Shown piece by piece: positions 1 through 64,000 of a stretch of 64,000 bases of DNA. The notes below the pieces were generated by a model. That model was given only the letters and a program-made list of their open reading frames with translations, ran no database searches and was not told the origin of the DNA. The translations under genes and the position numbers were made by a program. Positions within the stretch are counted from its first letter, which is position 1, and every line of letters begins with the position of its first letter. This DNA is from Gammaproteobacteria bacterium (GTDB lineage: Bacteria > Pseudomonadota > Gammaproteobacteria > Steroidobacterales > Steroidobacteraceae): contig RGUL01000002.1 of assembly GCA_010027845.1 (NCBI GenBank), positions 62,001 to 126,000 of the forward strand. Direction: 5' to 3'.

Positions 1-1
1 G

Positions 2-943
2 CGGGACGATCTCGCGGCCTATCGCGCGATCGAGCGTGAGCCGCTGCATGGCACCTACCGCGGCTACACGCTCTACACGCCACCGCCGGCGAGCGGCGGT
101 GCGACCCTGCTTAACATGCTCAACATCCTCGAAAACTTCGATGTGACCGGATCCGGATTGGGGTCGGCTGAAACCGAACACTTACTCGCCGAGACCATGC
201 GGCTCGGGCATCGCGATCGCGTCAAGCATTTGGGCGACATCGATTTCGCGACGGTACCGTTGAAAGGTTTATTGTCCAAAGAATATGGCGCGGAGCGCGC
301 CAAACTCATCGACCGAACGAAAGCTTCGAAAAACGCCGACGTCAAAGCCGGCGATCCGTTCGCTCATGAAAGCCCGAACACCACGCATTTTTCCGTCGCA
401 GATCGCGAAGGCAACGTCGTGTCCATGACCTACACGCTCGGCTCGGATTTCGGCTCGGGTGTGATGGTCGATGGCGCCGGCTTTCTACTCAACAATCAAA
501 TGAACAATTTTAGTCACGAAGCGGCATATCGAGCTGCGGCGCGCGGCGAGGCGTTGCCGCCGAATGCGATGCAAAGCGGCAAGCGCATGATGTCGACCAT
601 GATGCCTACGCTCGTCTTTAAAGACGAGAAGCCTTGGTTGGCGGTCGGCACGCCGGGCGGCGGACGCATCATCAACACCATTTTGCAGGTGCTCGTGAAC
701 GTCATCGATTTCAAACTGAACATCGACGAAGCGACCCATCAGCCGCGGATTTCGCAGAACGAAGGTCCGCTAGAAGTCGAACCGAATTTCAATCCGGACA
801 CGCTTGCACTGTTGCGCGCTAAAGGACACGACATCAAGCAGTCGGAGACGATGGGTAGTGCACAGTCGATCGCGATCGAAAACGGCTATTTCTTCGGCGC
901 CGCCGATCCCAGGCGTCCGGGCGCCGCGGCGATCGCACCCTAG
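2..943 (+). CDS. ggt: gamma-glutamyltransferase, C-terminal part (5' end outside the window)
   Basis: This is the 3' part of a gamma-glutamyltranspeptidase, a periplasmic Ntn-hydrolase that cleaves glutathione and transfers the gamma-glutamyl group. The frame is open from base 2, so the gene enters from the left. The first visible residues (DLAAYRAIEREPLHGTYRG) already match the large subunit. The autocleavage site and nucleophilic threonine lie in NTTHFSVAD, encoded near base 380. The small-subunit hallmarks GVMVDGAGFLLNNQMNNFS and TPGGGRIINTILQ follow. The reading frame ends on TAG and overlaps the stop of the convergent DUF1838 gene by four bases. The family assignment is firm from motifs. 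The missing 5' end hides the signal peptide and the start. Confidence 0.95.
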   Translation, partial: RDDLAAYRAIEREPLHGTYRGYTLYTPPPASGGATLLNMLNILENFDVTGSGLGSAETEHLLAETMRLGHRDRVKHLGDIDFATVPLKGLLSKEYGAERAKLIDRTKASKNADVKAGDPFAHESPNTTHFSVADREGNVVSMTYTLGSDFGSGVMVDGAGFLLNNQMNNFSHEAAYRAAARGEALPPNAMQSGKRMMSTMMPTLVFKDEKPWLAVGTPGGGRIINTILQVLVNVIDFKLNIDEATHQPRISQNEGPLEVEPNFNPDTLALLRAKGHDIKQSETMGSAQSIAIENGYFFGAADPRRPGAAAIAP

Positions 944-1734
944 TGCTGCAGCCGCCGCACCTCGGCGATATCTTTGGGAGGCTCGAGCCAGAGGCGCCCA
1001 TCACTTTCTAAATATTCACGTATGGATGCGGGCAGATCGGCATAGCGATCAATCCGCCACGTCACCATGTGCATCACACCCTGACCGAGCCCGGCCGGAA
1101 GGTCGCCGAAGCGCAGCCAGCTGATTTGATATGGCTTTTGCACGCCTTTCGCGTTGCCATGATCGAAAAAGTCGTAATGCTCGAAGGACTGCAAACGAGC
1201 GCCGCTCGGCATTGGTATATCTAAAAATAGCGGTGCCGAAAACGCCAACGTATTACCGATACGACGTGCGACGATGTCGTTTTCTGGGCCGATTCGCTGC
1301 TTGCGAGCACCCGCACCCTGCTCGACCCAAGTCTCCATCTCGGTGCCACGCAGCGTGTAGGTGATGTACTGATACGGATAGGCGATCGGCGGCAACGGCT
1401 TGCCCTGCCACTCGCGCAAAATCGCGCCGGTGTCGATGTCGCGATAAATGAAAGTTTTTCGTGAAATTTGATGGGCTTCGGTAGCGGTCGAGAGCGATCG
1501 TTCGAGTCGCGCGGCGTCGATGCCCTCCATGCGCAACACCGGCTTGCCATCGGGATAGGTATAAACCGTTCCGATCGCATACCAATAAATGGGCTCGCCT
1601 TTGCCGACACGCATATCGACCCAGCGGCGAAACACCCCTGGATCGAACCCGTGGTCGGCAGCGACAGCGGGGGTCGCGAGCAACGAGCCGACGAACATCA
1701 ACCACAGGCCGATAGATTTTTTGCTGCGCCTCAT
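940..1734 (-). CDS. exported DUF1838 family protein
   Basis: The 264-residue product starts with a Sec-type signal peptide: basic MRRSKKS, a hydrophobic core and a TPAVAADH cleavage region near residue 26. The mature part has the aromatic-rich pattern of DUF1838 (IYWYAIGTVYTYPDGKP, REWQGKPLPPIAYPYQ and a C-terminal MVTWRIDRYADLPASIREYL). A second member of the family is encoded at 18877-19764. The function of DUF1838 is not known to me and no catalytic motif stands out. It stands alone on the minus strand, tail to tail with the gamma-glutamyltransferase and 34 bp downstream of rlmE, so it may be read from the rlmE promoter. Confidence 0.8.
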   Translation of the reverse strand: MRRSKKSIGLWLMFVGSLLATPAVAADHGFDPGVFRRWVDMRVGKGEPIYWYAIGTVYTYPDGKPVLRMEGIDAARLERSLSTATEAHQISRKTFIYRDIDTGAILREWQGKPLPPIAYPYQYITYTLRGTEMETWVEQGAGARKQRIGPENDIVARRIGNTLAFSAPLFLDIPMPSGARLQSFEHYDFFDHGNAKGVQKPYQISWLRFGDLPAGLGQGVMHMVTWRIDRYADLPASIREYLESDGRLWLEPPKDIAEVRRLQH

Positions 1735-1768
1735 GGCTCCTTCCTCCGGGGTTTGCCTCGCTCCACGC

Positions 1769-2401
1769 TTAAGGATTTTCGCTACCGCGAAAGCCTTTAG
1801 CCACGATGTAGACCTCGCGCGATTTCGGTCGCGAGGCCTGCGGCTTGCGGATCGAAACTTTTTGGAAACTCTTACGCAGTTCTTTTAAATATTGATCGGA
1901 CCCTTCGCCCTGAAACATTTTGGCGACGAAGGTCGCACCGGGTTTCAGCGCGAGGCGCACCGTATCGAGCGCGAGTTCGAGGAAATACATCGAGCGCGCC
2001 TGATCAGCCGAATCGATCCCCGAGATATTCGGCGCGATGTCCGAGACAACGAGATCGAACTTGCCGCCGTCGAGCCAGGCGAGCACCTGCTCCACCACGC
2101 CCTCGCTGGTGAAGTCGCCTTGGATGAAGTCCACGTTGCCGATCGAATCCATCGGTAGGATGTCGGTTGCCAGTATCCGACCCTTGGGCCCGATCGCTCG
2201 CGCGACCACTTGCGACCAGCCACCCGGCGCAGAGCCGAGATCCATGACCCACAGGCCCGGGCGCAGCAAGCGGTCCTTTTCATCGAGCTCGATCAGCTTG
2301 TACGCCGAGCGCGAGCGATAGCCTTCTTTTTGGGCCAATTTGACGTACGGATCGTTGACGTGACGGCGCAACCACTCGCCACTACTCTTGGAACGGGCCA
2401 T
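1769..2401 (-). CDS. rlmE: 23S rRNA (uridine-2552 2'-O) methyltransferase RlmE/FtsJ
   Basis: This 210-residue protein has the size and full motif set of RlmE (FtsJ), which methylates the ribose of U2552 in the 23S rRNA A-loop late in 50S assembly. The N-terminal KEGYRSRSAYKLIELDEK segment carries the first catalytic lysine. The SAM-binding loop is DLGSAPGGWSQVV, and DLVVSDIAPNISG holds the catalytic aspartate. FVAKMFQGEG and SREVYIVAKGF hold the second lysine and the glutamate of the K-D-K-E set. In many gammaproteobacteria ftsH follows rlmE. Here a DUF1838 gene follows instead and ftsH is not in the window. The start is the ATG just before the divergent flavoprotein gene. Confidence 0.96.
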   Translation of the reverse strand: MARSKSSGEWLRRHVNDPYVKLAQKEGYRSRSAYKLIELDEKDRLLRPGLWVMDLGSAPGGWSQVVARAIGPKGRILATDILPMDSIGNVDFIQGDFTSEGVVEQVLAWLDGGKFDLVVSDIAPNISGIDSADQARSMYFLELALDTVRLALKPGATFVAKMFQGEGSDQYLKELRKSFQKVSIRKPQASRPKSREVYIVAKGFRGSENP

Positions 2402-2462
2402 GATGGCGATAGACTAGCGAAATTCGACGCCTCTGTCGGGCCATCCGACCAGGAAGTACGTT

Positions 2463-4112
2463 TTGATCAGGATCACGGAATTGTCGCTGCCGCTCGGCGA
2501 CCCGCTCGCCGCCGAGACGCGTACGGCTCTGCGGCGCAGCATCCTGCGCCGTTTGCAAATCGACGACTCAGAACTCGTCGATTTCGAAATATTCAAGCGC
2601 AGCCACGATGCACGACGTAAAGATCGTGAGATTGCCTTCGTCTACATCGTCGATGTCACGGTACGAAACGAGTCGGCGGTGCTCGGACGTCTGACGCGTG
2701 ATCGAAATGTTACGCGGGCACCCGACACGAGTTTTCATCCGCCGCTGCGCGCGCACGCCGACGTCGATGCCCGACCGGTCGTGGTCGGCTTCGGCCCCTG
2801 CGGACTGTTTGCGGCGTTGCTGCTCGCGCAAGGCGGTCATCGCCCGATCGTCCTCGAACGCGGTCGCGACGTGAAGCGACGCACCCAAGACACCTGGGGA
2901 TTATGGCGACGGCACGTGCTCGACCCGGAGTCCAACGTGCAATTCGGCGAAGGCGGAGCAGGCCTGTTCTCCGACGGCAAACTCTACAGCCAGATCAAAG
3001 ATCCGCGCTTTCTCGGTCGGCAAGTCATGCGCGAATTCGTCCGTGCCGGTGCGCCACCGGAAATCATGTACGTCAACAAACCACACATCGGCACCTTTCG
3101 TTTGACCGGCGTGGTAGCTCGCTTGCGCGAAGAAATCATCGCGCTCGGCGGCGAGATTCGCTTCGAAACAAAAGCCGTCGACGTATTGCTCGACTCTGCC
3201 ACGAACGGTCGCAAACAAATCGAGGGCGTCGTGCTCGAAAACGGCGAAACGATCGCAAGTCGACACGTGATCCTCGCTCTCGGCCATAGTTCGCGCGATA
3301 CCTTACGCATGCTCGAACGTCGCGCCGTCTTCATGGAGGCGAAACCGTTCGCCATCGGCTTTCGCATCGAACATCCGCAATCGATGATCGATCGCGCACG
3401 GCTCGGTCGTTTTGCCGGGCACCCGGTGATCGGCGCTGCCGATTACAAATTGGTCCATCACGCTTCCAACGGCCGCTCGGTCTACAGTTTTTGTATGTGC
3501 CCGGGTGGCACAGTCGTCGCCGCGACCTCCGAGTCTGGGCGCGTGGTCACGAACGGTATGAGCCAATATTCACGCAACGAGCGGAACGCCAATGCCGGCA
3601 TCGTCGTCGGTATAGATCCCGAGCGAGATTTTCCGGGTGGGCCGCTCGCGGGTGTAGCGCTGCAAGAAAACCTCGAAACGCTGGCGTTCGAACTCGGCGG
3701 CTGCGATTACCGCGCGCCGGCACAACTCGTAGGCGATTTTCTGGCGTGCCGGGCGTCGACCGCGCTCGGATCGGTAGCGCCCTCCTATCAACCCGGCGTC
3801 ATGCTCACCGACCTCGCGCCGTCTTTGCCCGCCGAAATCATCGCGGCGATACGCGAGGCGCTACCGGCTTTCGGTCGGCAAATCAAAGATTTCGATCGTG
3901 CGGATGCCGTATTAACGGGCATCGAAAGTCGCACCTCGTCACCAGTGCGTATTACGCGCGACGCCGACAGTTTGCAAAGCCTGAACGTCCGGGGGCTTTA
4001 TCCAGGCGGCGAAGGCGCGGGTTATGCGGGTGGAATCCTCTCGGCGGGTGTCGATGGCATCAAACTCGCCGAAGTCGTCGCGCGCGATCTTTGTCGTCGG
4101 GAGGCCGCATGA
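2463..4112 (+). CDS. NAD(P)/FAD-dependent dehydrogenase (COG2509 type)
   Basis: The 549-residue protein belongs to the uncharacterised FAD-dependent dehydrogenases grouped as COG2509. A distinctive N-terminal domain of about 95 residues (ITELSLPLGDPLAAETRTAL) precedes a Rossmann fold with the dinucleotide signature VVVGFGPCGLFAALLLAQGG near residue 103. NVQFGEGGAGLFSDGKLYS is typical of the family. A C-terminal FAD motif near residue 510 reads GLYPGGEGAGYAGGI. Its substrate is not known. The start is a TTG preceded by weak ribosome-binding signal, and the N-terminal domain supports it. Its stop overlaps the next start (ATGA), so it is translationally coupled to the RNA methyltransferase gene. 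Confidence 0.85.
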   Translation: MIRITELSLPLGDPLAAETRTALRRSILRRLQIDDSELVDFEIFKRSHDARRKDREIAFVYIVDVTVRNESAVLGRLTRDRNVTRAPDTSFHPPLRAHADVDARPVVVGFGPCGLFAALLLAQGGHRPIVLERGRDVKRRTQDTWGLWRRHVLDPESNVQFGEGGAGLFSDGKLYSQIKDPRFLGRQVMREFVRAGAPPEIMYVNKPHIGTFRLTGVVARLREEIIALGGEIRFETKAVDVLLDSATNGRKQIEGVVLENGETIASRHVILALGHSSRDTLRMLERRAVFMEAKPFAIGFRIEHPQSMIDRARLGRFAGHPVIGAADYKLVHHASNGRSVYSFCMCPGGTVVAATSESGRVVTNGMSQYSRNERNANAGIVVGIDPERDFPGGPLAGVALQENLETLAFELGGCDYRAPAQLVGDFLACRASTALGSVAPSYQPGVMLTDLAPSLPAEIIAAIREALPAFGRQIKDFDRADAVLTGIESRTSSPVRITRDADSLQSLNVRGLYPGGEGAGYAGGILSAGVDGIKLAEVVARDLCRREAA

Positions 4113-4897
4113 GCGCATTCGACTTCGAGCGACTCAAGCTATTGCGCGAAAAGAGAGGTCGCGACGAGTTCGGATATTTCTTAGCCGAGGGTGAGCATCT
4201 CGTGCTCGAGCTCGTTCGCGCATTAGAGCGCACGCCGGCGTTGCGTACTGCGACGATTCTCGCAGCGCACGACTACGAAGCTGCGAGTACCGCGGCGGGC
4301 AACCCTTCTTCGTTACCCTTACGAAGAATGAGTGCTAAGCAAATAGAAGCGCTCAGCGAAACTCGCAACCCGCAAGGCATCATCGCTGTCGTACCGATCA
4401 CACCGGCCTCACCGCCGTGCGCCGGCGAGCGCTGCATCTATCTCCACGAAATCCAGGATCCGGGCAACCTCGGCACGATCCTGCGCACGCTCGGCTGGTT
4501 CGGAAAATTTCGGTGCCTGTTATCGCCGCAGAGCGTCGACCCATACAACTCAAAGGTGGTGCGCGCCAGCATGGGCGCAATATTTACCGTGCCCATCGAG
4601 CGCGACGTCGAGGTGGAATCTTTGATCGAGCGTTGCCCGCGACTCGCGCTGCTCGATCTTGACGGTACGGCCATCGATACACCGGAATTTCAGGCCTTTG
4701 ACGGCTACGTGTTCGGTAACGAGGCGCGGGGCTTACCGGCTGACTTACGCGCTCGACTCGGCGCACGAGCGTTTTCGATTCCCGGCGGGCGACGGATCGA
4801 ATCACTCAATCTCGCAGCCGCCGTCAATATTTGCACCTATGAATTGACTCGCGGCGCACCGATCACGAGTAACGGCAAGCCGATCACCAAAGCGTAG
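4109..4897 (+). CDS. SpoU/TrmH family RNA 2'-O-methyltransferase
   Basis: The 262-residue product is a SPOUT-class ribose methyltransferase. An N-terminal substrate-binding domain (RDEFGYFLAEGEHLVLELV) is followed by the family sequence TRNPQGIIAVV. The three knotted-fold motifs follow in order: EIQDPGNLGTILRTLGWFG, VFGNEARGLPADLRA and IPGGRRIESLNLAAAVNICT. These support SAM binding in a trefoil knot. Whether the target is tRNA or 23S rRNA cannot be read from the sequence. I chose the ATG that overlaps the upstream stop. The frame stays open further upstream, but that stretch is the shadow of the flavoprotein gene. The last 61 bp overlap the convergent membrane-protein gene. Confidence 0.9.
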   Translation: MSAFDFERLKLLREKRGRDEFGYFLAEGEHLVLELVRALERTPALRTATILAAHDYEAASTAAGNPSSLPLRRMSAKQIEALSETRNPQGIIAVVPITPASPPCAGERCIYLHEIQDPGNLGTILRTLGWFGKFRCLLSPQSVDPYNSKVVRASMGAIFTVPIERDVEVESLIERCPRLALLDLDGTAIDTPEFQAFDGYVFGNEARGLPADLRARLGARAFSIPGGRRIESLNLAAAVNICTYELTRGAPITSNGKPITKA

Positions 4898-5439
4898 TGC
4901 AAAAGTTGCACTCGAGTGACCATTCCGAACACGACATCGGTCGGCGTGAGCAACACCACGGCAGTGAATCCCGCGAATAAAAATCCGACGCCGAGCGCAC
5001 GCAATAATCGATCACCACCGGCGTTAGGTTTGCGCAGCGCGACTAAGATCGAGAGCGTCGACAGCGCGGGCACGAGTTGCGCCCATGGCTTGAAGCCGAG
5101 CACCCAAACCGCGATCCCGAATCCACCGATGACGAATGCACACCACCACGCGCCGGCGCGATGACGTGCGACCGTGCTGTCCGGTCGTACGATACCGAGC
5201 GCCAGCATCGGAAATCCCGCCACCGCCGCGAGGACGGAGGCGAATTGGTGGATGCCTTTGACGAGCTCGCCGATTTCGGTCCAAGTCGAGAAGCGCAACA
5301 CGCCGAGCGCAGCCGCCAAGCCGATCAAAAGTCCGGCCAATCCAAGTGCCGCACGATCGGCTTGCAGCCACCAGCATCGGTATAAAATCCCGACACATAC
5401 GAGGCAAAGCGCGAGATCGGAGAAGGAATCGGGCGTCAT
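4837..5439 (-). CDS. small polytopic membrane protein of unknown function
   Basis: The 200-residue product is almost entirely hydrophobic, with about six predicted membrane segments (for example LGLAGLLIGLAAALGVL and AFVIGGFGIAVWVLGF). The start is an ATG whose A/T overlaps the stop of the sterol-desaturase gene by one base, so the two are likely translated together. I considered lysoplasmalogenase (YhhN), which would fit beside an alkylglycerol-monooxygenase-like oxidase. I do not see the acidic residues expected of that family, so no function is assigned. The frame remains open upstream of this start only because it is antisense-free shadow of the desaturase gene. Its 3' end runs 61 bp into the convergent RNA methyltransferase gene. 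Confidence 0.65.
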   Translation of the reverse strand: MTPDSFSDLALCLVCVGILYRCWWLQADRAALGLAGLLIGLAAALGVLRFSTWTEIGELVKGIHQFASVLAAVAGFPMLALGIVRPDSTVARHRAGAWWCAFVIGGFGIAVWVLGFKPWAQLVPALSTLSILVALRKPNAGGDRLLRALGVGFLFAGFTAVVLLTPTDVVFGMVTRVQLLHYALVIGLPLLVIGAPRVNS

Positions 5440-6602
5440 CAACCCACGAGCGCCCATGCGACGGCAATTGCCGCAGCCCATCGAGCGATTTCTAACGGTG
5501 CACCCCAACGCCGACCCGCCATCATCGCCGCAAGCGCAGTGAGTCCTATAACGATCCACAAGCCCGCGAGCATGCTTTGCGTGACAGTCCAGTGAGGGAA
5601 CCTGTAGAGAAATACGCACAAACACACGACAGTGATGGCGTACTGCGCGGTGACGTAGCGCGCGAGCCTTTTTCCGATCTTGATTTCGTAGCGCTGAAAT
5701 TCGAGCGGCTCGAAGTGACCGAGTTTCTCGTCGCGCCAACCGGACGGCGGCGCGAAGATGGCGTCCAACTTGGCGTCGATGCCGCGTGCCGCGCGAAAGT
5801 CTCGCCAGATCAGCGCGTAGTAATGCAGGTTACCCCATAGCGGATCGACGCTCGCGAGCGGCGTCCGAACGCCGTAGACGATCGGCTCCGGCCGCTCGTC
5901 TTCGAAGGTCCCGAACAGCCGATCCCAAAGAATCAGGATACCGCCGTAGTTACAATCGATGCAGTAATCGTTTTGCCCGTGATGCACGCGATGATTACTC
6001 GGACTCACGAAAACGCGGTCGAACCAACCGAGGCGACCGATGAGTTCGGTGTGGGTCCAATATTGGTACAAAAGATCGATTAGGCCGGCGGCAATCCACA
6101 TTTCGGGCGGCACGCCCAACACCGCCATCGGCAGATAAAACATCCAATCGAAGACGAACGTCGTGGACGATTGTCGTAGCGCCGTCGAGAGATTGAAGTA
6201 TTCGCTGTTGTGATGCGTGACGTGCCCCGCCCACATGATGCGAACTTCGTGGTTCGCACGGTGTTTCCAGTAATAAAAAAAATCGTAGAGCAACAGCGCG
6301 AGTAACCATGCGAGCGGATTGCTTTTATCCCAGCTCGTCACGGCGAACTGCTGGTAGACGAGCACGTAGATACCGACCGTGAGCAGCCGCGGGAAGGCCG
6401 CGGCGATGCGACTCAACACGCCGATCTGCAAACTGCTCATAGCGTCGGCGAACTGGTAGATCGGCCGCGTTCGACCGCCAACGTCGACGATGCGATTTCC
6501 ATGACGCCGCCACGCCCAGAATGCCTCGAGGGCAACGGTGAGCATGAAAACCGGGATGGCGTACAGAATCGGATTCACGGGGAAATTCTTTTGCGGCACC
6601 AA
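5439..6602 (-). CDS. sterol desaturase / fatty acid hydroxylase family membrane protein
   Basis: The 387-residue integral membrane protein carries the histidine clusters of the di-iron sterol desaturase/fatty acid hydroxylase superfamily: WKHRANHEVR, HVTHHNSEYFN and SPSNHRVHHG, plus a further pattern at WTHTELIGRLGW. These ligands hold two irons that activate oxygen to hydroxylate or desaturate a lipid. Overall layout and length resemble bacterial relatives of alkylglycerol monooxygenase (TMEM195). Hydrophobic segments flank the boxes, with more at the C-terminus. The start is a TTG. The stop overlaps the start of a small membrane protein, which suggests a two-gene lipid-modifying unit. The exact substrate is unknown. 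Confidence 0.9.
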   Translation of the reverse strand: MVPQKNFPVNPILYAIPVFMLTVALEAFWAWRRHGNRIVDVGGRTRPIYQFADAMSSLQIGVLSRIAAAFPRLLTVGIYVLVYQQFAVTSWDKSNPLAWLLALLLYDFFYYWKHRANHEVRIMWAGHVTHHNSEYFNLSTALRQSSTTFVFDWMFYLPMAVLGVPPEMWIAAGLIDLLYQYWTHTELIGRLGWFDRVFVSPSNHRVHHGQNDYCIDCNYGGILILWDRLFGTFEDERPEPIVYGVRTPLASVDPLWGNLHYYALIWRDFRAARGIDAKLDAIFAPPSGWRDEKLGHFEPLEFQRYEIKIGKRLARYVTAQYAITVVCLCVFLYRFPHWTVTQSMLAGLWIVIGLTALAAMMAGRRWGAPLEIARWAAAIAVAWALVG

Positions 6603-6680
6603 TAAGGCGCGGAGTGGTGATAGTACGATATTTACGATCTAATCCATGACCTTCAGCGTAACGGGGCGGGGACGAGTTCG

Positions 6681-7898
6681 ATGAATGCTGCAGACAATAG
6701 TTGGATTTTGGCCTCCAGCGCCCTCGTCTTGCTGATGACGCTACCCGGACTCGCCCTCTTCTACGGCGGCCTCGTTCGATCCAAAAACGTGCTTTCCGTA
6801 GTCATCCAATGCTTCGCGATCGCCGCTGTCGTGTCGATCTTGTGGCTACTTGGCGCCTACAGCCTCGCATTTACCGACGGCGGCGCGCTGCAACCTTTCA
6901 TCGGCAGCCTCGAAGAGGCTGGGCTTTTGAACGTCACACCGACTAGCGTCAAAGGTTCGGTGCCGACGGCGACATTCGTCATGTTCCAAATGACCTTCGC
7001 CGTGATCACGCCGGCATTGATCGTCGGTGCCTATGCCGAGCGCGCTAGATTTACTTTCGTGCTTTGGTTCAGCGCGCTTTGGCTGCTGTTGGTCTACGTA
7101 CCGGTGACGCATTGGGTCTGGGGCGGCGGCTGGCTCGCGGCACTCGGCGTGATGGATTTTGCCGGTGGCATCGTCGTGCACGTCAACGCGGGTGTCGCAG
7201 CGCTCGTTTGCGCGCTTTTCATCGGTCGGCGCCGTGGCTTTCCGCAAGTGCCGATGCCACCACACAGTTTGCCTTTGGTCGCCACCGGCGCAGGTTTGTT
7301 GTGGATCGGCTGGTTCGGCTTTAACGGTGGCAGCGCGCTCGCGGCCAACGGTACGGCCGCATTCGCGATTCTCGCGACGCACATCGCCGCGTGCGCTGGG
7401 TCGGCCGCCTGGGCTTTTTGGGAGTGGGTACGCTACGGGAAAGTCAGCGTGCTTGGCGCGCTCACGGGTGTCGTCGCAGGACTCGGCACCATCACAGCCG
7501 CGGCAGGGTTCGTTAGTCCGCTCGGCGGGCTCGCCATCGGTGTCGCCGGGGGCAGCATCTGTTTCTTTGCGACGCAATGGATCAAGGCCATCCTCAAAAT
7601 CGACGACTCGCTCGACGTTTCGCCGGTACACGGCGTCGGTGGTGTAGTCGGCACGTTGTTGGTCGCGCCGTTCGCGTCGATTGCCTGGGGTGGCGCAGGC
7701 TATTCCTTACAAAGCGACGTTTGGTCGCAGCTAGCGATCCAAGTGCTCGGCGTGCTGGCAGCGGCGGTGTGGTGCGGGATCGTGACCTTAACGCTGCTCT
7801 ACGTGCTGCAAAAGACTGTCGGCATTCGAGTTGCCGAAGAGCAGGAGTCGGAAGGCTTAGACCTCGCCGAGCACGGCGAACGTAGCTACATCAACTGA
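6681..7898 (+). CDS. amtB: ammonium transporter (Amt family)
   Basis: The 405-residue protein is a full-length Amt channel for ammonium uptake, with about eleven membrane helices. The N-terminal signature PGLALFYGGLVRSKNVLSV is followed by the pore regions MDFAGGIVVHVNAG and DVSPVHGVGGVVGTLL, which hold the conserved aspartate and the twin histidines of the pore. It begins directly with an outside-facing first helix and has no separate signal peptide. It stands alone: no glnK gene flanks it, although amtB and glnK are often paired. It is divergent from the desaturase gene, with a 78-bp gap between start codons. I see no clear sigma-54 promoter in that gap. Confidence 0.95.
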   Translation: MNAADNSWILASSALVLLMTLPGLALFYGGLVRSKNVLSVVIQCFAIAAVVSILWLLGAYSLAFTDGGALQPFIGSLEEAGLLNVTPTSVKGSVPTATFVMFQMTFAVITPALIVGAYAERARFTFVLWFSALWLLLVYVPVTHWVWGGGWLAALGVMDFAGGIVVHVNAGVAALVCALFIGRRRGFPQVPMPPHSLPLVATGAGLLWIGWFGFNGGSALAANGTAAFAILATHIAACAGSAAWAFWEWVRYGKVSVLGALTGVVAGLGTITAAAGFVSPLGGLAIGVAGGSICFFATQWIKAILKIDDSLDVSPVHGVGGVVGTLLVAPFASIAWGGAGYSLQSDVWSQLAIQVLGVLAAAVWCGIVTLTLLYVLQKTVGIRVAEEQESEGLDLAEHGERSYIN

Positions 7899-7909
7899 TC
7901 GGGTAACCG

Positions 7910-8518
7910 TCAGCGCGCGCCGCGCAGTGCGCTGCGACACAACTCGAGATGAGCGTCGTCCAAGCGCCCGTCTTTGGCAACTTCGACGACCGTCTCGAGC
8001 ATGAGCGTCACGACTTCATGATCTTGTTTCGCTCGCGAGAGTTCGCGACGCAATTCGACGATCAGTTTGTCACGTGCATCGAGCTCGCGAATCAAAGGAT
8101 CCCAGTGCGGTGCTCGATGACGCTCGAGCAATGTTTCGACGACTTCGCCGTGACCGCTCAAATAATCGGGATTGAAATTACGCAAACCGAAATTTCGTAG
8201 CCCCGGAATTTCCTGCAGCGTGCGATCGGTGACGCGCTCGAAGCCCATGCTCCAATCTGAATATTGGCGAGACGTGACCGATTCGCGACGTACGATTTTG
8301 ACGTTCGTGTGGCGCGAATCGCGCTCGATCACCGCCATCAATCGATCGACCGCTGCCTCGTCGCCTTCGATCACTTGCAGGAACGTGCCGTTGCCGTACA
8401 GCAACATTCCCGTCAAGCCTTTGGCGGGGTTGTTACGATGGCACTGCGTGACCAAGGCGAGTAACGCATCGGCCGACAACACCGCGGACTCTTGGCTCAA
8501 ATAGGTGAGACGAATCAT
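7910..8518 (-). CDS. BLUF-domain blue-light photoreceptor (short type)
   Basis: The 202-residue product starts with a BLUF domain that binds FAD and senses blue light. The flavin-contacting residues are in place: Tyr6 in MIRLTYLSQ, Asn30 in CHRNNPAKGLTGMLL, Gln48 in GTFLQVIEG, and both Trp and Met in SDWSMGF. After about residue 135 there is a charged helical tail (RELDARDKLIVELRRELSRAK), likely a coiled coil, and no recognisable catalytic output domain. Short BLUF proteins like this act through protein partners. The chosen ATG gives a standard BLUF N-terminus. A longer frame exists upstream but adds non-family residues and collides with the divergent DUF2147 gene. Confidence 0.93.
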   Translation of the reverse strand: MIRLTYLSQESAVLSADALLALVTQCHRNNPAKGLTGMLLYGNGTFLQVIEGDEAAVDRLMAVIERDSRHTNVKIVRRESVTSRQYSDWSMGFERVTDRTLQEIPGLRNFGLRNFNPDYLSGHGEVVETLLERHRAPHWDPLIRELDARDKLIVELRRELSRAKQDHEVVTLMLETVVEVAKDGRLDDAHLELCRSALRGAR

Positions 8519-8599
8519 GGTTCGGAAGATACTCGTTTTTCGCTCTTCTGCGGTGAAATGTTGGTTGCAAGCATCACTTTTGCGGGCGATCATCGCTCA

Positions 8600-9046
8600 A
8601 TGAAGACGACTTTGACGCTCGCCGCGGTCATCAGCCTAGGAGTTGGGGGTGCCGCGGGGATCACCGCAAACGTGACGACCCCGGTCGGGCTATGGAAAAC
8701 CGTGGATGACAAAACGGGTGAAGCGCGCTCGCACGTCCGCATCGTCGAGCGCAACGGCATTCTGACTGGACGCATCGAGGACATTCTCGACGCGGGCAAG
8801 CGTGACGCGCGCTGCATCAAATGCGACGGACCTCGTAAAGACCAGCCCGTGCGCGGCATGATCATCATCGAAGGCGTGCGCGTAAATGCCAAGAACGGCT
8901 ATTGGGACAGCGGTACGATCCTCGACCCGAACGACGGCAAAGTCTACAAACTGAGACTGACGCCGCAGTCCGGCGGCGCGCAGTTAGAAGTTCGCGGATT
9001 CGTCGGACCTTTCTATCGCAACCAACACTGGATACGACTGGAATGA
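8600..9046 (+). CDS. exported DUF2147 family protein
   Basis: The 148-residue product has a signal peptide (MKTTLTLAAVISLGVGGAAG) followed by a DUF2147 domain. The hallmark is the early GLWKTVDDKTGEARSHVRI strand, then CIKCDG and DQPVRGMIIIEGV, and a C-terminal GFVGPFYRNQHWIRLE. DUF2147 proteins are small beta-rich secreted proteins without an assigned reaction. The ATG chosen gives a clean signal peptide, while the frame upstream encodes nothing family-like. It is divergent from the BLUF gene and convergent with malonyl-CoA reductase, with only 10 bp between the stops. Confidence 0.87.
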   Translation: MKTTLTLAAVISLGVGGAAGITANVTTPVGLWKTVDDKTGEARSHVRIVERNGILTGRIEDILDAGKRDARCIKCDGPRKDQPVRGMIIIEGVRVNAKNGYWDSGTILDPNDGKVYKLRLTPQSGGAQLEVRGFVGPFYRNQHWIRLE

Positions 9047-9056
9047 ACGCGTGTCG

Positions 9057-12000
9057 TCATACCGTGATCGCCAAACCGCGGTAGATACGCGCGCGGTACC
9101 GACTTTCCTGCGCTTCAACGATGGGTGCTGCCGCGAGCAACACGGCGTGCGCGAATCTTTGATATTCCTCGGCCTGCTCGGCCGCATCTCGCGGCTCTTC
9201 ACTGCGCATCCGCCGCGTTAGGTTGACCTGATTGACCGGTACGGCCGTGGGTAAGCGCTCGTTTTCCACGCCGAGCGTCGCCGTGAAGGCATGCAGCGTC
9301 GTTTTGACGAAGTTCGCCATCGCGAACTGTGCGAGCGTACCGCCGACCGGCACGTCCGGTGAGGTCAAGATCAATCGTGCACCTTTGAACAACGATACCT
9401 TACGTGCGACGCGGAAATGATGCGTGATGTTGGTTTCGATCAAAGCCGAAAACTCTGCAGCATCGAGATGATCTTTGCCCGCCACACCAAACAAAGCGCG
9501 CGGAATCGCCGCAAACGGCGTCGAGATCACCGCCGCAGGTGCACCGCTTGCTGCGAATGCCGCATCCATACCCGCCTCGAGCTCATCACCGACCGTGAGG
9601 TAGGACACGCGGTCGTGACCCAACGCTCGACCGAGAACTTGTTTGATGCTCTCACCCGCCGCAGCGGTGCGCGTCAACATGACGATGCTGCCGACGTGAC
9701 CTTCGGCGAGGAACAACTTGGCGACGGCCGCCAACGGCTCGCTCATGTGCTCGCCGATCAACCAAATATTTTCGCCCTCCATGCGGCGCACTCGCTCCGG
9801 CTTCGCGCGACCGAAGAGTTCGCGCTCGGTGATGGTTCGCTCTTGCTGTAAGCCGCCCGACGGCTCGAAAGTTTCACCGGAGATCGCCCGATCGGCCATG
9901 AAGAATACGGTCGCAAGCGCGACATCGGTCTCGGTCGGCATGCGATGTAAGTGCAGCATCCCGATCACACCTGATCGAATTTTCTCAGCCTCGATCTCGA
10001 TACGCGCCGGATCGATGAACGGCTCGGGTGGCACCGGCAGTTCTAGCACCCACTGCTCGGCGCGCTCCCGTACGCCGTCATCGGCGAGCAGGCAACCGTT
10101 ACGCAACCGCGCGATCAACCGCATTGCCATGGGTCGAGTCATCAAAAAGTGTAGCGACGAGTGCGTCGGCTCTTCGGTGCCGGTCAGTTCGCCGCGAAGT
10201 TTGCTGCACAAGTCGCGTAACGCAACCGGCACCTCGGCGGCATTCAACAGTCCGATATCGTTGTCGCGTAACACCGCGAGAATCGACTCGACCTGCACTC
10301 CTGCATCGATTGCCTTGAGAACCGCTCCGTGTAACTGATTCAAGCGCTTGTTTTCGAGAATTAACTTCGCGCGCCTATCGAACAAGCCCGCTTTGCCGTC
10401 TTTGCCTTTAAGGCGCTGGCCTTCGACCGGGCCCGGCGCGATCGCGTTGATCTGGATTTCCGGGCCGACGAAGCGCGCCATGTTCTCGACCAGTGCGCGT
10501 TGGCCAGCTTTCGACACCGCATAGTCGGAACGATTCGGATAGGGAACGGCGATGTATTTTTCCCCGCCGAAGTACGAACTGACGTTGAGGATGTATCCTG
10601 AGCCCTGCTCTTTCATGAGCGGCACGACTTTCTCGATCAAAGAATAGTTCGAGACGAGATTAGCCTGCAGGGTGTTCCGCCAATCTTCTGGCAATAGATC
10701 GACCGCCATTTGCTCCGCGCCCGCAACCCCGGCGTTATTGATCAGATAGTCGATTCGTCCGAACGCTTGCAGGGTCGCGGCCAATGATTTGGCGAGCGCA
10801 CCTTCGTCGGCGACGTCGATATCAGCGAGGATACGGACACGCTCGTGCGGACGGTTGTATCCGATCTCGCCGAGTTCTTTGACGATGCTGTCACGCAACT
10901 CGACGAGTTGGCTCTCACGGCGCGCCGTCAACATCACGCGCGCGCCGGAAATCGCGAGTAAGCGTCCGAGTTGGCCGCCGATACCGGCAGAACCGCCGGT
11001 TATCAACGCACATTTACCGAGATGCAGCCCCATCAGTGATTCGATCCAACCAAAATTCGGCCGAGTCGAACCGGTCGCATCGACGATCGCAGCGGGCATG
11101 TAGAGATTCACCTGCGGTACGCGACGTTGGGTAAACAGCAAACGCGCAGCCTGCGCGCCAGCGAACGTCAGTTCGTGCTCCTCGGAGTTCGACCAACGCA
11201 ATATTTGATTTGCCCACTCCAAGGCGGCACGATCACCGGCACGCACTTGCGTCTCGCTCTCGTCGCGCCAAACCCGAATCAGCTGCTCGATTGCGGCACG
11301 CAAAATATCGGCGTAAGTGTTACCCGCATCGTCGTGGCCGTTAGACATGAAGATGATGCGTGGACTCACGCCAGCCCGTGCGAGTCGACGCCACAATCGC
11401 GACAACTCACGCACGATGCCAATCGTGCCCGCGAGTTCGCCACGCAGGAATGCGTCGACATCGGCGTCGCTAGCTTCGGCGAGCGGCGCTTTGAATCGCC
11501 AATTACCAAATGCCGGCAGCACGATCGCACCATGTAATCCCTGCCCGGGCTCGACACTCGCAAGCGAGGCCGCCAAGGTATCGGGACGATTTCGATCGAA
11601 CAGCACCGGTGCGATGCGGCGATCGGCATCGCTCTTACGCAACGCGGCATGCGCGGCCTGCACCGCCTCCTCGCTGCCGAGGCCGAGCAACACCCGCGCT
11701 CCGCAGCCCGCCTGGATACGCGCAATCGCCAGGGCATCAGCGACTTGATCCCCCGCTGCCACCAGTACGGTCGATCCGGTGCCATCGACTGTCCGCAATT
11801 CCGGCCGCGACACCCAAGTCGAGCGTGATTCCTGCACGACTTGCATGCCGTTGGTGACTTCGAAATTCTGCGAGCTGAATGCCGACGATTCATCGCTGCC
11901 GAGGAAGACGATCGTATTGGCGACATCGTCGACGGTCGGCAAACTGTGACGCGCAGTGGTGTCTCCATCTGCACGCGCCAGAGCCATCGTTTGCGTGAAG

Positions 12001-12776
12001 TCGTTGGCGGTCGTGCCGTCGGCCACATTGCGCAAGCCGTCCATCGCTTTGAACACCGTGCGGATACGATCGCTCTCGATCGGACCCGGATAAACGGTAT
12101 TCACACGAATGCCACGCGCGCCGAGTTGCAGCGCGAGCTGGCGTGAAAAGGCATTCAGCGCGGACTTCGGTACGACGTAGGCGGCGCGACCGAAATATCG
12201 CGTGCGTGAGAAAATCGTCGATACGTTGATAACGGAAGCGCCGGTGGTGAGGTGCGGCGCAGCGGCTCGCACCATGTTCCAGCCCAATCCCAAAAGATTT
12301 CCCGCGGCATCGGCCACGGTCTCGGTATCCGTGGACCCCGCCGCGCGCAGCGCATCGAGTTCCTCACGGGATAACGGTAATCTTTCGATTGGCGCCTTGG
12401 GCCCGGCGGAGCCCGCGTTGTTGACGAGTACGTCGAGCCGACCGAAATGCCGGACGGCGGTATCAACGGCGAACCGCGCCTGACCGGCATCCGAAACGTC
12501 GAACGCCAGCACTAGCGCGTGTTCTGCCGACGCGCCGGTCGCCGACAATAATTTTTTTCGCGTCGCTTCCAGTTTTGCTTTGTTGCGACCGACCATCACG
12601 ACCTTCGCGCCTTCCTCGAGGTAGCGACGGACGATCACTTCGCCGATGTTGCCAGCGGCACCCGAGACGAGCGCGACCTTGCCGATCAAGCGCCCGGGCC
12701 GCACGACGCGCGCGCTTGCTGTTGATCGTTTCGCCTTGCGTACCGTCTTGGTTTTCTTTTTGGCTTTGGCGATCAT
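9057..12776 (-). CDS. mcr: bifunctional malonyl-CoA reductase (3-hydroxypropionate forming)
   Basis: This 1239-residue protein is two fused short-chain dehydrogenase units, the architecture of the malonyl-CoA reductase of Chloroflexus and some proteobacteria. The C-terminal unit reduces malonyl-CoA to malonate semialdehyde and the N-terminal unit reduces that to 3-hydroxypropionate, using two NADPH in total. In the N-terminal half the cofactor loop is VSGAAGNIG (residue 38 on), with Ser186 in INVSTIFS and the Tyr200/Lys204 pair in YVVPKSA. A degenerate SDR-like stretch follows (about 330-580). The C-terminal half has ITGGSAGIGG near residue 592, Ser733/734 in NVSSYFGG and Tyr752/Lys756 in YAVSKAG. 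The start ATG overlaps the pcs stop (ATGA), so the two genes form one coupled operon. Odd point: the first 28 residues are very Lys/Arg-rich and precede the first beta-strand. Confidence 0.95.
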   Translation of the reverse strand: MIAKAKKKTKTVRKAKRSTASARVVRPGRLIGKVALVSGAAGNIGEVIVRRYLEEGAKVVMVGRNKAKLEATRKKLLSATGASAEHALVLAFDVSDAGQARFAVDTAVRHFGRLDVLVNNAGSAGPKAPIERLPLSREELDALRAAGSTDTETVADAAGNLLGLGWNMVRAAAPHLTTGASVINVSTIFSRTRYFGRAAYVVPKSALNAFSRQLALQLGARGIRVNTVYPGPIESDRIRTVFKAMDGLRNVADGTTANDFTQTMALARADGDTTARHSLPTVDDVANTIVFLGSDESSAFSSQNFEVTNGMQVVQESRSTWVSRPELRTVDGTGSTVLVAAGDQVADALAIARIQAGCGARVLLGLGSEEAVQAAHAALRKSDADRRIAPVLFDRNRPDTLAASLASVEPGQGLHGAIVLPAFGNWRFKAPLAEASDADVDAFLRGELAGTIGIVRELSRLWRRLARAGVSPRIIFMSNGHDDAGNTYADILRAAIEQLIRVWRDESETQVRAGDRAALEWANQILRWSNSEEHELTFAGAQAARLLFTQRRVPQVNLYMPAAIVDATGSTRPNFGWIESLMGLHLGKCALITGGSAGIGGQLGRLLAISGARVMLTARRESQLVELRDSIVKELGEIGYNRPHERVRILADIDVADEGALAKSLAATLQAFGRIDYLINNAGVAGAEQMAVDLLPEDWRNTLQANLVSNYSLIEKVVPLMKEQGSGYILNVSSYFGGEKYIAVPYPNRSDYAVSKAGQRALVENMARFVGPEIQINAIAPGPVEGQRLKGKDGKAGLFDRRAKLILENKRLNQLHGAVLKAIDAGVQVESILAVLRDNDIGLLNAAEVPVALRDLCSKLRGELTGTEEPTHSSLHFLMTRPMAMRLIARLRNGCLLADDGVRERAEQWVLELPVPPEPFIDPARIEIEAEKIRSGVIGMLHLHRMPTETDVALATVFFMADRAISGETFEPSGGLQQERTITERELFGRAKPERVRRMEGENIWLIGEHMSEPLAAVAKLFLAEGHVGSIVMLTRTAAAGESIKQVLGRALGHDRVSYLTVGDELEAGMDAAFAASGAPAAVISTPFAAIPRALFGVAGKDHLDAAEFSALIETNITHHFRVARKVSLFKGARLILTSPDVPVGGTLAQFAMANFVKTTLHAFTATLGVENERLPTAVPVNQVNLTRRMRSEEPRDAAEQAEEYQRFAHAVLLAAAPIVEAQESRYRARIYRGLAITV

Positions 12777-15700
12777 CGAGCTGCCCCCCACTCCTGAAAG
12801 AGCTCGTCGCGCGATCGCAGACCACTGCGAGGTAGCGCGTGATTGACAACGTAATTCGCTCCGGCGTGTGTGTTGTCCCACATCGCTTGATGCGCGGCGG
12901 GCAGATCGCCCCACGGGACGATGGTCGGCGCGCTCACCTCGAGTTGTCCTGCTGCGATCATGTCGTTCATCCGCGCGACTTCGAACGCATTGCAAAGATG
13001 GGTGCCTGCGATGTTGGCAGTCGGCATCAATATTTTTCGCTGCCGCATCCACACTTGCGGTGCATAGAAAGTGTAGCGGCTGCCCTGCATCGATTCGCAG
13101 TAGACGACTCGACCGGTGAACGGTTTGACGAGCGACGTCGAAGCCGCGAGTGCATCGTGTCCTGCGCGCTCTATGATCAGATCCGGATAGCCGCGGGGAT
13201 TGTCCGCCGATCGCAACGAGCGACCGATCGCCCCACCGAACGGTTTCATGGTGCGCTCTTGGAATTGACGGACGGATTCTTTGAAGCGTACGGTGTCGCG
13301 CTTCGCGTCGGGCAACGGCGGTAAAGCGCGCGGCCAATCGAAGTCCTTACCCTCCTTCCGTCGAATTTCCTCGATCGAAACCACACCTCGTACCGAGTCG
13401 CCATAGCCGAGCGATTGCACGAATTCACGTTGAGCATCCGTCATCGTCGCGACGACGAGTCGTCCACCGGCTTTCCGTACAGCCTCGATCGCCTCGAGAC
13501 CCACCGGGTCTAGCAGATGATCGGCATGCTCCTCGGTCGCGGCAACGCCGTAATAAAGCAGCACGGCTTCGCCCGCTCGCAAGCGCGCGCGTCGCAGCAT
13601 TTCTTCGGGGCTGGTCGCGCCCGATTTGCCGACGAATGAAAACCAGTAGCCACTCGTCGCGCCGTAGAACGTCAGCGTGCCGTGCTCGGCCAGCATTTGA
13701 AACGAGCGCGGAAACGCCTCTTGACCTGCGTGCGATACGACGTAATCGGCGAGTCGCCCACCGCTTTGACGACGCATCTCTTCGAGGATCGGCTCGCCCG
13801 CGCGCTCCCAACGCGCAATGGCTTCGGGCTCTGACGGCACGACCGTATACGCCTCGGCCCAGCGCGTGTCGCGACGATTGATGGCACCTGCAGCGCCCTG
13901 CGTGCGCACGAAATCCGCGCGCTCGGCACTCGAGACCAATCCGACGCTCGTCAATCCATTACGCGCCGCACTCTTCAACGCCTCGAAACCGGTGCCGGTA
14001 GCGGCACCCTCGACGAACAAAGTTTTTCCCGGCTCGATCTGCAGCGTCGTGAAAAGCGCGCGTACGACCGTGCCGAGATTGAGCACGTAAGAGCCTGCCG
14101 CTTCGAGCGTGAGATCCGGCGGCAAGGCGTGTAACTGTGGTCCCTGCACTAACAAAAATTGTTGGTGACTACCGGTGTCGGTTTCATAGCCCTGTATCGA
14201 AAAGCCGGCGTACATCGGATCGCGTGCGGCCAGTGGCGACAATAGATCGCTTTGACCAGAATAGACTGTCACGAGGTCGCCGACTTTGAGTCGTCCTTCA
14301 CGTTTGACTTCGCTGCCGACCGCCACGATCAGCGCGACACCGCCCGAGCCCGTGACTTGATAGTCTAGATCGTGATTGTCGAATGGCGAGACCGGAATAC
14401 CGGTGATCGCCCAAATATCGTTGAAGTTCACCTCGGAAGCGAGCACGTAGACGAGTGCCTCGTTCGGTCCCGGACGCGGTACCGGGACGACGATTTGTCG
14501 CTCGGCGTCGCGTGGCAAACCGTGCGCCGGCGCACCGGTGTGCAAATCTTTGACCACCGCATGTCCGTATTGCCAGTTCGGCAACGGGGTGAGCCCGGGA
14601 AAGAACGGCGCACCGACCGGCAGTAGTTCACCGCGCGCAACGAGCGCCGGGAGCATCGCTGCCCCCGGCGTCGTGTCGCGGCGGGTCGGCAGGGGCGCGC
14701 TCTGCTTATCGAAGAACGCGCGAATGCCAGCCTTGCCCCCCTCGGAATCCACGATCGCTTCGGCGAACAATTGTGCTTCGCGGGCGAGGCCTGCGGCGAC
14801 GCCCACAGTCCATCCCGTGCTCACCGCATCGAGAATGCGCTCGGCCGTCTTGCCGCGACCGACCGCTTTCGCCTGCGCCAATAAACGCAAAACTTCGGCA
14901 TCGCGTAAGGCCGTTTCGAGATCATCCTGACCGGCCGCTTGCCATGCAGCGCTTGCCGTCCGTCGCGCCACGAATTCGCGAGCGATCAAATTTTCGCCCG
15001 TCGATGCCGCGACGTACTCGGTCGCCAGTCGCGTCGCGAGCGTCAACACGTCCTCTGCATCGTTCGCGACCGCATGCACCAAACCGTCCGCCTGCATTTC
15101 GGCAGCATCGAACGTTCGACCGCCCATCACGATTTCGAATGTTCGCACCAACGGAGTCGGGTGCTTCGCCAGCTCGAGCAACCGAGGCAAACGTTGCGTG
15201 CCACCGTAACCGGGTAGCAAGTTCAAGCGAACCTCCGGTTGGCCGAACGTTGCGAGCGGTTCGGCGAGTCGCACGTGACAGGCCATCGCGAATTCCATAC
15301 CGCCACCGAGTGCGACGCCGTTGATAGCGGCGATCACCGGCTTGTCCATCGCCTCGATTTTGCGAAACGCGAGATGCGCATTGTTCGGTAAGGGCAGCGC
15401 TTCTTCGAGCGTTTGCACGTCCTCGTACAACTGGCGAATATCAGCGCCGGCGACGAATGCCGATGTGCCTTGACCCGTGAAAATCACGACTTTGACATCG
15501 GTGCGTCGTGCCACGTGATCGATGACGATGTTGAGCTCGTCGAGCGCCCGCTCGTTGAGCGCATTGACCGGCGGATTGTTAATAGTGACGACCGCAAGCC
15601 TCACGGCGGTGGCGAGTGCGTGGTAGTGAATGCGGAAATATCGAAAATCTTCGAATAGCTGCTGTTCATCGGCGACGCGTTGCCGCTCTTGCCAATCGCG

Positions 15701-18250
15701 AATGGCGACGCGTAACTCACCGATCGATTCGGGATTGCGCAGCGTCGACACGTCACCCACGTCGTGCCCTTCCACGAGCGCTCGCACCATGCGACGCATG
15801 TATTTGCCGCTGCGGGTCTCGGGAAATTGCGAAACCTCGACGAAATCTTCGGGGATCGCGACCTGGCCTTTTTCTTGCCGCACCGTCTCGATGAGTCGAC
15901 GACGATCTTCGGCCGTCAACTTTCGACCGGGCGCCGGTTTCACGAACGCGAGCGGCGTCAACCCTTTTTGGGCGTGCGGCGCTCCGACCACGATCACGTT
16001 GCCGACCGGCGAATCCGGGTTCACCTGTTTGTCGCGCAGAATCGCGCCTTCGATCTCTTCGGTGCCGAGTCGATGGCCCGAGACGTTGATGACGTCGTCG
16101 GAGCGCCCGTGTAGAGAAAAGCCGCCGTCCGAATATTTGACGGCGAAATCACCCTGCGTATACGCGAGTCGATCACGCCAGCGAACCCAATACGTCTTGC
16201 GATAACGATCGAAATCGCCGCGCCAATCACGTACGACACATCGACCCTCGACTTTGAAGTTGCGTTCGTCGCCCCAGATGGTGCGACAAAGATAGGGGTA
16301 CGGGGCGGCGATCACGATCTCGCCTTTCTCGCCGTCCTCCGCGACCCGAACGGCCACCGAGCCGTTCGCGTCTGGCTCGCTATCGGCGAGCCAAACATCG
16401 CCCATCACCCAAGGCAAAGGATAGGTATGCGCATCGGCGCGCAATGGGAAATCACTGTTCCCGTACAGATGGGTCCAAACGATGCCGCCGTGCTCGGTCG
16501 CCCAATAAGAGTTCGTATACCACGGCGTGACGAGATCCATACCGAACTGCTGTACGACCGGTGACGTCGGTTCGGCACAGAACGTCGCGACGCGCAAACT
16601 GTCACGCGAATACGCACGCACGTCCTCGACGTTCTGCGGATCGCTCATCACCGTCTTTAAAAAGGTGACGCCCGCTTTGAATATGTTGACCTTCAACCGC
16701 TCGATGATGCTCGCGAATCGTCCGGCGCTCGGGAAGACCGGCGCGCCCTCGGCGATCACACTGGTCACACGCGACGTCAACGCACCAGAAATCATGTAGC
16801 TCTGACCGGTGATCCAACCGGGATCGGCGACCACGTACATCACCTCTCCAGGTCGTGCATCGAACGCGACGCGAAGCGTGTGCGCGACGCCACTGACGTA
16901 GCCACCGTGCACGTGCACCACACCCTTTGGCTTGCCCGTCGAGCCCGAGGTGTAGATGAAGAACAGCGGAAATTCCGCGTCTAGCGGCACCGGCGGCACG
17001 ACGGTCCAAATCACGCTGACGAATGCCCGATCATCGAGCGCGAGTAGTTGAGCCTCGTCCTCGACTCGATGACCTGCAGTACGCGCCGCCGCCAATATTT
17101 TATTTAGCGCGTCGTTGGTCAACTCGTGCGCCCAACGATCGCGCTCGGGACGCCACAATAAGTCGGCTTGTGCGGCATGCCGCACGACGATCACCGTATC
17201 GACACGCGGCGGCGTCGATACCAATGCACTGGCGATCGCAGTTCGGATACGACTCGCCTCGCTCGGCGAGATACCGTCGATACGCTCAAGCGCGCGACCG
17301 ATACCACGCATGATATCCGAGCGTTCCAACGTTATTTCATTGGCAACGACTTGTCCGGCACCGTCAAGGATCGCCTCCGAGTGTTCGCCCTTTAGACCGA
17401 GTGAAGCAAGCGCCCGTGTCACCGCAGCGATTGCGGTTTCGGCGGGTACGTACCCGTCGAGTGCGGGATCGGTATAGGCTTCTTTGAAGGCGACGATTTG
17501 TGCATTGCGATACCCGCCGTCGGCCGTGATCACGATGCGTGCGCCAGCGTTATGAATCCGATCCGATAAGGTCTTGTCGCTAAACCCACCGAACACCGGC
17601 GTATACACGATGCCGATTCGTTTACAGGCTTCGGTCCAATAGATCTGCTCGGGGATGTTCGGCATATTGATCGCGATACGATCGCCGAGCTTTAAACCCA
17701 GAGTTTGCAAGGCCAGTGCGCAGCGCGCGACCTCAAGCAACAGACGTTTGCGACTGACGCTATACGAAACGACCGGCGCACCGCGTCCGCCGTCCTGCGA
17801 TTGATCCCAACGATCGCCTTCGAACCACAACGCCGCTTCGTCGCCGTGACCCGCGAGTACGTGTCGATCGACTTCGTTGAAACACGCGTTGGTGAGCGCG
17901 CCATCGAACCAGCGATAGAACGGTGCTGTCGAATCGTCGAACGCGGTGTGCCAAGGCCGATAATCGTCGGCTAGCGTCGGCTCGACGATCGAACCGGTCA
18001 CCGCGTCATAGCCGCGCCACCGATTATCGTCGTCGCGACGAATCCAAGCGCCATGCGCACCGAGCGTCGGCTCGAACCAATGAATTTCGCGACTCGCGAT
18101 GTCGCCGTGGAAACGGCCGGGATCGACACGGCAAGCGTCGCGTGCCGCCTGCCATGCCGCACGGTCTTTGATGCGATTAACGAGGGCCGGCGGCGGCGCA
18201 ATAGCCGCAGGTGCCGGGGCCCCATCCTTGGACCCGTTCAAACTCGACAT
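12773..18250 (-). CDS. pcs: propionyl-CoA synthase (trifunctional ACS-ECH-ECR fusion)
   Basis: The 1825-residue protein matches the length and domain order of Chloroflexus propionyl-CoA synthase (about 1820 aa), which converts 3-hydroxypropionate, CoA, ATP and NADPH to propionyl-CoA inside one reaction chamber. Residues 1-860 are an acyl-CoA synthetase: ATP loop YTSGSTGKPKG at 433-443, YWATEHGGI at 582, GRSDDVINVSGHRLG at 715 and the A10 lysine in ETRSGKYMRR at 816. Residues about 870-1190 are an enoyl-CoA hydratase with GGGMEFAMAC and FGQPEVRLNLLPGYGGTQR, giving the two catalytic glutamates (about 986 and 1006). Residues about 1220-1825 are a medium-chain reductase with EVNFNDIWAITGIPVS and the nucleotide loop FVEGAATGTG near 1412. 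No catalytic element appears lost. It is first in the operon and overlaps mcr by four bases. Confidence 0.96.
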   Translation of the reverse strand: MSSLNGSKDGAPAPAAIAPPPALVNRIKDRAAWQAARDACRVDPGRFHGDIASREIHWFEPTLGAHGAWIRRDDDNRWRGYDAVTGSIVEPTLADDYRPWHTAFDDSTAPFYRWFDGALTNACFNEVDRHVLAGHGDEAALWFEGDRWDQSQDGGRGAPVVSYSVSRKRLLLEVARCALALQTLGLKLGDRIAINMPNIPEQIYWTEACKRIGIVYTPVFGGFSDKTLSDRIHNAGARIVITADGGYRNAQIVAFKEAYTDPALDGYVPAETAIAAVTRALASLGLKGEHSEAILDGAGQVVANEITLERSDIMRGIGRALERIDGISPSEASRIRTAIASALVSTPPRVDTVIVVRHAAQADLLWRPERDRWAHELTNDALNKILAAARTAGHRVEDEAQLLALDDRAFVSVIWTVVPPVPLDAEFPLFFIYTSGSTGKPKGVVHVHGGYVSGVAHTLRVAFDARPGEVMYVVADPGWITGQSYMISGALTSRVTSVIAEGAPVFPSAGRFASIIERLKVNIFKAGVTFLKTVMSDPQNVEDVRAYSRDSLRVATFCAEPTSPVVQQFGMDLVTPWYTNSYWATEHGGIVWTHLYGNSDFPLRADAHTYPLPWVMGDVWLADSEPDANGSVAVRVAEDGEKGEIVIAAPYPYLCRTIWGDERNFKVEGRCVVRDWRGDFDRYRKTYWVRWRDRLAYTQGDFAVKYSDGGFSLHGRSDDVINVSGHRLGTEEIEGAILRDKQVNPDSPVGNVIVVGAPHAQKGLTPLAFVKPAPGRKLTAEDRRRLIETVRQEKGQVAIPEDFVEVSQFPETRSGKYMRRMVRALVEGHDVGDVSTLRNPESIGELRVAIRDWQERQRVADEQQLFEDFRYFRIHYHALATAVRLAVVTINNPPVNALNERALDELNIVIDHVARRTDVKVVIFTGQGTSAFVAGADIRQLYEDVQTLEEALPLPNNAHLAFRKIEAMDKPVIAAINGVALGGGMEFAMACHVRLAEPLATFGQPEVRLNLLPGYGGTQRLPRLLELAKHPTPLVRTFEIVMGGRTFDAAEMQADGLVHAVANDAEDVLTLATRLATEYVAASTGENLIAREFVARRTASAAWQAAGQDDLETALRDAEVLRLLAQAKAVGRGKTAERILDAVSTGWTVGVAAGLAREAQLFAEAIVDSEGGKAGIRAFFDKQSAPLPTRRDTTPGAAMLPALVARGELLPVGAPFFPGLTPLPNWQYGHAVVKDLHTGAPAHGLPRDAERQIVVPVPRPGPNEALVYVLASEVNFNDIWAITGIPVSPFDNHDLDYQVTGSGGVALIVAVGSEVKREGRLKVGDLVTVYSGQSDLLSPLAARDPMYAGFSIQGYETDTGSHQQFLLVQGPQLHALPPDLTLEAAGSYVLNLGTVVRALFTTLQIEPGKTLFVEGAATGTGFEALKSAARNGLTSVGLVSSAERADFVRTQGAAGAINRRDTRWAEAYTVVPSEPEAIARWERAGEPILEEMRRQSGGRLADYVVSHAGQEAFPRSFQMLAEHGTLTFYGATSGYWFSFVGKSGATSPEEMLRRARLRAGEAVLLYYGVAATEEHADHLLDPVGLEAIEAVRKAGGRLVVATMTDAQREFVQSLGYGDSVRGVVSIEEIRRKEGKDFDWPRALPPLPDAKRDTVRFKESVRQFQERTMKPFGGAIGRSLRSADNPRGYPDLIIERAGHDALAASTSLVKPFTGRVVYCESMQGSRYTFYAPQVWMRQRKILMPTANIAGTHLCNAFEVARMNDMIAAGQLEVSAPTIVPWGDLPAAHQAMWDNTHAGANYVVNHALPRSGLRSRDELFQEWGAAR

Positions 18251-18283
18251 CGATGTCGTACTCCGCCCCCGCGGTCACTCTAG

Positions 18284-18295
18284 CACGGAGCCGTG
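18284..18295. promoter_or_regulatory. possible operator palindrome upstream of pcs
   Basis: A perfect inverted repeat CACGG-AG-CCGTG lies 34 bp upstream of the pcs start. On the minus strand it is followed at once by TAGAGT, which could serve as a weak -10 box. I see no convincing -35 hexamer. The position fits a repressor site for the pcs-mcr operon, but a 12-bp palindrome can occur by chance and no regulator gene is adjacent. Confidence 0.25.
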
Positions 18296-18420
18296 TGAAA
18301 ACACCTCTGTCTAAATTTACCGACAGTCCGCAGGCTCGAGCGTGAAAAATTCCAGCGCGACCCCCTCAGGCGAGCGGACCCGAATTCCGGACGCCTCACC
18401 GTATGGTGGCAATAAAATTG

Positions 18421-18857
18421 TCACGTTTTCATAGGGGTAGCTTGCGAGCGAACCGGGAATCGCGGAGCCACGAGACCCACCGCCTCTAAATCACGGACAC
18501 GCCGTGGTCGACTATCAACTCCTACGAAACTCACCACTTCGATTTGGGTACTGCCGGTCGTCGCGGGCGCTGGAATTCCGAAATTGTTGGGAGACCCAGG
18601 CGGCGCGCGGTAGATCGCGTACCACTTGCATCGAGTTGAACGGGCGTCGCCGATACTTGCCAACCGGCTACACGCTCTGCGAATTCGATCAATAGCTGCG
18701 GTTCGTGAACTTTGAGCACCGCCTCGGTCCAGCCGGCATCACGCACCGCAGAGTATGAACATGGAAACGGTTCGGCCGCGGTCGTCGATATGCTGATGAT
18801 CGACAGCATCGCCGTCACAACTCCGACGGAAAGCGACCGATGCAGAATGCGAGACAT
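18421..18857 (-). pseudogene. small secreted protein gene, probably frameshifted
   Basis: An ATG at 18857 opens a frame with a clear signal peptide (MSRILHRSLSVGVVTAMLS, then ISTTAAEPF) followed by about 45 plausible residues (TEAVLKVHEPQLLIEFAERV). Around 18655 the protein-like reading moves to another frame, which continues with KWYAIYRAPPGSPNNFGIP and TGSTQIEVVSFVGVDSRP to a stop at 18421. In the original frame the tail becomes Arg/Ser-rich and unlike protein. I therefore read it as one small exported protein broken by a frameshift, or as two unrelated short frames. I do not recognise a family. The start lies only 19 bp from the divergent DUF1838 start, which leaves little room for promoters. 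Confidence 0.35.
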
Positions 18858-18876
18858 CGCCGTACACTCGATATCC

Positions 18877-19764
18877 ATGAACGACACGATGCCGGTTTTG
18901 ACGCGCCGTGACTGCTTGCTCGGTGGCGGACTTTTGCTCGCCGCAGGATCGACTTCGAGGCCTGCCTCGGCGACGTCTAACGCACCGTCGACCACTCAAA
19001 AACTTGACGCCCGGATCGCAGATCCGAGTTTCAACACCGAACTGGTCGGCCGCTTGCAAGGCGACTTATCGGGGCGACAGCGCTGGATCCATAACCCGGG
19101 CTTCGTGTATGCGACGGTGCCCGGACAAGGCCTTGCGCCGGGCGAATTCGGGCGCTTGCTGTATCGCGTCGAAGGATTCACGGCTCGCATCTCGCGCTTA
19201 ACTGACGACGGCTCGGTCGAGGAGCGCTCGCACAGTTGGATGTTCTATCGTCATGCGGAAGAAGATCGTTGGCTCGAGAAATTCGATAACCCTTGGACCG
19301 GTGAAACACTCGACGCACCGCCGTTTCGCGGTGGGCCTTCGCATTCCTGGTTGCGTCCGGCGACCGGCCCGGAACTGGACGGCGGCGCTGGGCTCGAGAG
19401 CACCGCGTTCGGCCGCCCGACGCATTTGAATTGGCGTATCCACGATTCGAACGTGTGGCTCACGCGGCACGCCGCCAGTCGTCTGCGTTCGGGTACGACC
19501 GTCCGCAACGAATTTTCGATCGACCAATGGATTTGCCGACTCGATCACCTGTTGGACTCGCGGCGTCGTCACGTTCCGGCGACCTACTCTTGGACCAGCC
19601 AGGCGGCGTGGCAACCATGGTTACGCATGGGCAATCGACCAGGCGGTTTGTTATGGCGGATCGATAGCGTAGTTTTGGACGACGTTGCACAACTGCCAAC
19701 GGCGTTCGTCGACCGCCTACAAAAGTTGTTACCCGGAAAATTGTCCGAACGACTCTCTTGGTGA
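18877..19764 (+). CDS. Tat-exported DUF1838 family protein
   Basis: The 295-residue product begins with a probable twin-arginine signal (TRRDCLLGGGLLLAAGST) and continues as a full DUF1838 domain. Visible family features are GRQRWIHNPGFVYATVPG, RLLYRVEGFTARISRL, LEKFDNPWTGETLDAPPF and the C-terminal WQPWLRMGNRPGGLLWRI. It is the second member of this family in the window, after 940-1734, and the two differ in export route (Sec versus Tat). No reaction is known to me for DUF1838. It overlaps or abuts the next gene, an exported NAD(P)-binding protein, so the two probably form an operon. The ATG at 18877 was chosen because it gives the Tat signal; 18889 is an alternative. Confidence 0.8.
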   Translation: MNDTMPVLTRRDCLLGGGLLLAAGSTSRPASATSNAPSTTQKLDARIADPSFNTELVGRLQGDLSGRQRWIHNPGFVYATVPGQGLAPGEFGRLLYRVEGFTARISRLTDDGSVEERSHSWMFYRHAEEDRWLEKFDNPWTGETLDAPPFRGGPSHSWLRPATGPELDGGAGLESTAFGRPTHLNWRIHDSNVWLTRHAASRLRSGTTVRNEFSIDQWICRLDHLLDSRRRHVPATYSWTSQAAWQPWLRMGNRPGGLLWRIDSVVLDDVAQLPTAFVDRLQKLLPGKLSERLSW

Positions 19765-19769
19765 ATCAC

Positions 19770-20510
19770 ATGCTAATTTCGACCCGTCGCCTGTTACTCG
19801 CGATCGTTCTAATGCTCGGCGTTTCGGGCGGTGCGGCTCTCGAGGCCGCAACGGCGCCGCAAAAAGCTTCACGAAAAATTTTGGTGTTCGGTGGTTCGGG
19901 ACAACTCGGCTCGCAAGTCGTCCGAGCGTTGCTCGGTGCCGGTCACGACGTGACGGTGTTCGTTCGCCCGACTTCCGAGCGCGATCGCTTAGCCGATCTC
20001 AAGGTACATTACATCGAGGGTGACGTGACCGTCGAAGCGGATGTGCGACGAGCAATGCAGACGACTCGCTTCGACGTGGTCGTCGATGCGCTGGGTCGCA
20101 GCGGCGCCGAGGTCGGTTTCTTTGCCATCAGTGGCACTAATATCGCAAAGTGGGCGAGCGCCACCGGAGTCAAACAACTCATCCTGCACAGTTCGGTCGG
20201 CGCCGGTCAAAGCAAAGACGCCTATCCAGCAGAACGCTATGGCGCGATGCGTGCGCTGTTCGTCGCCAAAGAAACGGGTGAGAACGCTGCGATCGCATCC
20301 GGCGTCGCCTACACGATCATTCGCAACGCGGTCTTGCGCGATCCTCCGGACGATGTACCCGAGCGTGCACGTCTCGTCAGTGATCAACGCGCCTATGGCT
20401 CGGTGTCCCGACGCGGGCTTGCACGTTTAACGGCGAGTTGCATCGACGAGCCGAGTTGCCGCAACCAAATTTTTCACGCAATCGACGAGTCGTTGCCCGT
20501 CTTGCGTTGA
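19770..20510 (+). CDS. NmrA-like / atypical SDR NAD(P)-binding protein with a signal sequence
   Basis: The 246-residue product has an N-terminal hydrophobic stretch (RLLLAIVLMLGVSGGAAL) that reads as a signal peptide or anchor. An NAD(P)-binding Rossmann domain of the NmrA/atypical-SDR type follows: ILVFGGSGQLGSQVVRALL near residue 37, then DVTVFVRPTS and VHYIEGDVT. The catalytic Tyr of classical SDRs is not evident, as usual for NmrA-like proteins. Export of a nucleotide-binding fold is unusual and is discussed as a finding. The start is uncertain: a GTG at 19761 would overlap the preceding stop (GTGA), while the ATG at 19770 gives the more compact signal. It probably shares a transcript with the DUF1838 gene. 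Confidence 0.75.
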   Translation: MLISTRRLLLAIVLMLGVSGGAALEAATAPQKASRKILVFGGSGQLGSQVVRALLGAGHDVTVFVRPTSERDRLADLKVHYIEGDVTVEADVRRAMQTTRFDVVVDALGRSGAEVGFFAISGTNIAKWASATGVKQLILHSSVGAGQSKDAYPAERYGAMRALFVAKETGENAAIASGVAYTIIRNAVLRDPPDDVPERARLVSDQRAYGSVSRRGLARLTASCIDEPSCRNQIFHAIDESLPVLR

Positions 20511-20522
20511 AGCTGCGCGCGA

Positions 20523-21713
20523 TTAACGACTTGAGCGATCGACGGCCGCTCGCACAGCGGCGTAAAACGCTTCGCGCGCTTTGGGTTCTGGGCCGAGCGT
20601 CGCTCGCGTCCAGTTCGAATTCGATGCAATCACCAGCCGACGTTGCGGATCGATGAATATTCCTTGTCCGTAAATGCCCTGCGCAGCGAACGACCCGTCG
20701 TCGTACGTCCACCACTGAAACCCATACCCGCGACCAGGTTGACCGATGTCTTTTTGTTTTCGGGTTGCCTGATCGAACCAATCGGGCGGAACGATCTGGC
20801 GACCGCCGACGTTGCCGTTGGCGAGCACGAACATCCCGAGTCGCGCGTAATCACGCGTCGCAGCCTGCAGACAACAGCCGGCGATTTCGTGACCGGTCTT
20901 ACCCTGTAGCCACGTGGCCGTCGATGCCATACCGGCAGGATGCCAAATGCGCTCCTCGAGATAGCTCGCCAAAGATTTTTTGGTCGCCGACGATACCAAC
21001 ACGCCGATCAGATTGGTTTCACCGGTGTCGTAATGCCAAACCTCGCCAGGCGGATGAGCGCGTGGAAGTTTGCGCATGTAGCTGACGGTAGCGTCGACTC
21101 CCGCATCGGGTTTCGCATTGTTGAATTTCGCGACGTCTGCGTTGGGGTCCTCGTAATCTTCATTCCAACGAACACCCGAACTCATCGTCAACAACTGCCG
21201 AATCGTCACGTCGTCGTAGGCCGAGCCGCGCAGGTCGGGAATGTAGCGACTCACTTTGTCTTCGAGGCTCGAGATGTAACCGTCTTGGATCGCCGCGCCG
21301 ACGAGCGTCGAGGTAAAAGATTTCGCCACCGAAAAACTCGTCCAACGACCATCGGCGTCGAAGCCGAGCCCATAGCGCTCGAGTCGGATCTTGCCGTCCT
21401 GCACGATTACGAGACCGGCGGTGTTTTGCCGCGTCATGTATTCGTCGATTCCCGGGATCTCGAGTGGTTCGCCCGCTGGCAAAGGTAAAGGCTGCGGCGA
21501 CGCGGTGATCACGGCGGCGTGCGCCAAAATCGGCATGCGGTCCATGGCGCGAAACGCCGCCTCACGCTGCGCTTGATTCCAACTGAGTACGTCGGAATTC
21601 GTCGGCATCGCGGCCAGAAGCCCGCGCGTTTCCCGGTCGAGCGTCGAATACCAGTAGCCGCCGGCGAGCACCGAAAAGCCGAGGACGATCGCAGAAACTT
21701 TGGCTATTTTCAT
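20523..21713 (-). CDS. serine hydrolase of the beta-lactamase/class C PBP fold
   Basis: The 396-residue protein starts with a hydrophobic signal or anchor (IVLGFSVLAGGYWYSTL). The catalytic SxxK motif is at Ser128-Lys131 in SFSVAKSFTS. A tyrosine motif follows in WHYDTGETNLIG, and the third element is less canonical, near FAAQGIYGQGIFIDP. This is the family of EstB-like esterases and beta-lactamase-like peptidases. The natural substrate cannot be read from sequence. It is the last of four minus-strand genes (SbtA, VOC, alpha/beta hydrolase, this one) with gaps of 15 bp or less, which suggests a single transcript. Confidence 0.88.
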   Translation of the reverse strand: MKIAKVSAIVLGFSVLAGGYWYSTLDRETRGLLAAMPTNSDVLSWNQAQREAAFRAMDRMPILAHAAVITASPQPLPLPAGEPLEIPGIDEYMTRQNTAGLVIVQDGKIRLERYGLGFDADGRWTSFSVAKSFTSTLVGAAIQDGYISSLEDKVSRYIPDLRGSAYDDVTIRQLLTMSSGVRWNEDYEDPNADVAKFNNAKPDAGVDATVSYMRKLPRAHPPGEVWHYDTGETNLIGVLVSSATKKSLASYLEERIWHPAGMASTATWLQGKTGHEIAGCCLQAATRDYARLGMFVLANGNVGGRQIVPPDWFDQATRKQKDIGQPGRGYGFQWWTYDDGSFAAQGIYGQGIFIDPQRRLVIASNSNWTRATLGPEPKAREAFYAAVRAAVDRSSR

Positions 21714-21728
21714 CCGGACGATGATAGC

Positions 21729-22541
21729 TCAGGGCGCATCGAAGAATTCTCTCAAAATTTTCACCATCGGTTCGGCTGCTGCAGACCACAGGCCGTGACC
21801 GAAATTCGGCAACGTGATGCATTTTGCATCCGGACGTAACGCGATCGCTCGGGCCGTTGCTTCCCAAAGGTCGTCTTTTGGTCGCACGATCAATAGCGGT
21901 TGGCGCAGCGCACGCAGGGCTTCCGCCATTTCAAACGCGACGATCGCACGGGCACCCTGCTGGCGCGCGCTCGGTCGCATTTTTTCGCCGAACGACTTTA
22001 AAACGTCGTCAAGCGTCTGCCCGGGTCCGCGCCAGTACCAAGATCGGCGCCATTCCTCTCGCGCCCAATCGCCAGCCTCGTCGAACGGAATGGGTGGTAA
22101 AGCGGCGAATTCTTTGCGTTCCGTATCGGTCAACACGGGCACTGCGACGAGTGCTGTACGACGCACGCGCAAGAGATCACCGGATGCAAGTACTGCAGCG
22201 ATCGCTGCACCGGTGTGATAGCCGACGATGTCGACCGGTACGGTGATCCGTTCGCGTAACGCATGGCCAATCACCTCAGCGTAGCCTTCGATAGTTTGGG
22301 GGTCCGCAATGGGGTCAGACATGCCGTAGCCCGGCGTGTCGATCGCGAGCACCATCCGATCTTCTGCGAGCGCCGACATCACGGGCTCGAAGATCTGCCC
22401 GGAATTCGGTACTTGGTGCAGCATCACGAGCGGTGGTCGTGAGCCATCCCGCCCGGATTTACGGAAATGAAGTTGGCCGCTAGTGGTCGCGAGGTAATCG
22501 CGTTCGATGCGAGCCGACGGCTGCTTAAACTCGCCGTTCAA
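21729..22541 (-). CDS. alpha/beta-hydrolase fold protein with GYHTG in place of GxSxG
   Basis: The 270-residue protein has the alpha/beta-hydrolase frame: an early oxyanion region VMLHQVPNSGQIFEPV, AIDTPGYGMSDP, a lid region and a C-terminal LPNFGHGLWS histidine. At the nucleophile elbow the sequence is VDIVGYHTGAAIA, so the expected serine is a histidine. An acidic candidate sits in LIVRPKDDLWEA. Either it works by other chemistry or belongs to a subfamily with this elbow. The start is a TTG that overlaps the upstream VOC gene by 17 bp, typical of translational coupling. No physiological role is assigned. Confidence 0.8.
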   Translation of the reverse strand: MNGEFKQPSARIERDYLATTSGQLHFRKSGRDGSRPPLVMLHQVPNSGQIFEPVMSALAEDRMVLAIDTPGYGMSDPIADPQTIEGYAEVIGHALRERITVPVDIVGYHTGAAIAAVLASGDLLRVRRTALVAVPVLTDTERKEFAALPPIPFDEAGDWAREEWRRSWYWRGPGQTLDDVLKSFGEKMRPSARQQGARAIVAFEMAEALRALRQPLLIVRPKDDLWEATARAIALRPDAKCITLPNFGHGLWSAAAEPMVKILREFFDAP

Positions 22542-22914
22542 TCAAATCCCAACGATTACCCCAACGATCGGCGAATACCACGACCTTGCCGTACGACTCG
22601 GTGCGCGGGTCCTCCTCGAGTCGAACGCCGTGCGCTCGCAAGTGCGCGTAGTCGCGGTCGAAGTCGTCGGTGTGCAAAAACAACCAAACCCGACCGCCGC
22701 CCTGTTTGCCGATCATCGCTCGCTGTTCCGGCGTGCTCGCTTTGGCGAGCAAGAAAGCGCCGCCCTCGGCCGACGGCGCCACCACCACCCAGCGCTTGTG
22801 CTCGCTCAGTCGTTCGTCCTCGAGCACCACGAACCCGAGCACGCTGGTGAAGTAGTCGATGGCTAGATCGTAATCGTCGATCAGCAGGCTGACATACGGC
22901 AGGCGGCGTCGCAT
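22525..22914 (-). CDS. VOC (glyoxalase/dioxygenase fold) protein
   Basis: The 129-residue product is a single vicinal-oxygen-chelate module with two beta-alpha-beta-beta-beta repeats: VSLLIDDYDLAIDYFTSVLGF at the start and TDDFDRDYAHLRAHGVRLE in the second half, ending GNRWDLIER. Proteins of this type bind a metal and act as lyases, dioxygenases or resistance proteins. The final acidic residue of the usual metal set is hard to place, so the activity is open. It sits immediately after the SbtA-family gene (6 bp gap). An in-frame TTG two codons upstream is possible but less likely than the ATG. Confidence 0.85.
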   Translation of the reverse strand: MRRRLPYVSLLIDDYDLAIDYFTSVLGFVVLEDERLSEHKRWVVVAPSAEGGAFLLAKASTPEQRAMIGKQGGGRVWLFLHTDDFDRDYAHLRAHGVRLEEDPRTESYGKVVVFADRWGNRWDLIERRV

Positions 22915-22920
22915 CGTCAA

Positions 22921-23931
22921 TTAGTTCCAAAACCGTTCGAGCGTCTGATGGTACAGCGGGATGCCGATCAAGATGTTAAACGGAAAGGTCATCGCCAGCG
23001 ACATCGTGAAGTACAAGCTCGGGTTCGCCTCGGGAATCGCGTAGCGCACGACCGCCGGCACCACGATGTAGGACGCTGACGCGGCAAGTACGGTCAGCAA
23101 GAAAGCATCGCCGAGCGACAAGCCGAACCATTTGGCGAGCACCGCGGCAGCGGTAGCGTTGAAGAGCGGCATCACAATGCTGAACGTGCCGAGGAACAAG
23201 CTGCTATCGCGCAGATCTTTGAGTCGGGTCGCGACCATCAAGCCCATGTCGAGCAAGAAGAACGCGAGTATCCCGTTCTGCAGATCGGTGAACGGCAACA
23301 TCATTTTTTTGCCGGCCGCCCCAGTGAGGAAACCGATCAATACGCCACCGAGCAGCAGCAGATGCGCCCCGTCCGTAAACGCCTCGTGCAGGATGCTGCG
23401 CAAAGTGATCGGCGCACCACCAGGTTTGCCCCCGATGGTCGGCGTCGCCGCGGCGGCACCGATCGATGCTCGCGCGCGGACCAAATTCGCGAGCAGCACC
23501 GCCATGATGATGGCCGGCGACTCCATCAACACGAGCGCGACTGCCATATAACCGCCCGCGCCGAGATTTTGCTGCTCTGCGTAGCCGGCTGCGGTGATGA
23601 AGGTGACGGCACTCACCGACCCATAAGTCGCAGCGATCGCCGCCGCGTCGAATGGACTCAGTTTGCGTCGCAGCACGAGAAACGACCAGGCGGGCACCGC
23701 AAGCGCAAGTAGCGCGGCGGCGAGTAACGCCCAACCCATTTCGGCGGTGAAGCCGTTCGCGGCCAAATTGACGCCGCCTTTGAAGCCGACGACCAGCAAC
23801 AGGTAGAGCGAACAGAATTTCGCGATCGTTTCCGGAATTTTCAGATTGGAACGGATGGAGCCCGCGAAGATGCCGAAGAAGAACAGCAAGATAGCGGGAT
23901 TTGCCAGACTGGAAAATAAGTTCATGTTCAT
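22921..23931 (-). CDS. sbtA: SbtA-family sodium-dependent bicarbonate transporter
   Basis: The 336-residue membrane protein belongs to the SbtA family (formerly DUF897), which in cyanobacteria imports bicarbonate with sodium. It has about ten hydrophobic segments. The family N-terminus reads NPAILLFFFGIFAGSIRSNL followed by IPETIAKFCSLYLLLVVGFK. A second half includes LTVLAASASYIVVPAVVRYA and FTMSLAMTFPFNILIGIPLY. There is a soluble loop near residues 155-180. The PII-like partner SbtB is not encoded next to it. Bicarbonate specificity is known for cyanobacterial members and is inferred here. The gene heads a four-gene minus-strand run and lies about 4.7 kb from the pcs start. Confidence 0.85.
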   Translation of the reverse strand: MNMNLFSSLANPAILLFFFGIFAGSIRSNLKIPETIAKFCSLYLLLVVGFKGGVNLAANGFTAEMGWALLAAALLALAVPAWSFLVLRRKLSPFDAAAIAATYGSVSAVTFITAAGYAEQQNLGAGGYMAVALVLMESPAIIMAVLLANLVRARASIGAAAATPTIGGKPGGAPITLRSILHEAFTDGAHLLLLGGVLIGFLTGAAGKKMMLPFTDLQNGILAFFLLDMGLMVATRLKDLRDSSLFLGTFSIVMPLFNATAAAVLAKWFGLSLGDAFLLTVLAASASYIVVPAVVRYAIPEANPSLYFTMSLAMTFPFNILIGIPLYHQTLERFWN

Positions 23932-24063
23932 GGGAGTGAACGATAAAGAACGTTTTTCTATTCTTCCAATTCAAACATCTTTTATTTCCGTTTTATTAAA
24001 TAGAACCATTAAACACCCGGCGAATGGAGAAACACCGACAACAGTTGTTATCCTCCCGCTTCG
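23932..24063. promoter_or_regulatory. AT-rich divergent promoter region between sbtA-like gene and speA
   Basis: This 132-bp gap separates two divergent genes. Its left half is strikingly AT-rich (tracts such as TTTTTCTATTC and TTTTATTTCC) against GC-rich surroundings, which marks it as the likely double promoter. I cannot pick out a confident -35/-10 pair for either direction. A short inverted repeat AACAGTTGTT lies near 24045 close to the speA start. No Shine-Dalgarno sequence of normal strength precedes either start. Confidence 0.45.
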
Positions 24064-26031
24064 ATGAAACACGAGAAGAACTCGACCGGCAGTCCCGACA
24101 CCGTCGCGCGCACCAGAGGCGCGTGGAGTGTCGCCGACTCACGCGCGCTCTATCACGTCGATGCGTGGGGACAAGGCTATTTCGGCGTCAACGATTTAGG
24201 CCACGTCGTCGTTCGTCCGGAGCAAGACCCCGAGCGGTCGATCGATTTGTACGACGTCGTCCAAGGCCTCAAGGCCCGCGATTTGACTGCGCCCGTGGTC
24301 GTGCGCTTTCCCGGCGTCCTCGCGCATCGCCTCCGTCAGCTGAACGACGCCTTCGTACGGGCGATCGCCGAAAACGAATACCAAAATCGATATGCTGCGG
24401 TTTATCCCATCAAGGTCAATCAACAGCGACTCGTCGTCGAAGAAGTTTTCCGTTACGGCAGCGAGTTCGGCTTCGGGCTCGAAGCTGGCAGCAAGCCGGA
24501 ACTACTCGCCGTCATGGCTATGAGTGAGAACTCTCCCGATCGCTTGATCGTCTGCAACGGCTTCAAGGATGACAGTTACATCGAGACCGCAATGCTCGCC
24601 ACCAAACTCGGGCGATGCATCATTCCGGTCGTCGAAAATTTCGGCGAGCTCGCGCTTATATTGAAACATGCGCAACGACTCGACGTCCGCCCGAAGATCG
24701 GCGTACGCGTGAAACTGGCGACCGAAGGCTCGGGACGCTGGCGTGACTCCGCCGGCGAGAAATCGAAGTTCGGTCTATTCATCACCGAGATTTTGGAGGT
24801 CGTCGAGGTTTTACGGGCGCAAGGCATGCTCGATTGCCTGCAACTCGTGCACTGCCACCCCGGCAGCCAACTGCAAGACATTCGTCGCATCAAAGAAGCG
24901 ATCAACGAGCTCGCTCACGTCTACGCGGAACTCAAATTACTCGGCGCCGGCGTGCAATACATCGACGTCGGTGGCGGCTTGGGTGTCGATTACGACGGCT
25001 CGCGAACCAATTTTGCATCGTCGATGAACTACACGCTCGAAGAGTATGCGAACGACGTCGTCTATCGTATCGCGAGCGTGTGCACGTCCCGTGGTATCGC
25101 GCATCCGATGATCGTGAGCGAGTCGGGTCGGGCGATCGCTGCGCACCACAGCGTGCTGATTTTTGACGTCTTAGGGTCTTCGGCACTCGACAAATTTCAC
25201 GTGACCGGACGCGAAGACGAAGATGACGCTGGTCGTCCTTTGCCGCAACCGGTTCGAGATTTACTCGGCGCATACCGCGAGGTGAACGAGCGACGACTAG
25301 TCGATTGCTGGCACGACGCGCTCACGGCGCGTGAGCACTGTCTGCAGATGTTCAATCTCGGGTTGCTGTCGCTCGAGTTTCGGGGCTTGGCCGAAAGACT
25401 GTATTGGGCGACCTGCGCGAAGATTCGCGACTATTGTCGCAAGAATGGCCAGGTGCCCGAAGAACTCGAAGATATCGAGAACATTCTCTCCGACATCTAC
25501 TTTTGCAACATGTCGGTGTTTCAGTCGTTACCCGATAGTTGGGCGATCGACCAACTATTCCCGCTGATGCCGATTCATCGGTTGGACGAGCGGCCGACTC
25601 GGCGCGCCGTGCTCGCCGATATCACCTGCGATTCGGACGGCAAAATCGATCGCTTCGTTAGCGATCGAGAGGTCAAACGAACGATCGAGTTACACGACAT
25701 CAAAGAAGGTGAAGACTACTACCTCGCCGCGTTTCTCGTCGGTGCGTATCAAGAAACATTGGGTGATCTGCACAATCTTTTCGGCGACACCCACGTCGTA
25801 CACATCCGCTTGGACGAAGATGGTCAGTGGTCGATCGGCGAGGTTGTGATGGGCGACACGGCCAACCGGGTTCTCGAATATATGGAGTACGACGTAGCGG
25901 AACTTTATCCCGCGCTGGCACGCGACTGCGAACGCGCCATCCGGGACGGTCGGATGACCGTTGCAGAAAGTCAAACGTTGAAGCGTTTTTACGAGGGGGA
26001 ATTGAACGGCTACGCCTACCTCGAGCCGTGA
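24064..26031 (+). CDS. speA: biosynthetic arginine decarboxylase
   Basis: The 655-residue protein is the PLP-dependent biosynthetic arginine decarboxylase, which makes agmatine for putrescine and spermidine synthesis. Length and motifs fit the family. The PLP lysine is Lys117 in YPIKVNQQRLV. LVHCHPGSQ, VGGGLGVDYDG and SESGRAIAAHHSVL bind cofactor and substrate. The C-terminal domain holds SDIYFCNMSVFQSLPDSWAI, with the active-site cysteine typical of the alanine-racemase-fold decarboxylases. The downstream agmatine-handling genes are not nearby. A tiny membrane-protein gene lies 4 bp after the stop on the other strand. Confidence 0.96.
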   Translation: MKHEKNSTGSPDTVARTRGAWSVADSRALYHVDAWGQGYFGVNDLGHVVVRPEQDPERSIDLYDVVQGLKARDLTAPVVVRFPGVLAHRLRQLNDAFVRAIAENEYQNRYAAVYPIKVNQQRLVVEEVFRYGSEFGFGLEAGSKPELLAVMAMSENSPDRLIVCNGFKDDSYIETAMLATKLGRCIIPVVENFGELALILKHAQRLDVRPKIGVRVKLATEGSGRWRDSAGEKSKFGLFITEILEVVEVLRAQGMLDCLQLVHCHPGSQLQDIRRIKEAINELAHVYAELKLLGAGVQYIDVGGGLGVDYDGSRTNFASSMNYTLEEYANDVVYRIASVCTSRGIAHPMIVSESGRAIAAHHSVLIFDVLGSSALDKFHVTGREDEDDAGRPLPQPVRDLLGAYREVNERRLVDCWHDALTAREHCLQMFNLGLLSLEFRGLAERLYWATCAKIRDYCRKNGQVPEELEDIENILSDIYFCNMSVFQSLPDSWAIDQLFPLMPIHRLDERPTRRAVLADITCDSDGKIDRFVSDREVKRTIELHDIKEGEDYYLAAFLVGAYQETLGDLHNLFGDTHVVHIRLDEDGQWSIGEVVMGDTANRVLEYMEYDVAELYPALARDCERAIRDGRMTVAESQTLKRFYEGELNGYAYLEP

Positions 26032-26035
26032 TGCA

Positions 26036-26158
26036 CTAAGGCGCGTTCAGCCAGCCCTTGGCGCGCAACAACCAAAAGATCTTCGGCCCCGCCGCGATCA
26101 GAATTACGATGATCCCGGTACCGAGGAACACCAACGCTTCGCGGGTGGTCTCTCTCAT
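26036..26158 (-). CDS. 40-residue single-pass membrane protein
   Basis: This short frame encodes MRETTREALVFLGTGIIVIL followed by IAAGPKIFWLLRAKGWLNAP. It has a polar N-terminus, one strong membrane helix and a basic tail, the layout of a genuine small membrane protein. It fills the gap between speA and the divergent arsC-like gene, with starts 49 bp apart. No family is recognised. A longer upstream frame exists but runs through the promoter region of arsC and looks random. A conserved homologue in related genomes would be needed to confirm it. Confidence 0.5.
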   Translation of the reverse strand: MRETTREALVFLGTGIIVILIAAGPKIFWLLRAKGWLNAP

Positions 26159-26207
26159 ATACCCATTCTGTATCCTGTGCGGGTGTTTTCGGCACGGACG
26201 GACCCCG

Positions 26208-26711
26208 ATGACCACCCACGTTCTCATTCTCTGCACGCACAACTCCGCCCGCAGCATTCTCGCCGAGAGCATGCTGAATCATCTAGCGAAAAGAATGGGC
26301 CAAGATGTCTGTGCACATAGCGCCGGCAGTGCACCGAGTGGTCGAGTCAATCCTATTGCTTTGGATGTACTGCGCGATGCGGGCGTGGACACTTCGAACT
26401 TGCGGAGCAAAAGTTGGGACGAGTTCGCCGGGTCCGAGGCGCCTCCCGTTTCCATCGTCATAACCGTCTGTGATAGTGCGGCCGCCGAGGTATGCCCGGT
26501 GTTCATCGGTCCCGCGGCTCGTCCGCCGCTCAAAATTCATTGGGGATATCCGGATCCGTCGAACACCCTCGGAGACGATGGCGCAAAACGTAGCGCGTTT
26601 GAGGTCACGCGTCAGGCGATCGCCGCACAAATGCAGCGCCTGTTGACCCTGCCACTTGCTTCGATGAGCCGAGCGGAGCTCGCTGCGGCCTTGGTCGAGA
26701 TCGGTCGCTAA
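26208..26711 (+). CDS. arsC: arsenate reductase-like low-molecular-weight phosphatase
   Basis: The 167-residue product has the low-molecular-weight tyrosine phosphatase fold used by thioredoxin- or glutaredoxin-linked arsenate reductases. The P-loop CTHNSARS (C-x5-R-S) is at residues 9-16, and SAGSAPSGRVNPIALDVLRD follows. The later VITVCDSAAAEVCPVF gives two further cysteines and the WGYPDPSN aspartate loop provides the general acid. It would reduce arsenate to arsenite. No arsR or arsB is adjacent, so it stands outside a classical ars operon. The ATG chosen gives MTTHVLILCTHNSARS; the frame upstream has no homology features. Confidence 0.9.
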   Translation: MTTHVLILCTHNSARSILAESMLNHLAKRMGQDVCAHSAGSAPSGRVNPIALDVLRDAGVDTSNLRSKSWDEFAGSEAPPVSIVITVCDSAAAEVCPVFIGPAARPPLKIHWGYPDPSNTLGDDGAKRSAFEVTRQAIAAQMQRLLTLPLASMSRAELAAALVEIGR

Positions 26712-26878
26712 GGCCGCGCCTTACGCACCAAAATAGTTCAATTCTGGCCAATAAAAATTTTTTGCCTTATCCGCATCGGCTCAGTTATCGTCGGGTCGAG
26801 ACCACTCGGCGTACGGACAAAGGATCGTGTCGAAGGCCGGCGCCAATCACTCGCGGGTTAAACATTTGGAGGTTTTCC

Positions 26879-29539
26879 GTGGATAATCGTATGTCTAAGA
26901 GTCGATCGTCGGCGGCGAGTGCGCTCGCGGCCTTTGCCGTAACGGCGCTCGCTTCGTCCGTTGCTTTCGGCCAACAAGCCGCTTCGTCAGCGGGCAAAAG
27001 TTCGGCCGAGGGTACCGACGAAATGCCCGTCGTCATCATCGGTAGCCGTCGCATCAATCGATCGGTGACCGACTCGGCCTCGCCCATCGACGTGATCGGC
27101 GGTTCCGATTTGGTGGAACAACCGGCAATTAACCTCCTCGAGGCGATCCGAAACGTCGTCCCCTCTTTCTACGTCTCGCAAGCGACGATCGCCGACGCCT
27201 CGACCTTCGTGCGCGCACCCTCACTGCGCGGGTTGGGTGCGGACCAAGTGCTCGTGATGATCAACGGCAAGCGCTATAACCGCTCCGCCCTAGTCCAAGT
27301 ATTCGTAGGTGCCGACTCCGCGCTCTCGTTCGGAGCTCAATCTTCGGACATCGGCAACATACCCGCCATCGCCATCGAAAACCTGCAAATTCTTAGGGAT
27401 GGCGCCACTGCGCAATATGGCTCCGATGCCATCGGCGGTGTCCTCAACTATCAAATCCGCAAAGACGCGGGCTTCGAAGGGCAGGTCATCTACGGCCAGA
27501 CCGGCGAAGGTGATGGCACGACCAAACAAATCTCTGCGAAGTGGGGCGCCAAACTCGACGGCAACGGATTCGTCATGGTCGCCGGTGAGTGGTTCGACGG
27601 CGAAGGCACGAGCCGTGGCGCAACTCGTCCGGCTGCTGCGGAAATAGTGCGGCTCAACCCGACGCTCGCGAACAGCATCCCGAACGCACCGGGCGGCCCG
27701 GCGCAGATTTGGGGCTCGTCACCCTCCAAGGGTTGGAAGGCGTTCCTCAACGCCGGTCTCGACGTCGGCGATCAAAGTCGTCTCTACCTGACCGCGAATT
27801 TCGCGAACAGCGACGCGGATCAAAGCTTCAACTACCGACCGCCGATCACCGTCACCGGGCTGCAAGCGAACAACGGCTCTGGCACTCCGGTCACTTTGTC
27901 CAACTCGCGCAATAGTGCCTTCAACCCGATCTATCTCACGCCATGCCCGACCGGCAATGCGACCTGCCCGGCGGGCGGTTTCGTAAACGACACGAACACC
28001 TTCAGTTTCGCGAGCCTATATCCGGGCGGTTTCACCCCGCGCTTTTTGGGCACGGTCGACCAAGCGTTCGTTTCGGGCGGCTTCAAAGGCGAACTTTCGA
28101 GCGGCATGACCTACGACGTTTCAGCTAACGTCGCCCGAAATTCTTTGACTCTCGGCATGAACCAATCGCTCAGTCCGTCGTATGGCCCGCAATCGCAGAC
28201 GAGCTTCAACTTCGGCAAGCTCATCCAAAAAGAGCAAATACTCAATGCCGACTTCACGTATCCCGTGGCCGCAGGACTTGCGAGTCCCGTGACGCTGTCC
28301 TTCGGTGCCGAGTATCGAAAAGAGGAATACGAGAAGACCGTCGGTGACCTGCAGTCGTATGGCGCGGGCCCCTATGCGCGACAGCAGCTCTACAACCTGG
28401 TGCGTCCGGGCGTGTACACCATCGGCAGCGTCGTCACGCAGAGCCCTGCAGCGAGCGGTTACGGTGGCGTGAGCCCGAACTTCGCCGGCAAGGTTTCGCA
28501 GAGTAACTACGGCCTCTACACCGGCGCCGAAACCGACTTCACCGACAAACTCGGGGTCGGTGTCGCCGTGCGATTCGAGGACTACTCGACCTTCGGCTCG
28601 ACCGTGGTCGGGAAACTCAATGCGCTCTACAAAGCGACCGACACTTTGTCGTTGCGGGCAACCGTCGGTACCGGATTCCACGGTCCGTCGCCCGGTCAAA
28701 ATAATACGCAGATCGTTACGACGAACTTCCAAGGTGGCAACGCGGTTCAAACCGGCACCTATCCGGTGACGAGCGAGATCGCGAAATTCTACGGCGCGAC
28801 CTCTTTGAACCCAGAGAAGTCGTTCAACGTCGGCCTCGGCTTCGTTCTCAAGCCGGCGGATAATTTGTCGATCACGGTCGACGGCTACTCGATCAAGGTC
28901 AAAGATCGAATCGGCATCTCGCAGAGCTTCACCGTCAGCGCCGCGAACATCGCGAGCTTGCCGTCGCTCTCGACGGTCGGTCTCAACGGTGTCGTGAACT
29001 ACTTCACCAATGGCTTCGACGTCCGCACCCAAGGTATCGATGCGATCACGACGTACAGGACCGGGATGATGGGCGGCAACCTTTCGCTGTCGCTCGCCTA
29101 CAACTTCAACAGCAACAAGGTGACCAGCTTCAACCCTGCGGTGATCACCGAAGCACGGAAATCGCAAATCGCGAATCTCGCGCCTAAAGATCGCGTAGTG
29201 GCTTCGGCTGGTTGGCGCAAAGGCGACTGGTCGGTGAACGCTCGCGGCAACTACTTCGGCTCGTGGTCCGACCTCGTGTCGTGGCCCTCGGGTCAAAGAT
29301 TCGGCGCTAAGTTCCTCGCAGATCTCGACGTCAGTCACACGTTCGCCGAGCGTTACACGCTCACGATCGGCGCCAACAACATCACCGACGAGTATCCGGA
29401 CAAGATCGCGCCGTCTGCGTCGACGCCGATCTATGCGCTGACGAATAGCTTGAGCGACGGACAGGTCTATCCGCGCTCGGGTGGCCCGTTCGGCATGAAC
29501 GGTCGGTTCTACTACACGCGACTGCGCGTCACGTTCTAA
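26879..29539 (+). CDS. TonB-dependent outer-membrane receptor
   Basis: The product (886 aa) has a signal peptide (SAASALAAFAVTALASSVAFG), a plug domain and a 22-strand barrel ending in aromatic RLRVTF, all standard for TonB-dependent receptors. The TonB-box region is around EMPVVIIGSRR. The plug shows SLRGLGADQVLVMINGKRYN and LQILRDGATAQYGSDAIGG. A GGAGG at 26868-26872 sits six bases before a GTG at 26879, so I take GTG as the start rather than the ATG at 26891. The ligand is unknown; relatives import siderophores, vitamins or oligosaccharides. A strong terminator follows. Confidence 0.93.
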   Translation: MDNRMSKSRSSAASALAAFAVTALASSVAFGQQAASSAGKSSAEGTDEMPVVIIGSRRINRSVTDSASPIDVIGGSDLVEQPAINLLEAIRNVVPSFYVSQATIADASTFVRAPSLRGLGADQVLVMINGKRYNRSALVQVFVGADSALSFGAQSSDIGNIPAIAIENLQILRDGATAQYGSDAIGGVLNYQIRKDAGFEGQVIYGQTGEGDGTTKQISAKWGAKLDGNGFVMVAGEWFDGEGTSRGATRPAAAEIVRLNPTLANSIPNAPGGPAQIWGSSPSKGWKAFLNAGLDVGDQSRLYLTANFANSDADQSFNYRPPITVTGLQANNGSGTPVTLSNSRNSAFNPIYLTPCPTGNATCPAGGFVNDTNTFSFASLYPGGFTPRFLGTVDQAFVSGGFKGELSSGMTYDVSANVARNSLTLGMNQSLSPSYGPQSQTSFNFGKLIQKEQILNADFTYPVAAGLASPVTLSFGAEYRKEEYEKTVGDLQSYGAGPYARQQLYNLVRPGVYTIGSVVTQSPAASGYGGVSPNFAGKVSQSNYGLYTGAETDFTDKLGVGVAVRFEDYSTFGSTVVGKLNALYKATDTLSLRATVGTGFHGPSPGQNNTQIVTTNFQGGNAVQTGTYPVTSEIAKFYGATSLNPEKSFNVGLGFVLKPADNLSITVDGYSIKVKDRIGISQSFTVSAANIASLPSLSTVGLNGVVNYFTNGFDVRTQGIDAITTYRTGMMGGNLSLSLAYNFNSNKVTSFNPAVITEARKSQIANLAPKDRVVASAGWRKGDWSVNARGNYFGSWSDLVSWPSGQRFGAKFLADLDVSHTFAERYTLTIGANNITDEYPDKIAPSASTPIYALTNSLSDGQVYPRSGGPFGMNGRFYYTRLRVTF

Positions 29540-29562
29540 GCGCACGGAATCGAGCGAAAACG

Positions 29563-29597
29563 AAGGGCGGGATGGCTTCGGCTATCCCGCCCTTTTT
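29563..29597 (+). terminator. intrinsic terminator after the first TonB receptor gene
   Basis: A hairpin with arms AAGGGCGGGAT and ATCCCGCCCTT, extended by an inner GC pair around a TTCG loop, is followed by TTTTT. It begins 24 bp after the receptor stop codon. The stem has only one mismatch, so this should be an efficient rho-independent terminator. Confidence 0.92.
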
Positions 29598-29752
29598 CGT
29601 TAATTTTGAGACTCTCGCCAGCCCGAGGATGCGCGGGCCCCGGGCGAGTTGGCCCCTACCCACTAGGCAGCGGTCAAAATTATGAATTATTGTTAGGGAA
29701 TCTCGGGCGAGCGGTCGACCCGACTAAAACAACGAGTGTCAGGAGGGGAGTC

Positions 29753-32044
29753 ATGAGTCGAGCCAATTTCAAACTTAATGCCCGTGTCGGGGCCGTCGTT
29801 GCCGCCGTACTTGCCGCAAGCCTTCACGGGCCGGTCGTCAAAGCGGCCGGTGAACTCGAAGAGATCGTCGTCACGGCGCAGAAGCGTGCCGAGTCCGTGG
29901 CCGATGTGCCGATCTCGATCTCCGTAGTCACGGGCACCCAGTTGACGTCGTACGGCATCAACAATTTGGAGCAGCTTGCGTACTCGGTCCCCAACCTCAA
30001 GATCACACAGACCGCGTTGGCCAATCGCATCGCGATTCGCGGCATCGCGTCGGGCGACAACAAAGGCTTCGAGCAGTCGGTGGCCATGTTCGTCGACGGC
30101 ATTTACTACGGACGAGACCAATTAGTGCGCCTGCCTCTCGTCGATCTCGCACGAGTCGAAGTCTTGCGCGGCCCACAGCCGACGCTGTTCGGAAAAAACG
30201 CAATCGCCGGCGCGATCAGTGTGGTGACTCAGCGGCCCTCCAAAGAGTTCGAAACGTCGGTCGACGGCTTACACGAGTTCGAACATAACGAAACCAAATT
30301 CACCGGCGTATTGTCGGGTCCGCTCAGCGATGCGGTGGGCGCGCGTTTAGTGGTCAATTACCGCGATATCGCGGGCTGGATGACCAACACCACGATGAAT
30401 CGCAAAGAGCCGAGCACCAAAGAAGGGTACATACGCGGAATCCTAGACTTTAACGGCAACAACGCACTCACCGGCGATCTGAAAATCGAGTACGCCGATT
30501 TCAAGATCAAAGGTCAGTCTCGCGAAGTGTTTAACCCGATCGGTACGTACTCTTCGGTGTTCACCGGTCCGCTCGCAGTCGAAACTAACTTGGACTATCG
30601 CCGCCAAGACAACGGCTATGATTCGCGCAATCACGTTTCGAACGCAGTGTTGACCCTTAACTACCCCGTCGCTGAGAACACGCTGACGTCCGTGACGGGC
30701 TATCTCGATTACGGCGTCAAAGAAATCATCGACGTCGATTTTTCACCGGTAAGCCTCCTCGACGGTACCAACCAGCAAGAGGATTACCGCCAACTTTCGC
30801 AAGAATTGCGTCTGACATCACCGACCGGTGGCGCGTTTAACTACATCGCCGGAGCGTACTATCAAAAAACCGACCTCGACGTCAGTGACCACACGTTATT
30901 CAACAAGACGTTCCTAGGCTTCGGCCCGCCGTTCAATGCCCTCGGCGACACGTCTAACGACCGCACCTTCGCGCAGAGTTCAAAATTGTGGTCGGCGTTC
31001 GCACAAGGCGAATTCGCGGTGAGCGACAAGTTACGCGTCACCATCGGCGCCCGCTACAACAACGAATCGAAGAGCGGCAACCGCAATCTCGTGATTGGAC
31101 GCGGGCCCCTGAGCACGGCAGCGGCACCGGTCGTGATCGGCACGTTCCGCGCGCTCAATATCGAAGCGCATTCCATCGCCGGTAATTTCACCGAGGGTGT
31201 CTTCAACCCGATGGCGAACGTCAAATTCAACGTGACGGACCATGTGATGCTCTATGCGACCTACGCGCGAGGCTCGAAGGCGGGCGGCTTCGACATCCGG
31301 TCGAATTCTTTGCCGACGTCGACGACGGTCGCCAAACCTGGCGCATTTCAGTTCGAAGCCGAGAAGGCCGACAACGTCGAGGCGGGCATCCGCTTTAACC
31401 GTAGCGATTTGTCCTTGCATCTGTCGGTGTACAACACCAAATACAAGAATCTACAAACCAACGTCTTCGACGGCACTTTAAACTTCAACGTTCGTAACGC
31501 AGCGTCGGCGACGACCAAAGGTGTCGAGGCGGACGGTCGCATCAAGCTCGGTGAATATTGGACGTTGTCTGGCTCGGCGGCTTATCTCGATTTCAACTTC
31601 GACGACTTCAAAAACGGCCAGTGCTACTACCAGCAAGTGCCGGGTGCGAACGGTTTCTGCGATTACTCAGGCAAGCGTAATGCGCTCACGCCCGAGTGGA
31701 CCGGTAACGTCGCGCTCGACTACCGAATGCCGCTGTCATCGTCGTTAACCTTCGGCTTCGGGCTCAACGTGGATTACTCCAGCTCGTTCATCGTGGCGGC
31801 TAATCTCGACCCGCGGATGTTCCAGCCGTCGTTCGAAAAATATGGTGCGCGTCTATCGGTGGGCGCACCGGACGGTCGGTGGGAAGTGTCGCTGATCGGG
31901 CGCAATTTGAGCGATGAACGTATTCTGCAAACCGCCAGTACAATGCCGCTTGCAACCACGATCACTAAGAACACCGGCGTGGCCTACAACGGAATTTTCG
32001 ATCGTCCGCGCACGATCGCATTGACGGCTAGTTTGAAATTCTGA
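29753..32044 (+). CDS. TonB-dependent outer-membrane receptor
   Basis: The 763-residue product starts with a signal peptide (NARVGAVVAAVLAASLHG) and the TonB box ELEEIVVTAQKRAESVADVP, a form common in Sphingomonas/Caulobacter-type receptors. The plug contains ISISVVTGTQLTSYGINNLE and VEVLRGPQPTLFGKNAIAGA. The barrel ends with RPRTIALTASLKF. The ATG is set by AGGAGGGGAG just upstream. It is not closely similar to the preceding receptor, so this is not a recent duplication. The 155-bp leader after the upstream terminator has no obvious riboswitch. The substrate is unknown. Confidence 0.93.
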   Translation: MSRANFKLNARVGAVVAAVLAASLHGPVVKAAGELEEIVVTAQKRAESVADVPISISVVTGTQLTSYGINNLEQLAYSVPNLKITQTALANRIAIRGIASGDNKGFEQSVAMFVDGIYYGRDQLVRLPLVDLARVEVLRGPQPTLFGKNAIAGAISVVTQRPSKEFETSVDGLHEFEHNETKFTGVLSGPLSDAVGARLVVNYRDIAGWMTNTTMNRKEPSTKEGYIRGILDFNGNNALTGDLKIEYADFKIKGQSREVFNPIGTYSSVFTGPLAVETNLDYRRQDNGYDSRNHVSNAVLTLNYPVAENTLTSVTGYLDYGVKEIIDVDFSPVSLLDGTNQQEDYRQLSQELRLTSPTGGAFNYIAGAYYQKTDLDVSDHTLFNKTFLGFGPPFNALGDTSNDRTFAQSSKLWSAFAQGEFAVSDKLRVTIGARYNNESKSGNRNLVIGRGPLSTAAAPVVIGTFRALNIEAHSIAGNFTEGVFNPMANVKFNVTDHVMLYATYARGSKAGGFDIRSNSLPTSTTVAKPGAFQFEAEKADNVEAGIRFNRSDLSLHLSVYNTKYKNLQTNVFDGTLNFNVRNAASATTKGVEADGRIKLGEYWTLSGSAAYLDFNFDDFKNGQCYYQQVPGANGFCDYSGKRNALTPEWTGNVALDYRMPLSSSLTFGFGLNVDYSSSFIVAANLDPRMFQPSFEKYGARLSVGAPDGRWEVSLIGRNLSDERILQTASTMPLATTITKNTGVAYNGIFDRPRTIALTASLKF

Positions 32045-32051
32045 AATCAGA

Positions 32052-32088
32052 GCACGGACGGTGACTCGGTCACCGTCCGTGCCTTTTT
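32052..32088 (+). terminator. intrinsic terminator after the second TonB receptor gene
   Basis: A perfect 14-bp stem, GCACGGACGGTGAC and GTCACCGTCCGTGC, with a TCG loop, is followed by CTTTTT. It starts 7 bp after the receptor stop and touches the stop of the convergent esterase gene. It is a very strong rho-independent terminator for the plus strand. Confidence 0.95.
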
Positions 32089-33220
32089 AACCCTTGCATA
32101 GCGCCGGCGGCGTCAAGCAATCCGCGCAAGCCTTGTTGGACGGCGACGAACCAACCACCAAGTCGCCGAACCATGTCGTGAAAGCGGCGCCGCCGGATTC
32201 TTCGGTGAAGAAGAGCGGCGAGCGCAAGATCGTGTGGGTATCGCCGCTCGCGAGATAAGAACGGAAATTGTTGACGGTTTGGCGTCGGCCGAGCTCCTGC
32301 GACATCTTGCTCGTCCAGGCATCACACGATTTCTCGGCGCCCATCAATCCATAGAAGAAGCGTTGCGTGGCATCGTAAGCCGTCGTGTACTGTGCAAAGC
32401 GATCGCGCGGGAAATGCTCGGCAAGCCGCGCAACCATGTCGACGTCTGGTGTGTGCTGCGCATCGCGACCAAAAATTTTTTCGGGCAATCGATAGTGCCA
32501 ACTCGTGTTGCGCCGGTCGGTGAATTCCGGCGTCGCGACGCCCTGCCCCGCGTCACCGAGGTACGCAGCGCTACCGCGCGGATACATCTCGCGCAGCGCG
32601 GCGTAGTGCGTGGCGGCACCGTACGCGCCCGCGCTAGATCCGGTGACGAGTAATCGGGCGGGTCGCGAGACGTTGGCTCGCATCCAGCGCAGGATCACTT
32701 GGGTATTGTCCCAGCCGCGATGCTGGATACTGAATGGCCGGCCCGTCTGGGGATCACGGTAATGCGCGGTATTCGACCCGGAGTGAACGTCCCCGGTGCA
32801 GTAGGGAACGAACACCATGCTCCAGTCGCGCACCGGGTTGCGCGGGTTCGCGAGATCGAAGATCCCGCTCATGCGTGCCGGGTCATCGCCTGCCATGATT
32901 TCCGCCTTGAAGGTGGTTTGGCGTTTCGGATCGCCGCTCGCGAGACGGGGCAGCGAGCACGTCGCATCGTCCCAGCACGCACCACCGCCGTCGAAGTACA
33001 CGACGAGCCCATCCGCCGTACCTTTTCGATACCAGAACGCGTACGTGGCGTCAGCGCCCTCCGCTTGCGAACAACTCGGCTCGTAGAGTTGCCCGCCAAT
33101 CCGCACCGGTTTCGCCTCGATACGCACCCAGCCCGCCGCTTGCGACGCCGCCCAAATCGAGTCGACCGGCAGCACCCCAAGAAGCGCTGCGACCAGACTC
33201 GTCATCGCAATCTTCATCAT
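32087..33220 (-). CDS. secreted pectin-acetylesterase/Notum-family hydrolase
   Basis: The 377-residue product has a signal peptide (MKIAMTSLVAALLGVLPVDS) and then the pectin acetylesterase family pattern. This includes GLVVYFDGGGACWDDATC as the oxyanion region, FVPYCTGDVHSGS, and the nucleophile elbow VTGSSAGAYGAATHYA. A late histidine, in SGDTHTILRSP, is the likely third member of the triad. Bacterial members are esterases of unsettled substrate, and the name does not prove activity on pectin. Two adjacent ATGs (33220, 33217) are equally possible. The C-terminus has paired cysteines typical of secreted forms (KACADCLTPPALC). Confidence 0.85.
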   Translation of the reverse strand: MMKIAMTSLVAALLGVLPVDSIWAASQAAGWVRIEAKPVRIGGQLYEPSCSQAEGADATYAFWYRKGTADGLVVYFDGGGACWDDATCSLPRLASGDPKRQTTFKAEIMAGDDPARMSGIFDLANPRNPVRDWSMVFVPYCTGDVHSGSNTAHYRDPQTGRPFSIQHRGWDNTQVILRWMRANVSRPARLLVTGSSAGAYGAATHYAALREMYPRGSAAYLGDAGQGVATPEFTDRRNTSWHYRLPEKIFGRDAQHTPDVDMVARLAEHFPRDRFAQYTTAYDATQRFFYGLMGAEKSCDAWTSKMSQELGRRQTVNNFRSYLASGDTHTILRSPLFFTEESGGAAFTTWFGDLVVGSSPSNKACADCLTPPALCKG

Positions 33221-33288
33221 CTGTCGTGTATCCCCGATTCGCCGCCTTCGACTATGCGGCGAGTCTAGCATCGTCGATGGATTGATCG

Positions 33289-34158
33289 ATGATCGCCCTC
33301 GGGGTGATGATTCGGTCGGTGCCGACCTCTCACGACTCATTGTTATCTCGATCCAAGGTCCCGGCCGTCACGCTAGGATTTTGGGTGATCAAAATTTTTT
33401 CGACGACTCTCGGTGAAACGGCTGGTGATTCGGTCAGCATGAGTTGGCTCGGCGAGACGACGACCACGGCCACGGGTTGGGGCTATTTGATCGGCACCGC
33501 AATTTTTTTCTTGCCACTCCTTCTTTTGGTCTTGATGCAGGTTCGGGCTCGCCGATTCGAGCCGTGGCTTTATTGGTCGACGATGATCGCGTCGACGACA
33601 GCCGGAACGACACTCGCCGATTTTTTCACGCGAACGCTGTTTACGAAAACCGTACACCTCGATCAGACGATGTCGTACTTACTCGGTTCAATCGCGTTGT
33701 TCACCTGCGTGCTCGGCATGCTGATCTGGTGGAAACGCTCACTCGGCAGCGTGAGCGTCGAGCACGTGCACGGGTCTCGCGCCGAGTGGTTTTACTGGTC
33801 GACCATCACGTTTTCACAAACACTCGGAACCGCTCTCGGCGATTTCACTGCCGACAGTTTCGGCGATTCGACGTTCCTAGGGCTCGAGTCTGCGTATGTG
33901 CTCGGTGCGCTGGTATTTGTATCAGCGCTCGGTGTCGTCGCCGGATTGCATCGATTCAGCAATACTCCGCGACCAGTATTATTTTGGGCCGCATTCATAT
34001 TGACGCGACCGCTCGGCGCGACGGTCGGCGACTTTCTCGACAAACCGATCGACCAAGGCGGTTTGGATTTCAGTCGGCCGGTGGCGACGGCGGCACTGCT
34101 CGTCGCGATGACGACCTTGATCGCATTAATCCCGCAGCGCGCGGCGGCACGGAATTAA
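33289..34158 (+). CDS. COG4705-type membrane protein with four internal repeats
   Basis: The 289-residue membrane protein matches the uncharacterised COG4705 group. The characteristic start is KVPAVTLGFWVIKIFSTTLG followed by ETAGDSVSM. The unit aromatic-W-x(6-8)-TTxGxTxxDF recurs four times: FWVIKIFSTTLGETAGD, YWSTMIASTTAGTTLADF, YWSTITFSQTLGTALGDF and FWAAFILTRPLGATVGDF. Each repeat contributes a helix pair with an acidic residue in the membrane. Function is unknown; a transporter or metal-handling role would be a guess. The start is uncertain (ATG at 33289 or 33307) and neither has a clear ribosome-binding site. Confidence 0.82.
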   Translation: MIALGVMIRSVPTSHDSLLSRSKVPAVTLGFWVIKIFSTTLGETAGDSVSMSWLGETTTTATGWGYLIGTAIFFLPLLLLVLMQVRARRFEPWLYWSTMIASTTAGTTLADFFTRTLFTKTVHLDQTMSYLLGSIALFTCVLGMLIWWKRSLGSVSVEHVHGSRAEWFYWSTITFSQTLGTALGDFTADSFGDSTFLGLESAYVLGALVFVSALGVVAGLHRFSNTPRPVLFWAAFILTRPLGATVGDFLDKPIDQGGLDFSRPVATAALLVAMTTLIALIPQRAAARN

Positions 34159-34197
34159 TCGTCGCCCCATGTGCGACGTACGCATCGAATTTTGCAA

Positions 34198-35523
34198 TCA
34201 ACCGAACTGAGTCAACACACCCGCGATCGTCGCGGTCATGAATGTCGCGATCGAGCCGCCGAGCACGGCGCGCATGCCGAAGCGCGCGATGTCGCCACGT
34301 CGCTCGGGCGCGAGACCGCCTATGCCACCGATCTGAATGGCGATGGACGAAAAGTTAGCGAATCCACACAACGCATACGTCGCGATCAACGTGCCTTGCG
34401 GCGACAGCGTTAAGCCAGGAGCATGACCGTTGATGATGTCGGCGAGGCCTATGTATGCGACGAATTCGTTCAGCACGACTTTTTGGCCGATAAGCGAACC
34501 GACGATGGTGGCGTCCTGCCAAGGCACGCCGATCACCCAAGCGATCGGTGACAGCACGTAACCGAGTAGCGATTGCAGCGACAACGTGACCGGATGCCCC
34601 GACACGCCGGTCAGCCAGGCGTCGATCGTGATTTGCGATGCGCCCCACGGAATGCTGCCGAGCCACTTCAACGGCGAGTTGATGAGCGCGATCAACGCCA
34701 CGAACGCGAGCAACATGGCCCCGACGTTGAGCGCGAGCCGCAGCCCGTCGCCAGCACCAGCCGCCGCCGCATCGATCACACCGGTCGTCGTGCGCTCGAC
34801 TTCCATGCGCACCTGACCGCGCGTGAGGGGATCGCCGGTCTCCGGTACTAATATTTTGGCGATGACGATGGTGGCCGGAGCGGCCATCACGCTCGCCGTC
34901 AACAAATGCTTCGCGTAAAAGGCTTGTTCGACCGGATCGTTACCGCCGAGCATGGCGACGTATGCGGCGAGCACGCCACCGGCAATGTGCGCCATGCCGC
35001 CAATCATGACGGTCAAAAGTTCTGATTGCGTCATCCGCGCGATGTACGGACGGATCGTCAACGGCGCTTCGGTCTGGCCGATGAATATCGAGGCACAGAC
35101 CGAAGTCGTTTCGGCACCGGAGACTCGCATCACGCGCATGATGACCCATGCGAGACCTTTGACGATCGCCTGCATCACGCCGAGGTGGTAGAGCACACCC
35201 ATTAACGCGGCGAAGAATATGATGGTGGGCAGCACCTGCACCGCGAAGATGACGCCGAACTTATCTGAGCGCATCAAGTCGCCGAACACGAACCCCGAAC
35301 CCTCGCGCGTGAAGTCGAGCAGCCGGACGAACACGCCACCCAATGTGTCGAACACGTCACGGCCGCCCGGCACGAGCAACACCAGCATCGCGAATACGAT
35401 TTGCAAAGTGACGCCGATGCCGACGAGCTTCCAGTCGATGGCTTGGCGATTCGTAGAAAACAGCCAGGCGATGCCGAGTAGCGTTACGAGCCCGAAAAAT
35501 CCGAATCCGATCGTCGCGATCAA
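34198..35523 (-). CDS. nupC: concentrative nucleoside transporter (NupC/CNT family)
   Basis: The 441-residue membrane protein is a CNT-family nucleoside symporter. Family features are GVIFAVQVLPTIIFFAALM, VCASIFIGQTEAPLTIRPYI with the conserved QTEAP substrate motif, and MIGGMAHIAGGVLAAYVAML. The C-terminal half has FVAYIGLADIING, and YALCGFANFSSIAIQIGG with the second substrate-binding region. It imports nucleosides with sodium or protons. It stands alone, tail to tail with the COG4705 gene, and no nucleoside catabolism gene is next to it. Confidence 0.95.
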   Translation of the reverse strand: MIATIGFGFFGLVTLLGIAWLFSTNRQAIDWKLVGIGVTLQIVFAMLVLLVPGGRDVFDTLGGVFVRLLDFTREGSGFVFGDLMRSDKFGVIFAVQVLPTIIFFAALMGVLYHLGVMQAIVKGLAWVIMRVMRVSGAETTSVCASIFIGQTEAPLTIRPYIARMTQSELLTVMIGGMAHIAGGVLAAYVAMLGGNDPVEQAFYAKHLLTASVMAAPATIVIAKILVPETGDPLTRGQVRMEVERTTTGVIDAAAAGAGDGLRLALNVGAMLLAFVALIALINSPLKWLGSIPWGASQITIDAWLTGVSGHPVTLSLQSLLGYVLSPIAWVIGVPWQDATIVGSLIGQKVVLNEFVAYIGLADIINGHAPGLTLSPQGTLIATYALCGFANFSSIAIQIGGIGGLAPERRGDIARFGMRAVLGGSIATFMTATIAGVLTQFG

Positions 35524-35719
35524 GTGTCCCCCCTCGGCTGGCTAGGCCAGCTTCCCATCGCATGTCGCGGCCAATGCCGTCGCGGATATACAGTACATCA
35601 ATTGACGGTCGGCATTGAACGAGTTACCGCGCTGCAGTCGTGGGACTAGGTCGACCATGCCGTTTTCTGTCGACCTACCTAAGCTCGTGCTCATCTTTAT
35701 GGCCGACGGCAGGATCACC

Positions 35720-36175
35720 ATGATGCGACGCGATCGACTACGAGAAATTTGCATCGTTTGGCTCACGATATTCGCGACCTCGGCGGTCGCGGCCGAAGGC
35801 AAGACGGTTCGTCCCGATCCGCTGCTGGAACTCGAGGCGGACCGATTCCGATTGACCGCGGCCGCTGACGTCGATGCGGTCGAAAAATTGCTCGATGACG
35901 ATTTGACCTATTGCCATACGACCGGACGCTGCGAGTCGAAAGCGGAATATCTCGCTAACCTGCGTAGTGGCCGTACCAAATACCACAAAATCGAGGTGGT
36001 CAATTCTGCCGTTCGGCACTACGGTGACATCGCGATCGTGAACGGTCGAATCACCATCGACGTCGAAGCCGGTGGGCAGAGTGTGCAGGGATTGAAGATG
36101 TCCTACACCGACGTCTATCGACGCGTGGGCGATCGATGGCGGATGCTCGCTTGGCACTCGAGTCCGCTACCCTAA
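35720..36175 (+). CDS. exported NTF2-like (DUF4440/SnoaL-type) protein
   Basis: The 151-residue product has a signal peptide (RLREICIVWLTIFATSAVAA) followed by an NTF2-like cone-shaped fold. The pattern LEADRFRLTAAADVDAVEKL, LLDDDLTYCHTTGRCESKAE and the final VYRRVGDRWRMLAWHSSPLP are typical of DUF4440. Such proteins are small ligand-binding or catalytic domains, and no specific reaction can be inferred. AGGA eight bases upstream supports this ATG, although the frame is open further upstream. The roughly 200 bp before it, back to nupC, hold no recognisable gene. Confidence 0.8.
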   Translation: MMRRDRLREICIVWLTIFATSAVAAEGKTVRPDPLLELEADRFRLTAAADVDAVEKLLDDDLTYCHTTGRCESKAEYLANLRSGRTKYHKIEVVNSAVRHYGDIAIVNGRITIDVEAGGQSVQGLKMSYTDVYRRVGDRWRMLAWHSSPLP

Positions 36176-36358
36176 GAAATCTCCCGTCATCATATAACGC
36201 CTGCGCGGGAGACCGCACTCTTTGAATCGCGTGTGGGAACGCTTCCGTGGCTAGCCTGTGACGTCATCGAGATTACTTCAAAGACGGGTCGAATACGGAA
36301 AATCGACGAGCTTTGAGGCCATCGTGTTCAAAAATTTGGCGTACCGTCCCGTGCGTCG

Positions 36359-37237
36359 TCAATCCGCAAACACCACCGTCTTACGTTCGTTACGCACGAT
36401 GCGATGTTCGACATGCCACGCAACCGCTCGGGCAAGCACGGCACACTCGATGTCTCGACCGATTTGCTCGAGCGCTGCCGGCGTGTGTGCGTGCGTCACT
36501 CGCTCGACACCCTGTTCGATGATCGGACCCTCATCGAGATCGGCAGTGACGTAGTGCGCCGTTGCACCGATGATTTTCACGCCACGCTCGTGGGCCTGCG
36601 TGTACGGCTTAGCGCCTTTGAAACCCGGCAGGAACGAATGATGGATGTTGATACACCGCCCGGCGAGCACGGCACACGCCTGCGCAGACAAAATCTGCAT
36701 GTAGCGCGCGAGCACGACGAGATCGACTTGCAAAGAATCGATTAGCTCGAGTAGACGGTGCTCTTGAGTCGTTTTGGTGGCGGTGGTGACAGGTAAGTAG
36801 TGATAGGGCAATCCGTTCCATTCGACGAACGAACGCATATCCTCGTGATTCGACACTACACCGACGACCTCGATCGGTAACTGGCCGGCACGCCAACGAT
36901 GTAACAAGTCGTACAGACAATGTCCGAATTTTGAAACCGCGATCAGGACGCGCGCCCGACGCGCGGCATCGTGCATTTCGAAGTGCATGCCGAATATTCG
37001 AGCGATCGCTGCAAAGTCGTCACGCAGTATGTCGAGTGTCGGCATCGCGGGACTTGCCGCGCGAAATACGGTCCGCATGTAAAAAAGATTTCCAACCGCG
37101 TCGTTGAACTGGTGCGATTCGACGATCGATGCATCGCGAGCGGCGAGAAATCCGGCAACCGCGGCAACGATACCCTTCGTATCCGGGCAGCGCAGTACTA
37201 GAACGTGGTCGCCGACGAACCTTGGAGTGGAAGTCAT
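36359..37237 (-). CDS. purU: formyltetrahydrofolate deformylase
   Basis: The 292-residue protein hydrolyses 10-formyl-THF to formate and THF, balancing one-carbon pools and supplying formate for purine synthesis. An N-terminal ACT domain (VLVLRCPDTKGIVAAVAGFL) is followed by a formyltransferase-type hydrolase domain. The latter has VVSNHEDMRS, LPVTTATKTTQEHRLLELI and the catalytic Asn-His-Asp set in INIHHSFLPGFKGAKPY and TADLDEGPIIEQ. Length and motif spacing agree with PurU. It is flanked by divergent and unrelated genes. The 183-bp gap before its 3' end carries only a short CTCCCG/CGGGAG inverted repeat without a T-run. Confidence 0.96.
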   Translation of the reverse strand: MTSTPRFVGDHVLVLRCPDTKGIVAAVAGFLAARDASIVESHQFNDAVGNLFYMRTVFRAASPAMPTLDILRDDFAAIARIFGMHFEMHDAARRARVLIAVSKFGHCLYDLLHRWRAGQLPIEVVGVVSNHEDMRSFVEWNGLPYHYLPVTTATKTTQEHRLLELIDSLQVDLVVLARYMQILSAQACAVLAGRCINIHHSFLPGFKGAKPYTQAHERGVKIIGATAHYVTADLDEGPIIEQGVERVTHAHTPAALEQIGRDIECAVLARAVAWHVEHRIVRNERKTVVFAD

Positions 37238-37305
37238 TGAGGGATTATAACCAGCCGATTTGAATACTCTTTGACGGCGTTGCCGCGCTGGTTTAGCGTC
37301 ACTCT

Positions 37306-38913
37306 ATGACGCGTGCGCTTCTGATCTCTATCTGTTGCGTCCTGCTGAACGGGTGCGGCGGCGGTGGGAGCGGCAGCAGTTCGCCGACACCGACCGCACC
37401 GACCGCTGCCTCACCGGGATTAGTTGCGACCAACTGTGGCAGCTACCAAGGCTCGGCACAGGGTGCGACTTACGCGTTTCTCGGAATTCGCTACGCTGCT
37501 GCGCCCACCGGCTCTCGACGTTGGCAGGCGCCGCAACCGCCTGCTTGCGCTACGTCGGTCCAACAGGCCAGCACTTTCGGCTCAAAATGTCCGCAACTCG
37601 ACACGTCCACCAATTCGTTCGTCGGCGACGAAGACTGCCTAACCCTAAATATCTGGTCGCCGGCTGCAGCGGTCGGCAATAGCAGTGCTCGTCGCCCTGT
37701 CTTCTTCTTCATACACGGCGGAGGCAACTCGCTAGGCTCGAGTTCCGAGACTTTGCTGGCCGGCGTGCCGACTTATCGTGGTGATCGTTTGGCAGCATCT
37801 GCCAACGCCTTGGTGATCACGGCGAACTATCGCATCGGACCGCTGGGATTTCTTGCACATCCGTCGCTCGATGCAGAGACGGCGCAAAGCACCTCGGGCA
37901 ACTACGGCATTTTGGACTTGATCGCCGCACTTCGATGGGTGCGCGAGACGATCGCTAACTTCGGTGGTGATCCGACCCGCATCATGGTTTTTGGTCAGTC
38001 TGCAGGCGGCCAGAACACCTGCATGCTTTTAGCATCGCCTTTAGCGGCAGGGTTGTTTCAAGAAGCGGCAATTCTGAGCGGCGGCTGCCCTAGCCGCAGC
38101 CGAGCGCAAATCGATACCGCAACTCAATCGCTGATTTCCAAAGCCGGTTGTGCCGGCAACCCGAATGTTTTGTCATGTCTACGCGGTAAAACGCCCGAAG
38201 AGTTACTTCGCGCAGATCCGCCCGTCGTACAGGTGTCAGGAAGTCAGACTCCGTGGCAGCCGCACGTCGATCGATACCTCTTGCCAGATGCGCCGATCGC
38301 GACCTTCAACGCAGGCGGACAAAACCGTGTGCCGGTGATCGTAATGACGACAGCCGATGAAACGTCGCGTGATATCAGCCCGTCGCTCACAGAATCGCAG
38401 ATGGTCGCTACCGTCAACACGCAGTTCGGCGCGCTCGCGCCGCAAGTGCTCGCCCAGTATCCGTTATCGCAGTTCGGTTCGCCGTGGAAGACGTACACAC
38501 AAATCACCACCGACGCGAAATTCGTCTGTCCGGCGCGAGCTTTCTCACGAGCGTTAGCCCGGAGCCAACAAGAGCCGATCTTCCGCGCGCTGTTTGCAGA
38601 AACTATCGATGCACCTAACTTAATTAATTTTGGCGCCTTTCACGGCGCCGAGATCCTTTTCGTATTCGACAATCTCGATGTCGGTGGATATCAAGCTTCC
38701 GCAGCTGAGCTTGCGCTACGTAATTCGATACAAGCGTATTTCCGTGATTTTGCGACGGGCCGAGAGCCGAACAGCTCGTCTCAGGTTGCTTGGACGCCCT
38801 ACAACATCACGCAGGATAATTATTTGGTACTCGAGGGCGGAAACGTGCGGATGCAATTAGGGCTGCGAACTGCGCGCTGCGATTTCTGGGAACAGGCCCT
38901 GCCGGGCTTTTGA
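37306..38913 (+). CDS. carboxylesterase (type B), lipoprotein
   Basis: The 535-residue protein starts with a lipoprotein signal peptide (lipobox LLNGC near residue 17) and a Gly/Ser/Pro/Thr-rich linker. A type-B carboxylesterase domain follows. GATYAFLGIRYAAAPTGSRR and EDCLTLNIWSP are family hallmarks. The oxyanion hole is FFIHGGGNSLGS, the nucleophile elbow is VFGQSAGGQNTCML and the likely catalytic histidine is in NFGAFHGAEI. It should be a membrane-anchored periplasmic or outer-membrane esterase. It is 75 bp upstream of an exported M20 peptidase on the same strand. Confidence 0.92.
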   Translation: MTRALLISICCVLLNGCGGGGSGSSSPTPTAPTAASPGLVATNCGSYQGSAQGATYAFLGIRYAAAPTGSRRWQAPQPPACATSVQQASTFGSKCPQLDTSTNSFVGDEDCLTLNIWSPAAAVGNSSARRPVFFFIHGGGNSLGSSSETLLAGVPTYRGDRLAASANALVITANYRIGPLGFLAHPSLDAETAQSTSGNYGILDLIAALRWVRETIANFGGDPTRIMVFGQSAGGQNTCMLLASPLAAGLFQEAAILSGGCPSRSRAQIDTATQSLISKAGCAGNPNVLSCLRGKTPEELLRADPPVVQVSGSQTPWQPHVDRYLLPDAPIATFNAGGQNRVPVIVMTTADETSRDISPSLTESQMVATVNTQFGALAPQVLAQYPLSQFGSPWKTYTQITTDAKFVCPARAFSRALARSQQEPIFRALFAETIDAPNLINFGAFHGAEILFVFDNLDVGGYQASAAELALRNSIQAYFRDFATGREPNSSSQVAWTPYNITQDNYLVLEGGNVRMQLGLRTARCDFWEQALPGF

Positions 38914-38988
38914 CACCGAAATGTGCGCGGTTGACCATGGTTGCGTAACGTCTACCTCTCGGGCCCACCAAACATGGGAGGGATTACG

Positions 38989-40245
38989 GTGCAGCCTCTT
39001 ATGAGAATTCGGGCTCTGCTGTTCGCCGCGATTTTATTCGTCGCGGTTAATCCGTCCCTGGCAGCCGATATCGCCCCGCAGTTACGTGCTGCCGCCGAGG
39101 CTGAACGACCGCGGGTCATCGATACACTCAAAACTTTGGTCGCGACGGAGTCGGGCACGATGGATGCTCAGGGCCTTTCGCAGATCGCCGATGTCCTCCA
39201 AGGTCGTCTCGAAGCACTAGGGGCTCGCGTAGAGCGACGTTCGTTGGACGGCGTAAAGGGACAACTGTTGATCGGTCGCTTTTCCGGCACCGGTAAACGG
39301 CGCCTCATGTTGATCGCCCATATGGACACCATCTATGCGAGCGGCACTCTCGCTCGCGAGCCGATACACATCGACGGTGATCGACTCTACGGCCCAGGCG
39401 TGGCCGACTCGAAAGGCGGTATTGCGGTCATTCTGCATTCTTTGAAAATCTTGCGTGACGCAGGCTGGAACGATTACGCGCAACTGACCGTGCTTTTCAA
39501 TGGCGATGAAGAGTCGCAGTCGGCGGGATCCGGAGCTCTCATTACCGCGCTCGGCGCCGAACACGATGTCGTGCTGTCTTACGAGCCGACGGCGGCGAAA
39601 TCCGTCATTCAAGCGGAGGGTGTATTACTTTCCGCTGCCGGAACCGGCACCGTCGAACTCGAAGTTAAAGGTCGCAGCTCGCATGCGGGCGCCGCTCCCC
39701 AAGAGGGTCGTAATGCCCTCGTCGAGCTCGCGCATCAAGTGCTGCAGACCCAAAACATCACCGCCGAGATTCCGGGTGCACAACTCAACTGGACGCAAGC
39801 GACGAGCGGTTCGGTGCGTAATCAGATACCCGACATTGCGACGGCGTCCGCTGATTTACGTTTGACCGCACCGGACGCGGCCGAACGATTGCAGCACCGG
39901 TTAGATGTGCTCGCGCAAATGCGGCGCATACCGGATACAGAAGTTCGCTATTCCATCCGCATCGGCCGTCCGCCCTTCGCGAGCCCCGATGGGCGCTCTT
40001 TGGCTTTGGCTAAGCAGGCTAAAGCGATTTACGCCGAACTCGAAGGTCGCCCGCTTATTTTCATCCCCGGTAGCGGCGCCGGGACCGATGCCGGATATGC
40101 CGGTCGATCGGGTAAGCCAGCGGTACTCGAGAGCCTCGGGCTCGCGGGTTGGGGTTATCACGCAAAAAATGAATACGTCGAACTCGACTCGATCGTGCCG
40201 CGCCTGTACCTCACAACGCGTATGCTCGTCGAAACTAGTCGGTGA
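38989..40245 (+). CDS. exported M20 family metallopeptidase (carboxypeptidase G2-like)
   Basis: The product (418 aa from the GTG, with MRIRALLFAAILFVAVNPSL as signal peptide) is an M20 zinc peptidase of the glutamate carboxypeptidase type. Metal and catalytic motifs are LIAHMDTIYASGTLA, YGPGVADSKGGIAVILHSL and FNGDEESQSAGSGALI, with the final ligand in GWGYHAKNEYVELDS. The dimerisation domain contains KGRSSHAGAAPQEGRNALVE. A GGAGG at about 38977 lies seven bases before the GTG at 38989, which decides the start over the ATG at 39001. It probably cleaves C-terminal glutamate or related amides in the periplasm. Confidence 0.9.
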   Translation: MQPLMRIRALLFAAILFVAVNPSLAADIAPQLRAAAEAERPRVIDTLKTLVATESGTMDAQGLSQIADVLQGRLEALGARVERRSLDGVKGQLLIGRFSGTGKRRLMLIAHMDTIYASGTLAREPIHIDGDRLYGPGVADSKGGIAVILHSLKILRDAGWNDYAQLTVLFNGDEESQSAGSGALITALGAEHDVVLSYEPTAAKSVIQAEGVLLSAAGTGTVELEVKGRSSHAGAAPQEGRNALVELAHQVLQTQNITAEIPGAQLNWTQATSGSVRNQIPDIATASADLRLTAPDAAERLQHRLDVLAQMRRIPDTEVRYSIRIGRPPFASPDGRSLALAKQAKAIYAELEGRPLIFIPGSGAGTDAGYAGRSGKPAVLESLGLAGWGYHAKNEYVELDSIVPRLYLTTRMLVETSR

Positions 40246-40333
40246 GTATCGTTCTCGATACTCGCATCGCAGGCCGGATCGCCGCACCGCATCTCTTTAC
40301 CCACGGCCCGTTGACCAACTTAGCTCCAAGTTT

Positions 40334-40519
40334 CTAAATAGCGAAGTAAGTGATCCACCGCGCCCTTGCTGTTCGCCACGACTCAAACTGCAGAATGTTT
40401 TTGGCAGTCAGCGTTTTAATCGGCTTGCCGCCAAAATAAGGCAAGAAATACCGCTCTTTCACATCGACGTAGGGCGAGCACACCACTCTGCCCCGTCCTG
40501 CCTCCAATTCCAGCCTTAA
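40334..40519 (-). pseudogene. tyrosine recombinase (integrase) N-terminal remnant
   Basis: On the minus strand about 60 codons read like the SAM-like N-terminal DNA-binding domain of a phage integrase: SPYVDVKERYFLPYFGGKPI then KTLTAKNILQFESWR. The frame then hits a stop, and no catalytic domain with the R-H-R-Y residues follows. It lies just beyond the truncated tRNA 3' half, the usual place for an integrase gene of a tRNA-borne element. The match is short, so the assignment rests on pattern and context. Confidence 0.45.
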
Positions 40520-40530
40520 GTGCTGGAGTG

Positions 40531-40562
40531 CCGCTTGGATTCGAACCAAGGACCAAGGGATT
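40531..40562 (-). repeat. 32-bp direct repeat, left copy (tRNA-Ile2 3' half, acceptor lost)
   Basis: This segment is identical over 32 bases to 42089-42120. On the minus strand it reads from position 37 of the tRNA through the anticodon-stem 3' arm, variable loop, T-arm and the first acceptor bases. After AAGCGG the sequence departs from the tRNA (CACT instead of GCCC), so the acceptor stem cannot pair. It is also the 3' exon of the adjacent group I intron. Confidence 0.95.
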
Positions 40563-40781
40563 CTGCTTTGTGTACCTTTCGGTACTCGCTGGACTATGCC
40601 TTCACCGTGGCTCGCGCTGTAGGTGGGTGCCCTCGCGCTGTAGGTGGGTGCCGTCTAGTCTCTACACCTTCCCTCTCAGGCTTGGCTCGGCGTTGCCATC
40701 GTCGTTCAGCACGACATTAGGGTTCGCCGACTTTGGCACCATCCCACGTGGGGTTTCCCGTCACGTGGCACAACTTTCGCT
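40563..40781 (-). ncRNA. group I self-splicing intron (IC3-like, tRNA-Ile type)
   Basis: On the minus strand this 219-nt segment matches, piece by piece, what I recall of the Azoarcus pre-tRNA-Ile group I intron. Shared elements are GGTGCCAAAGTCGGCGAA (P3/P4), ATGGCAACGCCGAGCCAAGC (P4-P6), GGTGTAGAGACTAGACGG (J6/7-P7), and GGTGAAGGCATAGTCC (P8 and P7 3' strand). P1 forms between exon CAT plus AGC and GTTGTG, closed by GAAA, with the conserved U-G pair at the 5' splice site. P2 is CCACGTG/CACGTGG and P9 is GTACC-GAAA-GGTAC. The last intron base is G. It lies between CTCAT and AATCCC, that is between anticodon position 36 and position 37. The 5' exon beyond CTCAT no longer resembles a tRNA. Confidence 0.93.
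40611..40652. repeat. 21-bp perfect tandem duplication inside the intron
   Basis: Two adjacent identical copies of CTCGCGCTGTAGGTGGGTGCC (plus strand) lie within the intron. In RNA sense each copy contains GGCACC, which can pair with GGUGCC of P3, and CACC, which belongs to P8. The duplication therefore offers two alternative 3' strands for P3. Confidence 0.95.
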
Positions 40782-40953
40782 ATGAGAAGACAGGTCTAAC
40801 TCAATCCCATTGGCCATCAACTACTTACGCGCGCGTAAATTCAACGTAAGAGAGTGTTTATGTAACTATCGCGTTTTTGACGCCTGAAATACGGTCAATT
40901 GTTCTATCGCTGCGCGACACGATATTCCGCTAGAGGGTAGCGGAGTAGCCTGA

Positions 40954-40965
40954 TTGTATGTACAA
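40954..40965. promoter_or_regulatory. candidate BrnA operator
   Basis: A perfect inverted repeat TTGTA-TG-TACAA sits 8 bp upstream of the brnT start codon and overlaps a possible -10 (TACAAT). BrnTA operons are known to be repressed by their own antitoxin complex, which binds palindromes at the promoter. The assignment here is by position and symmetry. Confidence 0.45.
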
Positions 40966-40973
40966 TTTGAGTT

Positions 40974-41252
40974 GTGCGTATCTCGTTCGATCCAGCAAAA
41001 GACGAGTTGAACATCCGTGTCCGCGGTCTTTCGTTCCTAGCAGCTGCAGACTTTGATTTCGAACACGCCCTGTATGCAGTCGACGATCGACGTGATTACG
41101 GCGAGACACGCTACGTCGCCTTGGGAATGCTGGGCGACCGACTTCATGTTATGTGCTTTGTCGAGACTGACGACGGCGTTCGCGTCGTCAGCTTTCGTAA
41201 AGCCAACGCCCGAGAGGTAAGACGTTATGAGAAAGCGAAAACCACTGACTGA
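40974..41252 (+). CDS. brnT: BrnT family toxin (DUF497)
   Basis: The 92-residue product is a BrnT-type ribonuclease toxin. The family pattern is visible throughout: ISFDPAKDELNIRVRGLSF, FDFEHALYAVDDRRDYGETR, YVALGMLGDRLHVMCFVE and the catalytic-core VRVVSFRKANAREVRRYEKA. BrnT folds like RelE and degrades RNA, halting growth until neutralised. The start is a GTG right after the candidate operator. Its 3' end overlaps the antitoxin gene by 26 bp, the usual toxin-first order for this system. It is the main cargo of the tRNA-bounded unit. Confidence 0.93.
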   Translation: MRISFDPAKDELNIRVRGLSFLAAADFDFEHALYAVDDRRDYGETRYVALGMLGDRLHVMCFVETDDGVRVVSFRKANAREVRRYEKAKTTD

Positions 41253-41505
41253 TTTGAAGGGAGAGGTTCGAGAGATATCCTCCGCCGATCTGAAGGGATT
41301 TCGAACGGCCCGAGAAGCACTCCCAGCTTCAGTTAGACGCAAAGTTGGCGTTCGAGGACCTCAGAAGGCACCAACCAAGGAGCGCATCACTATTCGCTTG
41401 TCACCTGAAGTTGTCGCCCGTTTCCGCGCAACAGGTGAGGGTTGGCAATCGCGTATGGACGCCGCGCTACAAGACTGGCTGCGTAAGCACAAATCAGCGG
41501 CGTGA
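41227..41505 (+). CDS. brnA: BrnA family antitoxin
   Basis: The 92-residue product has the C-terminal ribbon-helix-helix region of BrnA antitoxins: KERITIRLSPEVVARFRATG followed by EGWQSRMDAALQDWLRKH. The N-terminal half (LTDLKGEVREISSADLKGFR) is the flexible segment expected to wrap the toxin. It would bind BrnT, block its RNase site and repress the shared promoter. The 26-bp overlap with brnT indicates coupled translation. Confidence 0.93.
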   Translation: MRKRKPLTDLKGEVREISSADLKGFRTAREALPASVRRKVGVRGPQKAPTKERITIRLSPEVVARFRATGEGWQSRMDAALQDWLRKHKSAA

Positions 41506-41575
41506 CGCAATTAAAGTCGCTTCTAAAGGACAAGCCGAATAGACGCGGCCTAATACGTGGCCAATCGAGCTGCTG

Positions 41576-42016
41576 ATGGGATTCGAGTTAATCCAATGCG
41601 ACCAAAACGGCATCCCTGCCCAAACCTTGAGAGAGATGCCAGACATGCTAGCGGCTAACTGCCGAGCCACTGCCGATCTTTATCGTCGTGTGGGATTTAT
41701 CATCCCTTGGATTGGGTATGTTGCCTCCGTGGATGGACGAGGAGTCGGAGGCGGGGCGTTCGTCGGTCCGCCAACAGATGGGCTCGTTGAGATTGCTTAC
41801 TTCACGCTCGAACACGAGCAAGGTAAGGGTTACGCGACACAAACAGCAGCGGAGCTCGTTAATATCGCTCGTGCTCACCGTCCCAAAGTCGGATTGAAAG
41901 CATTCACGTTAAAAGAAACCAATCCCTCGACACGAATTCTTGAGCGGCTTGGCTTTGCCATTGTCGGTGTTTCGATGGATGTTGACGCGGGCGAAGTGTG
42001 GGAATGGCGCGCTTGA
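41576..42016 (+). CDS. GNAT family N-acetyltransferase
   Basis: The 146-residue product is a GNAT acetyltransferase. Acetyl-CoA motif A is in IAYFTLEHEQGKGYATQTAA, with the pyrophosphate-binding EQGKGYA, followed by KAFTLKETNPSTRILERLGF typical of RimJ/RimL-like enzymes. The substrate may be an amino group on a protein, metabolite or drug. It sits between brnA and the tRNA, transcribed toward the tRNA gene, and looks like cargo of the same unit. A link to toxin biology (some GNATs are toxins) is unlikely, since no antitoxin partner lies next to it. Confidence 0.85.
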   Translation: MGFELIQCDQNGIPAQTLREMPDMLAANCRATADLYRRVGFIIPWIGYVASVDGRGVGGGAFVGPPTDGLVEIAYFTLEHEQGKGYATQTAAELVNIARAHRPKVGLKAFTLKETNPSTRILERLGFAIVGVSMDVDAGEVWEWRA

Positions 42017-42083
42017 CCATAGACGTTGGTGAAATGTCCCAAGGATCCAACTGAGGGATTCGGTACCTCTTGGCACGAAGGAC

Positions 42084-42156
42084 TGGGCCCGCTTGGATTC
42101 GAACCAAGGACCAAGGGATTATGAGTCCCCTGCACTAACCGCTGTGCTACGGGCCC
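42084..42156 (-). tRNA. tRNA, anticodon CAU, probably tRNA-Ile2 (lysidine type)
   Basis: The 73-nt minus-strand gene folds into a complete cloverleaf: acceptor GGGCCCG/CGGGCCC, D-stem GCAC/GTGC, anticodon stem GGGGA/TCCCT around loop CTCATAA, T-stem CTTGG/CCAAG around TTCGAAT, and discriminator A. CCA is not encoded. The anticodon CAU could serve Met or, after C34 is made lysidine, Ile. The region GACTCATAAT.CCTTGGTC resembles Ile2 tRNAs, and the intron relationship described nearby also points to Ile2. It is intronless. Confidence 0.92.
42089..42120 (-). repeat. 32-bp direct repeat, right copy (inside the intact tRNA)
   Basis: This segment is identical to 40531-40562. It runs exactly from tRNA position 37, the point where the intron sits in the other copy, to the second or third base of the 3' acceptor strand. 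It is the likely attachment core for integration. Confidence 0.95.
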
Positions 42157-42238
42157 GTCGCTGACGCAAGTTTAACAACCGTCGTGTGACGGCACCGTAG
42201 CATTCCTGTTCTCCCGTTTTTCGCCGAGGAATTCCACC

Positions 42239-42847
42239 ATGAAACTTTATTACTCACCGGGCGCCTGCTCGCTCGCATCGCACATCGCGCTCCATGAAAT
42301 TGGTTTGCCGTTCGAGGCGGTCCGCGTACAAGGCCGCGGACAAAAAACAGCGGGCGGCGAAGATTACGCGACCGTCACGGCGAAAAACTACGTTCCCGCA
42401 CTACGGCTCGACGACGGGCAAGTGCTGACCGAAGGTACGGCGATCCTGCCGTACATAGCCGATCGCAAGCCGGAATCGGGCCTTGCGCCGGCGGCCGGTA
42501 CGATCGAACGTTATCGCCTGCACGAATGGCTCGGGTACATCAACAGCGAAGTTCACAAAAATTTCGGGCCGTTTTTCGCTCCTGGTACCACCGACGACCA
42601 AAAAGCTGCGGCGAAGGCGAACCTCGGCAAGCGCTTCGATTTCATACAAGCCGAACTCGGCGATAAGTCCTTTTTGCTCGGCGCCCACTTCACGGTCGTC
42701 GACGCGTATCTGTTCACCGTGCTCGGTTGGTGCGGATTTGTCGGCATCGATCTCGGTCAATGGCCTGGGCTCAAAGCGTATCACGCGCGCATCGCCGGTC
42801 GCCCCGCGGCGCAAGCAGCAATGAAAGCCGAGGGTTTGATCAAATGA
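42239..42847 (+). CDS. glutathione S-transferase (beta-class-like)
   Basis: The 202-residue product is a bacterial glutathione S-transferase. The N-terminal thioredoxin-fold domain starts MKLYYSPGACSLASHIALHE with Cys10, the residue that contacts glutathione in beta-class enzymes, and continues to NYVPALRLDDGQVLTEGTAI. The helical C-terminal domain contains FTVVDAYLFTVLGWCGFVGI, with the N-capping box Ser/Thr-x-x-Asp. GAGG at a suitable distance supports the ATG. It is the first of three genes joined by ATGA overlaps (GST, DUF1330, PhoX-like). Confidence 0.93.
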   Translation: MKLYYSPGACSLASHIALHEIGLPFEAVRVQGRGQKTAGGEDYATVTAKNYVPALRLDDGQVLTEGTAILPYIADRKPESGLAPAAGTIERYRLHEWLGYINSEVHKNFGPFFAPGTTDDQKAAAKANLGKRFDFIQAELGDKSFLLGAHFTVVDAYLFTVLGWCGFVGIDLGQWPGLKAYHARIAGRPAAQAAMKAEGLIK

Positions 42848-43152
42848 GCAAGCCCGGATTTTTGGTGGTGCAAGGCACGGTCACGGATCTCGAGGGCTTT
42901 AAGGCCTACAACGCGGCGTTACCACCGATTTACGAAAAATTCGGTGGTCACTACATCACGCTCACACCCGCTTCTAAAGTCGAAGTGGCCGAAGGTGATG
43001 CGCGCAACGAAAGCATTTTGATCGCGAAGTTCCCGTCCAAGGAAGCCGCATGGGGCTTTTGGAAATCTGCGGAATACGAGGCCGCCAAAAAATTACGCGA
43101 AGGCAAAGGGCGTTTCTACGTCACCGTGCTCGAAGGCCTCGATGGCGCATGA
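42844..43152 (+). CDS. DUF1330 family protein
   Basis: The 102-residue product is a small ferredoxin-like-fold protein of DUF1330. It contains GFLVVQGTVTDLEGFKAYNA, PIYEKFGGHYITLTPASKVE and LIAKFPSKEAAWGFWKSAEY. Members are soluble dimers of unknown function, often beside oxidoreductases or GSTs. Both ends overlap neighbours by four bases (ATGA), so it is translationally coupled to the GST before it and the PhoX-like gene after it. The frame is open upstream, but that stretch is the shadow of the GST gene. Confidence 0.9.
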   Translation: MSKPGFLVVQGTVTDLEGFKAYNAALPPIYEKFGGHYITLTPASKVEVAEGDARNESILIAKFPSKEAAWGFWKSAEYEAAKKLREGKGRFYVTVLEGLDGA

Positions 43153-45155
43153 AAGCATTTAGTGCGGTTCTGGAGGAGCGCCTCTCACGACGCGGGTTCG
43201 TAGCGATGAGCGCTGCCGCAGGTGTCGCAGCGAGTTTGCCTGCGGTGTCGCTCGCCGATGCCCGCCGCCGACCGGCAACCACCGTGAACCTACAAGGCAT
43301 CGCGCCCTCGCGCGACGATGCGTTGTTGGTGTCGCCAGAACTTCGGAGTCGTACGCTGCTCACTTGGGGCGATCCTTTGTGGCCGGACGATCGTGGGCTG
43401 TCTGCGCAAGACATTCGCACGCTCGATTGGTTAGACGATCGTGCGGGCGCGCGGCAAGAACGCCGTTTCGGCACCAACAACGACGCGATCGTGTTTTTCC
43501 CGGATCGCGGCGATGCGACACACGGCTTGTTGTGCGTCAATCACGAATACGTCACGGCGGAACTCAATTTCGCAGGTCTCGCACCCACGGCAAAAGAACG
43601 CGCTGCCGGACGCGCGAAGTGGATCGCTGCGCATCCGCAAGCCGTGCCTTGGATGCAAGCAGCGCATGGAGTGAGCGTCGTCCGCATCGGTCGCGAGCGC
43701 GACGGCTGGCAAGTGCTGCGTGGTGCGCCGCAAACGCGCCGGATCACGGCGACCACACCGATGGAAATCTCAGGTCCGGCGCGTGGTCATTCTTTATTGC
43801 GTACCAACGCCGATCCGACCGGCACGCGCGTGCTCGGCACGTTCGCAAACTGTTCTGCGGGACGCACGCCGTGGGGGACGTATCTCACCTCCGAAGAAAA
43901 CGTCGACGACTATTTCGGCAAGACGCGATCTTGGGCCGGTGTGACCGAAGATTTCGAACTGCTCGGGGTATTTAACCGCTTTCCGACCGGTGAAGATTCG
44001 TTGTACGGCTGGGAGCATGTCGATCGTCGTTTCGACGTGCGCGCCGAACCACGAGAACAACTACGCTTCGGCTGGATCGTCGAAATCGACCCGCAAGATC
44101 CGACCTCAACACCACGCAAGCGCACGGCACTCGGACGTTTTTCGCACGAAAGTGCGACGACGATCGTCGCGCCGGACGGTCGTGTCGTCGTCTACATGGG
44201 CGACGACGACAAATACGAATACGCCTATAAATTCGTCACGCGTGATCGTTTCGACGCCAAGAATCCGGCCGCGAACCGCGATCTGCTCGATCACGGTACG
44301 CTATATGTCGCGCGCTTCGACGCCACCGGTAAAGGCGAATGGCTGCCGTTGGTGCACGACGAGAGAGGGCCGCTGAACTCGAAAGCCGGCTTCAAAGATC
44401 AAGCCGAAGTCGTCATCAAATGCCGGGCAGCGGCGGATCTGCTCGGCGCGACCCCGATGGATCGAATCGAAGACTTCGAACCGAATCCCGTGACCGGTCG
44501 CGTCTACATGGCCTGCACCAAAAATCCGGATCGCGAACGCCAGTCGCGCCGCGACTATTACATGGGGCGTGAGATCGACCTCGGTGTCGATGCGGCCAAC
44601 CCGCGAATCGGTAACGACTACGGCCACATCATCGAATTAATCGAGCGCGCCGACGATGCGACGAGTCTAAAGTTCAGGTGGAACATCTTCCTTCTTGCCG
44701 GTGATCCACGAAATCCGGAATCGCGTTTCTTGACGCGCTATGCCGATATCGTGCCGGGCAAACTCGAACACGGCGACACTTACTACGGCGGATATGGCGA
44801 CCGCAGCGCCGTGAGTCCGCTCGCCTGTCCCGACAACGTCGGCTTCGATCCGTCCGGTCGCTTGTGGATCGTCTCCGACTCCGATCTTAAGTTGACGGGT
44901 AACGACGGTTGTTACGTCGTGCCGACCCACGGCGCGGAGCGTGGTCGACTCAAGCAAATCGTCAGTGCACCGATCGGCGCCGAAGTGACCGGCTGCGAGT
45001 TCACACCCGACGGACGCGCACTGTTTCTCGGTCTCCAACATCCGGGTGAAGGCGGGACGGTCGATAACCCGATCAGCCACTGGCCGGATGGCAACGGCTT
45101 ACCGGCCCGCGCCGCGCTGGTGGTGATTGAACGCCAGGACGGTCAGCCGCTGTAA
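43149..45155 (+). CDS. Tat-exported PhoX/DUF839 family protein
   Basis: The 668-residue product has a twin-arginine signal (SRRGFVAMSAAAGVAASLPA) and a PhoX-type beta-propeller domain (DUF839). Typical segments are FPDRGDATHGLLCVNHEYV, CSAGRTPWGTYLTSEEN, YEYAYKFVTRDRFD, FEPNPVTGRVYMACTKN and CPDNVGFDPSGRLWIVSDSD. Characterised PhoX enzymes are periplasmic phosphatases with iron and calcium. Whether this one is a phosphatase is an inference from family membership. It is the third gene of the GST-DUF1330 operon, an odd context for phosphate scavenging. No Pho box was seen upstream. Confidence 0.9.
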   Translation: MKAFSAVLEERLSRRGFVAMSAAAGVAASLPAVSLADARRRPATTVNLQGIAPSRDDALLVSPELRSRTLLTWGDPLWPDDRGLSAQDIRTLDWLDDRAGARQERRFGTNNDAIVFFPDRGDATHGLLCVNHEYVTAELNFAGLAPTAKERAAGRAKWIAAHPQAVPWMQAAHGVSVVRIGRERDGWQVLRGAPQTRRITATTPMEISGPARGHSLLRTNADPTGTRVLGTFANCSAGRTPWGTYLTSEENVDDYFGKTRSWAGVTEDFELLGVFNRFPTGEDSLYGWEHVDRRFDVRAEPREQLRFGWIVEIDPQDPTSTPRKRTALGRFSHESATTIVAPDGRVVVYMGDDDKYEYAYKFVTRDRFDAKNPAANRDLLDHGTLYVARFDATGKGEWLPLVHDERGPLNSKAGFKDQAEVVIKCRAAADLLGATPMDRIEDFEPNPVTGRVYMACTKNPDRERQSRRDYYMGREIDLGVDAANPRIGNDYGHIIELIERADDATSLKFRWNIFLLAGDPRNPESRFLTRYADIVPGKLEHGDTYYGGYGDRSAVSPLACPDNVGFDPSGRLWIVSDSDLKLTGNDGCYVVPTHGAERGRLKQIVSAPIGAEVTGCEFTPDGRALFLGLQHPGEGGTVDNPISHWPDGNGLPARAALVVIERQDGQPL

Positions 45156-45185
45156 GCACATGGGCATCGCCGTACAATCGGCAAC

Positions 45186-46217
45186 ATGAGTACTACTAAG
45201 AGCCAAGTCCGCTACCAACTCGTCAAACAACCAGAGGGCTACGCGCTGCAGCGGCGCGATGCCGAACCGGTGCGCGCGCCGGGCGACGGTGAAGTCCTGT
45301 TGCGGGTGCGCGCTTGCTCGCTCAACCGCCGCGACGTAATGGTCAAAAAAGGCTTCTATCCGATCGGCGCCAAAGAAACCTTGGTGCCGCTGTCGGACGG
45401 CGCCGGTGAGGTGGTGGCGGTCGGGCGCGGCGTGACGCGCTTCAAAGAAGGCGATCGAGCTGCAGCGATTTTTTTCCAGAATTGGCTTTCCGGACGCCCC
45501 ACCGCGACGACCGGTACATCGGCACTCGGCGGAGCGCTCGACGGCATGCTCGCGCAATACGTCACCCTACGGGCTGATGGACTCGTGCCCTTGCCCAAAG
45601 AAATGTCGTTCGATGAAGCGGCATCTTTGCCGTGCGCCGCTGTGACTGCGTGGCATGCACTCATGACGCGCGGGCGGATGCAAGCGGGTGACACGGTGTT
45701 GTTACAAGGCACGGGTGGCGTGTCGATATTCGGACTGCAGTTCGCGTTCGCAGCGGGTGCCCACCCGGTGATCACGAGCTCAAGCGACGAAAAGCTTTTG
45801 CGCGCCAAGGCGCTCGGCGCAGCAGCGACCATTAACTACAAATCGACGCCCGAATGGTCAAAAGCGATGCTCGAGGTGACGAACGGGCTCGGCGCGCATC
45901 ACATTCTCGAAGTCGGTGGCTCCGGAACGCTGCCGCAATCGCTCGCCTGCGTGGCGCCCGGCGGTAACGTCGCATTGATCGGCGGGCTCAGCGGCTTTGG
46001 CGGAGAAATTCCCGTATTGTCTTTGATCGGTCGCAGCGCCAGCGTGACAGGCATCTTCGTCGGCTCGCGCACCGACTTCGAAACGATGCTGCAATTCATG
46101 ACCCGACACGCGATTCGACCGGTGATCGACCGCCGGTTCGCATTCGACGACGCCGCGGCGGCGTTCGACTATATGGACACCGGCAATCACTTCGGCAAGC
46201 TCGTGATATCCGTGTGA
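45186..46217 (+). CDS. NAD(P)-dependent alcohol dehydrogenase / quinone oxidoreductase (MDR)
   Basis: The 343-residue protein is a zinc-free medium-chain dehydrogenase/reductase. It has the GroES-like N-terminal domain (RACSLNRRDVMVKKGFYPI), the catalytic-domain link YVTLRADGLVPLPKEMSFDE, and the nucleotide-binding loop VLLQGTGGVSIFGLQFA. The C-terminal segment NHFGKLVISV closes the fold. No structural or catalytic zinc cysteines are present, so quinone or enone reduction is more likely than alcohol oxidation. Its stop overlaps the next start (GTGA), coupling it to an XdhC-family gene. Confidence 0.9.
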   Translation: MSTTKSQVRYQLVKQPEGYALQRRDAEPVRAPGDGEVLLRVRACSLNRRDVMVKKGFYPIGAKETLVPLSDGAGEVVAVGRGVTRFKEGDRAAAIFFQNWLSGRPTATTGTSALGGALDGMLAQYVTLRADGLVPLPKEMSFDEAASLPCAAVTAWHALMTRGRMQAGDTVLLQGTGGVSIFGLQFAFAAGAHPVITSSSDEKLLRAKALGAAATINYKSTPEWSKAMLEVTNGLGAHHILEVGGSGTLPQSLACVAPGGNVALIGGLSGFGGEIPVLSLIGRSASVTGIFVGSRTDFETMLQFMTRHAIRPVIDRRFAFDDAAAAFDYMDTGNHFGKLVISV

Positions 46218-47125
46218 TCGAAACATTTCTCGGGCGCGCACGCGCCACCGGTGAGCCGCTGGTCGCCGCATTCATCGTCGAGACGCAAGGTTCGACGTAT
46301 CGTAAACCCGGAACTTTCATGCTGTTCGACGCCAACGCGGGTCGATGCGGACTTTTGAGTGGCGGTTGTCTCGAGGGTGATTTGCACGATCATGCGCGCT
46401 CACTTTTAAAGTCCGGCGAGCGTTGTCACGAGCGCACCTACGACTCGCGGGGCTCAGACGATCCTATTTGGGGTTTGGGGCTCGGCTGCGAGGGCTTGAT
46501 GCGGGTGCTGTTACTGAGACTAGATGCCTCGCAAAACTATGAACCGGTCAGCAGCTTAATCGTCGCTGCGCGCGAACGCCGATCGACCTCGGTCTCGATT
46601 CGTAACGAGCGTGGCGAGACCTTCGTCGTGCACGCGGAACGCACACCGACGTTGCTGATCTGCGGGGCAGGTCCCGACGCGGAGCCCGTCTGCACGTTCG
46701 CCGCTGCACTAGGCTGGCGAGTAACACTGGTCGATCATCGTCCGGCCTACATCGATGCTGCCCGATTCCCGGGTGCGGAACGAGTCGTGCGAGCAGACGC
46801 GGAATCGTTGTCGAAGGAAATCGTGCTGTCGGAATTCGACGCTGCGATCGTGATGAGTCATCACCTCGTCGCCGACGGTCGGTACCTCGCTGCGCTCGCC
46901 GACTCCGACGTCGGCTACGTCGGTCTGCTCGGCCCGGCTGCGCGACGTGAACGACTGTTCGCCGAACTCGGTACGCGCGCCGATCGTTTACGGTCGCGGC
47001 TGCGTGCGCCGGTCGGTTTGGATCTCGGCGGACGCTCACCAGAAGCGATCGCGCTCTCGATCGTTGCCGAGGTCCAAGCAGTGCTGCACAATCGAGCGGG
47101 CGCGCCGTTTTCCGAAGCACGGTGA
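46214..47125 (+). CDS. XdhC/CoxI family protein
   Basis: The 303-residue product has an N-terminal XdhC_CoxI domain (AFIVETQGSTYRKPGTFML, LLSGGCLEGDLHDHARSLL and a later GLGLGCEGLMRVLLLRL) and a C-terminal Rossmann domain beginning LLICGAGPDAEPVCTFAA. XdhC proteins insert or sulphurate the molybdenum cofactor of xanthine dehydrogenase-like enzymes. No molybdenum hydroxylase is encoded in this window, so its client is elsewhere or it has another role. The GTG start overlaps the preceding stop, which supports it over later candidates. Confidence 0.92.
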   Translation: MIETFLGRARATGEPLVAAFIVETQGSTYRKPGTFMLFDANAGRCGLLSGGCLEGDLHDHARSLLKSGERCHERTYDSRGSDDPIWGLGLGCEGLMRVLLLRLDASQNYEPVSSLIVAARERRSTSVSIRNERGETFVVHAERTPTLLICGAGPDAEPVCTFAAALGWRVTLVDHRPAYIDAARFPGAERVVRADAESLSKEIVLSEFDAAIVMSHHLVADGRYLAALADSDVGYVGLLGPAARRERLFAELGTRADRLRSRLRAPVGLDLGGRSPEAIALSIVAEVQAVLHNRAGAPFSEAR

Positions 47126-47159
47126 ACGTGCCGAAGATCGGCGCCTACGCTCGCAGGGC

Positions 47160-49733
47160 TCAGTTGCGACGTCGAACGCTTCGAGTCGGTTCCGCTTCGA
47201 GCGGATTTTCGGGCCAATAATGCCGTGGATAGCGACCACGCATATCTTTGCGGACCTCGGCGTAAGCATTACGCCAAAAACTTTCGAGGTCGGCGGTGAC
47301 TTGCAGCGGTCTTTGTGCGGGTGACAATAGCTCGAAGGTGACGGGCAATTTTCCGAGGGCGAATTTCGGCGTGGTAGCCAAACCGAACACTTCCTGCATG
47401 CGCATCGCTGCTGCCGGCGCCCGCTCGCTTAGATAATCGACTCGGATCTTCGAACCGGTCGGTACCGTGATGTGGGTCGGCAACCAATCGTCGAGGCGCG
47501 CGCGAGCGCTAGCTCCGAGTCGATGAAGCAACGCATCCTGCAGCGGCAATTTTTGGAGATGGCTACGACGGGTGACGCCGTCTAGCCACGGAGTGAGCCA
47601 ATCCTCGAGTTGCCGCAGCAAATCGTCGACAGCAAATGACGGCCATGCTCCCGTACCCGGTAAATCGACTCGACGCGCTAGCTCGACGCGTGCGCATAGC
47701 GTGCGAGTCGAGTCATCCCACGGCAGACACTCGAGACCCATCTCGCGTATGCCCTGCAGCATCACCGAGAGCATCGCAGCGCCATACGTAGCCGCATTCG
47801 CCTCGGGCAGTGGTCGCTCCTCTAAGATCAATGCATCGAGCTTGAGGACACGGCGCGCAAGCACGCATTGTTCGCGCGTCGACCAAGAAACCTCGTCCAG
47901 ACGGTGCAGGCGATCGCCGACTGCTGCCGCTAACGTCTCGCGATCGATCGCAGTTGCGAGTTGGATTTGTGCTTCGCGGTCACGATCGTCGAGATCGATT
48001 GCGATGATGAAGTCTTTTTTTGCAAGACGATCCGGTCGTGAAAATCGTGCGCCGCGACCGTTGGTGAGTAAAAATCGGCCCTCGCCGCCATCGCGACGTT
48101 TGCCGATTCGATCGGGATAGGCGCAAGCGAGTAAGCCCGCCGCATCGAGCTTCGACGCAGTCGCGCAACGCGTAGGCAGCTCGCGATCATCGAGCATACG
48201 CTCGAATCGTTGTGACATATTGCGTGCTCTTTGGAGGGCGCCGCGGTCGACGTCACCGGGCGGACGATTACCATCGAGCAGATCGAGCCGGGTGAGCACG
48301 TCGACATCTTCGCCCATAGCTCGAGCGCGTAACAAATCACGCTCGGTGAGCAGTGCAGCGAGTTTTGCGCCAAGCGCCGTGGTGCCACGTGTTTTCGCTT
48401 CGATCAATAAATGTGCGAGCCGTGGATGCGCGGGTAGACTTGCGAGCGCGCGACCGTGTGCCGTCAAACGACCTCGATCGTCGAGCGCGCCGAGGCGCCG
48501 TAAAAGATCGCGCGCACCGTCGAGCGTGGCGGCTGGCGGCGTGTCGAGCCAACGAAGACCGCCGTCAGTTCCGACTCCCCATTCGGCAAGATCGAGAGCC
48601 AGCGGCGTCAAATCGGCATCCAATATTTCAGCGCGGGAGAACGCAGCCAAGGTGCGTTGTGACCCCTCGCTCCAAAGGCGATAACACCGACCGGCCGCGA
48701 CTCGTCCGGCACGCCCTGCACGCTGCTCGGCGGAGGCCCGCGATATTCTTTGGGTCTCGAGACGACTCATCCCCGAAACTGGGTCGAACACCGCACGACG
48801 TACGAGTCCGCTATCGACGACCGCCCGAATGCCGGGCAGCGTGACACTCGTCTCGGCGATGTTGGTCGCCAAAATCACGCGCCGTGGACCATCGGGCGAC
48901 GCGGCCAACGCGAGTTCTTGCTCACGGGGATCGAGTTCGCCATACAGCCGACGGAGCAAAACACCGTCGTCGATCACTTCGGGAGCCGTCTCGAGCATTT
49001 CCTGCACGCGGCGAATCTCGGCAGCACCCGGCAAAAACACCAACACGTCGCGGTCGGTCTCACGCAGCGCACGGCGCGTTGCAGCAGCGACGAGTCGTTC
49101 CGGCGCATCCGGACCGCCCGGCAGCACGGGCAGTCCGTTGCCGACATATTCGATCGCGACCGGAAAACTGCGCCCTTCCGAGCGAACGATCGGAGTATCA
49201 GCGCCGAGCAAGCCCGACACTGCAACGTCGTCGAGCGTCGCCGACATCACGATCAAACGCTGCGTAGTCTCGAGCGTCGCTCGAGCGTCGAGACACAACG
49301 CAAGTCCGAGATCGGCCTGCAAACTTCGTTCGTGAAATTCATCAAAAATGATCGCAGCGACGCCTTCGAGCGCCGGATCGCGCTGCAACATTCGCGTCAA
49401 TACGCCCTCGGTGACAACTTCGATCTGCGTACGACCACCGATCCGGGTGTCGAGTCGCATCCGATAGCCGACGGTTTCGCCAACCGATTCACCGAGGAGC
49501 GCTGCCATACGAGTCGCCACCGACCGCGCGGCGATGCGGCGCGGTTCGAGCATCAAAATTTTACCCTCGCCCCGCCACGGCTCATCGAGCAGCGCTAGCG
49601 GCACCACCGTACTTTTGCCGGCCCCAGGCGGAGCTTGCAGCACGACGGCCCGTGCCTCGCGTAAGACCTGCCGCAACCGCGGCAGCACCGCGGCGATCGG
49701 TAGGTCGGGAAGATGGCTCGTGATGCGTTGCAA
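47160..49733 (-). CDS. hrpB: ATP-dependent RNA helicase HrpB
   Basis: The product (about 857 aa) is the DEAH-box RNA helicase HrpB. Motifs appear in order: QAPPGAGKSTVVPLALL (I), PRRIAARSVATRMA (Ia), FDEFHERSLQADLGLAL (II, DEFH), MSATLDD (III), LATNIAETSVTLPGIRAVVD (V) and QRAGRAGRVAAGRCYRLW (VI). The C-terminal HrpB domain ends RRHYWPENPLEAEPT.R-like (RYPRHYWPENPLEAEPT). Its cellular role is poorly defined. No ATG lies near the expected N-terminus. I chose the TTG at 49733, which gives QRITSHLPDLPIAAVLPRL as in E. coli HrpB. A longer frame to 49877 would cross the divergent hydrolase gene. Confidence 0.92.
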   Translation of the reverse strand: MQRITSHLPDLPIAAVLPRLRQVLREARAVVLQAPPGAGKSTVVPLALLDEPWRGEGKILMLEPRRIAARSVATRMAALLGESVGETVGYRMRLDTRIGGRTQIEVVTEGVLTRMLQRDPALEGVAAIIFDEFHERSLQADLGLALCLDARATLETTQRLIVMSATLDDVAVSGLLGADTPIVRSEGRSFPVAIEYVGNGLPVLPGGPDAPERLVAAATRRALRETDRDVLVFLPGAAEIRRVQEMLETAPEVIDDGVLLRRLYGELDPREQELALAASPDGPRRVILATNIAETSVTLPGIRAVVDSGLVRRAVFDPVSGMSRLETQRISRASAEQRAGRAGRVAAGRCYRLWSEGSQRTLAAFSRAEILDADLTPLALDLAEWGVGTDGGLRWLDTPPAATLDGARDLLRRLGALDDRGRLTAHGRALASLPAHPRLAHLLIEAKTRGTTALGAKLAALLTERDLLRARAMGEDVDVLTRLDLLDGNRPPGDVDRGALQRARNMSQRFERMLDDRELPTRCATASKLDAAGLLACAYPDRIGKRRDGGEGRFLLTNGRGARFSRPDRLAKKDFIIAIDLDDRDREAQIQLATAIDRETLAAAVGDRLHRLDEVSWSTREQCVLARRVLKLDALILEERPLPEANAATYGAAMLSVMLQGIREMGLECLPWDDSTRTLCARVELARRVDLPGTGAWPSFAVDDLLRQLEDWLTPWLDGVTRRSHLQKLPLQDALLHRLGASARARLDDWLPTHITVPTGSKIRVDYLSERAPAAAMRMQEVFGLATTPKFALGKLPVTFELLSPAQRPLQVTADLESFWRNAYAEVRKDMRGRYPRHYWPENPLEAEPTRSVRRRN

Positions 49734-50676
49734 GATGGGCGGGAATTGTATGCAATCGGCGCCATGAAGTTCTTTAAACGCCTTACGCTCGCATTGCTGG
49801 CGCTGCTTGGGATCACGTGGCTCGGCCTGACGGCCTGGGCATATTGGCCCGGTACGCCGGAAGTCCCGATCGCACAACTCGTCAAGCCCGAGGATCGATT
49901 CGTGACCGTGAACGGTGTGCGCTTACGCTATCGCAGCTACGGCGATGCCGGCCCGGGGCGCCCAGATTTATTACTGCTGCACGGCTTCGGTAACTCGCTA
50001 CAAAGTTTTCGCGAATTAGCGCCGCGACTCGGCAAGGTTGCGCACGTGATCGCGATCGACATGGCTGGCTACGGTCTCTCCGACAAACCGGTCGACCTCG
50101 ATTATCACAACGGGCCACAGGCACGCCGCCTGATCGAAGCGACGCACGCGCTCGGTTTGCAGCACGTAATCTACGTCGGACATTCGCTAGGCGGCGCGAT
50201 CGCACTGCAAGCCGCAGTGCTCGATCCCGACGCGCGTGGTTTGGTGTTACTCAATCCCGGCATCATCCGCACCGGCGTTCCGAAGATCGTTCAAGTCACG
50301 GTGCCACCGTTACCGCGCATGTCGGCGAAATTGTTCGGTAGTCGCGAATTTCGCGGTAATTTTTTGCGTAAATCGTACGTACATCCGGAAATCGTCACCG
50401 ATGCGGTGATCGACGACGTCATGCAAGGCGCCCGCGCCGAGGGTTATATGGTGGGCATGACATCTTTGATGCAGCAATACTCGGAGGGTGAAGAAATTCG
50501 GCTCGCCGCACGTGTCAAAGTTCCGACCCTGATCCCTTGGGGTAACGACGATCGCAACAAACCGCGCGAGGAAGCGGACGAACTGCAGCGCATGATCACC
50601 GGCTCGAAACTCGTAAGGTTCGACGGTGCCGGGCACTATGTGCACGAAGAAGCGCCAGACGGTGTCGCTGCGGCGA

Positions 50677-52821
<2,145 letters not shown>

Positions 52822-52871
52822 GCGTGGATTACACCAGAGTTGTACGCAGGTTCGATATAGTTCGCCCCCTC

Positions 52872-55800
52872 ATGGAAGAGAAACTCAGCGGCACGATCGT
52901 CGTTCGCGGCGCGCGCCAGAACAAGGCGAGTTGGTGGTCGTCACCGGCGTTTCGGGCTCCGGTAAGTCGTCGCTGGTGTTCGACACGCTCTACGCGGAAG
53001 GACAACGGCGCTACGTCGAGACGTTCTCGCCTTATGCGCGGCAGTTCCTCGATCGCATGGACAAGCCCGCCGTCGATCGCATCGAGGGCATTCCGCCGGC
53101 GATCGCCATCGACCAAACGAATCCCGTCCGTACCTCGCGCTCGACCGTCGGCACGATGACCGAGCTCAACGATCACCTGAAATTATTATTCGCTCGTGCC
53201 GGTCATTTGCATTGCCGTCGCTGTGGCGAGATCGTACGCCGCGATTCTGCCGAATCGATCTACGCCGCACTCGAGGCGCACAGTCGCGCGGACGGTTCAC
53301 CGCGCCTGTTGATCTGCTTCACCGTGCCGGTGCCGAAGAACTTCAAAGAAACCGAGGTGCTCGAGCTGCTCGGTAAGCAAGGCTATACGCGCATTCGGGG
53401 TCGGCGCAAAGGCGAACTCGAAGTCGTGCAAGATCGCATACGCTTGCCGCAAACCGATCGTGCTCGCGTACTCGAAGCGATCGAGGCGGCGCTGCGCACC
53501 GGGCGTGGACGGATTCGTGTACACGCCTTGCGCGACAACGAAGCTGCTCGCGACCCGTCACGCGTCGATACGGCCGAAGCCGAATCTAGTTGGCATTTTT
53601 CCGACACGTTGCATTGCGCCGCTTGTGACATCGCTTACCGCGAGCCGACACCCAGCGCCTTCTCGTTCAATTCACCTGCCGGCGCTTGTGAGGCGTGTCG
53701 CGGCTTCGGTCGCATCATCGGGGTCGACTACGGTCTCGTCATTCCGGACGAGAGCAAAACTCTGCGCGAGGGTGCGGTTCGACCCTGGCAGACCGAGGCG
53801 TATCGCGAACACCAGCACGACATGGAGAGACTGGCGCGCAAGCGTGGCATCCCGCTCGATGTTCCGTGGCGCGAACTCACCACTGCACAGCGATCATGGG
53901 TGATCGACGGTGAGGGTGAGTGGTCCAAAACGGTTTGGTGGGGCGCGAAGCGTTTCTTCGCGTGGCTCGAAACCAAAGCTTATAAAATGCACATTCGCGT
54001 GTTGCTGTCGAAGTATCGCGCGTATACCCCTTGCGAGCGCTGCGACGGCGCTCGCCTCGCGCCGCAATCGCTGCTTTGGCGAGTCGGTGACGCCGATCTG
54101 GCTGCGCGTGTACTCGGCGAGCGGAAACGCTTTCGACCTCGCGATGTCGAGTGGAGCGAGCAGCAATCGGCTGCACTACCCGGCCTTTGTATTCACGACT
54201 TAATGTTGCTGCCGATCGAGCGTAGTCGCGAATTCTTTGCCGAACTGCGCCTGACGGGCGCACTCGACGACGCCACGGAATTGTTGCTCGCAGAGATCCG
54301 TAGTCGTTACGGCTATCTGTGCGATGTCGGGCTCGGCTACCTCACGCTCGATCGCCAATCGCGTACGTTGTCTGGCGGCGAAGTGCAGCGCATCAATCTC
54401 ACGACGGCGCTCGGCACCTCGCTAGTGAACACCTTATTCGTGCTTGACGAGCCGTCGATCGGCTTGCATCCGCGCGATATGCAACGCGTGATCGACGTCA
54501 TGCAGCGGCTACGCAGCGCCGGAAACTCGTTATTGGTGGTCGAGCACGACCCGCAGATCATGCAACGCGCAGATCGCTTACTCGACATGGGTCCAGGTGC
54601 GGGCGAGCGTGGCGGCTCGATCGTCAGCTACGGCACGCCGGCGGCGGTGACTGCCGACCCGCACTCGGTGACGGGCGCTTATCTCACCGGCCGCAAGCGC
54701 GTCGAACTGCCGCACACACGGCGTCGAACGGCACAACGCGAGCGCGGCGCACTTGAGTTACTCGGTGTCACGCAACACAACTTGCGCTCGATCGACGTGC
54801 GGTTGCCGCTCGGCAAGCTGGTGTGCGTCACAGGCGTATCGGGTTCGGGAAAGTCGACCTTGATACAAGATGTGCTCTATCCGGCACTTTTGAAGCGCAA
54901 GGGTAAACCGACCGAGTCGGCCGGTGAACACCGCGCGCTGCGCGGTGACCACCTCATCGACGAAGTCGTGTTCGTCGATCAAACGCCCATCGGTCGCACC
55001 ACGCGCTCAAACCCGGCAAGTTACGTTGGTGCCTTCGACGTCATTCGCGAGCGGTTCGCGCGAATCGGTATGGCGCGCGAACGCGGCTATACGGCGGGAA
55101 CGTTCAGCTTCAACTCCGGCACCGGTCGCTGCCCGATCTGCAGCGGTAACGGCTTCGAACACGTCGAGATGCAATTTTTGTCTGATGTCTATCTACGCTG
55201 TGGTGATTGCAACGGCACACGTTATCGCAGCGAAACACTGGAAATTCTTCATCCAGGCCCCGGCGGTCGCTCGGCTAACATCGCCGACGTATTACAGATG
55301 ACAGTCACGGAAGCACTCGAGTTCTTCGCCGACGTGCCCGATCTTGCCGCGCGACTCGCGCCGCTCGCCGACGTAGGCCTCGACTATTTGCGTCTCGGCC
55401 AACCGGTGCCCACGCTCTCGGGCGGCGAGGCGCAACGACTGAAATTAGCCGGACATCTCGCCGAATCGGCGACCGTTTCCCGACTCGGCAAGTTATTTTT
55501 GTTCGACGAACCGACGACGGGTTTACATTTCGAGGACATCGGTAAGTTACTCGCCTCGTTCCGTAAATTACTGGACGCGGGTCACTCGCTGCTCGTCATC
55601 GAGCACAACCTCGATGTGATCCGTGCGGCAGAATGGATCGTCGATCTCGGTCCCGAAGGTGGCGACCACGGTGGCGAACTCGTAGTTTGCGGTACACCGG
55701 AAGACGTGATGCAGCACCGCACGTCACACACCGGCAAAGCACTGCGCGAATATCGGCTCGAACCTGCCGCAACGATGGTCGCCGAGCCCACGCATCGCGC

Positions 55801-58393
55801 CGCGACGGCACGCAGCGCGGCGATCGTGGTGCGTAACGCGCGCGAGCACAACCTACACAATATCGACGTCGACATCCCGCGTAATGCGTTCACCGTGGTC
55901 ACCGGCGTGTCGGGCTCCGGCAAATCGACTTTGGCGTTCGACATCATCTTCAACGAGGGGCAACGACGATATTTAGAATCTTTGAACGCCTACGCGCGGC
56001 AATTTGTGCAGCCAGCTGCACGCCCGGAAGTCGATGCGATCCATGGCATTCCACCGACCGTCGCCATCGAACAGCGCACGAGTCGCGGCGGACGTAAGAG
56101 CACGGTCGCAACACTCACCGAGATCTATCACTTTCTGCGCTTGCTGTACGTCAAGCTCGGCACGCAACACTGCCCAGATTGTGACGTTCCGATCGAGCCA
56201 CAATCTGCGGATGCAATCGCGGCTCGAATCATCAAAGATTTTTCCGGTCGTACGATCGATCTGCTCGCACCGCTCGTAATAGCACGCAAAGGTCTCTACA
56301 CGGATCTCGCAAAATGGGCGGGCGCCAAAGGCTATCGCGAGCTCCGCGTCGATGGGCAAAGAATCAACGTCAAGCCTTGGCCACGACTCGATCGGTTTAA
56401 AGAACACGACATCGAGCTACCGGTCGCACGGCTCGGTATATCGGCGCGCGGCGAAGCGGATTTGCGCAGCAAGCTCAGCGAGGCGTTGCAGTACGGCAAA
56501 GGGGTGGTGCAAGTATTGCCGCAAGGCTCGAAGCACGCGATCGTGTTTTCGACCAAGCGCGCATGCCCAGGTTGCGGAGCGAGCTTCGCCGAGCTCGACC
56601 CGCGATTGTTTTCGTTCAATTCCAAGCAGGGTTGGTGCACCGACTGCTTCGGCACGGGCGTACAGTTGCCGGACTTCGACGCGGAGCAGAGCGGCGAAGA
56701 GGCGACTTGGAACGAATGGCACCCGGGCGAGGTTGCTGCTTGCGAAGGCTGTCGCGGCGAACGCCTCAATCCGATCGCGCGCGCAGTACGCTTTCGCGAT
56801 CGCTCACTCGGCGCACTGACCTGCCAAACGGTCACCGACACACGTAAACAATTCACTAAACTCAAGCTATCGACTCGCGAGCGAGCGATCGCGCGCGATT
56901 TATTGGCGGAAATCGACTCGCGTCTTTCGTTTCTCGAACGCGTCGGTTTGGGTTATTTGACCTTGGATCGCTCGGCGCCGAGTCTCTCGGGTGGCGAAGC
57001 GCAGCGCATCCGGCTCGCCGCACAACTCGGCTCGAATCTGCGCGGCGTTTGTTACGTTTTGGATGAACCGACCATCGGTCTGCATCCGCGCGATAACCGT
57101 ATCTTGCTCGATGCGCTCGGCGAACTCGCCGCACACGAAAATACTTTGCTGGTGGTCGAGCATGACGAGGACACCATCCGACGCGCCGATCACGTGATCG
57201 ATCTCGGCCCGGGCGCTGGCGTGCGCGGCGGTCGTATCGTCGGTCGCGGTAAGGTCGACGAACTCGTCGCTAACCCCGATTCGGTCACGGGGCGGTTCTT
57301 ACGCGAACCGCTGCGTCATCCGTCAGAACCACATCGGCCCGTCGCCGCGCGCACCGAATCTTTGCTGATCGAGCATGCGAAGCTGCACAACCTGAACGGG
57401 CTCGACGTGCGTATTCCGCTCGGTCGATTGGTGGCGGTCACCGGCGTGTCGGGCTCGGGCAAGTCGACGCTGGCGCGCGACGTGCTGTTCGCGAGCGCGA
57501 GTGCGATGGTCGGCAAGGCCGGCAAGTCGGCGGCCGCGACCGGGTGCCGCACCATCCGCGGAATCGCTGCCGTCGATCGCGTCTTAGAAGTCGACCAGAC
57601 ACCGATCGGCAAGACGCCCCGCTCCTGCCCAGCGACGTACGTCGGTATTTGGGACGACATCCGAAAAATTTACTCCGGCACGTCCGAAGCCCGGCTGCGC
57701 GGCTACGGCCCAGGGCGATTCTCGTTCAACACGTCGGGCGGTCGCTGCGACGCCTGCGAGGGCCAAGGCGTACAGACGATCGAGATGAGCTTCCTTCCCG
57801 ACGTGAAGGTCGGCTGCGACGTTTGCGGTGGACGGCGCTTCAATGCCGAAACTTTGGCCGTCACCTGGCGTGATAAGAGTATCGGCGATGTGCTCGCGAT
57901 GAGCATCGAAGATGCGGCGGAATTCTTTGCATCGCAACCCACACTCAAGCACGTGCTGACGTTGCTGTGCGAAGTCGGACTCGGCTACCTCACCTTGGGC
58001 CAGCAGAGTCCAACGCTCTCCGGTGGCGAAGCTCAGCGCATCAAACTCGTCACCGAGCTTGCTAAAGTGCGGGTCGACTTACGGGCGCCGCTGCGCAGCA
58101 AACCCAAACATACCCTCTACGTCCTCGATGAGCCGACCGTCGGTCTGCACATGGCGGACGTCGAGAAATTGATCGCCGTGCTACATCGACTCGTCGATGC
58201 AGGTAACACGGTGGTGGTGGTCGAACACGATCTCGACGTCATTGCCGAGGCGGACTGGGTCATCGACATGGGTCCGGAGGCCGGCGCGGCGGGCGGCAAA
58301 CTGGTCGCCGAAGGCACACCTGCGGCCATCGTCAAAAAATATATGCGATCGCACACCGGTCGTGCCTTGCGCGAGTTGCTATCGCGCCGCTAG
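52872..58393 (+). CDS. uvrA: tandem UvrA-like ATPase (four ABC modules), frameshift near the N-terminus
   Basis: About 1840 codons encode two complete UvrA units in one chain. Four Walker A loops GVSGSGKS(S/T) occur at about 52.95, 54.84, 55.91 and 57.45 kb, and four signature motifs LSGGE(V/A)QR at about 54.37, 55.42, 56.99 and 58.02 kb. UvrA zinc-finger cysteine pairs are present (LHCRRCG, CPICSGNGF, CPGCGASF, CDACEGQG). The natural start is the ATG at 52872 (MEEKLSGTIVVRGARQN), but the frame breaks at 52924/52925. UvrA normally continues NLKN..D.IP before GELVVVTGVSGSGKS, and here those roughly ten residues are absent and the frame changes. A deletion of about 31 nt would explain it. The rest of the frame is intact, so this is a recent mutation, a sequence error or a gene that starts internally. 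Confidence 0.88.
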
Positions 58394-58413
58394 GCTCGAA
58401 TCGGGAGGTACGC

Positions 58414-58713
58414 GTGGCACACGATCTGGTTTGCTGGAAATGCGGGCAAGCGCTCGCAGCGCTATCGCTGCCTCTGCGACGCCTCGATGTTTGCCCCGGC
58501 TGCCGCTCGGAATTACACGTCTGCAAGTTGTGCGTCGACTACGATCGATCAGTCGCCAAACATTGCCGCGAACCGACTGCCGAAGAAGTGCGCGACAAAG
58601 AGCACGCCAACTTTTGTGATCATTACAAGCCGCGCGCTGGCGCTTACCTACCGCCGAATACGGCTAGCGTCGAGCAGGCCCGCGCGGAACTCGAGAAACT
58701 ATTCGGCAAGTGA
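58414..58713 (+). CDS. small zinc-ribbon protein of unknown function
   Basis: The 99-residue product holds four cysteine pairs or singles suited to zinc: CWKC at the N-terminus, CPGC, CKLC, and later CREP with NFCDHYKPR. GGGAGG lies a few bases before the GTG start. No family name comes to mind with certainty. The gene follows the UvrA-like gene by 20 bp and leads a run of small genes on the same strand, so it may share a transcript with the repair gene. Confidence 0.75.
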   Translation: MAHDLVCWKCGQALAALSLPLRRLDVCPGCRSELHVCKLCVDYDRSVAKHCREPTAEEVRDKEHANFCDHYKPRAGAYLPPNTASVEQARAELEKLFGK

Positions 58714-58726
58714 CTGGAACGTCTTT

Positions 58727-59071
58727 ATGAATCGCACCCTGCTCCGACTCATTTTCGGTTCGATATTTTTGTCGCTATTCGCATACACCACCTATGCGAG
58801 TACGCAGCAGGCGGTTTTCGATTGGCAAGGCATGGTCGCCGAGCCCGACAAATGGTGGACCATCGCGACGATGATGGACGCTTATTTCGGTTTTCTGACT
58901 TTCTACGTTTGGGTGTTCTACAAAGAATCGAGCGGGATATCGCGCACGGCTTGGTTCATCGCGATCATGCTGCTCGGTAACATGGCGATGTCGATTTACG
59001 TGCTGCGTCAGATCGCGAAATTAGGCGACGACGAACCGCTGGAAAATATTTTGCTCCGTCGTCATGCTTGA
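58727..59071 (+). CDS. DUF1475-like small membrane protein
   Basis: The 114-residue product has three or four membrane helices. The stretch TIATMMDAYFGFLTFYVWVF followed by YKESSGISRTAWFIAIMLL and the closing YVLRQIAKL match the pattern of DUF1475, a small membrane family known also from plants. No function is known. It overlaps the next gene by 8 bp and follows the zinc-ribbon gene by 13 bp. Confidence 0.75.
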   Translation: MNRTLLRLIFGSIFLSLFAYTTYASTQQAVFDWQGMVAEPDKWWTIATMMDAYFGFLTFYVWVFYKESSGISRTAWFIAIMLLGNMAMSIYVLRQIAKLGDDEPLENILLRRHA

Positions 59072-59540
59072 GGTGCTGCGTCGCCGGATCGTCGCACCCT
59101 TGCTCGGATTGCTGCGCGAGGGTCTCGCGCCGCACGATCTCGCCTTATGCATCGCGCTCGGCTCCGGCTTCGGAATCTTTCCGGTGCTCGGGGTGTCGAC
59201 ACCGGTACTTACTGCGATCGCCTTGATACGCAAACTCAATCTAGTCGCCATTCAGCTCGCCAGTTGGCTGATCGCGCCGGTGCAACTGGTGCTGATCATT
59301 CCGTTCATGCGCCTCGGTGAGTGGCTCACCGGTTCGCCCCCGCAACCGCTCACGGTCGAGGCGGGCATGCAGATTCTCGGTGAAGGGGTGTTACAGGCTA
59401 TCGTCACCTTGTGGGATGCGATCGTCCACGCCACGCTCGGCTGGAGCGTCGTCGCACCGCTGGCGATTTTCCTGCTGTATCGTTTGTTGACGCCCATACT
59501 GACCGCTGCAGCGGGCCGTCTTTCAGGACCAGACCGATGA
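59064..59540 (+). CDS. DUF2062 family membrane protein
   Basis: The 158-residue product is a DUF2062 protein: [20 protein letters not shown] is the hallmark glycine/proline-rich hydrophobic segment. It is followed by [20 protein letters not shown] and a C-terminal membrane helix. Members are often found beside glycosyltransferases or lipid enzymes. Its gene overlaps the DUF1475 gene before it (8 bp) and the CFA-type methyltransferase after it (ATGA), so a role at the membrane together with that enzyme is plausible. Confidence 0.85.
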
Positions 59541-60595
59541 CCGATACGTTCGCCATGCGCTTACTCGAATCCGATCGGGTGCCCGACTGGTTGATTCGGC
59601 GTCGCATTCGCGATTTGCTCGCGCAGCGATTACGTGAAGAAGATCGCGGCAACCCCGAGGCTCAACAAGCGCATTTGATGACGCTGGTGCGCAGTCTGCG
59701 CGAGAGCCCGATCGCGATCCATACTGCGGAAGCCAACGAACAGCATTACGAAGTGCCTACCGACTTCTACCTGCGGGTGTTGGGTAAACACCTCAAATAT
59801 TCGAGTTGTTATTACGACGACTTCGACATCGATCGCGCAGCGGCGAATCTCGATGCCGCCGAGGCACGCATGCTGGCGCTCACTTGTGAACGCGCCGGCT
59901 TGCGCGATGGCGAGCGGATTTTAGAGCTCGGCTGCGGCTGGGGGTCTTTGTCGCTGTGGATGGCAGCGCACTTTCCGAATGCCCGAATCACGGCAGTGTC
60001 GAACTCGCGCACGCAAAAAGCCCATATCGACGCGCGGGCGGCCGAGCGTGGCTTGAAAAACCTCGAGATCGTCACCTGCGACGTGAATCGCCTCGAATTT
60101 CCCACGGGCACCGGCTTTGATCGCGTAGTGTCCGTCGAAATGTTCGAGCACATGCGCAATTACGAAACGCTGCTCGGTCGGGTCGCCTCATGGATGAATC
60201 CCGGCGCGACGCTGTTCGTACACATCTTCACGCATCACGAATACGCCTATCCGTTTGAGGTGCGTGACGACACCGATTGGATGGCGCGCTATTTCTTCAC
60301 CGGCGGCATCATGCCAAGCGACGATCTGTTGCTGTATTTCCAGCGCGACTTACGGTTACGCGAACATTGGCAGGTGGACGGCCGGCACTACCAACTCACT
60401 TCCGAAGCGTGGCTGCAGAACATGGACGCGCACCGCAGCGAGTTGATGCCGATCCTCGCGACCGCCTACGGTGCCGAGCAAACCCGCAAATGGTGGGTAT
60501 ACTGGCGCGTATTCTTCATGTCCTGCGCAGAACTCTTCGGCTACGAGGGCGGGCGCGAATGGCTGGTGTCTCACTACCTGTTCGAAAAGCGCTGA
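59537..60595 (+). CDS. cyclopropane-fatty-acyl-phospholipid synthase family methyltransferase
   Basis: The 352-residue product is a class I SAM methyltransferase of the CFA-synthase family. SAM-binding motif [16 protein letters not shown] is near residue 133, preceded by [20 protein letters not shown] and followed by [32 protein letters not shown] and [14 protein letters not shown] are typical of the CFA/mycolic acid group. It lacks the long N-terminal domain of E. coli Cfa, so it may modify another lipid. It is coupled to the DUF2062 gene and overlaps the TPR gene by 37 bp. Confidence 0.88.
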
Positions 60596-61977
60596 TCGCG
60601 ACGATCGCGTTTGTCTTTGCGGTGAATGCGAGTGGCGCGGCGCCACCATCGGCTGCCGATACCGCCCGCGAGCGCGGCGAAATATTCCTGAAATTCAAAA
60701 CTGCACTCGAATCGAACGATCTCGTCGGTGCGCGATTGCTCGCCGAACAACTCGTGACCAACACCGAGACGGCGTTCGGCAAAGATTCTCGCGAACTCGT
60801 CGCGCCGCTCACGAATCTCGGGACGGTCGCGTTTCGGCGCGGCGAGTATCCGCTCGCAGAAACCCATTACGCGCGAGCGATCAAACTCATCGACGGCCAA
60901 CAAGCCGGCGCTGATCGTGATCTCATCCGCCCCCTCACCGGCCTCGGCGAAACGCTACTCGCAACGCATCGGCCGGCGGAAGCGGCTGCCGTTTTCAAGC
61001 GTGCGCTAGATCTGTCGCGCAATATCGACGGGCTTTTCAATGCAGCGCAAATCGACATCATCGATCCGCTGCTCGAGTGCTATGTCGCGCTCGGTCGTAC
61101 GCAAGATGCCGATAAAGAATTTCAATACGGATTTCGCGTCGCCGAGACCGCTTACGGCAAAAATGATCTGCGCATGCTCGAGGCGCTCGATCGCTATGCG
61201 CTCTGGCACGAGTCCAATAATCGATATGCGACGGCGCGCGGCCTGCACGCGCGAGCGCTGCAGATCGTCGAGCAATACGCCACCCGTCAGCCTTTGCTCG
61301 GTGTCACCGCGCTGCGAGGGCTCGCGCGGACGTATTTGATGGAAGCGTTGATGGGCACTGAGACCGAAGCCAAACCAGAACCGATGACACGCGATCCGTT
61401 CGGCATGTTCGGCAGTGAGCAAAATCGATTGAACCCCGAGGGTGAGCGCGCACTCAAATATGCGCTCGAACTGCTCGGCAATGGTCAGCCGATCGATCAC
61501 CGCACGCGCGCCGAAACCTACGTGCAGCTCGGCGATTGGTACCTCGTGATCGGCTCGGCGTCTCGAGCAGCGGCGGAGTACAAGCGGGCATGGGCCGAGC
61601 TCGCACCGTTCGGCGAGGACGCGCTAGCGCCGCTGCGCAAACCGCGTGTGATTGCCTATCGCGAACCGTCGATCGCCTCCAAACACGGCGAAGCAGAGAT
61701 CGATCATGAAATCGTCGACGTGAAGTTGGCGCTGAAAATCGGCAAGGAAGGCAAAGTCGTCGCGGCGACAGCGATCGAACCGGTCGGAGCGGACGCGGCT
61801 ACGCGGCCCGTGATCACCGCCGTTCGACGGGCGAAATTTTCACCGGGGCTCGCGAACGGCGAACCAGTCGACGTCGACGGTGTTTCGTTCGAAGAACGGG
61901 TTCAGATCAAGTCGAAGGCGAAGCCTGAAAAGCCCGACGCCGCGAAGGACGAATCGGCACAGCCTCGATCGACGTGA
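60559..61977 (+). CDS. exported TPR protein with a TonB-like C-terminal domain
   Basis: The 472-residue product has a signal peptide ([20 protein letters not shown]), then several TPR-like helix pairs ([60 protein letters not shown]). The C-terminal segment resembles the TonB C-terminal fold: [20 protein letters not shown] then [20 protein letters not shown]. Proteins of this form are periplasmic and probably bind partner proteins. GAGGGCGGG upstream supports the ATG inside the end of the methyltransferase gene. Its last 71 bp overlap the convergent lipoprotein gene. Confidence 0.82.
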
Positions 61978-62620
61978 CCGCCGCCGCCTCGGCTCCGGGT
62001 TTTTCGACCGCCGCCACCAACTTCTCGCCCTTCGCGAGCTGCTCGGCCAACGATTGGCCTTGGAATTGCGTCATGAATTTCGATGCAGCGTCGCGCATCG
62101 CGGCACGGCTCGCCACCGCGAGCGGCTCCTCGCTGCCGATTCCCTCGACCAAACTTGCCCCGTAGCCCGTCAGCGTCAGGGTGTCGAACTTCGCACCCTC
62201 CGGTGTGAGCACGTTGATGCGATAGCGCATTGTTACGGCGACGTACCGACCACCCGTTTCCATGGCCGATGCGAACGAGTATTGATCGATGCGCGGCTCG
62301 AAGATCGCTTGCAGACCCTCGCTCTTACGCGCCGTCTCTAAATCGGGAAATTCGCGCGCTTCTTTGAATTCGGCATCGAAGATTTGCCGTACGAGCTTTT
62401 GGTGACCGGCACCGAGGGCGATTTTCCACGGCACACCCGCACGGGTTTCGGAGTGCACGTAATTGCGCTGCTCACCGTCGATCACGTAACCGATTTTCGC
62501 TTCAACCGGCCGAATCAATGCACGCGGTAACTTAGCCTCGGGCGCAATGCTAACGCCACCGCAGCCGGCGATCGGCAGCAACGAGGCTGCTACCAGTATT
62601 AGTCGCTGCCGCCCATGCAC
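61907..62620 (-). CDS. lipoprotein of unknown function
   Basis: The product (237 aa) has a lipoprotein signal with lipobox LPIAGC (RLILVAASLLPIAGCGGVSI). The mature part, with VEAKIGYVIDGEQRNYVHSE, VRQIFDAEFKEAREFP and YVAVTMRYRINVLTPEG, suggests a beta-rich outer-membrane-associated protein. The GTG start is favoured by GGAGG nine bases upstream, and it overlaps the vWA gene by 22 bp. The family is not recognised. Context ties it to the two vWA proteins upstream. Confidence 0.78.
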   Translation of the reverse strand: MHGRQRLILVAASLLPIAGCGGVSIAPEAKLPRALIRPVEAKIGYVIDGEQRNYVHSETRAGVPWKIALGAGHQKLVRQIFDAEFKEAREFPDLETARKSEGLQAIFEPRIDQYSFASAMETGGRYVAVTMRYRINVLTPEGAKFDTLTLTGYGASLVEGIGSEEPLAVASRAAMRDAASKFMTQFQGQSLAEQLAKGEKLVAAVEKPGAEAAAVTSIEAVPIRPSRRRAFQASPST

Positions 62621-63654
62621 GTGTTGATGCCTCCGACGTTCATGCTCACCGCGCAACTCTTTTCGTTCGTGATACCGACGAACGTGCCATCGTTACGCTC
62701 ACACATTTGCCTCATTAAGGCCGAAAAGCGAATGTTTGTAAACGGCGTCATACCGGGCGCCTCGGGAAAGCCAACCGCGTGGATGCGGACTCGACGGCGA
62801 CCGCCTTGATCGGCTTTATTGACGCGATCGATGGCATCGAGTGCGGATTGGATCGACTCGCCGGTGAATTCGTCACCGAGCACGTAAATACTGATGCGAC
62901 GATCGGCAGCCCAATAGTTTCGAATGGCGATCTCGAGGCCATCGACCGGACTCGAATCACTGAACGCCCGCCAGTCTTTCATGCGTTGGATGATCTGCGT
63001 CCGCAAACTCGCCGAATCGGTGAGCCAAGTGCCACGCGTACCGGAAAACATCTCCTTGCCGTTATCGTCGATGACCTGCACACCTTTCAGCTTCGGGTAA
63101 ATATCGAGAATCTCTTTCATCACCGCTTGTGCAGTGTCCCAGTGACCCCCCTGCATGCTGCCCGAAGTGTCGATTAAGAAGATCACATAGTCGCTATCGA
63201 CCGGAATACCGCCCACGGCCTGCGTCGCAATTCGCTTACGACTACGCGATACTTGCAATAATTTTTTATTTTGCTCTTCGAGTTCCTGATAAGCAGTGAG
63301 CAATTCGTTTTCGAGAATATTGCTCACTGCGGCGTTTTGCTTCGAGGCCTTGAATTGCCCCCCGATCGAAGACAGTTCACCCGCCGCGCGCGCGAGATTG
63401 AGTCGTTCGCGCGCGAGCTCGTCGGTACGCCCTTTGAGATCGCGCTCGAAACGATCTGAATCGCCGCGAATGTCGAACAACTCTTGCTGTAATTTTTTAA
63501 GCTGCTGGTTCATGTTCTCGCGCGAAATCTCGATCTGCACCGGCCGACCGAATTCGGTGAGGACCAACAACAAGATGATCGCGCCGAATCCACAGCAAAT
63601 CACGTCGAGAAACGACAGGCTGAAAACTTCGGTTTCCCGTCGCTTGATCTTCAT
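62599..63654 (-). CDS. membrane-anchored von Willebrand factor A domain protein
   Basis: The 351-residue protein begins with a short basic segment and one membrane helix (FSLSFLDVICCGFGAIILLL). A coiled-coil stretch follows (residues about 45-135, ENMNQQLKKLQQELFDIRGD) and then a vWA domain. The metal-ion site is complete in DYVIFLIDTSGSMQGGHWDT (DxSxS). The ISIYVLGDEFTGESIQSALD strand and the C-terminal SCAVSMNVGGINTCMGGSD tail, rich in Cys, Gly and Ser, follow. The helix followed by a periplasmic coiled coil recalls ExbD/MotB-like proteins. It overlaps both neighbours by a few bases, so the three genes are coupled. Confidence 0.85.
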   Translation of the reverse strand: MKIKRRETEVFSLSFLDVICCGFGAIILLLVLTEFGRPVQIEISRENMNQQLKKLQQELFDIRGDSDRFERDLKGRTDELARERLNLARAAGELSSIGGQFKASKQNAAVSNILENELLTAYQELEEQNKKLLQVSRSRKRIATQAVGGIPVDSDYVIFLIDTSGSMQGGHWDTAQAVMKEILDIYPKLKGVQVIDDNGKEMFSGTRGTWLTDSASLRTQIIQRMKDWRAFSDSSPVDGLEIAIRNYWAADRRISIYVLGDEFTGESIQSALDAIDRVNKADQGGRRRVRIHAVGFPEAPGMTPFTNIRFSALMRQMCERNDGTFVGITNEKSCAVSMNVGGINTCMGGSD

Positions 63655-64000
63655 GGCCAGTCCGGTGACGGCATGACGAACGAGCCCTTGGTGAGACGGG
63701 CCAATCCCCAAAAGCGATGCGCGGCCTGCACGTCGCCTTTCATGGGCAACAGCACCACGTCGATCGGCAGGCTACGGTTGATACCACGCACCGCTTCGTC
63801 GAATAGTTTGACCCGACCCGAGGCATCGATCGTACGCCGCAAAGCCGGCGGACTCGCACCTTGGGTCGGCAAGCCGTCGGTGATCAACACGACCTGCTCG
63901 GGCGGCGATTGCATTTCACGAATCGGCTTGAGTGCATTCACCAAACTTGTGCCGTCCGCTGGCGTCAAAGTGCCGAGCGCTTCGAGAACTTTACCGCGCT
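63651..64000 (-). CDS. von Willebrand factor A domain protein, C-terminal part (5' end outside the window)
   Basis: The visible 115 codons belong to a vWA-type protein: DGTSLVNALKPIREMQSPPE, VVLITDGLPTQGASPP and LPIDVVLLPMKGDVQAAHRF are the later strands of the domain, including the conserved T-D-G. The frame is open to the right edge (RGKVLEALGTL upstream), so the N-terminus is missing. It overlaps the following vWA gene by four bases. Two vWA proteins and a lipoprotein in a row suggest one envelope machine of unknown type. Confidence 0.8.
   Translation of the reverse strand, partial: RGKVLEALGTLTPADGTSLVNALKPIREMQSPPEQVVLITDGLPTQGASPPALRRTIDASGRVKLFDEAVRGINRSLPIDVVLLPMKGDVQAAHRFWGLARLTKGSFVMPSPDWP

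Follow-up and report, generated by a model that had tools for sequence, protein, structure and literature searches.

A probable acetyl-CoA to propionyl-CoA half of the 3-hydroxypropionate bicycle in a phototroph of the Steroidobacteraceae, and a patchy second half in its genus

The 3-hydroxypropionate bicycle of Chloroflexus aurantiacus is the described system against which the pcs-mcr gene pair analysed here is best read: the genome that carries the pair, a metagenome-assembled genome (MAG) of the Steroidobacteraceae, shares its first-half enzymes and succinyl-CoA branch but yields neither Mcl nor Mct, whereas sister species have Mcl, Mct and Mch. In PMC9802188 (2022), complete bicycles are claimed for photosynthetic MAGs of the Burkholderiales (families Ga0077523 and Burkholderiaceae) and for MAGs of the Gemmatimonadales. 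As in the sister genomes here, those photosynthetic gammaproteobacterial MAGs hold the second half in one operon, but, unlike in that account, the second half is here patchy within one genus. PMC11089705 describes bloom-associated phototrophs with five of six marker genes, propionyl-CoA carboxylase being the missing one, and PMC10976687 the freshwater phototroph genus UBA964 (Steroidobacterales). We found no description of the present genus in the literature searched, and claim no priority.

Among known structures, 6eqo, which we take to be the propionyl-CoA synthase of Erythrobacter sp. NAP1, has the same three fused modules as pcs and aligns with it over the full length, a likeness read from sequence only, although its host belongs to another class. 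The malonyl-CoA reductases (MCR) of Roseiflexus, Chloroflexus and Porphyrobacter have a four-SDR layout and catalytic residues in common with mcr; the structures used are 8hi4 from Roseiflexus, 8hjw from Chloroflexus, and 6k8s (C half) and 6k8v (N half) from Porphyrobacter. By score, the protein encoded by mcr lies closer to the proteobacterial MCR halves, at 748 and 548 bits, than to those of Roseiflexus (714 and 476) or to 8aet/8aew (705 and 418). An earlier reading of the DNA from its letters (the sequence-only reading) had named Erythrobacter-like and OM60-clade strains among other proteobacterial carriers. Such a pair does occur in other proteobacteria, as the PDB entries and PMC9802188 show.

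The window, that is, the whole stretch of 64,000 nucleotides analysed, comes from contig C2 of the MAG, which totals 2.6 Mb (182 contigs, 90.95% complete, 2.93% contamination). The pair lies on its minus strand at 9057-18250, with both genes intact:

12773..18250, minus strand: pcs, propionyl-CoA synthase of 1825 aa with three modules in one chain (matches 6eqo over the full length)
15803..17962, minus strand: pcs module 1, acyl-CoA synthetase (residues 97-816; ACAS_N, AMP-binding, AMP-binding_C)
14996..15598, minus strand: pcs module 2, enoyl-CoA hydratase (residues 885-1085; ECH_1, 120 bits)
12860..14470, minus strand: pcs module 3, medium-chain-type enoyl-CoA reductase (residues 1261-1797; ADH_N, ADH_zinc_N)
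9057..12776, minus strand: mcr, bifunctional malonyl-CoA reductase (1239 aa; its start codon shares bases with the pcs stop)
11844..12662, minus strand: mcr N half, first SDR domain (residues 39-311; T187, Y200, K204); malonate semialdehyde to 3-hydroxypropionate (role after PMC10470521)
10416..11015, minus strand: mcr C half, third SDR domain (residues 588-787; S734, Y752, K756); malonyl-CoA to malonate semialdehyde (role likewise after PMC10470521)

The start codon of pcs is the ATG at 18250 and its last stop base 12773, and mcr runs from the ATG at 12776 to a last stop base at 9057, so that the genes overlap in an ATGA at 12776-12773; the sequence-only reading had described just this adjacency and overlap. 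In the list of open reading frames mcr is 1426 aa long, from an upstream TTG; the 1239-aa start is that of the sequence-only reading, and the longer form finds no backing in the ten other aligned mcr proteins alone, with matches starting at about residue 5-28. The identification, in that reading, of an ACS-ECH-ECR fusion beside a double SDR is likewise supported by Pfam domains and by near end-to-end PDB matches: residues 26-1824 of pcs align with 6eqo (2445 bits), and mcr matches 8hi4 over residues 29-1239 (1199 bits) and 8hjw over 27-1239 (1136 bits). Fusion of the three modules in one chain of about 1800 aa is the layout of propionyl-CoA synthase, and the bifunctional MCR has four SDR-type domains in a row, the first and third of which bear the catalytic residues; Pfam reports two adh_short copies in mcr, and the remaining two of the four domains follow from the full-length structure match. 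The best 25 NCBIfam matches include no model for PCS or MCR as such, and module 3 of pcs gives a partial match to the crotonyl-CoA carboxylase/reductase model TIGR01751, under its cut-off. Promoter-like sites do not rise above background (two found, against 3.1 in shuffles). Judged from its sequence, the pair is not a product of chance.

The motifs YTSGSTGKPKG, SGKYMRR, GGGMEFAMACH and GQPEVRLNLLPGYGGTQ are present in pcs, all within stretches alignable to 6eqo; the choice of the pcs residues regarded as catalytic is our assumption. For MCR, PMC10470521 reports 14 residues as needed in the Roseiflexus enzyme. The N half of mcr keeps T187, Y194, R197, Y200 and K204, and the C half S734, Y746, R749, Y752, K756, R788, L798, R802 and R1174 (numbers mapped through motif spacing, R1174 through its distance to the C end). 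None of the 14 is lost, and all are invariant in an alignment of 11 sequences, in keeping with the earlier statement that the catalytic residues are intact.

The sequence-only reading had proposed searching the genome for partner enzymes, and the results for this genome agree with its expectation. Contig C117 carries, in one row, genes for methylmalonyl-CoA mutase (with a B12 domain), MeaB, and PccB-type and PccA-type proteins. The mutase exceeds its NCBIfam cut-off; the PccB-type protein lies under the cut-off of its best NCBIfam model, a methylmalonyl-CoA decarboxylase subunit. Two further carboxyltransferase matches fall on opposite profile halves, as AccA and AccD would give. Genes of the pufL and pufM type lie on contig C1, with pufM 69-75% identical to several lineages, and no RuBisCO large subunit was found in any of the 40 genomes searched, which included this one and 23 other members of the genus. 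No match to the trifunctional malyl-CoA lyase (Mcl) of the Chloroflexus type appears at E ≤ 1e-60 in the assembly, which is 91% complete, and the sole HpcH/HpaI lyase (PF03328) is CitE-like. Of five class III CoA transferases, the best reaches about 34% identity to the sister mesaconyl-CoA C1:C4 transferase (Mct) over part of its length (26-28% over the full length), and no Mct orthologue was found among those compared. Two enzymes of a complete bicycle, Mcl and Mct, are thus not found in the assembly. Contig C94 holds a separate cluster (L041 3018-11709) of three class III CoA transferases, the CitE-like lyase and a MaoC hydratase, with, by eye, a GntR-type regulator and an acyl-CoA dehydrogenase-like protein. 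A candidate complete bicycle built from the C94 lyase and the three CoA transferases was rejected by PDB and BLAST comparison.

We consider it probable that the two-gene operon encodes the part of the 3-hydroxypropionate bicycle that leads from acetyl-CoA to propionyl-CoA and, with its partner operon, works anaplerotically or mixotrophically, with no net autotrophy. What is observed is the two genes side by side with their residues intact, the photosystem genes and the partner operon; activity, direction of flow and use are inferred. Acetyl-CoA carboxylase would convert acetyl-CoA to malonyl-CoA; the C half of MCR would reduce this with NADPH to malonate semialdehyde, and the N half, with a second NADPH, to 3-hydroxypropionate. 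PCS would then activate 3-hydroxypropionate with ATP and CoA, dehydrate it to acrylyl-CoA and reduce that with NADPH to propionyl-CoA, to which the carboxylase/mutase operon would add a second bicarbonate, giving succinyl-CoA. By the protein families involved, the net conversion would be of acetyl-CoA, two bicarbonates and three NADPH to succinyl-CoA, and the cell would turn acetyl units and bicarbonate into C4 compounds at the expense of light-driven ATP and NADPH. The route may be one of several ways of assimilating acetyl units.

Across this genome and its relatives, mcr occurs in 26 of 148 genomes, among them 21 of the 24 genus members, and in 4 of 48 genera. The photosystem, as Photo_RC, occurs in 37 genomes, 20 of them in the genus, and in 10 genera. 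Both are present in 24 genomes, that is, in 24 of the 26 bearing mcr; the two without a photosystem match (G005 and G011) are each 77% complete. Conversely, 13 of the 37 photosystem genomes have no mcr; one of these, G006 (93% complete), belongs to the genus. All four mcr genera fall among the ten phototrophic ones, and the association has a Fisher p of 3e-16 by genome, where shared descent makes the genomes non-independent, and of 0.001 by genus, both uncorrected for descent. Of 369 genomes sampled evenly across the class, two gave an mcr match at E ≤ 1e-120: this one and G180 (46% identity). A contig scan with patterns general to SDR proteins, and so no gauge of rarity, gave mcr at two of the 80 loci listed (L042 and L043), and no plasmid matched mcr at 1e-80.

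In 19 of the 20 relatives' loci pcs stands immediately upstream of mcr on the same strand, with about 170 bases or less between aligned ends; in G012 it lies 2.7 kb upstream, and in some MAGs (G009, G012, G008 and G046) the genes are in pieces. The MCR tree places the window sequence within the genus, next to G013, G003 and G002. A UbiA-type gene lies near mcr in 15 of the 20 relatives' loci (annotated in two), a neighbourhood that the window does not have, and none of 16 flank genes of the window was found in the relatives' pcs-mcr stretches, which extend about 4 to 9 kb upstream of pcs (three without the pcs start). With the tree position inside the genus and a different neighbourhood, the operon therefore seems, on sequence grounds, to have been inherited but moved. 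In Aerophototrophica crusticola an accA-type carboxyltransferase gene follows mcr (L043 10002-10934), which fits a supply of malonyl-CoA.

Elsewhere in the window, a gene for an Sbt_1-type sodium-dependent bicarbonate transporter (22924-23931) lies on the same strand, 4.7 kb upstream of pcs. We considered a bicarbonate-uptake module of Sbt_1 and pcs-mcr, and left Sbt_1 out of it because the gene was not found in the pcs-mcr stretches of the 20 relatives, over the 4 to 9 kb or so upstream of pcs that these cover. A BLUF blue-light sensor gene (7913-8593) is directly downstream of mcr, with an ammonium transporter further on, and a single frame of 1963 aa with two UvrA interaction domains (52502-58393) resembles a tandem UvrA fusion.

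Two findings go beyond the sequence-only reading: the host is a phototroph with no RuBisCO match, and the second half of the bicycle is present in sister species. A protein search with the G003 lyase matched four of the 148 genomes (G003, G011, G013 and G021), all of the same genus, each with smt-type genes, mct, mcl and mch in one operon. One Mcl, one Mct and one Mch were compared with the PDB: the lyase matches Chloroflexus Mcl 4l7z (1e-195), the protein preceding it Mct 8apq (7e-189; 665 bits against an NCBIfam cut-off of 725), and the protein following it, in the G013 copy, Mch 4e3e (1e-162). One or two CoA transferases precede mct, mcl and mch, and are named smt by position and class. The full-autotrophy claim of the sequence-only reading, which was negative, stands for this MAG, in which neither Mcl nor Mct was found; with the second half in sister species, it may therefore not hold genus-wide.

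In G003, the closest of the four carriers, the operon lies at L161 6462-11099. Its smt gene is a hybrid of two paralogues (smt1/smt2) that switches near residue 150, and its mch has an in-frame stop at codon 235; by sequence this second half looks damaged, and either feature could be an assembly error. Pfam finds no mesaconyl-C4-CoA hydratase (Meh) among six ORFs examined on the contig. On the MCR tree the four carriers are scattered, requiring at least four changes, and cluster no more than shuffled labels do. G011 and G021 are 77% identical in MCR but 87, 97 and 92% in Mct, Mcl and Mch; all three G011 proteins are nearer G021 than G003, whereas G011 MCR is nearer G003. Because of these identities and of the G+C content of the G011 operon (0.67, against 0.62 in its own flank; 0.71 for the G021 contig), the comparison suggests that the second-half operon has been exchanged between species.

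The four MAGs may be contaminated, a possibility we take seriously, since no other MAGs of the genus are as fragmented as G021, G011 and G013. In favour of true membership, the composition of the contigs tracks that of each host, G003 and G013 share the downstream flank of the operon at 74%, and the G003 copy sits on a 32-kb contig. A rival explanation is that the present genome has a complete bicycle, with the second half missing merely from a 91%-complete assembly. Its neighbours G003 and G013 on the MCR tree do carry the operon, the assembly is in 182 pieces, and one CoA transferase gene on contig C173 is cut by the contig end. That gene is about 31-33% identical to the sister smt-type genes, and one on C151 38-39%, so neither is an edge of the second-half operon. 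The genome yields no mcl-type match at E ≤ 1e-60, its one PF03328 match being CitE-like, and mcl is missing from 11 of the 12 genus members of at least about 93-94% completeness (G001, G004, G007, G009, G010, G014, G015, G018 and G020, with G006 and G023 at 93%), G003 being the exception. We regard this explanation as quite unlikely.

A second half made of non-orthologous enzymes in the C94 cluster appears highly improbable. The cluster has the right enzyme classes, and the best PDB match of its MaoC protein is a beta-methylmalyl-CoA dehydratase, but that protein is half as long as the sister Mch and 33-38% identical to it; the lyase is nearer the CitE type (1sgj, 1e-42) than Chloroflexus Mcl (5e-15), the CoA transferase compared matches Mct weakly (E 1e-14), and lyases of like score occur in G006 and G017, both without mcr. 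The cluster better suits breakdown of C5 dicarboxylates, which is perhaps its role. It is rather unlikely, too, that the pcs-mcr pair is mainly a minor side route, giving propionyl-CoA for odd-chain lipids or copolymers, or salvaging 3-hydroxypropionate. Some haloarchaea feed copolymers through a PCS route. Haloarchaeal megaplasmids carry PCS at about 54% identity (five of seven records cover 80% or more of the query), while mcr gave no match there at 1e-80, so that other uses are open to PCS; at L200 and L201 it lies near methylmalonyl-CoA mutase genes, and at one of them near alcohol and aldehyde dehydrogenases, suiting 3-hydroxypropionate use. In the present operon, by contrast, the reductive partner mcr is included, and the pair follows the photosystem, which is unexpected of a minor storage route.

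We thus favour the anaplerotic or mixotrophic half-bicycle, which would explain bicarbonate uptake by RuBisCO-less phototrophs growing on acetyl units. The pcs-mcr pair itself belongs to a known kind; the informative part is the pattern at the level of the genus. As a tentative reading, somewhat short of an even chance, the bicycle of this genus is modular: pcs-mcr and the succinyl-CoA branch would form an inherited core, and the glyoxylate half (smt-type genes, mct, mcl and mch) a cassette gained, exchanged and lost, which the window's species lacks or has lost. If so, close relatives would differ in their capacity for autotrophic carbon fixation. If the genus pattern holds, it would offer a natural comparison of half-cycle mixotrophs with possible full-cycle autotrophs, in which the stepwise assembly or dismantling of a complex autotrophic cycle could be asked about.
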